From Planctomycetota bacterium (GTDB lineage Bacteria > Planctomycetota > Planctomycetia > Planctomycetales > Planctomycetaceae), in NCBI GenBank assembly GCA_003670925.1, contig QWQG01000230.1, positions 1-34,637 on the forward strand: a DNA stretch of 34,637 bases, written 5' to 3'. The translations under genes were made by a program, and so were the position numbers. The notes beneath the pieces were generated by a model, which saw only the letters and a list, made by a program, of their open reading frames with translations, was not told where the DNA came from and ran no database searches. This document shows, in pieces, positions 1 to 34,637 of this stretch; the first letter of the stretch is position 1, and the number at the start of each line of letters is the position of its first letter.

Positions 1-840
1 GAGCGCACTGCCGTCTTTATGGTGACCAACCCGAACACGCTTGGACTTTTCGAGCGCGACATCGCGAAAGTTGCCGACATGTTGCACAGCGTCGGTGGAC
101 TGGTCTACATCGACGGCGCTAACATGAACGCGATCTTAGGCAAGACGCGGCCCGGTGACTTCGGCGGCGACATGATGCACTATAATGTTCACAAGACATT
201 CACTGGACCTCACGGAGCCGGAGGTCCGGGAGCTGGTCCCATCGCTGTCCGTGATTTCCTTGCCCCGTTCCTGCCGGCTCCCGTCGTCACATACGATACC
301 GCAAAAAACTGGTATTCGCTGTCCACGCCTGTCAAATCCATCGGTCACGTCCGCACATTTTTCGGCAACGTCGGGATCCTGCTGCGAGGCTACTTTTACA
401 TCCGCACGCTTGGCGGCAAGGGCCTCCGAGAAGCGTCCGAAAACGCCGTGCTCAATGCCAACTATTTGCTCAGTCAGGTCAAAGATTTTCTAGAAGTCCC
501 TCACGGCGACCGCTGCATGCACGAATTTGTTGCCAGTGCCCGCAAGATCAAAGAGCAATCGGGTGTCACCACGATGGATATCGCCAAACGCCTGCTCGAC
601 TACGGCTTCCATGCACCGACTGTTTACTTCCCGCTCGTCGTTGAAGAAGCCATGATGATCGAGCCCACGGAAACGGAATCCCTCCAGACCCTTGACGCCT
701 TCGCCACCGCTCTCCGCACCATCTGCAACGAACCAGCCGACCTTGTGAAGGGCGCTCCGCACACCACCGCCGTCTGCCGACCCGACGAAGTCAACGCCGC
801 CCGAAAACCCGTGCTGTGCTGGTCGGCTCCTGAGTGCTAA
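1..840 (+). CDS. gcvPB: Glycine dehydrogenase (decarboxylating) subunit 2, 3' part
   Basis: This is the C-terminal part of the P-protein subunit of the glycine cleavage system, which decarboxylates glycine with pyridoxal phosphate and passes the aminomethyl group to the lipoyl H-protein. The reading frame is open from base 1 (E-R-T-A-V-F-M-V-T-N-P), so the gene starts upstream of the window. The motif HYNVHKTFTGPHGAGGPGAG contains the PLP-binding lysine (codon 193-195) and is diagnostic of the subunit 2 family. The 3' end resembles the family's normal C-terminus and terminates at TAA 838-840. In two-subunit organisms gcvPA and gcvH usually lie upstream, outside this window. A lipoate-related transferase lies at 9639-10403, which fits because GcvH needs lipoate. 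The family assignment is secure; only the 5' end is missing. Confidence 0.95.
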   Translation, partial: ERTAVFMVTNPNTLGLFERDIAKVADMLHSVGGLVYIDGANMNAILGKTRPGDFGGDMMHYNVHKTFTGPHGAGGPGAGPIAVRDFLAPFLPAPVVTYDTAKNWYSLSTPVKSIGHVRTFFGNVGILLRGYFYIRTLGGKGLREASENAVLNANYLLSQVKDFLEVPHGDRCMHEFVASARKIKEQSGVTTMDIAKRLLDYGFHAPTVYFPLVVEEAMMIEPTETESLQTLDAFATALRTICNEPADLVKGAPHTTAVCRPDEVNAARKPVLCWSAPEC

Positions 841-980
841 TCCGCATACACATTGTGACCCACACTGTGATTGATCGATCATCGATGTGCCCGCTCCATT
901 TCTGGTGACGCGCGTGAGTTTGCTGGACGTGTTTGGTGACACCCGAATTCGTCAAATTTGGGCAATGAATCATGCACACC

Positions 981-1005
981 ACCGAATTCTTGCGAATCCG
1001 GCTAC
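981..1005 (+). repeat. Single copy of a 25-bp dispersed repeat
   Basis: These 25 bases match the right arm of the inverted repeat at 9268-9292 at 22 of 25 positions; the shared core is GAATTCTTGCGAAT followed by GGCTAC or AGCTAC. It lies in the 229-bp gap between gcvPB and sbcD, where no gene is visible. It is a half-element here, with no second arm nearby. Its function is unknown. Confidence 0.7.
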
Positions 1006-1069
1006 ACTCCATTCGTGCGCGTTGGCAGCACCGTGAGATGATCACACCACGAACAGATTCGGAACCCAC

Positions 1070-2323
1070 ATGTTCACAGTTTTTCATACTGCAGACTGGC
1101 ATTTGGGCCAATCATTTTGTGGGTTTGACCGCGACTACGAGCATCGCTGTTTTCTGGATTGGCTGCTGTCCGAAATGCAGTCTCAACGACCGGATGCTTT
1201 GATCATTGCGGGTGATGTGTTCGACACGATCAATCCGTCGGCAGTGGCACAGAAGCGTTTCTACAACTTTCTGGCCGACGCACATGCAGCGCTGCCTAGA
1301 CTGCAGATCGTGTTGACCGCCGGCAATCATGATGCCGGAGCGCGGCTGGAAGCGCCGGCTGGATTGCTGGATTCGCTGAACATTTCTGTGGTTGGCACGG
1401 TCGAGCAGGACGATGTGGGCAACATCGATCTGGCAAAGTTTCTTGTGCCTCTCAAGGATCATGTCGGTCGCGTACAGGCGATCGCCATGGCCGTCCCGTT
1501 TCTGCGTCCGTCGGATGTGCCTCTGGTGAAGAACGCGGTCGATCCATATCTGGATGGTATTCGAGAACTCTATCGTCGCACCACGGCGGCAGCAGTAACG
1601 CTCAGAGCGAAACTCAACCCGGCTGCGGCGTTGATCGCGTTGGGGCACTGTCATCTGCATGGTGGGGAAGAATCGCCGGAATCTGAACGTCGGTTGGTGA
1701 TCGGGGGAGCCGAAGCGATTGGATCGGACATCTTTGACCCTCAGATTGCCTATGTTGCGTTGGGACATCTGCATCGTGCGCAGCAGTTCGACAACGGACG
1801 CATTCGCTACAGCGGCAGCCCGATTCCGTTGTCGTTCGCGGAAGCCGGGTACCGTCATCAGTTGGTGAAGTTGACGTTTATTGAGACGACACTGACGTCC
1901 ACAGATGAGATTCTGATTCCTCGCGCAGCCATGATGCTCCGCATTCCAGCCGCTGGTGCAGCAGTCATCGACGATGTGATCTCGCAACTGGAAGCCCTGA
2001 CGCTGGACGAATCGTTGCTGCTCGAACAGTACCCCTTTGTGGAAGTGCGGATCACTGAAGAGGGCCCTGATCCAATGCGCAGACGCCGCATTGAACAGGC
2101 AATGGACGGAAAACCGTTGCGATTGGCTTCGATTAAAATCGCAACTCTCGAACGTAACGCCGCAGGTGTTCAATCCGCAACAGGGGCGGATCAGATGGAC
2201 CTGAAGACCATCGATCCTGAAGATGTTTTTCAGGATGCGTATCGTAAAAAGTACGGCCACGATCCGGACTCGCGTCTGTTGGCCGCTTTCCGCGAAATTC
2301 TATTACAGGAGGCGCGCGGCTGA
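1070..2323 (+). CDS. sbcD: SbcCD nuclease, SbcD (Mre11-type) subunit
   Basis: SbcD is the metallophosphoesterase nuclease of the SbcCD complex, which cuts DNA hairpins and protein-blocked double-strand ends in the cytoplasm. The 417-residue protein shows the phosphoesterase motifs in order: D9-x-H11 in TADWHLGQ, GDVFD with D49, GNHD with N86-H87, then GHCHLH and GHLHRA with the late metal-binding histidines. The length is close to that of E. coli SbcD (about 400). Translation starts at ATG 1070; no clear Shine-Dalgarno precedes it. The stop TGA at 2321-2323 shares its A with the ATG of sbcC, so the two subunits are translationally coupled, as expected for a complex with fixed stoichiometry. 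Family identity is clear from motifs and neighbour. Confidence 0.96.
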   Translation: MFTVFHTADWHLGQSFCGFDRDYEHRCFLDWLLSEMQSQRPDALIIAGDVFDTINPSAVAQKRFYNFLADAHAALPRLQIVLTAGNHDAGARLEAPAGLLDSLNISVVGTVEQDDVGNIDLAKFLVPLKDHVGRVQAIAMAVPFLRPSDVPLVKNAVDPYLDGIRELYRRTTAAAVTLRAKLNPAAALIALGHCHLHGGEESPESERRLVIGGAEAIGSDIFDPQIAYVALGHLHRAQQFDNGRIRYSGSPIPLSFAEAGYRHQLVKLTFIETTLTSTDEILIPRAAMMLRIPAAGAAVIDDVISQLEALTLDESLLLEQYPFVEVRITEEGPDPMRRRRIEQAMDGKPLRLASIKIATLERNAAGVQSATGADQMDLKTIDPEDVFQDAYRKKYGHDPDSRLLAAFREILLQEARG

Positions 2324-5300
2324 TGAAGATTGAACGAATTACCGTGTGTAACATTGCGTCGCTCGCGGGAACCCACTCCGTTGATTTCACCAAAGATCCG
2401 CTGAGAACCGCAGGCCTGTTTTCCATTAGCGGCGCTACTGGAGCGGGCAAAAGCACACTGCTGGACGCCCTCTGCCTAGCATTGTTTGATCAGACGCCGC
2501 GTCTTAATCAAGTCGGTCGCTTGACCGAACTGACAACTGGCGAACGGCAGAACGACACGCGGATGTTACTGAGGCGGAACACGGCCTTTGGGTTTGCTGA
2601 AGTGGCATTTGTCGGCGTCGATCAGCAGCAATGGACGGCGCGTTGGAGCGTCCGCCGCAGTCACAACAAACCCGACGGAAAACTGCAGGATGTGGTGATG
2701 GCGTTGTATCGGGGCCACATCGCGCCGGGCGGACAAGGGACTGTGACAGAAGGGGGCAAAAAGACGCTGGTGAAAGATGCGATCGTCGAAAAGATTGGCC
2801 TGACATTCGAACAATTTACACGCGCAGTGCTGTTGGCTCAACATGATTTTGCGACCTTCCTGAAAGCCGACGATAAGCAGCGGGCTGAAATTCTGCAGGC
2901 GCTGACGGGCACGGAACAATTTGAAGCGATTTCCCGCGCAGTGTTTGTTCGCTATTCAGAGGAAAAAAAGATTCTTGACGGGCTGGATGCGCAGCTGCAG
3001 GGATTTCAGGCGTTGTCGGATGAAGCTCGGGTGGAAGCAGATTTGGCGTTGTTGTCGGCGACGAGTAATGTCAGCCTTTTAGAAATAGACCTGAAGGAGC
3101 ACGAAGCTCGAGCGGAATGGTTTCGCCAACATACGACGTTGCTGGGGGCTGTGGGGAAAGCGCGAGCGGAGTTGACGGGGGCAGAGCAAATTTGTGAGGC
3201 TGCGTCGGCGCGGCGCGCGGAGTTGCTGTGTACTGAGAACGTCAGGCATGCGGCGCGTGCATTGCGGGATGATGAAGTGCGGGCGGTGAAAGCTGTTGCG
3301 GCCGCTCGAACGGCGTTTGCGAGTGCCGAGACGGCGCTGAAGTCTCACAATGAAACGCTGAAGACCGCTACCGATCGCGTGCTCACTGCGACCACAGTGT
3401 TTACTCTGGTTCAAGGAGAACAATTAGCGGCAGCTCCGCAGTTGAAACTTGCACTGGAGCTGGATGCGCAGCTCGAACCTTTGCAGGTGCGCGTCAAAAA
3501 AGCCCACGCCGCGTTGACGAGCGCCACGGTGGCCGTGACAGATGCGGCAACGAAACATGATGCTTCATGCAGGCTAAAACAGGTGCTGTTTGAAGAGCAA
3601 CTGCTTCTGGAGGCGCGGCGTGAAAGACTGACGGCGTACGTTCCGTTTGTGAAGGAGGCTTCAACGTGGCAGCATCGACTGGAGACGGCGATCGCGGCAG
3701 ATTCTGCGGCCGCTAAGCTTCGCCAAAAATTGATGTCGTTGACGGAAACATTGCAGATCGAACAGCAGGAACTCACGGCGAAAAACGCGGAGTTGTTGCT
3801 GGTTCACCAACAAATGGAAGCTGCTGTAGGTGAACGTCAGGACGCCGAAACGGCGGAGCGAATATTTGATAGCGAGCGATTGGCTCAGCAACGTGCTGAG
3901 CTGGACGCTTCGCAGCGCGTCCTGACAACGCTGCAGCAGGAATTGGACGAACGGGATAGGCTTCGCGATGAGACTAACAGCATCCAAAAGGAACTTGCTG
4001 AACTTGAGTCACAGCAGACTCAGGACACAACGACCCTTAAGCTGCGTCAGGACGTGGATGTTCCAGCGGCAATCCGGGATGCTCAAGTGTCGCGTGATCA
4101 GTTGGAACGCATCGTTGCCGCCGTCGATGATGATGCGAAGCGCTTACGATTGTCGTTGCAACTGGACCAGCCGTGTCCCGTTTGTGGTTCTGAGTCACAT
4201 CCTTACCGCGATCATGCACCGGACTTTGAAGCAGCGGCGGTGAAGGCTGCCAAAGATCACGGCAAAGAACTGGAGACACGACGTGACACGTTAGATCGCG
4301 AAGTTCTGCAACTTGTTGCAGGTTCGCAGGCGCGACTATTGCAAATCACCAAGCAGCAAAAAGTCTACACAAAGCTTTTGGCTTCCAGCGACAATGCTGT
4401 ATTTTCAGCTGTCGATCATCCTGAAGTCGCGACGGTATTGGCTTTGCCCGCAGCGGAACGGCAAAGCATCGTGACGAGCAGACTGGACGCTGTCGCAGTG
4501 TCGCTCAAGCGGATCGCGGCGGATGAAAAGTCTCAGCGAGATGCGGCAAAGTTGACTCAGCGGCGGCGTGAGCTTCTTGCAGATATAGCGGCACAACATC
4601 AATCGTGTCAGCAGGCTGTCACCAAACTAGCAACTCAGACGAGTATTACAGCCACGAAACACACGGAATCGGAAACCGTGTTGAAGAAGGCTGATGAATC
4701 GTCGCGTGACGCATTGGCCGCGTTGGGAGGGCTGTTCAGCGCGTTGCCGAATGCCAAAGACGACTTCACCGCCGATGGTGCGGTGCTGCGAGACACTTTT
4801 GTGGCCGCCACCACATCTTGTGGCGAGATTCAGGAGCAACTGCACGAATTGACAACCAAACTTCTGGCTGCAGATGCGACCATCGTGCCGCTGGCAGAGG
4901 TGATGGTCACGGCGGGGCATGCGTTGACGGCCTGCGAGATCGAAAACGCGGCAGCCGTTGGCGATCGCGACAAGCATTTGCGGCAGCGGCAACAGTTGTT
5001 TGATGGTCGCGCCGTCGATGTCGTGGAGCAGGAGTTTGCAGCACGTCTGACAACGACTGGTGGAACCGTCCATGAACGAACGCTGGAAAAAAACGCTGCT
5101 GAAAAACTTTTTGTGGCTGCCGAAGAAGCATCCAAATTGACCAGTCGGAACGCCGCGCAGACTGCACATGACTTCCTGACTGCGCAAGCCGCAATGTCGA
5201 CGTGGCTGGTATCATGCAACGCAAGTTCATCACGTACACTGACGATCGCCGATGTCGATCAAATGCTGGCTCGTGATGCGGCATGGTTCGAGACGGAACG

Positions 5301-6144
5301 CGCGCATTTCAAGAGCCTAGATGAACGAGTCACGTCAACATCCAGCGCCTGTGATGTCCACCAAGAGCAGTTGCAGAAACACATTGACAAGAGACCTACG
5401 CCCGACGATGAAGCCGTTGTCCTTGAGGCCGAGCAGCGAGTTAAGGGAGAGCTTCAAACGGCAAAAACGGTAAAAGAAGCCGCTCTGGATGTGATCAAGA
5501 ACGATGATCGACAGCGGAATCGGAACATCGAGTTGACTCGGCAGCGGGCCGCAAAGCTCATCGAGGCCGAACCATGGCTCAAGTTGAACGAACTCATCGG
5601 CTCCAAAGAGGGTGACAAATTTCGGATGATCGCTCAACGCCGCACGCTCGACGTGTTACTGGGGTACGCCAATCATCAGTTAACACAACTGTCAGCACGT
5701 TATCGCCTAGAACGTCTTCCAGAGTCACTGAATCTAATCGTCATCGACTGCGAAATGGGAGAGGATCGGCGTTCGATTCATTCCCTTTCCGGGGGTGAAT
5801 CGTTTCTGGTCTCACTGGCGCTCGCTCTGGGCTTGGCATCGCTCACCTCCAATCGGCTGCGGATCGAATCGCTCTTCATTGACGAAGGGTTCGGAAGCTT
5901 AGATCTGGAAACGCTGACCATTGCGATGAATGCGTTGACGCACCTCGAAGCGCAGGGGCGTAAAGTGGGAGTCATCTCTCATGTGACCGAAATGACGGAT
6001 GCGATTCCCGTCCAGATCAGGATTGAAAAACGTGGAAAGGGAGGTGCATCAAAGATTGTCATTCCGGGAGCTGATCCGGATTGGGTAAATCCGAAGACGG
6101 AGTTTGAAGCGACATCGAAAACATCATCATCGAAGGTAAAGTAA
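2323..6144 (+). CDS. sbcC: SbcCD nuclease, SbcC (Rad50-type) ATPase subunit
   Basis: SbcC is the SMC-like ATPase that partners SbcD in processing DNA ends. The 1273-residue protein has the expected layout: an N-terminal P-loop GATGAGKS at residues 37-44, a very long coiled coil, a zinc-hook CPVC at residues 618-621 near the middle for dimerisation, a return coiled coil, the ABC signature LSGGES at 1155-1160, and Walker B FIDEGFGSLD at 1185-1194. It is longer than E. coli SbcC (1048), the extra length lying in the coiled-coil arms. A good Shine-Dalgarno AGGAGG sits at 2307-2312 inside the end of sbcD, ten bases before the ATG, and supports this start and the TGATG coupling. The gene ends TAA 6142-6144, two bases before the next ATG. 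Confidence 0.97.
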   Translation: MKIERITVCNIASLAGTHSVDFTKDPLRTAGLFSISGATGAGKSTLLDALCLALFDQTPRLNQVGRLTELTTGERQNDTRMLLRRNTAFGFAEVAFVGVDQQQWTARWSVRRSHNKPDGKLQDVVMALYRGHIAPGGQGTVTEGGKKTLVKDAIVEKIGLTFEQFTRAVLLAQHDFATFLKADDKQRAEILQALTGTEQFEAISRAVFVRYSEEKKILDGLDAQLQGFQALSDEARVEADLALLSATSNVSLLEIDLKEHEARAEWFRQHTTLLGAVGKARAELTGAEQICEAASARRAELLCTENVRHAARALRDDEVRAVKAVAAARTAFASAETALKSHNETLKTATDRVLTATTVFTLVQGEQLAAAPQLKLALELDAQLEPLQVRVKKAHAALTSATVAVTDAATKHDASCRLKQVLFEEQLLLEARRERLTAYVPFVKEASTWQHRLETAIAADSAAAKLRQKLMSLTETLQIEQQELTAKNAELLLVHQQMEAAVGERQDAETAERIFDSERLAQQRAELDASQRVLTTLQQELDERDRLRDETNSIQKELAELESQQTQDTTTLKLRQDVDVPAAIRDAQVSRDQLERIVAAVDDDAKRLRLSLQLDQPCPVCGSESHPYRDHAPDFEAAAVKAAKDHGKELETRRDTLDREVLQLVAGSQARLLQITKQQKVYTKLLASSDNAVFSAVDHPEVATVLALPAAERQSIVTSRLDAVAVSLKRIAADEKSQRDAAKLTQRRRELLADIAAQHQSCQQAVTKLATQTSITATKHTESETVLKKADESSRDALAALGGLFSALPNAKDDFTADGAVLRDTFVAATTSCGEIQEQLHELTTKLLAADATIVPLAEVMVTAGHALTACEIENAAAVGDRDKHLRQRQQLFDGRAVDVVEQEFAARLTTTGGTVHERTLEKNAAEKLFVAAEEASKLTSRNAAQTAHDFLTAQAAMSTWLVSCNASSSRTLTIADVDQMLARDAAWFETERAHFKSLDERVTSTSSACDVHQEQLQKHIDKRPTPDDEAVVLEAEQRVKGELQTAKTVKEAALDVIKNDDRQRNRNIELTRQRAAKLIEAEPWLKLNELIGSKEGDKFRMIAQRRTLDVLLGYANHQLTQLSARYRLERLPESLNLIVIDCEMGEDRRSIHSLSGGESFLVSLALALGLASLTSNRLRIESLFIDEGFGSLDLETLTIAMNALTHLEAQGRKVGVISHVTEMTDAIPVQIRIEKRGKGGASKIVIPGADPDWVNPKTEFEATSKTSSSKVK

Positions 6145-6146
6145 CA

Positions 6147-7247
6147 ATGCAAACAACCGTGATAAAGAACCTGCGACTTGCGTTTCAGCCGACATTCAAA
6201 CACCTTCGGCTGCCGCTCGCGATGATGTTATTGTCAACGTTGCCCAGTGGGCCGCTGCGGGCAGTCGATACTGAAATTATCGTTGGTGGGCTGATGGCTG
6301 AGGAGGGCGGAAACTGGGATCCGATGAACAGTCCGCTGAAGTCGCCGTTTGGTGTCGATTTCAATACGTACGGAGACATGTGGATTGTAGAACTGGAAGG
6401 TGGGCGTGTTCATAGGTTCGAGGTGGCTGGTGAACTCCACCTTGCGGGTGGCGACGGAACCAAAAGTTATCACGGAGACGGTGGAAATCTTGGCGCTGCA
6501 ACTTTCAACGGGATGCACAACTGCGCGGTCACGCCCAATGGCGACCTTTACATCGCGGACAGCTGGAATCACTGTATTCGCAAAGTGAATGCTGCGACCG
6601 GTGTGATTTCCACAATCGCGGGGACAGGTCAGCAGGGATTCAGCGGTGATGGCGGTCCGGCGACTGCAGCTACGTTTGATTTCGTGATGTGCATCACGCT
6701 GAATCCTGCGAACGATGTGCTGCACATTGCCGATCTCAACAATCACCGCATTCGTGCCCTCGATCTAACATCCGGGCTCTTGACGACCGTTGCCGGGAAT
6801 GGCAAAAAAGGTATTCCGAAGGATGGTGATGTTGCCGTTCAAAGCCCGCTTGTGGATCCACGAGCTGTCGCGGAGGATTCCCAAGGACGCATCTGGATCC
6901 TCGAACGCAGTGGCCATGCACTTCGAGTTGTCTTGCCGGATGGCACAATTCAAACAGTCGCAGGAACGGGGACAAAAGGGTTCGTGGATGGCCGGGGGCT
7001 AATATCCCAGTTTGGATCACCCAAACATTTGTGCCTCGATGATGCCGACAACGTTTATCTTGCTGATGATGAAAACGCAGCGATCCGGCGATTCGATTCG
7101 CGAACCCACGAAGTCACGACAATCCTGGGAAAAGGGCAGGGTGATGCGCGGATTAAACTCAGCCATCCCCATGGCGTCACATGGGAACAGGGATGGCTCT
7201 ACGTTGTCGATATGGGCCACAATCGCATCCTCCGTATGAAGCCATAA
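6147..7247 (+). CDS. Secreted NHL-repeat beta-propeller protein
   Basis: The 366-residue protein begins with a probable Sec signal peptide: a long basic N-region, then the hydrophobic stretch LPLAMMLLSTLPSG and a likely cut after PLRA near residue 39. The rest is a chain of NHL repeats, with recurring units such as GDLYIADSWNHCIRKV, LHIADLNNHRIRALD, and NVYLADDENAAIRRFD, each followed by a glycine-rich turn like TIAGTGQQGFSGDGG. This predicts a six-bladed beta-propeller outside the cytoplasm. No catalytic motif is visible; such proteins usually bind ligands or proteins. It starts two bases after sbcC, so it is probably co-transcribed, although a functional link to DNA repair is unlikely. The substrate or partner cannot be read from the sequence. 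Confidence 0.88.
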   Translation: MQTTVIKNLRLAFQPTFKHLRLPLAMMLLSTLPSGPLRAVDTEIIVGGLMAEEGGNWDPMNSPLKSPFGVDFNTYGDMWIVELEGGRVHRFEVAGELHLAGGDGTKSYHGDGGNLGAATFNGMHNCAVTPNGDLYIADSWNHCIRKVNAATGVISTIAGTGQQGFSGDGGPATAATFDFVMCITLNPANDVLHIADLNNHRIRALDLTSGLLTTVAGNGKKGIPKDGDVAVQSPLVDPRAVAEDSQGRIWILERSGHALRVVLPDGTIQTVAGTGTKGFVDGRGLISQFGSPKHLCLDDADNVYLADDENAAIRRFDSRTHEVTTILGKGQGDARIKLSHPHGVTWEQGWLYVVDMGHNRILRMKP

Positions 7248-7273
7248 CACGGTGACGTGGCCGCGTTTTTTTT
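7246..7273 (+). terminator. Possible intrinsic terminator after the NHL gene
   Basis: AACACGG (7246-7252) can pair with CCGCGTT (7261-7267) with one mismatch over an eight-base loop, and a run of eight T follows (7266-7273). The stem is short and overlaps the stop codon, so the call is tentative. Its location between two convergent genes suits a terminator. Confidence 0.4.
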
Positions 7274-7304
7274 CAACATGGAATCTGGCGGTTCCGATGA
7301 GAGC

Positions 7305-8174
7305 TCAGAACGCCAATTTCTCCGGGAGGTATTTCCCGAGAAGGTCGGCATAGTAGGGCCGGAGTTTGTTCCAATCGGGCTGTTCCGGTGATTTTGAGTA
7401 CAAGTCGTACGGATTGAATTTGCGAACCCACGGCAGCATCGCACGGTCGTGGTCGTCACAGAGCCAGTCGTATTCACATTCGCGATGCCATGCATAAAAC
7501 GAATGGTAGCGGATCATATACAACGCTGGTTCAGGAAGATGATCCTGCAACACGTGATACAAGTATTCATCGTGGCCCCATGACATCAGCACGTGACGCA
7601 GACCGCAGTTTTTTTCGTAGACGCCCAGTTGCTGGCTCAAGTTCAGATCGCCGTGATCCGGATTGTCGGTGAAGAATTCGCTGAACACGATGCGGTCACT
7701 GAAGTGGCAGCCGACAGGAAAAGTGTCGCCCACGACCGCCCATTGTGGTTCGCCGTACAAGCACAGCACTTTGCCGAGATCGTGAATCAACCCGGTGAGC
7801 ACAAACCAGTCCTCATGTCCGTCTTTGCGGATAGATTCGGCAGTCTGCAGGAGGTGTTGCAGTTGATCGAGTTCAAGATCGGGGTCCGAGTCATCAACCA
7901 GCGTATTTAAAAAATCCAAGGCTTCAAAAATGCTCATCTGCCGGCGGTCGAGCCGCAGGAATTCATCACGTTTTTGTTGGACGAACGCATACGTCTGATG
8001 TTGATGGTTCTGGCGATAGAATTCGCGGACCGTGTCCCGTGTCGGCTTGTCGTAGTTACGGTAATCGCTTTGTGCTTTGGCATCCGGGATCGGATAGACC
8101 TGTTCCTCGACAAAGTCCTCCCAAGCTTTAATCACATCCGTTGGACGAGGCTGATTTTCTGCGGCAGTCGACAT
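7305..8174 (-). CDS. MIOX: myo-Inositol oxygenase
   Basis: This enzyme cleaves the ring of myo-inositol with O2 to give D-glucuronate, using a mixed-valent di-iron site in an HD-type fold. Starting from ATG 8174 the protein is 289 residues, very close to mammalian MIOX (285). From memory of the mammalian protein, long stretches align closely, including GEPQWAVVGDTFPVGC, LMSWGHDEYLY, RYHSFYAWH and MLPWVRKFNPYDLYSK. All six iron ligands are present: H107, H131-D132 (in LIHDLGK), H201, H224 and D257. A TTG at 8240 would add 22 residues with no family match, so the ATG is preferred. It diverges from a PLC-like gene with a 15-bp palindrome between them. MIOX is best known from eukaryotes and is scattered in bacteria, so its presence here is notable. 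The identification is very secure. Confidence 0.96.
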   Translation of the reverse strand: MSTAAENQPRPTDVIKAWEDFVEEQVYPIPDAKAQSDYRNYDKPTRDTVREFYRQNHQHQTYAFVQQKRDEFLRLDRRQMSIFEALDFLNTLVDDSDPDLELDQLQHLLQTAESIRKDGHEDWFVLTGLIHDLGKVLCLYGEPQWAVVGDTFPVGCHFSDRIVFSEFFTDNPDHGDLNLSQQLGVYEKNCGLRHVLMSWGHDEYLYHVLQDHLPEPALYMIRYHSFYAWHRECEYDWLCDDHDRAMLPWVRKFNPYDLYSKSPEQPDWNKLRPYYADLLGKYLPEKLAF

Positions 8175-8255
8175 GGAGGGACTCGGTATGAAAAGCTCGA
8201 TCGGCGATGGTGACGTAACAACTCTTGAGTCAGGCAACAACCCATGGTTTTACCG

Positions 8256-8270
8256 AACATCCCGGATGTT
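8256..8270. promoter_or_regulatory. 15-bp palindrome, candidate operator
   Basis: The sequence AACATCC-C-GGATGTT is a perfect 7-bp inverted repeat around one central base. It lies in the 146-bp region between the divergent starts of the inositol oxygenase (8174) and the PLC-like gene (8321), 50 bases upstream of the latter. Placement and symmetry fit a dimeric repressor or activator site controlling both genes. No regulator gene is adjacent, and no second copy was noticed. Confidence 0.45.
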
Positions 8271-8320
8271 GTAAATTGCTGCTCCTGTGATTTCCAGAAT
8301 GTGCTGCGGAGCATGAATCG

Positions 8321-9139
8321 ATGATCAAAAAAAATTGGCCGAGCGGGACCTTGCTTGTGCTGTCGCTGATCAACTCGACGGTGAATGCTCAGACACCGAG
8401 CACAGCAACTGCGACCACGCCGCCGTTGGTGAACGCGCATGCACACAACGACTACGAACACACGCGACCGCTGCTGGATGCCCTAGACCAAGGTTTTACG
8501 AGCATCGAGGCGGATGTCTATGTGATTGAGGGAGAGTTACTCGTCGCGCACAACCTTTTTGATATTTCAAAAGAACGCACGTTGAAAAAACTGTATCTTC
8601 AGCCGCTCCAAGAACGCGCAACGGCAAATAATGGCCGGATTTACAAGGGCGGCCCAACGGTCACACTGCTGGTTGACATTAAGACAAACGGCGCGGCAGC
8701 CTACGCCGTGCTCCATGAACTGTTAGCGCAATACGACTCCCTGATTTCCGTCACGGAGGACGGGAAGTACACCGAAAAAGCCGTCACCGTGATCATCAGC
8801 GGCGATCGGCCGATCCAAGAGATCGAAGACTCGAGGCCGCGAAGGGCTGGCATCGACGGGAGAATAGCGGATCTCGACAGCGACCAGCCGGCTGCGCTGC
8901 TGCCCCTGATTAGCGATAACTGGACAAGCCACTTTCGATACCGTGGGGTTGGACTAATGCCCGATGCGGAGCGGGTAAAACTGCGAGACATGGTGACGCG
9001 GGCCCATTCCAAAGGCCGCCGCATTCGGTTCTGGGCCACGCCTGAGACCCCACTTCTCTGGCAGGAACTTAAGGCTGCGGGCGTTGATCTCATTGGGACC
9101 GATGAGCTTGAAAAACTGAGCACGTTTCTGCGATCCTGA
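8321..9139 (+). CDS. Secreted PI-PLC/GDPD-fold phosphodiesterase-like protein
   Basis: The 272-residue protein has a signal peptide (MIKKNW then a hydrophobic core, cut near VNA-QT at residue 23). The mature part begins with the GDPD/PI-PLC-type motif NAHAHNDYEHTRPLLDAL, with H40 and H42, followed by an acidic pair E63-x-D65 in SIEADVYV and a second histidine H77 in LLVAHN. This is the usual pattern of the TIM-barrel phosphodiesterases that cleave glycerophosphodiesters or phosphatidylinositol. The end, RFWATPETPLLWQELKAAGVDLIGTDEL, matches the terminal barrel strand of GDPDs. It belongs to the poorly characterised subgroup near the yeast Aim6 protein, so the substrate is unproven. Its divergent partner is an inositol oxygenase, which makes an inositol-containing lipid or glycerophosphoinositol a plausible substrate; that is inference. 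Confidence 0.85.
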   Translation: MIKKNWPSGTLLVLSLINSTVNAQTPSTATATTPPLVNAHAHNDYEHTRPLLDALDQGFTSIEADVYVIEGELLVAHNLFDISKERTLKKLYLQPLQERATANNGRIYKGGPTVTLLVDIKTNGAAAYAVLHELLAQYDSLISVTEDGKYTEKAVTVIISGDRPIQEIEDSRPRRAGIDGRIADLDSDQPAALLPLISDNWTSHFRYRGVGLMPDAERVKLRDMVTRAHSKGRRIRFWATPETPLLWQELKAAGVDLIGTDELEKLSTFLRS

Positions 9140-9195
9140 TTCTGTCTCGCGCCGATACGGAGTTGCCGAAACCCATCTGACCGAGCCTCTTCTTT

Positions 9196-9318
9196 AGGCG
9201 AGCGGCAGGAAGTTTCTTACCAGAGTTGTAGCTGAATTCGCAAGAATTCAGTTGTTCGAGCAAGAGGACTGAATTCTTGCGAATTCAGCTACGGTAGTTT
9301 CATTTCTGCCGCTCGCCT
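9196..9318. repeat. Nested inverted repeat (25-bp inner arms, 13-bp outer arms)
   Basis: The inner arms are 9228-9252 and 9268-9292, perfectly complementary over 25 bp around a 15-base loop. Each arm contains GAATTCGCAAGAATTC or its complement, which is itself nearly palindromic. Outside them, AGGCGAGCGGCAG (9196-9208) pairs with its complement at 9306-9318. The sequence between inner and outer arms is also partly matched. This occupies much of the 233-bp gap 9140-9372, where no gene is seen. A single related arm is found at 981-1005. The structure resembles a small non-coding palindromic element. Confidence 0.85.
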
Positions 9319-9372
9319 TACGGGCGAACAGCCCGAACTTCACCGCAAGTTTGGGAGCATGTACCGTGCAAC

Positions 9373-9609
9373 TCAATAATTGAACAACTGCACTTGCTTA
9401 TAGACGTTGCCGGTTGCCTGATTCATCGCCCGCTGTACGATGCCCTTACTATTGCTGGTCAAGCGTCGTCCTTTAAGGGCCCGCGCGACCATCTTGTGAG
9501 TTAGCTGTTCGGTGGATGCCTCAACAAGGTCGTGCCCCTTCAGCTGCAGTTGCTGCATGAGGTCGGCGATCGGCTGTGGCCCAAAGTGGCGTTCGGTATC
9601 GTCTGTCAT
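9373..9609 (-). CDS. Small conserved hypothetical protein (78 aa)
   Basis: I do not recognise a characterised family. The 78 residues are soluble and have no signal or membrane segment. The sequence looks like a real folded domain: FGPQPIADLMQQLQLKGHDLV, then ASTEQLTHKMVARALKGRRL, then SKGIVQRAMNQATG and a C-terminal LFNY. The alternation of short helices and the basic KGRR turn recall small helix-turn-helix proteins, so nucleic-acid binding is possible but unproven. From memory, similar short proteins occur in other planctomycetes. The ATG at 9609 diverges from the LipM-type gene, with starts only 29 bp apart, so the two share a promoter region. Confidence 0.7.
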   Translation of the reverse strand: MTDDTERHFGPQPIADLMQQLQLKGHDLVEASTEQLTHKMVARALKGRRLTSNSKGIVQRAMNQATGNVYKQVQLFNY

Positions 9610-9638
9610 TCTCGCAATCTAACGGATCGGTAACCCTG

Positions 9639-10403
9639 ATGGCCAGCGCCACGACTGAACTTCCTGCTGCCGATATTATTGTCGATGAGCTGCCGTCCAG
9701 TGGGATTTTCAATATGTCGATGGATGCCGCATTGCTCCAGCTGGCCGCCGCACGCGAACGGAGTATCGTCCGCATTTATCAATGGTCTGAACCTACGGTG
9801 ACGCTCGGTTATTTCCAAGGCGCAGGGCAAGCCGTGGAATCGCCATTCCCAGGACTACCGGTCGTCCGGCGCTTGAGCGGAGGAGGCGCGATTTTGCACG
9901 ATCAGGAGCTTACCTATTCGCTGGTCCTGCCGGCGTCACATCCAGCGCGACAGGAACCGTCCGGAGTTTACTCAACGGTCCATCAGGCAATTATCCAGTT
10001 GCTGTCCAACGCAGGTGTGCCATGTCAATTGCGGAGTGAGTTCGAGGCGATGAATTCCCACACGACGGTCAGCAACACGGCTAACGTAGCCGAACCGTTT
10101 CTCTGTTTCCTGAGAAAAAACGCGAACGATATCGTGCATGCCTCTGGCCACAAAATCGTGGGCAGCGCACAGCGCCGACGGAAAGGCGTGACGCTCCAGC
10201 ATGGCAGCATCATTTTGAAAGCCTCCCGAATGGTGCCGCAGGTCCCGGGAATTAAAGAACTTGAACCGAACTTTTTGGACGCAGACTTCCGGCACTCATT
10301 GCCCGGCATCATCGCCCGTTCCATTAGCCATTCCACGAATTTCCGGAGTTATTCAGAGGAAGAAAAATCACTTGCCGCAGCAATTGCGGCGGAAACAAGA
10401 TGA
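9639..10403 (+). CDS. lipM: LipM-type octanoyl/lipoate transferase
   Basis: The protein is a member of the BPL/LplA/LipB fold and is probably an octanoyltransferase that moves octanoyl from acyl carrier protein to the H-protein or a dehydrogenase E2. It is 254 residues from ATG 9639. Visible motifs are RRLSGGGAILHDQELTYSL (residues 77-95) and GHKIVGSAQRRRKG with the conserved K172. C156 in EPFLCFL lies where the catalytic cysteine of Bacillus LipM sits, which argues for LipM rather than an ATP-dependent lipoate ligase. The family length is about 250-280. An upstream in-frame start would overlap the divergent gene and adds nothing conserved. GcvPB earlier in the window belongs to a lipoate-dependent pathway. 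The choice between LipM and LplA remains open. Confidence 0.85.
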   Translation: MASATTELPAADIIVDELPSSGIFNMSMDAALLQLAAARERSIVRIYQWSEPTVTLGYFQGAGQAVESPFPGLPVVRRLSGGGAILHDQELTYSLVLPASHPARQEPSGVYSTVHQAIIQLLSNAGVPCQLRSEFEAMNSHTTVSNTANVAEPFLCFLRKNANDIVHASGHKIVGSAQRRRKGVTLQHGSIILKASRMVPQVPGIKELEPNFLDADFRHSLPGIIARSISHSTNFRSYSEEEKSLAAAIAAETR

Positions 10404-10568
10404 CACGGGCTGCCGTAAAACCATGAAAACCTTGGTTCTTCTCGGATTTTAGTGGCGACACGTGGAATTTCTGTGGAATTCGGAGTTGCGTTGATGGGTT
10501 CAAGGTTGCATTGGATCCCGTCATTCAGATGAGTCCAGCTAGACTCCGCGCGGTGGAAACTGATGCTT

Positions 10569-10590
10569 TCATAGTTTAACGGCGAGCCGT
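10569..10590. repeat. Half copy of the TTTAACGGCGAGCCGT palindrome
   Basis: These 22 bases are identical to 24196-24217. At the second site the sequence continues into a full palindrome, while here the right arm stops at GCCGT and changes to AGGCGG. Confidence 0.8.
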
Positions 10591-10626
10591 AGGCGGGGGC
10601 AAAACCCCTCATCCGGCCTCGCGGCC

Positions 10627-10752
10627 ACCTTCTCCCCTGACGACAGGGGGAGAAGGGACACGAATGCCCATCCGACTGGCCGCAGCTCGAGCAACCGAGC
10701 TTGACGGGCAAGAATGCCCATCCTACAGGCACCTTCTCCCCTGACGACAGGG
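10627..10752. repeat. Direct 22-bp repeat pair flanking hairpin repeats
   Basis: ACCTTCTCCCCTGACGACAG plus GG occurs at 10627-10648 and again at 10731-10752. In the first copy, CCTTCTCCCC (10628-10637) pairs perfectly with GGGGAGAAGG (10647-10656) to form a strong hairpin; the second copy has lost the right arm. Between them lie two minus-oriented copies of the GGGCA-TTCN-TG(C/T)CC hairpin (cores 10656-10669 and 10706-10719). The segment looks like an array of degenerate palindromic elements. Confidence 0.75.
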
Positions 10753-11150
10753 ATAAAGCACAGAAGGGAAAAGCGGTTCATCGACAAATTAAGTGCGCGG
10801 CATAGAAACCGGGATTATCCCTGATGACCGGAGCCTGAAACACCTATCGAACTTTACCATACTTTCGTGGTCATTTCGGATCTCCTGATAAGTCAGATGC
10901 CCTCACAAAAATCCTAACCGCCACCTTCGACCGCACATTGGCAGAATTTTTCGACAAGCATCGACCAATGGGTTTGTCTGGCGGCTGAAAATCGAAATTT
11001 ATTACAGGTAATTGAATTTAATGCTGGCAGACCTCCGCGGGATTGTTACCCTCAAGAGCATCATGCGAATTTAATTTAGATCAACCACTCCGAGATTCTC
11101 TGTTCGCGTGCAACTCGGAAGAGAATTCATTCCATCTGAGCACCATTTTT

Positions 11151-12008
11151 ATGGTTTCTGCGGAACTGAAAGTTGTCGGCGGGAAACACGTCGGGCAAGT
11201 GATTCCCTTAAATCGACGGAAATTCCTGATCGGTCGCGAACAGGATTGCCAACTGCGTCCAAACAGTGACATGGTGAGTCGGCATCACTGCGTCTTCAGT
11301 GTGGATGATTATTCCGTCCGCCTGAGAGACCTTGGCAGTACGAATGGCACGCTGGTGAATGGTGAACGCATTCGCAGGGATGTGGTCTTGGTGGCAGGTG
11401 ACAAAATCATCATCGGCAATCTAGAATTTGAACTGGTCATTCGAGCGGGCGTCACTGCTGCGGAATCAGACAGTGTGGTGCTCCCGCCTTTGCCCCCAAC
11501 TTCCCCGACTGTCGCCAATAAAGACACTCAATTCGCCGACAAAACATTGAACGAATTGCCTGTCGTGGCTGCGACGATGGAGAATCAACCTGCTGCGGCA
11601 CAACCTGTTCCAGTCGCAAATGTCGGTGACACCACGATGCTGAACATGCCACAGTTAATGCCCGGGCAATATCCCTACCAGCAAATGATGCCTCAGATGG
11701 CTTACCCCGGTGGGATGTACGGCGGCTATCCGTATCAACAACCAATGATACCAGGTTACGGTCAAATGATGCCGCAAATGATGCCGCAAATGGGCTATCC
11801 GATGCAGGGGGCGCCGATGCAGGCTCCTCCCGTCGCCCCCGAAGATTCTGCTCCAGCGGGACCGGCCATCATCCTGCCAAATCCCGAAGACACCGGTGCT
11901 AAAGAATCCGACGTAGCAAAGGGCAGCTCGGGGTCGTCGCCAAAGGATACCGCAAAACCAACAGGCGCAGCGGACGCGATCCTGAAGCAGTACATGGGGC
12001 GACGCTAG
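11151..12008 (+). CDS. FHA-domain protein with Met/Gln/Pro/Tyr-rich tail
   Basis: The 285-residue protein starts at ATG 11151 and carries one forkhead-associated domain at about residues 5-98, which binds phosphothreonine peptides. The key FHA residues are present: GR at 28-29, SRHH at 43-46, and STNGT at 63-67 followed by VNGERI. After residue 100 the protein becomes low in complexity, with a segment of repeated MMPQM, YPYQQ and GYP units (about residues 165-225), then an acidic Ser/Lys tail ending QYMGRR. There is no signal or membrane segment, so it is probably cytoplasmic and acts in Ser/Thr kinase signalling, which is common in planctomycetes. The partner kinase is not in the window. The tail may mediate assembly; that is inference. 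Confidence 0.9.
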   Translation: MVSAELKVVGGKHVGQVIPLNRRKFLIGREQDCQLRPNSDMVSRHHCVFSVDDYSVRLRDLGSTNGTLVNGERIRRDVVLVAGDKIIIGNLEFELVIRAGVTAAESDSVVLPPLPPTSPTVANKDTQFADKTLNELPVVAATMENQPAAAQPVPVANVGDTTMLNMPQLMPGQYPYQQMMPQMAYPGGMYGGYPYQQPMIPGYGQMMPQMMPQMGYPMQGAPMQAPPVAPEDSAPAGPAIILPNPEDTGAKESDVAKGSSGSSPKDTAKPTGAADAILKQYMGRR

Positions 12009-12064
12009 CCCGGTTGATCCTGTATATTCATCAACGGGCTTTGCGAAGTGTGGGCCAAGCCCGT
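12007..12064 (+). promoter_or_regulatory. Overlapping, mutually exclusive hairpins after the FHA gene
   Basis: Hairpin 1 pairs AGCCCGGTTGAT (12007-12018) with ATCAACGGGCT (12030-12040), with one bulged base. Hairpin 2 pairs ACGGGCTT (12034-12041) with AAGCCCGT (12057-12064), eight perfect base pairs. The two share 12034-12040, so only one can form. This could be a terminator/antiterminator choice ahead of the small gene at 12099, or simply a degenerate repeat. No U-run follows either stem. Confidence 0.45.
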
Positions 12065-12098
12065 AGCTATTTGACGACTTCAATCTTGGAAATAGGCC

Positions 12099-12326
12099 AT
12101 GGCAGATCCTAGCGACGTTCAGCGAAAATATAAGGAATTCCTTGATCTACTTCCGCTGACTTTGACATTGGCCGGACTACCGCCGAGCGAACACGGGCGC
12201 TATTTTACCACTGAGCAAATCGAATCGCGATTGTTCACGATTCGACATGCGTGGAAAGCCGCCCGTCAAGTCACTCGCGAATGTGTCCAGCCCAGCTCCG
12301 CCTCTTCATCGCCGGACGTCGGTTGA
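12099..12326 (+). CDS. Small conserved hypothetical protein (75 aa)
   Basis: I recognise no named family. The protein is 75 residues, soluble and probably helical: MADPSDVQRKYKEFLDLLPL, then TLTLAGLPPSEHGRYFTTEQ, then an IESRLFTIRHAWKAARQVTR helix and a Ser-rich end. The compact conserved-looking pattern of a short helix, a LAGLPPSE turn and a basic helix, together with a clean ATG, supports a real gene. From memory, similar proteins are found in other planctomycetes. Its last 21 bases overlap the 3' end of the convergent dxs gene, so the two messages are antisense there. It may be co-transcribed with the FHA gene 90 bp upstream, subject to the hairpins between them. Confidence 0.75.
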   Translation: MADPSDVQRKYKEFLDLLPLTLTLAGLPPSEHGRYFTTEQIESRLFTIRHAWKAARQVTRECVQPSSASSSPDVG

Positions 12327-14210
12327 GGCAGGGGTTTGGCAGAGTTGTTTTGCGACACGCACGAGTCCATTTGTATCGAGGCCGAGTTCAGCCAGCAACT
12401 CGTCGCGGTCGCCATGTTCCACGAATGCGTCAGGGATGGCTAGAATGCGGAAGCGTTCGGTGTTGAGCACATGGCGATTCGCAGCCTCCAAGACAGCACT
12501 TCCAAAGCCCCCCATCAGGGCGTTCTCTTCGAGCGTGATGACAAACCCCGTAGCGGCGGCTTTGGCAATGACTTCTTCGTCGACAGGTTTGACGAATCTT
12601 GCGTTGACAACTCCAACGCTGAGGCCTTCGCGACGAAGTTGTTCGGCAGCGGCAACGGCCTGAGACAGCATTGTGCCGCACGCAAGAATATTCCCGTCTT
12701 GCCCCCATGACAGGACTTCCGCCTTGCCCAGTTGAACAGGTGCTACGTCGCGTGGGACTTGTTCGACTTTCGTCTTTGGATAGCGAATCGAAACTGGTGA
12801 CGTGCTGGCCAATGCGAAATCCAGCATCGCGCGAATTTCCAGCTCGTCGCCAGGTGCGGTCACGATCATGTTTGGAAAGATCCGCATATAGCTGTTGTCG
12901 AACACGCCATGATGAGTCGGTCCGTCAGGGCCACATAGGCCAGCTCGATCAAGACAGAACACGACCGGCAGATTCTGAAGCGCAACTTCCTGAAAGATCT
13001 GGTCAAAGCTCCGCTGCAAAAATGTACTGTAGATGTCCACGATCGGTCTCATCCCCGATTTCGCCATCCCTCCGGCAAACGCCACGGCGTGGCTTTCGCA
13101 GATGCCGGTGTCGAAGAAACGCTCAGGGAATTCGTCGCGGATCCGCTCCAGTTTATTACCAGCACACATGGCGGCCGTCAGGACGCAGACTCGTTCGTCT
13201 TCGCCCATGGCTTTGTGAATTGCATCAGACATAATGTCCGTGTACGAAATCTCCGACGACTTCTTGACCAGTACAATTTCATTGTCAGGATCTCGTTTGA
13301 ACGGCGAAGGCGTGTGAAACTTCACGGGATCCTTGCAGGCCGGCTCGAAACCATGTCCTTTTTCAGTGAAGACATGCAACAAAACCGGGCCCTTCACATC
13401 GCGAACCAGTTCCAGATAACGCCGCAAAGATTTTATGTCGTGCCCGTCTACCGGGCCGAGATAACGGAATCCCATTTCTTCGAAAAGCATCCCGCCGTGG
13501 AGGAATGATTTCAAGGCATCCTTGAAACCGCTCAGCATCTTCTCCGTGGACTCACCGACGAGCGGTACCTTATTCAACAGCCAGGCGACATCTCGCTTCA
13601 GCCCGTTGTAGAATGGGGCAACTCTTGCCTTGTCCAGATAACTTGCCAACCCGCCGACTCGAGGACAGATGCCCATCTTGTTGTCGTTCAGAATCACTAG
13701 CAGATCTTTCTTTAGACCGGCGGCGTTGTTCATGGCTTCAAAGACAATCCCCGAAGGCAGCGCACCATCACCGATAACGGCCACGGATTTTCGACCGTCT
13801 TGGAAGAGCAGGTCGTCCGCCGCTTTCATGCCAAGCACCGTCGAGACGCTACTGCCCGCATGCCCCGTGACAAAGAGATCGTATTCACTTTCTGCGGGAT
13901 TCGGATATCCCATCAATCCGCCGCGACGACGAATGCTTGAGAACTGATCAAAGCGTCCGGTAATCAGCTTGTGAGGATAAATCTGGTGGCCCGTGTCCCA
14001 AATCAGACGATCTTTTGAAAAATCAAAAGTAAGATGCAAAGCAATACAGAGTTCGACCACACCCAGATTGCTGGCAAAGTGTGCCGCGCGGTCGGACACA
14101 ATCGTGAGCAACGCTTCACGAATCTCATCCGCCAACTGGACAAGCTTCGTTTCGCTCAGTGTGCTCAGGTCTTTCGGGGATCGGATGCCGCTTAAAATCT
14201 CAAATGACAT
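12306..14210 (-). CDS. dxs: 1-Deoxy-D-xylulose-5-phosphate synthase
   Basis: DXS condenses pyruvate and glyceraldehyde 3-phosphate with thiamine diphosphate, the first step of the MEP isoprenoid pathway. The 634-residue protein has the normal family length. Motifs visible are HFASNLGVVEL with H44 (equivalent to E. coli H49), IWDTGHQIYPHK, the TPP/Mg site GDGA (147-150) with N175-x-N177, and the GICESHAVAFAGGMA segment with the catalytic glutamate. The transketolase C-terminal domain follows. It starts at ATG 14210, 12 bp after the prenyl diphosphate synthase, so ispA-dxs form an operon as in many bacteria. The 3' end overlaps the convergent small gene by 21 bp. Identification is firm. Confidence 0.97.
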   Translation of the reverse strand: MSFEILSGIRSPKDLSTLSETKLVQLADEIREALLTIVSDRAAHFASNLGVVELCIALHLTFDFSKDRLIWDTGHQIYPHKLITGRFDQFSSIRRRGGLMGYPNPAESEYDLFVTGHAGSSVSTVLGMKAADDLLFQDGRKSVAVIGDGALPSGIVFEAMNNAAGLKKDLLVILNDNKMGICPRVGGLASYLDKARVAPFYNGLKRDVAWLLNKVPLVGESTEKMLSGFKDALKSFLHGGMLFEEMGFRYLGPVDGHDIKSLRRYLELVRDVKGPVLLHVFTEKGHGFEPACKDPVKFHTPSPFKRDPDNEIVLVKKSSEISYTDIMSDAIHKAMGEDERVCVLTAAMCAGNKLERIRDEFPERFFDTGICESHAVAFAGGMAKSGMRPIVDIYSTFLQRSFDQIFQEVALQNLPVVFCLDRAGLCGPDGPTHHGVFDNSYMRIFPNMIVTAPGDELEIRAMLDFALASTSPVSIRYPKTKVEQVPRDVAPVQLGKAEVLSWGQDGNILACGTMLSQAVAAAEQLRREGLSVGVVNARFVKPVDEEVIAKAAATGFVITLEENALMGGFGSAVLEAANRHVLNTERFRILAIPDAFVEHGDRDELLAELGLDTNGLVRVAKQLCQTPASTDVRR

Positions 14211-14222
14211 GCTTGTCGTACC

Positions 14223-15299
14223 TTAGTGATCTCGTTCCACAATAAACCGGGCCAGTTCCCTTAGCCATCGGCTGCGATCACCAAACACGGCGATCTCGTC
14301 ACATGCTTCCTGCACCAGTTGTTCAGCCTTCGCGCGGCTGCATTCGATTCCCAGTAAACCGGGATATGTGAGTTTTCCAAGATCTGCATCGCGGCCTGGC
14401 TTCTTGCCAAGCCGAGTTTGGTCACCGGTCACATCCAAGAGATCATCAGCAATTTGAAACGCCAATCCGATGCAATGGCCAAAACGGCGAAGCCGATTCC
14501 TGCTGTCTGCATCCGCGGATGCCGTCGCGGCACCCAATTCTAGAGCCCCTGCGATGAGCGCCCCGGTCTTCATTCTATGGATTTGACTGAGTTCTACGAC
14601 GCGCGTCTCTGCCGTTCGGTTGGAATCACTCGAGCCAAAATCAGGGATTAAGGGGGATCTCTCACCCTGAACACCGGCAGAATCCGCCGAATTCACATCC
14701 TTCTGAACCGCGGTCACACCTGCTTCGCAACGGTGTTCGCCGGTATTCTTCAGTTGCATTTCAGCATTCTTGACGTTTACAAACGCCTCGTGTTCCGCTT
14801 CCAGATCCAACACTTGACCACCGACCATGCCTGATCCGCCAGCCGCTGAGGCCAGAATTCGTGTCTGCTCGGCGATCTGCAGGCCACTGATTGTGCCGGC
14901 CCCGGTGACGGACGTCGCGATAGTTTCAAACGCCAGCGTTAACAGGCAGTCACCCGCCAGAATTGCGAGCGCTTCGCCAAATACTTTGTGGCTTGTCAGC
15001 CGGCCGCGGCGAAAATCGTCATCATCCATTGAAGGCAGGTCGTCATGAATCAGCGAATACGTATGCACCATCTCGATAGCGCATGCTGCCGGAATCGCGT
15101 CTTCCTGCTTGCCGCCACACACTTCGTTCGCCAACAACACCAACACCGGCCGCAACCGCTTTCCGCCTGCCAGCAGACTGTATTCGACAGCAGACTTCAG
15201 ACGACCCGGCCAACTCACCTTGGCCAGTTCTTCCACCAGCGCAGCTTCAATCATCGCTCGAAGTTCGTGCAGATGTTCTGTGAAGACCGAATTTGTCAT
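14223..15299 (-). CDS. ispA: Polyprenyl (farnesyl/geranylgeranyl) diphosphate synthase
   Basis: The enzyme adds isopentenyl diphosphate units to an allylic primer, giving C15 or C20 diphosphates for quinone, hopanoid or carotenoid synthesis. It is 358 residues from ATG 15299. Motifs are GGKRLRP (45-51), the first aspartate-rich motif DDLPSMDDDD (86-95), HRMKTGALI (241-249), and the second aspartate-rich motif FQIADDLLD (281-289). The family is usually about 290-300 residues; the excess is an insertion of roughly 60 residues (about 171-234) between GQVLDLEAE and the KTG motif. The insertion is hydrophilic and does not resemble the family. It is followed 12 bp later by dxs, which supplies its substrates. 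Product chain length cannot be told with certainty. Confidence 0.93.
   Translation of the reverse strand: MTNSVFTEHLHELRAMIEAALVEELAKVSWPGRLKSAVEYSLLAGGKRLRPVLVLLANEVCGGKQEDAIPAACAIEMVHTYSLIHDDLPSMDDDDFRRGRLTSHKVFGEALAILAGDCLLTLAFETIATSVTGAGTISGLQIAEQTRILASAAGGSGMVGGQVLDLEAEHEAFVNVKNAEMQLKNTGEHRCEAGVTAVQKDVNSADSAGVQGERSPLIPDFGSSDSNRTAETRVVELSQIHRMKTGALIAGALELGAATASADADSRNRLRRFGHCIGLAFQIADDLLDVTGDQTRLGKKPGRDADLGKLTYPGLLGIECSRAKAEQLVQEACDEIAVFGDRSRWLRELARFIVERDH
14598..14789 (-). other. In-frame insertion within the prenyl synthase gene
   Basis: About 190 bases encode a segment not expected in the family, between GQVLDLEAE and ELSQIHRMKTG. It includes two short inverted repeats: GAACACCG (14669-14676) with CGGTGTTC (14731-14738), and CGTTT-AC-AAACG (14774-14785). 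The reading frame is kept, and both catalytic motifs are intact on either side. Exact limits are uncertain by several codons. Confidence 0.6.
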
Positions 15300-15431
15300 G
15301 ACAAGCCGGACATGGAAGTTAAAAGTACGGCAGCAAATCCCTGCCGAATCTAAACACATGAAGCATATTGTTCGCAGCACTTCCGCGAAAGCGATCCATT
15401 GCAGTGAGAAACGAACCATCTTCGCTCCGAA

Positions 15432-16604
15432 TCACACCCCCGTCGCAAGCGTCAGACCCACCTTGCAGGCTGCAAGATACTCAGGGATGAACAGACGCTC
15501 CTGCACCGTGTGAATTTCGTGTTGACCACACCCCATGGTCACCGCCGGGTAGCCGTGCAGGGCCATCCAGTTAGCGTCAAGGCCGCCGTCGCAGACTTGG
15601 GGGATAGGCTTCAGACCAACCGCTGCAGACGCTGATTTTGCAACCAGCACACATTCGCTATGATCGTCGATCCGAAACGCTTCGTAACGCACGTCTTCGT
15701 CGAAAGTCAACGAACCAGATTGCCCACTGGCGTTCGAGACACTTTTGACAGCCGCTTCGAAGGCATCGCGCCAGGCGGCCACGATTTCCTGGCGAAAATT
15801 ACTGTCATGGCTTCGCGCTTCCGCCTGAATTTTTACCAGCGACATCACCACATTGGTCGCATCGCCGCCATGTACGATGCCGAGATTACTCGAACCGCGA
15901 CTCTTTCCTTTGCGCACAAGTCCATGCCAGCCTGTCTTCTGGAGCTGGGCCATTGCAATCGATGCGACCACCGCCGCGTTGACGCCATCCTCCGGATGGG
16001 CACCGGCGTGACTGGCGATGCCTTCGATGCGAATCGACAGATTGTTCGCTCCAACGGCGCCTGTGATCAGACTGTTGGGATCGCGCCCGTCCCAGTTGAA
16101 ACACAACTCCGGCTTGCCAAGTTTGCCCGCGTTCAGATACCGCGCGCCTCGCAGTCCAATTTCTTCCTGAACCGTGAACAGTAGCGTTAGTGGCGGATAA
16201 TCAAGACCCTGACTGAGGATCTCCAGAATGGCCGTCAAGACCACCCCACAACCCGCGCGATTGTCGCCGCCCAGCGCAGTATCCTTTGACTTCGGACGAA
16301 TCCAGTCACCGTCACGAACGGGCTGACAGCCATCACACAGCGGCACAGTGTCCATATGCGCCATCAACAATCGACGCGGCCCTTTAATCGTTCCCTTGAG
16401 CTTCACAATCAGATTGCCAGTCGTGCCTCCTGCAGGACTCTTCTTGTGTGCCGTGTCGGTCGAAATCGCCGACGCCGGTACTCCGGCATCTTTCATCGCC
16501 TTTTGAAGCCACACCGAAACATCCTGTTCCCGGCAGCTGCCTCCAGAAATCCCAATCAGATCCATCACACGGCGGATGGCTTTACCTTCATTCAGTCGAA
16601 TCAC
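15432..16604 (-). CDS. M20-family metallopeptidase, PepT-like
   Basis: This is a zinc-dependent aminopeptidase or carboxypeptidase of the M20 family, most like tripeptidase T. From a GTG at 16604 it is 390 residues. Metal and catalytic residues seen are H83-x-D85 in LMAHMDTVP, D114 in GGDNRAG, E147-E148 in VQEEIG, an aspartate in NWDGRD, and the last histidine in CGQHEIHT. The dimerisation lobe with GANNLSIRIEGIASHAG lies in between. No signal peptide, so it is cytoplasmic and probably degrades small peptides. The start is uncertain: TTG 16649 gives 15 more residues and ATG 16565 is too short for the fold. It lies 132 bp upstream of the prenyl synthase on the same strand and may share its transcript. 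Confidence 0.88.
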   Translation of the reverse strand: MIRLNEGKAIRRVMDLIGISGGSCREQDVSVWLQKAMKDAGVPASAISTDTAHKKSPAGGTTGNLIVKLKGTIKGPRRLLMAHMDTVPLCDGCQPVRDGDWIRPKSKDTALGGDNRAGCGVVLTAILEILSQGLDYPPLTLLFTVQEEIGLRGARYLNAGKLGKPELCFNWDGRDPNSLITGAVGANNLSIRIEGIASHAGAHPEDGVNAAVVASIAMAQLQKTGWHGLVRKGKSRGSSNLGIVHGGDATNVVMSLVKIQAEARSHDSNFRQEIVAAWRDAFEAAVKSVSNASGQSGSLTFDEDVRYEAFRIDDHSECVLVAKSASAAVGLKPIPQVCDGGLDANWMALHGYPAVTMGCGQHEIHTVQERLFIPEYLAACKVGLTLATGV

Positions 16605-16751
16605 GGTTTCGTCTCGCTGTTCATCGCAAAAGCGTCGTTTAACTCGCAAATCGGGTTTTGAAACCCGCCCAGGCAGGGAATTGTGACAAACTTGCCTCGA
16701 ATGTCACCCGACTCGCAGTTAGTTGCCATGAATCGCAGGCTATGCCAAGTC

Positions 16752-17054
16752 TTACATATCGCGAAACAACCTGCGAAAATCCCGTGTGCCATCAACCACG
16801 CGATGCACAATGATGCCTTCGTCAATCGGTTCGTAGACAATCACATACCGAGTGTGCCGAAATATTCGAAAGCGACTGCCCAGACCGGAGTGAATCGTGC
16901 CCATCAACGGTTGATTCGCATATTGCTGCGACTTTGCGACGATTTCATCAATCAGCTTCAACGCGACTGTCGGACGGGTATCTCGAACTGCTATGTAAAA
17001 CGCAAGATCTTCGAGTTCTGCTTCCGCTCTCGGGGTCCACAGCACGCTGGTCAT
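16752..17054 (-). CDS. parE: ParE/RelE-superfamily toxin
   Basis: This 100-residue protein has the pattern of a ParE-type toxin of a type II toxin-antitoxin system: W-T-P-R-A-E-A-E-L-E-D at the start, a helix pair, and the C-terminal strands RFRIFRHTRYVIVYEPID and VHRVVDGTRDF. ParE toxins poison DNA gyrase, while the related RelE toxins cut mRNA. The RVVDGTRD-like end and the preceding GSRFRIF fit ParE better. Its ATG overlaps the stop of the upstream gene by four bases (ATGA), the standard arrangement with the antitoxin first. Which target it hits is not certain. Confidence 0.88.
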   Translation of the reverse strand: MTSVLWTPRAEAELEDLAFYIAVRDTRPTVALKLIDEIVAKSQQYANQPLMGTIHSGLGSRFRIFRHTRYVIVYEPIDEGIIVHRVVDGTRDFRRLFRDM

Positions 17055-17317
17055 GTATGGTCCACTGTGGCAGAGAGTCGTTCCAGAATCCGAGCCTTCA
17101 TCGCTTCACTATCAAGAATCTTCGCTTCGCCGGCAGCAGCTTGTCGCAGCGATTGATCTAGTCCTGTTCGGAATCTCACAAGTTCACTTTGCCATGCGCG
17201 GAATTCAGCAAGGCCTTCTTCCAGAGATTCCAGCGGCAACCCGCTGTTCAACCGCTCTTGGACGAATTTTGCGAAACATTCCAGATCATTGTCGAGGATC
17301 ATTGTCATGGCTGGCAT
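17051..17317 (-). CDS. Antitoxin of the ParDE-like module
   Basis: The 88-residue protein lies directly upstream of the ParE-like toxin and overlaps it by four bases. It is helical and charged: DNDLECFAKFVQERLNSG, then LESLEEGLAEFRAWQSEL, with a long C-terminal helix ending LERLSATVDHT. A short helix-rich N-terminus that could pair as a DNA-binding domain, and a C-terminal toxin-binding helix, are typical of ParD/CopG-like antitoxins. No classical ribbon-helix-helix signature is obvious, so the call rests mostly on position. Three in-frame ATGs (17317, 17308, 17302) make the exact start uncertain. It probably represses its own promoter, as such antitoxins usually do. Confidence 0.75.
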   Translation of the reverse strand: MPAMTMILDNDLECFAKFVQERLNSGLPLESLEEGLAEFRAWQSELVRFRTGLDQSLRQAAAGEAKILDSEAMKARILERLSATVDHT

Positions 17318-17431
17318 TGTAGCGAAACAAGAGGCTATTGGTCAAAATGTTTTTCCAAGGCAGTATATACGTTTGCCAAATACCTTCGATGACAAGACAT
17401 CTAAGCCCGAAAACCCATATTCCGTGACAAG

Positions 17432-18163
17432 TCAGGACATCGACCGCGAGAGCTTGTCCTGGTCCGAAAGTGCATCTCGCCACCACAACCACGCGAACAG
17501 CAAGACCAAAATCGCCGCCGTCCATTGGTAGGCTGTCAAACCAGACACGTCGCGAGCCTCAGGGCGCACATATTCGCTCAGAAAGCGATACACGCAGTAG
17601 CTGATGAAATACAGTTTGATCAGCTGATTCCTGAACATGCCCCTGTTCTGCAACGACGCGAGTACAATCGCCGCCGTCAGATGAAACATGAATTCGTACA
17701 CCTGAGTCGGATGGCGTGGCAGGCGATCGACAGCGGGAAAGATGAGACCCCACGGCAGAGTCGTGGGCGTCCCGTAGCAGCAGCCCCCAGCCAGACACGA
17801 TAAGCGTCCAACGGCGATTGAACCGGCCACCGGCACGGCAAACGAATCGCCCGTCTTGACCGTGATGCCAAGTCTCCACTTCACCAGTTCAACACCAAAA
17901 TAGCCGCCCACCAGTCCGAACAGAATCGTCTTGCCCGACATGAAAAACGCGGAACCATCCCGCATTCCGTCTGGATCCAACAAAACAAACGGCAACTTGG
18001 CCATCACCATCGCGCCGATGAATGCACCGAGCCCGATCCAGAGACTTTCGAATGGACTTAGCCGCGGATCAGGCTTCTGCCTGCCCTTCAGCCAGACACC
18101 CGTCGCCAAGGCTGACATCATTAATATCGGATACAGCAGGATGGCCCATTCCGGCACGGTCAT
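17432..18163 (-). CDS. Lgt-fold membrane protein (diacylglyceryl transferase-like)
   Basis: The 243-residue protein belongs to the prolipoprotein diacylglyceryl transferase superfamily, with about seven membrane segments. It shows G-R120-L-S in AVGRLSCLAGGCCYGTPT, where R120 sits like the essential arginine of E. coli Lgt, and the family motif RHPTQVYE (150-157). The canonical HGG-loop is not present: the matching stretch reads GKTILFGLVGG, so the key histidine of true Lgt is missing. The GGCCYG motif marks a separate Lgt-like subfamily. It follows a Tes-like radical SAM gene by 55 bp on the same strand, so the two are probably one operon. A lipid- or lipoprotein-modifying role is plausible, but it is unlikely to be the housekeeping Lgt. 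Confidence 0.85.
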   Translation of the reverse strand: MTVPEWAILLYPILMMSALATGVWLKGRQKPDPRLSPFESLWIGLGAFIGAMVMAKLPFVLLDPDGMRDGSAFFMSGKTILFGLVGGYFGVELVKWRLGITVKTGDSFAVPVAGSIAVGRLSCLAGGCCYGTPTTLPWGLIFPAVDRLPRHPTQVYEFMFHLTAAIVLASLQNRGMFRNQLIKLYFISYCVYRFLSEYVRPEARDVSGLTAYQWTAAILVLLFAWLWWRDALSDQDKLSRSMS

Positions 18164-18218
18164 GGCACGACTTCTTTAAATGTCGCCTTCTCGCTCTCAT
18201 CACGGCAGAGCGTGATAG

Positions 18219-19703
18219 CTACATTTTTTGAGACACGGCACGTTGCCGCGTCCCCGATTTTTGAATGAGCGGTGGTAATTGCACGTGGCCATTTCGATAC
18301 AGCACGTTGTACGCTGAGAATGGCACAAGATGGCCGCTCGGCAACACAAAGTGCACACATTCCTTCATCAGTTGCCGCACGTCGAAATTGTAAGCATCCA
18401 TAAACGACGTCGTCGTGATCCGGAACATGTCGCAAGGATTCAAGCTTTCGGTCAAGGCACGAGTAAAGAACTGCGTCGCGTCTGCCATGATTTCTGGGGG
18501 CAAGTCTGGTTGCCCGTTTCGCGAACCCAACGAAGTCCCGAGCGACACTTCACCACAACCACAATCTCCGCCGCCACAAGCCTGACGAGACAGATACTGG
18601 CCAATGAGTTCTCGCGCTCGTTCGCGATTGAAAGTGATCCGGCCCGACAGCAGATCCAAATGCTTATCGAGATCCACAAAACGTGCCAGCGGCGTGACGC
18701 GATTGCCAGATCGATATGCATACGACAGCGTGTGTCCGTTTGGGTGTGCACATGGCAGTGGAGCGAAGTCCGTTTCCTGCCACTGTGTCGATTGCGCTGC
18801 AACAGCCTTGATCACATCGGGAAACGTGATGCGTTTTTCCAGCGTCTCCGGCAACACAAATCGACCGGAATATGTCGCGGGTTGAAAACTGACGCCCGTG
18901 ATCCACGGTCGCTCAATTCCAAATTCCACCAGTCGCCCGATTTCATGATCGTTGACACCCGGCTGCACGGTGCATACCAAGATCGTATTCAGCCCGACGT
19001 CACCAAGCTGTTCAATGGCCTTCAATTTCGTTTCCAGCAGTGAGGCACCTCGCAGTGTCCGATAGCCAGCATCCTCAAACGTATCGAACTGCAGGTAGAT
19101 TTCAGTGCGATGCTTTCGCTCGGCAAGACTTTCCAGAAACGCTCGATCACGAGCTAGGCGAATGCCGTTCGTGTTGATCATCACGATGTCGATCGGTTGA
19201 TCGCAGGCGTATCGATAAATCTCTTCAAAGTGTGGATGAATCGTCGGTTCGCCGCCCGACAGTTGCAGAATCTCCGGCTGGCCTTCGACTTCCACCAAGC
19301 GGTCAATCGCGGCTTTGCAATCGTCCAGCGACAAATGCGTGCCACCTGGGCCGCTCACCGCAAAGCACATCGGGCATTCGAGATTGCAGGCTGAGTTGAT
19401 CTCCAATAAGCCAATGCACGTATGCTGTTCGTGTTCAGTGCAGAGACCACAGTCATACGGGCAGCCACGATCCGGTTCGACACCAAACGAAACCGGCACT
19501 TTGCCCGGAAGGCTGTAATCTGTCCGATCAAACCACTTTGCATCGCTGCAGACAAAATCTTCCCGAATGCCATGGACCGCGCACGTCTTTCGGAAATAGA
19601 TTCGCCCGCCTCGCGAGATCACCTTCGCCGGCACAAGCGCCAGGCAATCCGGACAAAGGCTCTGTGTCAAACTCAGAAACGTATAGTCGCGATACGTCGT
19701 CAT
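18219..19703 (-). CDS. Radical SAM protein of the Tes/MJ0619 type
   Basis: The 494-residue protein matches the family of archaeal tetraether lipid synthase (Tes), which joins lipid tails by a radical C-C bond. Features in order: an N-terminal zinc-ribbon-like Cys set (C17-x2-C20, C41-x2-H44), an extra Cys motif RGCPYDCGLC plus C96 that would bind a further cluster, the radical SAM motif C106-x3-C110-x2-C113 in NSACNLECPMCFA, SGGEP (149-153) for SAM, then INTNGIRLA, EIYLQFD, PGVNDHEIG and SFQPATYSGR, all close to MJ0619 as I remember it. A late ACGGGDCGC (C376, C381, C383) is an added Cys cluster. Start is ATG 19703. Bacterial relatives have been linked to membrane-spanning lipids. The Lgt-like gene follows directly. 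The substrate here is inferred only. Confidence 0.88.
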   Translation of the reverse strand: MTTYRDYTFLSLTQSLCPDCLALVPAKVISRGGRIYFRKTCAVHGIREDFVCSDAKWFDRTDYSLPGKVPVSFGVEPDRGCPYDCGLCTEHEQHTCIGLLEINSACNLECPMCFAVSGPGGTHLSLDDCKAAIDRLVEVEGQPEILQLSGGEPTIHPHFEEIYRYACDQPIDIVMINTNGIRLARDRAFLESLAERKHRTEIYLQFDTFEDAGYRTLRGASLLETKLKAIEQLGDVGLNTILVCTVQPGVNDHEIGRLVEFGIERPWITGVSFQPATYSGRFVLPETLEKRITFPDVIKAVAAQSTQWQETDFAPLPCAHPNGHTLSYAYRSGNRVTPLARFVDLDKHLDLLSGRITFNRERARELIGQYLSRQACGGGDCGCGEVSLGTSLGSRNGQPDLPPEIMADATQFFTRALTESLNPCDMFRITTTSFMDAYNFDVRQLMKECVHFVLPSGHLVPFSAYNVLYRNGHVQLPPLIQKSGTRQRAVSQKM

Positions 19704-19826
19704 GGTTCAGTTCCTCAACAGTAATCCCAAGCGGCGACTGCACTTTTGCAGCCCTGTAAAAGCGAATACGCTGCCCTTCCAAGGCCTCACGCCGCAGAAC
19801 CCAACCTGAAAACTGAGGACCTCACT

Positions 19827-20153
19827 TCATCTCTTCAGTGAACGGACAACCTTCAAAAATCCCTTGACCGTAAAAACGAATGCCGCGACCGTTGTCAGGC
19901 CTGCGACCACAAACACAACTGCTAATCCAAAACCACTCGGCATGCGGGCAACGGGCCCAACGGAAATCACGCCAAGACAAGTGACGACAAATGTAGCACA
20001 AAACGTAAGCACCGCGACGGCAAGGCCCGTCATGACCGAAAACACGATCGCGACTGGTCCCGGCTGACTGCGATCACTTACAGACGTGGCGATGTCTGCA
20101 ACTTGAGACGCGAGGTAGGGGTTTTCTTCAGGTTGAGGTGTTGGTTCATTCAT
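19827..20153 (-). CDS. Small two-helix membrane protein (108 aa)
   Basis: I do not recognise a functional family. From ATG 20153 the protein begins MNEPTPQPEENPYLASQ, a short disordered leader with an NPY motif that is typical of many planctomycete small membrane proteins. Two hydrophobic helices follow: GPVAIVFSVMTGLAVAVLTF plus the adjoining FVVTCLGVI, and FGLAVVFVVAGLTTVAAFVF, ending with the basic tail KVVRSLKR. It therefore probably sits in the inner membrane with the charged tail in the cytoplasm. Its start overlaps the end of the aldo/keto reductase by eight bases, so it is co-transcribed and likely translationally coupled. An upstream in-frame extension would run far into the reductase gene and was not used. 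Confidence 0.75.
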   Translation of the reverse strand: MNEPTPQPEENPYLASQVADIATSVSDRSQPGPVAIVFSVMTGLAVAVLTFCATFVVTCLGVISVGPVARMPSGFGLAVVFVVAGLTTVAAFVFTVKGFLKVVRSLKR

Positions 20154-21123
20154 AAATCGGACAGAACGTATCAAAGGCTGATTCGCAGAAGACTCCCGGA
20201 TCATTGAAGCGGCGATGGCGATCCAGTTCTGAGATTGATTGCATCTCGTCGTCACTGAGTTCAAAATCGAACAACTGCAGATTCTCTTTCATCCGCGTCA
20301 CGTCTGAAGTCTTCGGGATCACGGACGTCCCGCGTTGCACACCCCACCGCAGCAGCACCTGAGCAGCGGACCGATGTTTCTCCAAGGCGATGCACTGCAC
20401 GATCCGATGATCAAGTAATGATTCTGAAGCATTTGCCATACCCAAGCTATAGTAACTGGCTGCTCCGAGCGGCGAAAATGCGGTGAAGGCAATCCCTTCC
20501 TGCTGGCAGTACCGCAGCAACTTTGCCTGCACCAGAAACGGATGCGATTCCACCTGCAGCACCGACGGGCGAATGCGTGCATACGACAGCAGATCCCGCA
20601 GCAAACTGGTTCCAAAATTGCAGATGCCGATGTGTTTCACCAGCCCATCATCCACAAGTTTCTCCATTGCCGCCCATGTTTCGCTGAGCGGTACGCGAAC
20701 TTCCTCCATGCAGGGTTTTGCGGCAGCCGGATCAAAAAACCATCCGGGCGGATAGCGGACATCGAGCGAGACATATCTCTGTGCGATTGGAAAGTGCATC
20801 AGATACAGATCGAGTTGTTTCAGACCCAAATCTTGCAATGATTTTTCACATGCTATGCTCACATGTTCAGCAGCGTGATAAGTGTTCCACAGCTTTGACG
20901 TCACCCACAGGTCATCCCGCCGGCAAAGCCCGGCTTCCATGGCCTGCGCGATCCCATGGCCGACTTCCATTTCATTGCCGTAATCGCAGGCGCAATCCAG
21001 ATGACGGTATCCGGCGGCAATCGCCTGCTGCGCAACTTCGGCGGCGCTGGCTTTTTCTACTTTCCAGAATCCAAATCCCACCGACGGTAACAGAGCGCCG
21101 TTCGAAACAGGCAGTGTGATCAT
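20146..21123 (-). CDS. Aldo/keto reductase
   Basis: An NADPH-dependent reductase of aldehydes or sugars, 325 residues from ATG 21123, with the normal AKR length. The complete catalytic tetrad is present at D43, Y48, K77 and H110, the same numbers as human aldose reductase. The cofactor-binding end IPKTSDVTRMKEN is also clear. The segment RYVSLDVRYPPGW resembles the xylose/aldose reductase branch (AKR1/AKR2) rather than the small bacterial AKR5 group. Possible substrates are pentoses or D-glucuronate; the window also has an inositol oxygenase, which makes glucuronate, but the genes are 12 kb apart, so a link is speculative. The gene diverges from the DUF4404 gene and overlaps the small membrane protein. 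Confidence 0.93.
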   Translation of the reverse strand: MITLPVSNGALLPSVGFGFWKVEKASAAEVAQQAIAAGYRHLDCACDYGNEMEVGHGIAQAMEAGLCRRDDLWVTSKLWNTYHAAEHVSIACEKSLQDLGLKQLDLYLMHFPIAQRYVSLDVRYPPGWFFDPAAAKPCMEEVRVPLSETWAAMEKLVDDGLVKHIGICNFGTSLLRDLLSYARIRPSVLQVESHPFLVQAKLLRYCQQEGIAFTAFSPLGAASYYSLGMANASESLLDHRIVQCIALEKHRSAAQVLLRWGVQRGTSVIPKTSDVTRMKENLQLFDFELSDDEMQSISELDRHRRFNDPGVFCESAFDTFCPIYE

Positions 21124-21251
21124 AATAGCCTCAACAAATTGATGAACCAACGAGCGTCGTGCGACAGAAGCTGGTACCATATCAGGCTGACCGTGCCTTG
21201 TCTCCTTGTCGTTCAGAGGCAGTAAAGTCATTTGATTTCAGGAGTAGAAAG

Positions 21252-21542
21252 ATGAATTCGGAAGAAATGCTCAGGATCCTCAAATCATTGCAGGAGGAAC
21301 TCGAGGGCACCGAATCGATTCATCCCGAGCATCGAAAGTCCATGCAATCGCTGACGCACGAGATTCAGAAAACCTTGGCTTCGGCTTCGCCCGCGAATGC
21401 TGCGGCTTCGCCGGATTCTACTGCGACCCATCCACTTTCTCAACGAATGAAGGATGCGGTCATCGAGTTTGAAGTGCGGCACCCAATCATTGGTGGCCTA
21501 GTAGAGCGGCTGGCTGATGGGCTTTCCGCGATGGGGATTTGA
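21252..21542 (+). CDS. DUF4404-family protein (96 aa)
   Basis: The small soluble protein opens with an amphipathic helix, MLRILKSLQEELEGTESI, followed by HPEHRKSMQSLTHEIQKTL, an Ala/Ser-rich linker of about 25 residues, then MKDAVIEFEVRHPIIGGLVE and RLADGLSAMGI. This two-helix plus FEVRHP pattern is that of DUF4404, a family of unknown function. The start at ATG 21252 is supported by AGGAG at 21240-21244 seven bases upstream, one of the few clear Shine-Dalgarno sites in the window. It is transcribed away from the aldo/keto reductase, and converges on the SirB1-like gene 15 bp downstream. Confidence 0.85.
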   Translation: MNSEEMLRILKSLQEELEGTESIHPEHRKSMQSLTHEIQKTLASASPANAAASPDSTATHPLSQRMKDAVIEFEVRHPIIGGLVERLADGLSAMGI

Positions 21543-21557
21543 AGGTGTAAGCCCAGC

Positions 21558-22397
21558 TCAATTGCAGTGCGGCACGTCGCGTTTGGCCTGGAGCAAATGC
21601 TGATTCAGAATGGGGCGTTCATCGTCAGGGCAGACGTTGAGGCAACTTTGCAGCAGATCCATGGCTTCACCAGGCCGGCCAGCCCGCAAAGTTAAAATGG
21701 CATGATCACGGCGTTCGCGATAGGAGCCGGGGATGAGCATCGACAGGCGGCACTGGACGCGCCAGGCACACAGCCACCTTTCCTGATTGCCAAACAACGC
21801 TTTCAGATTGTGTAACATGCGAATCATGATGGTGCGTTCGTCCGCCGGCTTGAATGACCGACGAATTTCTGCGACAGGAAGTTCTGTGATTTCGTGCAGC
21901 CATGCAAGGCATTCGGTCTCATCCATGATTCGGCCATGGTCGAACGCATCGACATACAGATTTCCACTGTCCGTCTGCAGGCGTGTCAAAAAATGCGACG
22001 GAGCGGCGATTGCTTCGAGTGGAATTCCTAGTTCATTGGCGACGTTCAGATAGATGAGCGACAAAGAAATGGGAATGCCACGTCCTGTTTCCAGCACGCG
22101 ATTCAAATAACTGGCATCTGGTTCTGCAAAACAGTCGTCATCGCCACGAAGATTCAATTCTTCCGTCATGTAACGCACAAGCAATTTCAATTCTTCGACA
22201 TCGGAACCGGCTTGCGTGACCGGATGAGTCAGCCGCGCGACCGCACGCTGCAGGCAAACACGTGTAGGTTCGAACAGCAGATCGGTTTGTCCGTCGCGCG
22301 CAATTTCAAGGGCGGCGGTCACAAGATCCACGTCAGTTTCGCGACGCACTAGACGCATGAACTGTTGATCATGTTCGAAGAGTTGGCTATACGACAT
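21558..22397 (-). CDS. SirB1-family transglutaminase-like protein with TPR-like tail
   Basis: The 279-residue cytoplasmic protein matches the SirB1/YchA family (transglutaminase-like core 2 followed by a TPR-like helical region). The core shows ASYLNRVLETGRGIPISLSL, then LGIPLEAIAAPSHFLTRL and NLYVDAFDHGRIM, which is the usual pattern of the family. As in many members, the classical catalytic cysteine is not visible (ISLSL where a Cys-containing helix would be), so it may be a scaffold rather than an enzyme. The C-terminal part, WRVQCRLSMLIPGSYRERRD and LRAGRPGEAMDLLQSCL, is TPR-like. The function of the family is not established. ATG 22397 is the only good start. Confidence 0.86.
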   Translation of the reverse strand: MSYSQLFEHDQQFMRLVRRETDVDLVTAALEIARDGQTDLLFEPTRVCLQRAVARLTHPVTQAGSDVEELKLLVRYMTEELNLRGDDDCFAEPDASYLNRVLETGRGIPISLSLIYLNVANELGIPLEAIAAPSHFLTRLQTDSGNLYVDAFDHGRIMDETECLAWLHEITELPVAEIRRSFKPADERTIMIRMLHNLKALFGNQERWLCAWRVQCRLSMLIPGSYRERRDHAILTLRAGRPGEAMDLLQSCLNVCPDDERPILNQHLLQAKRDVPHCN

Positions 22398-22620
22398 GGA
22401 GAGGAATTCAGAAAGGAAGAATCCAGAATTAGGTGTCTGACGAGACGTCGAGAATCAGATACAGGGCTAAGTGGGCCCTTAGTCCTCAGACTATAACCGC
22501 CTCGCGAAACCGTCACAATGACGACAGTCTACTCGGAATTCCACATGCAATCCTGAAAATTCATCGCCATTTGTGGGATGAAGATGAGAAGATGGATAAG
22601 AACATCTTTCCGGCGGCAAA
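22398..22620. other. 223-bp intergenic region, nothing recognised
   Basis: This gap lies between the start of the SirB1-like gene and the end of the ABC ATPase gene. I see no strong hairpin, repeat or coding signal. It probably includes the promoter of the SirB1-like gene and the terminator of the transporter operon. Confidence 0.5.
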
Positions 22621-24135
22621 TTACGCCTGAGCCTTAGTTGCCGCTTCCATAATCCCTTGTTCCGTGGCTTCTGAGCGGCTGAATTCTCCGGTCAACACGC
22701 CTTCGCTGAGTACCAAAATTCGGTCGCTGACGGTCAGCAGCTCCGGCAGTTCACTCGACGTCACAATAATCGCCATGCCATCGGCCGCCAGTTGTTCCAT
22801 CAACAGATAGAGTTCCGCTTTAGCACCGATATCCACGCCACGGGTGGGGTCGTCGAGCAACAGAACTTTGGGATTGGTCAACATCCAGCGTCCGATGATG
22901 CACTTCTGCTGATTCCCGCCGCTCAAGGTGGTGATCATGGCTTCAGGGCTAGCGGTCTTGACGGACATCGACTTGATCTGACTCATCGCTGCCGCCGTTT
23001 CACGCCCGGGACCTATGATTCCGGCAGACGATACGTTGCTTAACGCACACACCGTGATATTTTCGCGAACAGTCATGTGCGTGAAAAGGCCAAGTCGTTT
23101 ACGATCCTCCGTCACCATTGCGATGCCCGCCTGCATGGCCTGAGACGGATGACCAAAACGACGTGGACTGCCTTCCAGCAGAATTTCTCCCTGAGGCGGC
23201 AAATGGCTTGCACCAAACAAACACTCCAGCAACTCCGTCCGTCCGGCACCCATCAAACCGGCAATTCCCAGAATTTCGCCTCGATGCAACTTCAGATTGA
23301 CATCATGGAGACGCCAACCGCGAGAATGCCCGGGCGAGGCCAGCGACAGATGTCGTGTTTCCAGCACAACGGCGGCAGCGCGTTCGGTCGAATGCTTTTT
23401 CCGCGGCACCAGATCCCTGCCAACCATTAAGTGCGCAATCGCGCGCGGTGTGGTGTCCGCGCGGTTTACAGTCTGCACGAATTTCCCGTCGCGTAGAACT
23501 GTAATCCGATCCGCTAGCTGGAACACTTCATTCATCTTGTGTGAGATATACAAAATCGTCACCCCGCGTGTGCGGAGCTTGTCGATCACCCGATACAACC
23601 TAGCCACTTCGGATTCAGTGAGCGCACTTGTAGGTTCGTCCATGATCAGAATGTCGGACTGCAACGACAGCGCTTTCGCGATTTCGACCAACTGCTGATC
23701 GCCGACGCGAAGCGTGCTCACAGGGGCTCGTGGAGAAATGTTTGTGTCCAGTTCCGCGAGCAGAGCGGCGGCGCGGTCATCCATTTCCCGTTGATTCAGA
23801 ATTCCCAACCATGATCGCGATTCGCGACCTAGAAAGATGTTGGCAGCGACCGACAATTGCTCGACCAGATTCAGTTCTTGGTGAATAATGCTGACCCCGG
23901 CATTCTCCGCATCACGCGTGCTGGAAAACTGAACCGGCCTGTTCCGCAGAAGCAATTCGCCATCAAAATCACTGATGACACCGGACAGGATCTTCATGAG
24001 CGTACTCTTGCCCGCTCCGTTTTCACCCATCACGGCATGCAGTTCGCCAAGCGTGACATCAAAACTGACATTGTCCAGAGCGCGCACCGCCCCGAACTGC
24101 TTGCCCACGTTACGGATGGAGATGATGGATTCCAT
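22621..24135 (-). CDS. Sugar ABC importer, double ATPase (RbsA/XylG type)
   Basis: The 504-residue protein has two fused ABC domains, as in RbsA, XylG, AraG and MglA. The first domain has Walker A GENGAGKS (37-44) and Walker B ILIMDEPTSA (162-171) followed by the H-loop ISHKMNE. The second has a degenerate P-loop GLMGAGRT (293-300), normal for this family, then LSGGNQQK and LLLDDPTRGVDIGAKAE. It energises uptake through the permease encoded just upstream at 24253-25455. The order binding protein, permease, ATPase on one strand makes a complete importer. There is a palindromic repeat in the 117-bp gap before it. The sugar cannot be read from the ATPase. Confidence 0.95.
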   Translation of the reverse strand: MESIISIRNVGKQFGAVRALDNVSFDVTLGELHAVMGENGAGKSTLMKILSGVISDFDGELLLRNRPVQFSSTRDAENAGVSIIHQELNLVEQLSVAANIFLGRESRSWLGILNQREMDDRAAALLAELDTNISPRAPVSTLRVGDQQLVEIAKALSLQSDILIMDEPTSALTESEVARLYRVIDKLRTRGVTILYISHKMNEVFQLADRITVLRDGKFVQTVNRADTTPRAIAHLMVGRDLVPRKKHSTERAAAVVLETRHLSLASPGHSRGWRLHDVNLKLHRGEILGIAGLMGAGRTELLECLFGASHLPPQGEILLEGSPRRFGHPSQAMQAGIAMVTEDRKRLGLFTHMTVRENITVCALSNVSSAGIIGPGRETAAAMSQIKSMSVKTASPEAMITTLSGGNQQKCIIGRWMLTNPKVLLLDDPTRGVDIGAKAELYLLMEQLAADGMAIIVTSSELPELLTVSDRILVLSEGVLTGEFSRSEATEQGIMEAATKAQA

Positions 24136-24195
24136 GGATATGTTTCTGAGCGGATCAGCGATAGCGGACTCTTGACTTTGTAATGTATTCGGGAT

Positions 24196-24222
24196 TCATA
24201 GTTTAACGGCGAGCCGTTAAAC
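24196..24222. repeat. Palindromic repeat GTTTAACGGC-GA-GCCGTTAAAC
   Basis: Ten-bp perfect arms (24201-24210 and 24213-24222) surround a two-base centre. The preceding TCATA plus the left part is identical to 10569-10590, 14 kb away. It lies between the permease and ATPase genes of the sugar importer, so it could form a stable RNA hairpin that modulates relative expression. It may equally be a neutral dispersed element. Confidence 0.85.
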
Positions 24223-24252
24223 GATTAAATTAACAGTCCGGCACCGTGCTGC

Positions 24253-25455
24253 TCACTTTTGTCTTACTTCCGTAATCCCGCGAACGAGCAGTATGCCAGC
24301 GACGATGACCCCGAACACAACCGCATGCCACGAGCCGAACCATGGTTTGTCCCGAAAGAAGAGCATAAACGACAGGCCTGCAAGCAGGCTGAGAACCGGA
24401 ATCGCCGCCCAGCCAATCAGTGTTCCAAAGAACGGCCGCCGGACCGAACTGACACCGCGCTGGCTGAAGGTCACCGCCAGCACCACCACAATCCCCACGA
24501 TCATACCTTCGTAAACATCCGCACCTGTGCCCACGATCTTATTCACGGAGTCAATCACGGTGCGTAAGAAAAGACAGCCCAGCACGGTCCCAAAGATTGT
24601 CCCAACGCCACCTTGCAACGAACATCCACCGATAACCGACGCCGCGATGGCGTTCAGTTCGTAGCCTCGCGCCAGAATGTCCGGCTTGGCCGAACCAGTG
24701 TCTGCGAAGTAAACAATGCCAACCATGGAGGCCACAACCGCACCAAGAACATACGCCAGCCATTTTAGCCGATCGGTTTGAATGCCACTCAGCTTTGCAG
24801 CCTGCTCATTACCACCCATCGCGTGCAGATGCCGGCCGATTACCGTGCGACTCATTAAAAACCACACCGCCAATGCCAGCAAGATGAACACAATCGACAC
24901 ACTCGTCACATCCTTGAGTGCGTCGCGGAGCGCCAGATCAGGAAAATCGATCTGCGATTTATTGTTTGTCACAGCCTGCGTCAATCCGCGACTGAAGCTG
25001 CGGAGTCCAACCAGTGTGGCCAAAGTTGCGATAAATGGTGGCAACCCCACACACGTAATCAGCCATGCATGTAACGTCCCCACCATGGCGCCGGCCAGCA
25101 GTGTTCCCACCGTGGCCATGATCACGGCCGATGTCGCCAGATGACCTGCGTGAAAACCTTCCGGGTCAAGCACGATCAGGAGACTGCCGAAGACCGTGGC
25201 GCTCATCGCGATCACAGAACCGCTCGACAAGTCGATGCCCCCGGAAATAATGATCACCGCGCTGCCCAACGCGAAAAATCCGAGCAGCACGGTGTTGCGA
25301 ATAATGAGTTCGGCAGAGCTGCCGGGATTATTCCAATAGGTGTGGCCCGGGTCGAGCACTGTTGTGGCGACAACCACCGCCATCCATGCGAGAATCAATT
25401 TGAATTCAACTGACGACCACAAGCGACTGATAAAACTGGGTGCCGTGGAATTCAT
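24253..25455 (-). CDS. Sugar ABC importer, permease (RbsC type)
   Basis: A 400-residue inner-membrane permease with about ten or more membrane segments. Family motifs are IISGGIDLSSGSVIAM, the EAA-like loop GGNEQAAKLSGI, and NAIAASVIGGCSLQGGVGTI near the end of the common core. RbsC-type permeases are usually 320-340 residues; here a C-terminal extension of about 60 residues follows SQRGVSSVRRP, with two more hydrophobic segments (IGWAAIPVLSLLAGLSFMLF and AVVFGVIVAGILLV). It lies between the binding protein (98 bp upstream) and the ATPase (117 bp downstream), all on the minus strand. Start is ATG 25455. The substrate is unknown. Confidence 0.93.
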   Translation of the reverse strand: MNSTAPSFISRLWSSVEFKLILAWMAVVVATTVLDPGHTYWNNPGSSAELIIRNTVLLGFFALGSAVIIISGGIDLSSGSVIAMSATVFGSLLIVLDPEGFHAGHLATSAVIMATVGTLLAGAMVGTLHAWLITCVGLPPFIATLATLVGLRSFSRGLTQAVTNNKSQIDFPDLALRDALKDVTSVSIVFILLALAVWFLMSRTVIGRHLHAMGGNEQAAKLSGIQTDRLKWLAYVLGAVVASMVGIVYFADTGSAKPDILARGYELNAIAASVIGGCSLQGGVGTIFGTVLGCLFLRTVIDSVNKIVGTGADVYEGMIVGIVVVLAVTFSQRGVSSVRRPFFGTLIGWAAIPVLSLLAGLSFMLFFRDKPWFGSWHAVVFGVIVAGILLVRGITEVRQK

Positions 25456-25553
25456 GCCGTTGACTGACTCTAGATTCGTGGATGGGAAAGTGGAGGCGCA
25501 ACAGAAATCAAAGGCGGTAGAGCAGACAAGAAGCGAGGCCTGATGGCCGCAAA

Positions 25554-26681
25554 TCAGGAACTCGTCAGCTTATATTCGGCCAGCCATGCTCGGAATTCTT
25601 TCAGTGTCAAAAATCTTACGCCGGGGCCAAAGTCCTTGAACATCTCCGGAGTCAGCGTCGTGCCTGAATCAGGTACAATGACTTTCAATCCCGTATCGCG
25701 AATATTGCCACCGGGTTTGTTCATGTTCGGAAACAACTCAGTCATCGTGGCTTTATCCCCTTGCAGTTTCGCAAAGGCGTACTTTACAGAATCGTAACCC
25801 ATGCCGAATGGATTCTGCACGACCATCGCATCGATCAAGCCTGCGCCCATTTGTTCGATCGCCAGTTGTTCCGCGTCGAACGTCACGATGGTAAACTTCG
25901 CCCGTACTTTTTTTTCCGTCACAATGTCCACGATCGCAGGCGCGTTATAAGACCAGATGCCGACAAGGACGTTGAGATTCGGGTTCTGATCGATTGAATC
26001 CCGTACATTGTCTCGGGCGCGAGTTCTGTCGGTATCATCAATGCGACGTCCTTTCTGCACGAACTTGTCACCAACCGCGCTGGTGAATCCGTCCATGCGT
26101 TGGTAAGCATTCTGCTGACTGTCGAGGCCGACGAACTGTACGTACTCCCCACCGTCAGGTCGCAGATTCTTGGCCGCGGTCCCCAGCACTTTACCGCCTT
26201 GGATATTGTCGGTGCCCACATAGAACTCGCGAACGCTATGAAACTTTTCGTCAAAATCACTGTCAAACGTCCCGATGATCACGCCCTTGTCTTTGAGCTT
26301 CTGCAGTTCTCCCACGACGGCAGGATTGGTGGCGGACGTCGGTGAAATGATGACCGCGGCGATATCAGCCTGCGTTCCGTATTGTCGCAGTTTTTCGATT
26401 TGCCCTTCGTCAGTCCCGTTGTTCGTATCCATGCTGGCGCTGAAACCGGCGTCTTTCAGCTTCAGGTCGACAGCAGCCTTGTCGATTCCCGCGCGGGCTG
26501 CGTCCCAGAATGGTGAATCCGTATTATTCAGCAGAATAATGCGTCGCAGGCCTGATGCCTTCGTGCCGGAAACCGCATTCGATTTACCATCGCCTGTCGA
26601 ATTACTGTTTTCTGAACACCCCGGAAGACACAGAAAGCTGAGTCCGGCAAGCAAGGCGAAGTGCAGGGGTCGATGAAGCAT
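25554..26681 (-). CDS. Sugar ABC importer, lipoprotein binding protein
   Basis: The 375-residue protein is a type I periplasmic binding protein of the RbsB class. It has a lipoprotein signal: MLHRPLHFALLAGLSFLCLPGC with the lipobox LPGC and the modified cysteine C22, then a Ser/Asn-rich linker. The fold begins RRIILLNNTDSPFWDAARAG, followed by DGGEYVQFVGLDSQQNAYQR, IVTFDAEQLAIEQM and GLIDAMVVQNPFGMG, all typical of ribose, xylose or inositol binding proteins. The start is ATG 26681; a GTG one codon earlier is possible. It is the first gene of a binding protein-permease-ATPase operon. Given the inositol oxygenase in the window, myo-inositol is one candidate ligand, but nothing in the sequence proves it. 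Confidence 0.92.
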   Translation of the reverse strand: MLHRPLHFALLAGLSFLCLPGCSENSNSTGDGKSNAVSGTKASGLRRIILLNNTDSPFWDAARAGIDKAAVDLKLKDAGFSASMDTNNGTDEGQIEKLRQYGTQADIAAVIISPTSATNPAVVGELQKLKDKGVIIGTFDSDFDEKFHSVREFYVGTDNIQGGKVLGTAAKNLRPDGGEYVQFVGLDSQQNAYQRMDGFTSAVGDKFVQKGRRIDDTDRTRARDNVRDSIDQNPNLNVLVGIWSYNAPAIVDIVTEKKVRAKFTIVTFDAEQLAIEQMGAGLIDAMVVQNPFGMGYDSVKYAFAKLQGDKATMTELFPNMNKPGGNIRDTGLKVIVPDSGTTLTPEMFKDFGPGVRFLTLKEFRAWLAEYKLTSS

Positions 26682-27003
26682 CACGGGGACCTTTTACTAC
26701 AGTTGAGGATATTTTCGCTGTGTCACGATTTATTGAAAACAGCATCTTTTGGCGATTCTATCGGTGTCAAATCCCGCCTACAAGCCGCGCAAGGTCTTGG
26801 AAGTTGAGCACGACAACCGCGGCGGCCAAAATCATTGCCAACCCGACACGCGGGCAAGGCAGAATCGTTTCCTTGCTTCCTCATGGGGCTGGCGTGGGTA
26901 GACTGCTTTCCCCCCAGAGCCTTATACTTTGTGCCAAGCTTAACGCCTTCTATTTTAAGGGCGACCGGTTTCCGGATTTCTGATTCTCCTGCTGTGTTTC
27001 CAA
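26682..27003. other. 322-bp divergent intergenic region, no gene
   Basis: The region separates the minus-strand transporter operon from the plus-strand membrane/coiled-coil pair, so it should hold two promoters. The stretch 26830-26950, including AACCCGACACGCGGGCAAGG and CTTCCTCATGGGGCTGGCG, looks like a non-coding dispersed element rather than a gene, but no second copy is in this window. Nothing else is recognised. Confidence 0.45.
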
Positions 27004-29433
27004 ATGCCGTCACCACCTCCTGTTACCCGCGTTGCTTTACCGACTTCCATTCGCGGTTTGCTCCGTCGTGTCCGCATGCGACTACGGCGGGATGCCATGG
27101 TTTCGGGGTTGTTGTTTCTTGGGTGCTGCGTGGCTGTCGTATTCTGGACGACGACGACTCTGGACGCCGGTTGGTTTCAGTTGCAGAAGCTGGAACTTCC
27201 CGTCGGACTGCGGGCGATTCTACTGGCCGTACTGTTGCCCTGCGGCTTGCTGTTGTTGGCGCGACGTGTCATTTTCCCCTTGGTGCGACGTCTGCGCGAC
27301 TCCGATATCGCGTTGCTTGTTGAACGACGATTTCCACAATTTCAGGATCGCCTGATTACGTCGGTTGAATCATCGCACAGAATTTCCGACGAAGGACCGT
27401 TGGTCAAGCCAATGCTCGAACGGTCAGTGCGGGAAGCTGACGCACTTGCTGGCGATGTCGCAGCAGACGATGTCTTTGATACTTCCCATCTGAAACGACT
27501 CGGACTGATGTCCGGTGGCTTGATGTTGTCTGTCGCCTGCGTTGGCATCGTCAGTCCGCAGAGTCTGACACGCTGGTGGAGTGCGTTCGTGCGGTGCGAC
27601 GAAATCTATCATCAGCGCACGACCGATCTTGTCCTGCACGCGGTGTCGCAACCGAGCGATCGCCGCCTTGCATTTCAAACCATCGATCAGAGGTTGACGT
27701 ATCGACATCCGCGCGGGGCAGATTTGGAACTGGAAATGATAGTTCCGGACGGTGGACCGCAGACAGGGCAAATGTGGGTTGTTCCGGATCGCGTGCGCAT
27801 CGATGTGATTCGGGTGGATGGATCGCGGAGTCGCACTTACGTGTCAGCATCGTCTGCCCGCACGTTTCGATTCGTCGTGACGCGACTGCAGGAACCCGTC
27901 CAGATTGAATTACTTGCCGGCGACTACCGCACGCGCGTCCCGTACCAGATTGTCGTCGTTAACCCGCCAGGGATTGATGCGGTGGAGTTGCGGTGTACGT
28001 ATCCTGAATATACCGGCTGGAATCAGCTCCGCGAACGGACGTTGACCATGACTGGCAGCGAAGTGCAGTTGCCGGTTGGCACGTCGTTTGAACTGGTTGC
28101 GACCAGCAGCAAGCCGCTCCAGGCCGTGCGAATCGTTTCCGATCATTTTGAATTGTCAGGCGATCGTGACTCGTCGCAATTGCTGCTGCGGGACGAACAG
28201 ACGTCGGCGAATTCAGACAACGGACCTTTGCTTTCTAGAGACGGACGGATGATTACCACACGTATGATGATTGTTCCTCCCGTTGCAACCACAACCGATC
28301 CTGCCAAACCGATCGAAACCACGACGGTGAGCACAGACAATTCCTGCCTGCAGATCCCCTTCAGCGCAAATTTAAGATTTTTTCTGCATGACGACGACGA
28401 TGTGATGTCAGCCAGTCCCGAAACCTTAAGCGTGCAGGGAATCCCGGACGCTCCACCGCTCGTCGTTGCTCAGATGAACGGAGTTGGTAACGCCGTAACG
28501 CGTCTAGCCCGCATTCCTGTATCCGGACGCATCCGCGATGATTATGGACTGCAGTCGGCAGGATTTGAATTTCTGGTGGATGATGAATCCACGTGGCGAC
28601 CAAGGCCATTTCGGCGGGTCCCGACTACGCATGCGACTGATTTCGATTTGCAACGAAGTGATGATGAGCCATTCGAAATCTTTGACCTGCAGCCGTTAGA
28701 GTTATCTGAAGGCCAGACCCTGACGTTGTCGGTCGTTGCATCCGACGACAATCAAATGCTGACGCCGGCGGTGACACGCAGTGAACCGCTGCTCTTTCGC
28801 ATTGTGAGCAACGAAGAAGTCCTGTCGCTGCTGTACACCCGCGAGATTTCGCTGCGAAATCGCTTCGAAGAAGTGATTGCACAGCTGGAACAAATTCGGA
28901 ACGACTTGCAGTTTCAGACGGATGTCGCGCGACGCGTGGATGCGGCGGGTGCAGCAGCAAGTCTGGAAGATCGGGCCAGCCTGAATACTTCGGCGACACG
29001 CAGTGGCAACAACGTCCGACGACAGACCAATGAACTCAATTCTATCGTCGAAGGCTTTGAGCAAATTGTGCAGCAACTGGAAAATAATGCCATTCCGCCG
29101 CAACAGCAAGCAGAGGAAATGCGGGCCACGATCGTCCGCCCGCTCCAGAACGTATCCGGCGAAATGATGGCAACCGCGGATCGGGCGGTGAGTGCATTTC
29201 GAGTCGCGGCGCTCGATGCACAGCCGACAGAAACGCTTGTAATTCGCTCCAGCGAAAAGGTTTCAGACGTCATCGCGTCATTGAAGCTGATTCTGGACAG
29301 TGTCCGGGATATGGCCGAATTCCATGAATTGCTGAAGGAAGGAAAGGCGATTGAAGATAAACTCGAACAGCTGATGCAGAATATGAAGGATCTTCAGAAG
29401 CGAGAACTGCTGCAAAAACTGAAAGGTATTTGA
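27004..29433 (+). CDS. Large membrane-anchored protein with coiled-coil C-terminus (DUF4175-like)
   Basis: The 809-residue protein has two membrane segments near the N-terminus (about residues 31-53 and 68-95) and a third near 165-185, then a long extracytoplasmic region with beta-sandwich-like character, including VVVNPPGIDAVELRCTYPEY, RIPVSGRIRDDYGLQSAGF and LTLSVVASDDNQ. The last 200 residues form coiled coil with repeated Glu, Gln and Leu. The Y-P-x-Y-T and IRDDYGL motifs recall the planctomycete relatives of DUF4175. Such proteins often follow MoxR ATPase and DUF58 genes; none is seen in this window. The next gene encodes a secreted coiled-coil protein, and the two probably work together. 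No enzymatic motif is visible. Function unknown. Confidence 0.75.
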   Translation: MPSPPPVTRVALPTSIRGLLRRVRMRLRRDAMVSGLLFLGCCVAVVFWTTTTLDAGWFQLQKLELPVGLRAILLAVLLPCGLLLLARRVIFPLVRRLRDSDIALLVERRFPQFQDRLITSVESSHRISDEGPLVKPMLERSVREADALAGDVAADDVFDTSHLKRLGLMSGGLMLSVACVGIVSPQSLTRWWSAFVRCDEIYHQRTTDLVLHAVSQPSDRRLAFQTIDQRLTYRHPRGADLELEMIVPDGGPQTGQMWVVPDRVRIDVIRVDGSRSRTYVSASSARTFRFVVTRLQEPVQIELLAGDYRTRVPYQIVVVNPPGIDAVELRCTYPEYTGWNQLRERTLTMTGSEVQLPVGTSFELVATSSKPLQAVRIVSDHFELSGDRDSSQLLLRDEQTSANSDNGPLLSRDGRMITTRMMIVPPVATTTDPAKPIETTTVSTDNSCLQIPFSANLRFFLHDDDDVMSASPETLSVQGIPDAPPLVVAQMNGVGNAVTRLARIPVSGRIRDDYGLQSAGFEFLVDDESTWRPRPFRRVPTTHATDFDLQRSDDEPFEIFDLQPLELSEGQTLTLSVVASDDNQMLTPAVTRSEPLLFRIVSNEEVLSLLYTREISLRNRFEEVIAQLEQIRNDLQFQTDVARRVDAAGAAASLEDRASLNTSATRSGNNVRRQTNELNSIVEGFEQIVQQLENNAIPPQQQAEEMRATIVRPLQNVSGEMMATADRAVSAFRVAALDAQPTETLVIRSSEKVSDVIASLKLILDSVRDMAEFHELLKEGKAIEDKLEQLMQNMKDLQKRELLQKLKGI

Positions 29434-29516
29434 TTGATGCGTCAACCCCATTTTTGCCTGCAGTCGGCTGTCAGCCTGCTGCATGAATTCACGACGTTGA
29501 TTTTGCCTGAAGGCCC

Positions 29517-29535
29517 GGCAGGCCAAAAGCCTGCC
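29517..29535 (+). promoter_or_regulatory. Hairpin just upstream of the secreted coiled-coil gene
   Basis: GGCAGGC (29517-29523) pairs with GCCTGCC (29529-29535) around a five-base loop CAAAA. It lies 17 bases before the ATG at 29553, so it could limit ribosome access or act as a weak processing site between the two genes. Sequences of this type are also common as dispersed repeats, so no function is proved. Confidence 0.5.
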
Positions 29536-29552
29536 CCACTGGGAATGCCAAA

Positions 29553-31292
29553 ATGATGCGACCGTTGAAATTCACTTTGACGCTCGTCGCACTGTGCGGT
29601 CTGCTGCCAACTACTGCCGGACAGGATGCGCCCGCACTTCCTGAAAAGCCTGCGCCGCCGGCAGTGGCTAGCGAAAACGTCACGCCAAAAACACTCCGCG
29701 ATGATCAACTGGCCGTGAGTGGACGGTATTCGCGTTTTGAACGCACGCTGACTCAGATGGCCGACATTCTAGGGCGTCAGGATCCTGAACGCGCCGACTT
29801 ATTACGGCGGGCGATCGGCAAGGGACGAGAAGGTCGCATTAAGGAAGAGATTGAAAGTGTGGTCGCGTTGATTGAGTCCGGTGAAATCGGGAACGCATCG
29901 GAGAAGCAGGCCGGTGTGATTGAAAGTCTCCAAGCGTTGCTGAAACTCCTCCAGAGCGAAGATCGACGCAGTGCCGTGGAACGCGAACGTGATCGTCTGG
30001 ACGGACTCCTGAAAGATGTGCGTAGCGTGCTGGCCGAACAGCGCGCCGCCCGCGCGGCGACTCAAAATTCCCCCGCACCATCCAGTGCCGCTCCCGGACA
30101 ACAGAAAGCAATCAGCGAAACCGACAAACTGCTCGAGTCCATGCGTGAGCATGATGACCAAGAATCCACCGACGGCAAGGACAGTCAAGGCAAGGACAGT
30201 CAAGGGAAAGACGGCGACAACAAAGACAAGAGTGCTAAAGAGGGCGAGCCTAAAGACGGCCAGCCTAAAGAGGGCCAGTCTAAAGACGGCGATCAGGATC
30301 CCAAAGACCCTGAATTGGGAAAAGGCGACCCGCAGCCACCGGACAAGCCAGCGCAAGAATCACCTGCTGAGGGCAAGCCGTCGCCGTCGGACCAGAAGTC
30401 TGAAAGTGCAGGAAAACCGGGTGAACAAAAATCCGGAGGGAAGCAATCCGGCCAGCAGAAATCTGACAAGAACAAACAGACGCCCGGCCGTGAGCAACTG
30501 GAAAAAGCCCGCGAAGAGATGGAACAGGCGTTGGAAAAATTGAAGGAGCAGAAACGCGAAGACGCTGTGCAGAAAGAGGACAACGCGATCGAAGAATTGC
30601 ATGCAGCAGCGGAAAAACTGGAAGAGATGCTACGTCAGTTGCGTGAAGAAGAAAAGGAAATGATGCTGGCGTCACTGGAGGCACGCTTCCAACGCATGCT
30701 GCAGGCGGAAACCGAGATCCATGAAGGCACGGTTGGTGTGGCGGCAACGCCCCAGAAAGACTGGCTGGACTTGAACTACGGTCGCTGTCGCGAACTGTCT
30801 CAGCAACAGTCGGAGTTGACGCAAGAATGTGCGCAAACTGTCAATCTGCTGCGGGAGGAGGGAACATCGGTTGCCATTGTGATTGCGGTGGAAGACATCG
30901 AAGCTGATATGAATTCCGTCAGTGGTTGGATGCAGGAATACAAAGTCGGGGAGCTTACGCAAGCTGTGCAAAAGGACATTTTGGAATCGCTGAAGCAGCT
31001 GATTGAGACGACTCAAAAAGAGATGCAACAGATGAAGGAACAGCAGAAGCAGGAACAGAAACAAAGCGATCCCAGTCAGGAAAAGCCGGGGCTGGTAGCA
31101 CTGATGGCTGAGATTCGCGTGCTTCGATCACTGCAATTGCAGGTGAATCGTCGCACAAAACAGGTCGATGGGCTGCTGCAATCGGCGATGACGGATGACC
31201 TTCCTGCGTTGCAAAAACAATTGCATGATCTAGCCAACCGTCAGAACCGCCTCATCGAATCGGCCAAGGAACTGGCAAAACAGGCAGAGTAA
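29553..31292 (+). CDS. Secreted Lys/Asp/Gly/Gln-rich coiled-coil protein
   Basis: The 579-residue protein has a signal peptide (MMRPLKFTLTLVALCGLLPT, cut near TAG-QD at residue 23). An N-terminal helical region (about 50-170) with RYSRFERTLTQMADILGRQD is followed by a highly charged, low-complexity linker at about 195-310 made of repeats such as KDSQG and PKDGQ or PKEGQ, and then a long coiled coil (about 310-560) with heptads like LEKAREEMEQALEKLKEQK. The linker's DNA has 15-bp tandem units (30174-30203 and 30246-30290). The protein follows a membrane-anchored coiled-coil protein by 119 bp, so they may bind each other in the periplasm. The function is unknown. Confidence 0.8.
   Translation: MMRPLKFTLTLVALCGLLPTTAGQDAPALPEKPAPPAVASENVTPKTLRDDQLAVSGRYSRFERTLTQMADILGRQDPERADLLRRAIGKGREGRIKEEIESVVALIESGEIGNASEKQAGVIESLQALLKLLQSEDRRSAVERERDRLDGLLKDVRSVLAEQRAARAATQNSPAPSSAAPGQQKAISETDKLLESMREHDDQESTDGKDSQGKDSQGKDGDNKDKSAKEGEPKDGQPKEGQSKDGDQDPKDPELGKGDPQPPDKPAQESPAEGKPSPSDQKSESAGKPGEQKSGGKQSGQQKSDKNKQTPGREQLEKAREEMEQALEKLKEQKREDAVQKEDNAIEELHAAAEKLEEMLRQLREEEKEMMLASLEARFQRMLQAETEIHEGTVGVAATPQKDWLDLNYGRCRELSQQQSELTQECAQTVNLLREEGTSVAIVIAVEDIEADMNSVSGWMQEYKVGELTQAVQKDILESLKQLIETTQKEMQQMKEQQKQEQKQSDPSQEKPGLVALMAEIRVLRSLQLQVNRRTKQVDGLLQSAMTDDLPALQKQLHDLANRQNRLIESAKELAKQAE
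30174..30290 (+). repeat. Tandem 15-bp repeats in the charged linker
   Basis: GGCAAGGACAGTCAA is repeated twice at 30174-30203. At 30246-30290 there are three 15-bp units (GAGCCTAAAGACGGC, CAGCCTAAAGAGGGC, CAGTCTAAAGACGGC). They encode the KDSQG and PKDGQ or PKEGQ repeats and keep the reading frame, so the linker length probably varies between strains. Confidence 0.8.
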
Positions 31293-31614
31293 AGCGTTGC
31301 CAATTTCTCGTTAGGATGGACATTCCGATCCGCTGAATGGCCAAAAACGCTCTCGAATCGAAAATTCCTTTGCCTCGGGAAATCCCTCCTATGGCTGTAT
31401 TTACGGGATGAAGACGCGGCGATGATTGTGCAAGGTACTGCAATCTCACGCGACTCGGAGAGTCAAGCGACAGAAATCCCGCCAACCGAGGGAATCCGGA
31501 AATCCGGTTGTGGCCCTTTTCCGCTTTGCCGATAGACTGTCGGACGTCAAAACGTTGGAATGCAACATCAAGGCAGCACTTCGACTAAACCCCCTGTTCA
31601 AAAGTATTCGCTCA
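31293..31614. other. 322-bp intergenic region before rimO
   Basis: No gene is convincing here. It contains a degenerate copy of the TAGGATGGACATTCC repeat at 31312-31326. An in-frame upstream extension of rimO to 31426 codes for a basic, non-conserved stretch and is rejected. The rimO promoter should be in this region. Confidence 0.55.
31312..31326 (+). repeat. Degenerate copy of the TAGGATGG(G/A)CATTC repeat
   Basis: The 15 bases TAGGATGGACATTCC are identical to 33849-33863. The right arm of the hairpin is GATCC instead of TGTCC, so only three of the five base pairs remain. Confidence 0.75.
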
Positions 31615-33051
31615 ATGACATCACTCCCGATCATCGACCTGCCCGAATCACGCCCATTGCCGCAAAGTGTTTCCGGCGAACCTGGCCCCTCCAAAGGCAC
31701 ATATGCCTTCGTGAGTCTGGGATGCCCTAAAAATCTTGTCGACAGTGAAAAGATGTTGGGCTCACTGTCGTTAGATGGCTATTCGCTGGTTTCCGACCCT
31801 GATGGCGCGGATTTTGTGATTGTCAATACCTGTGGCTTTATTGAAAGTTCCCGGCAGGAGTCGCGCTCTGTCATTCAAGAGATGCTGGACCTGAAAAAGG
31901 AAGGTAAAACGAAAGGCGTGATTGTGGCCGGTTGCTTGCCTCAACGACTGGAAGCAGACGGTGGCCTCCTCAAGGAAATGCCGGATATCGATCACGTCGT
32001 CGGTGTTTTCGGACGTGATGAAATCACCAAAGTCGCCGATCGGCTTGTGGGTGGAAACCGGGAACAACGGGAACTCTTTCGTCCCGCTCCGATCAAGGCG
32101 ATGAACGATCAATCGCGACTCCGGATCACGCCGGCCCACTATGCTTATCTGAAGATTTCCGAAGGCTGCGATCGAACCTGCACGTTCTGTTCAATTCCAT
32201 CGATGCGTGGTAAGCACGTGACCAAGCCGATTGAAATGGTGCTGGATGAAGCGCGGGAACTGGTCGATGACGGCATGCGTGAGCTGATCATCGTGGCGCA
32301 AGACACGACGTATTATGGCATGGACATTTACGGCGAGGTGCGTCTGGCGGAACTCCTGCGACAACTGCAAAAAGTCGATGGCATTGACTGGATTCGGTTG
32401 ATGTATCTCTACCCGATCAACTTTTCAGACGAACTGATCGACGTCATTGCCGATTCGGGTAATATCCTGCCTTATCTCGACATGCCACTTCAACACATTA
32501 ATTCTGCAGTGCTGAAACGCATGCAACGTCGTGTCAATTCCGATCAAACTCGGGAGCTTGTCAGCAAGCTCCGGGAGCGAATTCCCAACGTGGTTCTGCG
32601 CACCACGTTCATTACAGGATTTCCTGGTGAAACCGATCAGCAGTTTGAAGAACTGCGACAATTCGTTGAGGAAACTCGCTTCGAACGCATGGGCGTCTTC
32701 ACCTATTCGTTGGAACCAGGCACGCCGGCCGTGAAGCTGGAAGGACATCTCCCAGAAGACGTCAAAGAAGCCCGCCGCGACGAACTGATGGCGTTGCAGC
32801 AGAAGATTGCTTTTGAGCATGCCGACACGATGATCGGTTATGAACTGGATGTGCTGATCGACGAAGAAATTGGTGACGGCGTTTATGTGGGCCGATCCTA
32901 TGCGGATGCCCCCGAGATTGATGCCAACGTCATTGTCCGTGGCGTGGATTTGCAGCCGGGCGATATGGTACCGGTCGAAATCATGGAGCGACAGGATTAT
33001 GACTTAGTCGGCATGGTTGCGGATGTCCTAGCCGAAGAGGCTGACGAGTAG
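31615..33051 (+). CDS. rimO: Ribosomal protein S12 methylthiotransferase
   Basis: RimO is a radical SAM enzyme that adds a methylthio group to an aspartate of ribosomal protein S12. From ATG 31615 it is 478 residues. The N-terminal cluster cysteines are C37 in VSLGCPKNLVDSE, C73 in NTCGF and C107 in VAGCLPQR. The radical SAM motif C185-x3-C189-x2-C192 (EGCDRTCTFCSIP) follows. The sequence IPSMRGK and the LGCPKN start are specific to RimO rather than MiaB. A C-terminal TRAM domain ends the protein (about 415-475). The ATG gives the family's normal N-terminus; a longer upstream frame was rejected. It is followed after 170 bp by pgsA on the same strand. Confidence 0.97.
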   Translation: MTSLPIIDLPESRPLPQSVSGEPGPSKGTYAFVSLGCPKNLVDSEKMLGSLSLDGYSLVSDPDGADFVIVNTCGFIESSRQESRSVIQEMLDLKKEGKTKGVIVAGCLPQRLEADGGLLKEMPDIDHVVGVFGRDEITKVADRLVGGNREQRELFRPAPIKAMNDQSRLRITPAHYAYLKISEGCDRTCTFCSIPSMRGKHVTKPIEMVLDEARELVDDGMRELIIVAQDTTYYGMDIYGEVRLAELLRQLQKVDGIDWIRLMYLYPINFSDELIDVIADSGNILPYLDMPLQHINSAVLKRMQRRVNSDQTRELVSKLRERIPNVVLRTTFITGFPGETDQQFEELRQFVEETRFERMGVFTYSLEPGTPAVKLEGHLPEDVKEARRDELMALQQKIAFEHADTMIGYELDVLIDEEIGDGVYVGRSYADAPEIDANVIVRGVDLQPGDMVPVEIMERQDYDLVGMVADVLAEEADE

Positions 33052-33221
33052 CCTCGCGTTGTTGAGCAGAATTGCGTAGATTGAATTGAAGAGGGTATGC
33101 AGCCGAACGCAACGCACCATTTTTTGAAAGCCTTAGAAGCTGGTGTTTATTCTGCTGGCTTTACATGCCCTCCCAGAATCACTCAAGCCACAAACCGCTC
33201 TTGCCGTTCCTGAAATTTATT

Positions 33222-33851
33222 ATGCCAAACGCAGATATTTCAACTCAGACACCTGACGTTGTCGTAAAACGCAAGGCCGTGTTGGGTCGTGAGTCGTTGA
33301 ACATGCCCAATTTGGTCACAGGGACACGACTGCTGCTTTCACTTGTGCTCTTTGCAATGATCTCAGCAGGAGACTATTGGATCTCCGCCGCCGCGTTATT
33401 TGTCTTCGCCGCCTCCACCGACGCGCTCGATGGCTACTTGGCGCGCCGCTACAAACAAATCACCGTGCTCGGCAGAATTCTAGATCCGTTCGTGGATAAA
33501 GTCATCGTGTGCGGGTCGTTTGTCTTTCTGCTCGAAAAACAGGGAGCCACTGATTCTGGAGTAAATGCTTGGATGGTGATCATCATCGTTGGTCGTGAGA
33601 TGTTCGTTTCCAGTCTGCGCGGCATTCTCGAAAAGGAAGGCAAAGACTTCTCGGCCAGCATGGCGGGGAAAGTCAAGATGACACTGCAATGCGTGGCCGT
33701 TACCGTGAGTCTGCTGTCACTCGCCACATCGCTGCACTGGCCTTGGTTACCCGGCGTTCGCGATGTCTGCCTGTGGCTTGCGGTCGGCGTGACAGTCTGG
33801 AGCGGCCTGATTTATGTCATCCGTGGCTTTTCGCTGCTGCGTCAGGAGTAG
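33222..33851 (+). CDS. pgsA: CDP-diacylglycerol-glycerol-3-phosphate 3-phosphatidyltransferase
   Basis: PgsA makes phosphatidylglycerol phosphate, the first committed step to phosphatidylglycerol, in the inner membrane. The 209-residue protein (from ATG 33222) begins with NMPNLVTGTRLLLS and has about six membrane helices. The CDP-alcohol phosphotransferase signature is complete: D67-x2-D70-G71-x2-A74-R75-x8-G84-x3-D88-x3-D92. An alternative ATG at 33165 adds 19 residues without a family match. Its stop codon TAG (33849-33851) is the first three bases of a dispersed hairpin repeat. Phosphatidylglycerol is also the donor lipid for Lgt, which is of interest next to the Lgt-like gene at 17432. 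Confidence 0.95.
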   Translation: MPNADISTQTPDVVVKRKAVLGRESLNMPNLVTGTRLLLSLVLFAMISAGDYWISAAALFVFAASTDALDGYLARRYKQITVLGRILDPFVDKVIVCGSFVFLLEKQGATDSGVNAWMVIIIVGREMFVSSLRGILEKEGKDFSASMAGKVKMTLQCVAVTVSLLSLATSLHWPWLPGVRDVCLWLAVGVTVWSGLIYVIRGFSLLRQE

Positions 33852-33870
33852 GATGGACATTCCTGTCCGT
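33849..33870 (+). repeat. TAGGATGG(A)CATTCNTGTCC hairpin repeat, supplies the pgsA stop
   Basis: GGACA (33855-33859) pairs with TGTCC (33864-33868) over the loop TTCC. The leading TAG is the stop codon of pgsA. An inverted copy lies at 33955-33968 in the end of the convergent gene, so the pair could end transcription from both sides. Confidence 0.75.
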
Positions 33871-33912
33871 CGATGAGCCATGGATCGCGATCGAAGCGAT
33901 GAGTGTGGTGCA

Positions 33913-34479
33913 TCAGGAGTCCATTCGCAATGGGACGCGTCCTTGTCGTGTCTCGGACATGAATGTCCAAACTCCAGCAATCGCAGGCTGTGAATGCGCG
34001 TCTTTGGGTCGGTCAAGCGTCACGGGCGGTGCCAGCCATTCAAACGGACGGCAGGGGACGTTTCGCAGGATCCAGAAAGCCATCACGGCAATCGCGATTG
34101 ACATGGCTTGCGGACCGCTTAGCCTGAATTTCGCCACCATAAATCGGGGCACCGGCAATTCCAGAAACAGCAGCGACGCTCGAGCGGCTTCCCATGTCAA
34201 CCAAGGCAGGGCGATGATGACCATCGCATTGGATTGCAGGGCGAGCAGGATTCGTCCGTTGCACAGATGATGGATCGCCCGCTGGCAGCCACAGCCCGGG
34301 CAGTGCAGCCCGGTCGCCCAAAAGAATATGCACTTCGGAAAGAACGCCTGCCATTCCCCCGACGGGTTGTTGCGAAACAGGATGTACGCCACGCAACTGA
34401 CTCCTGCGCCTGCGACCAAAAAGCCACTTCGTCGCAGGAGCTGTTGTGTTTGCATCGGTTCCCGGTCCTCTGAAAACAT
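33913..34479 (-). CDS. DUF2752-family membrane protein
   Basis: The 188-residue protein has the DUF2752 signature TGLHCPGCGCQRAIHHL with the CPGCGCQR cysteine motif (about residue 60), followed by LLALQSNAMVI, and about four membrane helices. The family function is not known, and the cysteines suggest a metal or a disulfide. ATG 34479 shares its first base with the stop of the upstream CD225-like gene (TGATG), so the pair is translationally coupled; an inner ATG at 34455 is a weaker alternative. The last 30 or so residues, from TLDRPKDAHSQ, read through a dispersed repeat (33955-33968) and may not be conserved. The gene converges on pgsA. Confidence 0.85.
   Translation of the reverse strand: MFSEDREPMQTQQLLRRSGFLVAGAGVSCVAYILFRNNPSGEWQAFFPKCIFFWATGLHCPGCGCQRAIHHLCNGRILLALQSNAMVIIALPWLTWEAARASLLFLELPVPRFMVAKFRLSGPQAMSIAIAVMAFWILRNVPCRPFEWLAPPVTLDRPKDAHSQPAIAGVWTFMSETRQGRVPLRMDS
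33955..33968 (-). repeat. Minus-strand copy of the GGACA-TTCN-TGTCC hairpin
   Basis: Read on the minus strand it is GGACA-TTCA-TGTCC. It lies inside the 3' end of the DUF2752 gene and is inverted with respect to the copy at 33849-33870. Confidence 0.7.
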
Positions 34480-34637
34480 CAAAAACCAGGCTGACCCTGC
34501 GCAGCTGCCATCGCAATCAGAATTTGACCGACGACAACAAGCAGATTGACAACCACGCCGATCCCAATTGAAATGTTACCCCACTTATTGGCTTCCTGTG
34601 AAGCCTTTTGAGCGCCTGCATAGTCGCCGGCGTCCAA
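34479..34637 (-). CDS. CD225/dispanin-family membrane protein, 3' part
   Basis: Only the last 52 residues are in the window. They read DAGDYAGAQKASQEANKWGN, then a hydrophobic helix ISIGIGVVVNLLVVVGQILI and a short AQGQPGF tail. The GD-x2-GA-x2-A-S-x2-A-x3-W pattern followed by a membrane helix is that of the CD225/dispanin family. The first membrane helix should be upstream, outside the window. Its stop TGA (34479-34481) overlaps the ATG of the DUF2752 gene. Function in bacteria is unknown. Confidence 0.8.
   Translation of the reverse strand: MDAGDYAGAQKASQEANKWGNISIGIGVVVNLLVVVGQILIAMAAAQGQPGF

Follow-up and report, generated by a model that had tools for sequence, protein, structure and literature searches.

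The archaeal tetraether synthase GDGT-MAS (Tes; PDB 7tol/7tom) is the described enzyme that the radical SAM (rSAM) protein of this study resembles in full-length fold. In the available text of its structure paper (PMC9433317) GDGT-MAS is MJ0619 itself, so the earlier note on this DNA was mistaken in treating MJ0619 as a comparator separate from Tes, and the authors of that paper state that they were unable to corroborate pterin methylation, the old annotation of MJ0619. The same paper gives Met439 and Tyr459 as completely conserved among 1000 archaeal Tes homologues and reports that the GDGT-MAS variants M439A and Y459F retained activity. PMC8941075 presents what bacterial Tes homologues do as an open question, tied to the origin of the branched tetraethers in climate proxies. 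For E. coli Lgt (PDB 5azb), roles of the active-site residues have been described, with His103 being essential (PMC4728403).

Two lipidation systems are also close to what is seen here. The MYXO-CTERM/myxosortase system likewise has an invariant non-lipobox Cys at a C-terminal transmembrane (TM) helix, with Lgt-like lipidation predicted and the lipidating enzyme not identified (PMC11980579). Unlike in the small proteins of our module, its Cys stands before the helix, giving the opposite topology, and the tail is cut off by a protease; rSAM is not mentioned in the available text of that paper (0 occurrences). The RiPP-lipoprotein hybrid DybA is a modified ribosomal product with diacylglyceryl, for which the Lgt pathway is proposed (PMC12636315, preprint), but it has a standard lipobox signal peptide, and an MNIO (multinuclear iron) enzyme stands where our module has an rSAM.

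The window, meaning the whole stretch of DNA that was analysed, is 34,637 nucleotides long and comes from a Planctomycetota bacterium (contig QWQG01000230.1). It holds an rSAM gene, an Lgt-like gene and a gene for a small membrane protein (Table 1). The module is present in many planctomycetes, including the cultured Lacipirellula limnantheis (L047) and Rhodopirellula baltica (L105), and a few unrelated bacteria, and looks like an undescribed way to attach or alter protein lipids. The module itself is well supported, while its chemistry is what we infer.

Table 1. Genes of the module and the flanking reductase gene, with positions in the window.
Feature	Position	Strand	Description
Lgt-like integral membrane protein gene	17432..18163	(-)	243 aa; R143 and R239 of E. 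coli Lgt have equivalents, H103 is substituted
Tes-like rSAM gene	18219..19703	(-)	494 aa; rubredoxin-like C17/C20/C41/H44; N-terminal cluster motif C81/C85/C88/H91; rSAM cluster C106/C110/C113; further conserved cysteines C318, C376, C381, C449
Small membrane protein gene (putative substrate)	19827..20153	(-)	108 aa; NPY N-terminus, helix ending ..TFVVTCLG.., second helix
Aldo/keto reductase gene	20146..21231	(-)	3' end overlaps start of small gene by 8 nt

Pairing of the radical SAM and Lgt-like genes

The coordinates confirm where the earlier note had placed the two genes, on the same strand and with the Lgt-like gene starting 55 bp past the rSAM stop. One scan of genome contigs with the planctomycete rSAM gave 136 relatives, and in 59 of the best 80 loci the Lgt-like gene lies within 600 bp of the rSAM gene on the same strand. 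Among 99 planctomycete genomes, 30 carry the rSAM (E 1e-80), and the Lgt-like gene (E 1e-12) was found in 29 of these 30 and in one of the 69 without the rSAM, there as a weak match. The Fisher p for this co-occurrence is 1e-22, a value that overstates independence because the genomes are related. The pair was also within 600 bp and on the same strand in 20 of 24 further genomes of the phylum; these were taken from 33 matched ones, leaving out four that belong to the same class as the window (G000, G042, G064 and G073) and five weaker matches (G130, G141, G151, G161 and G243), three of which are FAS-type tandem pairs. Outside the planctomycetes, the two genes adjoin in Bacteroidota (Persicobacter) and Actinomycetota (Nonomuraea and mycobacterial plasmids), and the adjacency thus recurs in three phyla. 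It is far beyond chance. An rSAM-lgt region reported as variably present among Pseudarthrobacter single-cell genomes (PMC12010503) might correspond to this module.

In 16 of the 80 loci, no Lgt-like gene was found in the locus DNA examined, despite room for one. This would fit a chance or housekeeping neighbourhood with no functional link between the genes; however, five of these loci match fully searched genomes, four of which have the gene on another contig. Together with the adjacency in three phyla and the co-occurrence above, which contradicts it, this makes a chance neighbourhood almost certainly the wrong explanation. The conservation of the adjacency, which the earlier note had proposed to check, was borne out because the pairing of the rSAM with an Lgt-family protein is kept across phyla. 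The rSAM, the Lgt-like protein and the small proteins very probably make up one functional unit.

The radical SAM protein and its described relatives

The window rSAM matches Pfam Radical_SAM (80 bits) and an N-terminal zinc ribbon (PF23545, 61.8 bits), and the motifs that had been named for it are present in the translation. Across 80 rSAM rows, window included, C81, C85, C88, H91, C106, C110 and C113 are kept in all 80, the rubredoxin-type C17, C20 and C41 in 79 and H44 in 77; the N-terminal cluster cysteines are missing from the actinobacterial module rSAMs. These rubredoxin, N-cluster and rSAM ligand motifs are common to GDGT-MAS. The AlphaFold2 model (pLDDT 78, pTM 0.83, with three loops that contain cluster cysteines, 86-92, 106-120 and 377-398, at pLDDT below 50) matched 7tom and 7tol with TM 0.72-0.73 over about 500 columns and 30% identity in the structural alignment, and the remaining fold matches reached at most 0.36 by query length. 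For the structure alignments, 24 loci out of 79 and 24 out of 56 were used, plus the window.

Judged on sequence, the window rSAM is not a Tes, whether one goes by its curated score or by the pair of archaeal-invariant residues. Its NCBIfam Tes score is 271.4 bits, under the cut-off of 450. Position 432, aligned with Met439 of GDGT-MAS, is Thr in 79 of 80 rows with one gap, and position 452, aligned with Tyr459, is His in 58, Phe in 17 and Asn in 4, again with one gap. The C-terminal cysteines are remodelled, with Gly323, Glu448 and Ser463 in the window rSAM where the C-terminal domain of GDGT-MAS aligns Cys; across the 80 rows, Cys occupies all three of these positions in 38, one of them in 8 and none in 34. 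Since the window rSAM is without these three cysteines, radical storage of the Tes type is doubtful in it. The partner genes differ from those of GDGT-MAS too. The Tes-likeness that the earlier note had proposed therefore stands as far as the full-length tetraether-synthase build is concerned, but does not extend to the curated score or to Met439 and Tyr459.

With such a full-length match to GDGT-MAS, the rSAM could be coupling the tails of ordinary phospholipids into membrane-spanning lipids, the Lgt-like and small proteins being accessory. Branched-tetraether synthesis has been proposed for bacterial Tes homologues (PMC8941075), and their reported presence in 110 of 684 Black Sea Planctomycetota MAGs (PMC11868695) can be counted for this explanation as well. 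However, coupling of free lipids has no need of a dedicated Lgt-like partner or of a conserved Cys in a small protein, and the absence of Met439 and Tyr459 also argues against it, which leaves it unlikely.

The top NCBIfam score of the window rSAM, 321.7 bits over near-whole length, is to the TrsS radical SAM (seleno)protein (NF045646) and is above that for Tes (322 versus 271 bits), though the TrsS cut-off of 490 is not reached. The rSAM could accordingly modify a cofactor or small molecule in a reaction that has nothing to do with lipid, the membrane proteins serving as its partners, and haloarchaeal and Mycolicibacterium homologues do adjoin a methyltransferase with no Lgt-like gene listed alongside. 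These methyltransferase-linked homologues differ from the module, in which the Lgt-like partner recurs and no methyltransferase was seen among the identified neighbourhood clusters present in at least 6 of 80 loci. We consider a TrsS-like role very unlikely.

A viperin-type defence function was rejected, with PADLOC pVip covering only part of the rSAM core at 39 bits. In the rSAM tree, a single clade of all Lgt-linked rSAMs was not rejected (p-AU 0.336), a result that does not demonstrate a clade, and the MJ0619 row sits on a long branch of 2.38. One in three of the 80 window-type loci, together with the window, L181 and L189, gave 30 rows of the tree (L180 being identical to L102). A further 23 rows were Persicobacter-type, with L163 and L179 lost, and L124 was included as well, whereas L126 and L127 failed the filters.

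The Lgt-like protein and the small membrane proteins

The window Lgt-like protein matches the LGT family (PF01790) at 99.3 bits against a gathering score of 24.9, and E. coli Lgt (5azb) was the sole fold match of its model at E<=0.001, with TM 0.64 by query length. The lgt equivalog scores were not reached (TIGR00544, 48.5 versus 118.9; NF000778, 77 versus 334). In 38 rows (15 window-type, from every fourth locus, 20 Persicobacter-type and 3 actinobacterial), the equivalents of E. coli R143 and Y235 are present in all 38, R239 in 37 and E202 in 36, whereas those of His103 and Asn146 are kept in none, being replaced by Leu, Val, Thr or Met and by Cys, respectively. The protein is a second copy, as the genome encodes another Lgt, which is also without both residues. 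It had been called non-canonical, and it is unusual compared with E. coli Lgt, but some of its odd active-site letters are common to the other Lgt of the genome.

The pair is accompanied by adjacent small membrane proteins, frequently as tandem copies, most of which have a Cys at one end of a TM helix. Among the 16,895 ORFs of the examined loci, an iterated profile of the main planctomycete family (NPY) picked out 60, and 56 of these lie on the same strand no more than 2.5 kb from the rSAM or Lgt-like gene. The column conserved best in this family is the Cys (60 of 60), although iteration itself selects in part for conserved positions. When a profile of 13 members was run on the 99 genomes, 11 matched, all among the 30 rSAM carriers (p 4e-7); the match in G042 was weak and had internal stops, and when it is left out, 10 of 10 matched genomes are rSAM carriers (p 2e-6). 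The actinobacterial small protein was matched in 3 of 72,556 plasmid records, at five places, of which the three listed adjoin the pair, and in the examined loci all 5 matches to its profile are beside the pair. The Cys column is complete (5 of 5) in both the actinobacterial and the L115 families.

The alignment of the L189-type family is without a Cys column, none stood out in the G042 family, where two of the seven tandem copies have no Cys, and the Persicobacter-type small protein of L169 is without Cys. Seven seeds were used for the family alignments; one gave two matches only, and the seeds c_persico and, in part, z_znTM drifted onto shadow ORFs and were excluded from the counts. The NPY family was not matched in 37 of the 80 loci, some of which have other small TM-Cys proteins and some of which have none that was recognised. 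A small ORF with a C-tail Cys adjoins in 10 of the 22 Persicobacter-type loci (L158-L179), and in L162, L171, L173, L176, L177 and L179 the pair is present with no such ORF beside it. In a crude test, hydrophobic C-termini close to the module were not enriched in Cys within their last 22 residues (32 of 77 versus 26 of 73 elsewhere, p 0.50); one family's Cys follows its first helix, and the control includes unverified ORFs.

The lipobox of ordinary lipoproteins follows the pattern [LVI][ASTVI][GAS]C. By eye, an N-terminal lipobox was absent from the small proteins examined, the Cys context being FVVTCLG at residue 59 in the window protein and ..SAGICTG at the C-terminus in the actinobacterial one; a few tails (e.g., LLIAC in L189) fit the pattern, yet at the C-terminus.

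Small, tandem-duplicated, variable ORFs next to an rSAM gene are typical of RiPP loci, and the tandem copies seen here (seven in G042, five in L115, four in L170 and three in L165) resemble these. It is conceivable that the small proteins are RiPP-like precursors that the rSAM modifies near the helix end, by a crosslink, epimerisation or thioether, with the Lgt-like enzyme lipidating or anchoring the product, and DybA (PMC12636315, preprint) would be a precedent for combining RiPP maturation with lipidation through the Lgt pathway. However, among the fold matches peptide maturases match the core of the rSAM only (SkfB, 6efn, TM 0.35), as opposed to the lipid enzyme over full length, and the conserved positions of the NPY family are chiefly the Cys, the residues next to it and the N-terminal NPY, with no leader/core pattern seen. 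Peptide modification therefore seems rather unlikely.

A possible lipidation scheme and the flanking genes

In the scheme that we prefer, the small membrane proteins would present their Cys at the outer (periplasmic) end of a TM helix, in the geometry of a lipobox Cys but with no lipobox; this topology is suggested by positive charges on the presumed cytoplasmic flank. Given its family, its fold and its kept R143/R239 centre, the Lgt-like enzyme would transfer diacylglyceryl from phosphatidylglycerol to this Cys, with no cleavage of a signal peptide of the kind seen in ordinary lipoproteins. The Tes-like rSAM, because of its full-length likeness to GDGT-MAS, may act on the hydrocarbon tails of the protein-bound lipid or of the lipid donor, for example by joining tail ends, and the outcome would be a small protein anchored through an unusual lipid. 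The absence of His103, which is essential in E. coli, from all the Lgt-like rows counts against this scheme, although the other Lgt of the genome is likewise without it. The crude Cys test, the loci with no recognised small protein, the small proteins that have no Cys, the actinobacterial rSAMs without N-terminal cluster cysteines and the three missing C-terminal cysteines of the window rSAM weigh against it too.

On balance, we lean slightly towards lipidation of the small proteins by the Lgt-like enzyme, and we put the chances of the whole scheme, including the lipid-tail role of the rSAM, somewhat short of even. A more specific form, in which bacterial proteins would be anchored via a tail-coupled membrane-spanning lipid, the Lgt-like enzyme placing diacylglyceryl on the outer-face Cys and the rSAM welding its tail ends to an inner-leaflet lipid, is quite unlikely. 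The earlier note had suggested a two-gene lipid module, either for tail coupling or for modification of a diacylglyceryl-linked molecule. It overlooked the small TM-Cys proteins, and these lead us to favour the second alternative.

Through this module, bacterial Tes homologues acquire a definite genetic setting and a putative protein substrate that can be tested. If a second Lgt does lipidate a non-lipobox Cys, this would be an added branch of bacterial protein lipidation, and if the rSAM works on protein-bound lipid, it would be a chemistry of which we know no description.

Among the other neighbouring genes, the aldo/keto reductase gene and an upstream six-helix gene (22 of 80 loci) were rejected as parts of the module since their conservation is too narrow. 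A scan of promoters and terminators was uninformative, with 2 promoters (2.2 in shuffles) and 7 terminators (4.7 +/- 2.6). The aldo/keto reductase and small genes are perhaps on one transcript. A similar ORF is found upstream of the small gene in locus L117.

Conservation of the gene pair

Both genes lie where the earlier note had placed them, with a Tes-like radical SAM (rSAM) gene followed after 55 bp by a gene for a relative of the diacylglyceryl transferase Lgt. The genome that holds the window (5.78 Mb in 259 contigs) yields a single match to this rSAM and encodes two LGT proteins, of which the second is the closer fit to the family (192 bits against 100 for the Lgt-like protein). Downstream of the module are a toxin gene and, on the same strand, isoprenoid genes; the polyprenyl synthetase is matched in two stretches, which suggests an insertion in that protein.

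Features of the window around the gene pair
Feature	Coordinates	Strand	Remarks
DXS	12306-14210	-	after polyprenyl synthetase
Polyprenyl synthetase	14223-15419	-	
ParE/RelE-type toxin	16752-17054	-	downstream of Lgt-like gene
Lgt-like protein	17432-18163	-	Pfam LGT
rSAM	18219-19703	-	Pfam Radical_SAM and PF23545 zinc ribbon
Small membrane protein, 108 aa	19827-20153	-	starts inside the end of the aldo/keto reductase gene; ends 123 bp before rSAM
Second radical SAM protein	31426-33051	+	RimO-type methylthiotransferase (518 bits), different family

The earlier note had read this adjacency as suggesting a small module for lipid tail coupling or for modifying a diacylglyceryl-linked molecule, and across genomes in several phyla the adjacency is conserved. 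Genome contigs supplied 80 named loci, the best 80 of 136 relatives. The Lgt-like gene lies within 600 bp downstream of the rSAM on the same strand in 59 and 3.5 kb off in one, the contig ends too soon in four, and no Lgt-like gene was found in the locus DNA of 16. In 99 related genomes the rSAM (E 1e-80 or better) and the Lgt-like protein (1e-12) were each found in 30, and 29 of the 30 rSAM genomes have both. The two genes are at most 700 bp apart in 22 of these 30 and at most 4 kb apart in three more; the Lgt-like gene is on another contig in four and missing in one (G014). A Persicobacter query, which matched 33 of 246 genomes, revealed a second clade within Planctomycetota; of the 24 of these genomes searched for the Lgt-like gene, 20 have it at most 600 bp away and on the same strand. 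Outside Planctomycetota, plasmid records carry the pair in Persicobacter (L121), Nonomuraea (L122), Mycobacterium branderi (L123) and an M. avium plasmid (L125), the last two with two small genes between. In the tree, the window-type, Persicobacter-type, actinobacterial and fatty-acid-synthase-cluster rSAMs each fall on one side of a branch, and a single clade of all Lgt-linked rSAMs is not rejected (p-AU 0.336).

Bacterial Tes homologues have been described before: untested proposals link them to branched tetraethers (PMC8941075), and they have been reported in Planctomycetota in a paper whose retrieved sections do not mention 'Lgt' (PMC11868695). A 3.5-kb region with a radical SAM gene and lgt, present in three Pseudarthrobacter single-cell genomes and missing in one, receives one passing mention in the retrieved text of PMC12010503. 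We found no description of the combination in open-licence PMC papers.

Identity of the two enzymes

The architecture of the rSAM is Tes-like, with Tes chemistry putative. By sequence its closest solved structure is the archaeal tetraether synthase GDGT-MAS (7tol, E 4e-72; family profile, 2e-95), and its AlphaFold2 model (pLDDT 78; confidence is low in the loops that carry several cluster sites) matches 7tom and 7tol with a TM of 0.72-0.73 over ~500 columns, the remaining PDB entries listed reaching at most 0.36 by query length. Rubredoxin, N-terminal cluster and rSAM sites are retained in 77 to 80 of 80 aligned rows; the N-terminal cluster cysteines are absent from the actinobacterial relatives. 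By curated NCBIfam score the protein is in neither Tes (271 bits, cut-off 450) nor the radical SAM family TrsS (322, cut-off 490), since both scores are under cut-off. Met439 and Tyr459 of GDGT-MAS, described as invariant across 1000 archaeal homologues (PMC9433317), align with Thr432 and Phe452 in the window; position 432 is T in 79 of 80 rows and position 452 is H in 58, F in 17 and N in 4. The GDGT-MAS variants M439A and Y459F retained activity (PMC9433317). The cysteines aligned with the C-terminal ones of GDGT-MAS (positions 323, 448 and 463) vary nearly together across the family, with all three in 38 rows, none in 34 and one in 8; the window rSAM has none of them and retains Cys318, Cys376, Cys381 and Cys449.

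For the Lgt-like model (pLDDT 92), E. coli Lgt was the sole significant PDB match. In an alignment of 38 members covering three types, R143 (38/38) and R239 (37/38), proposed as catalysts of diacylglyceryl transfer (PMC4728403), have retained counterparts, as do Y235 (38/38) and E202 (36/38). The counterpart of H103, essential in E. coli Lgt (PMC4728403), is His in no member, and that of N146 is Cys in all 38. The window genome's other Lgt (L002) has Tyr at the H103 position and Cys at N146, and its signature motif contains GCC. It too has thus lost residues that E. coli Lgt cannot do without, and these shared changes, taken alone, need not argue against transferase activity of the Lgt-like protein.

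Small membrane proteins and a proposed mechanism

Small membrane proteins encoded beside the pair make up a probable third part of the module, represented in the window by the 108-aa protein. An iterated profile of the main planctomycete small-protein family (NPY), built from one relative and run on 16,895 ORFs, matched 60, of which a script placed 56 on the same strand as the rSAM or Lgt-like gene and no more than 2.5 kb from it. Two further matches adjoin a truncated rSAM (L112), and two multi-copy loci (L065 and L087) have one each elsewhere in the locus. The matches cover 43 of the 80 loci (best 80 of 136), with two or three copies in 14, and the best-conserved column is a Cys located where the first helix ends (60/60). 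Of the 99 genomes, 11 have matches to a 13-member profile; these 11 all belong to the 30 that carry the rSAM, and in five of them the matches are on other contigs only. The match in G042 is weak and has internal stops.

Other groups have small proteins of their own. The actinobacterial ones end in a terminal helix and (I/V/L/Y)CTG(L/I)NP..Y, found at five places in 3 of 72,556 plasmid records; one further actinobacterial neighbour gene product lacks this tail. L115 carries a tandem array of five in which the Cys lies at least three residues before the end, L170 has four small proteins, and Persicobacter has one, ending in ..GTGICGSLLS. In G042 (L189) the rSAM and Lgt-like genes are separated by genes for seven related small proteins, of which five have Cys in the last 12 residues and two have no Cys. 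Cys is near the end of the last helix in six of seven aligned Persicobacter-type proteins, the exception being L169, whose genome (76% complete) gave no Lgt-like match. Against this pattern, a search showed such a small Cys ORF in only 10 of 22 Persicobacter-type loci, in six the pair has no such neighbour, and a crude test for Cys showed no enrichment near the module.

By the positive-inside rule the Arg/Lys-rich flanks, judged by eye, would leave the Cys facing outward. Its position relative to the membrane is that of a lipobox Cys, and with an adjacent Lgt relative that has the transfer centre, the most economical reading is that the Lgt-like enzyme would transfer diacylglyceryl to the small-protein Cys. 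In work on MYXO-CTERM, a non-lipobox Cys is the predicted site of Lgt-like lipidation (PMC11980579). The rSAM could act on the peptide, but its likeness to GDGT-MAS, which binds two lipids, their tails lying in hydrophobic pockets (PMC9433317), makes this the less likely substrate, and we think it more likely that the rSAM acts on lipid tails.

Relatives in other settings

In homologues from two haloarchaeal plasmids and Mycolicibacterium (L126, L127 and L124) a methyltransferase gene directly follows the rSAM, an arrangement resembling the TrsS-type pair, and Lgt is absent from their listed neighbours. Four genomes have two tandem Tes-like rSAM genes in a fatty-acid-synthase-like cluster (L113 1-9158 in G006, L182, L183 and L184), which in L113 includes, by reading, ketosynthases, an acyl carrier protein, and dehydratase- and reductase-like genes. 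No Lgt-like gene was found in L182-L184, and the cluster is a candidate pathway for tail-coupled fatty acids. In 22 of the 80 loci (best 80 of 136) a gene for a multi-helix membrane protein lies upstream of the rSAM gene and on its strand; the copy in L043 (8274-9053) has no Pfam match. A gene that reads as rhodanese-like adjoins the rSAM in two genomes (L117 10738-11199 and L114 4456-4860).
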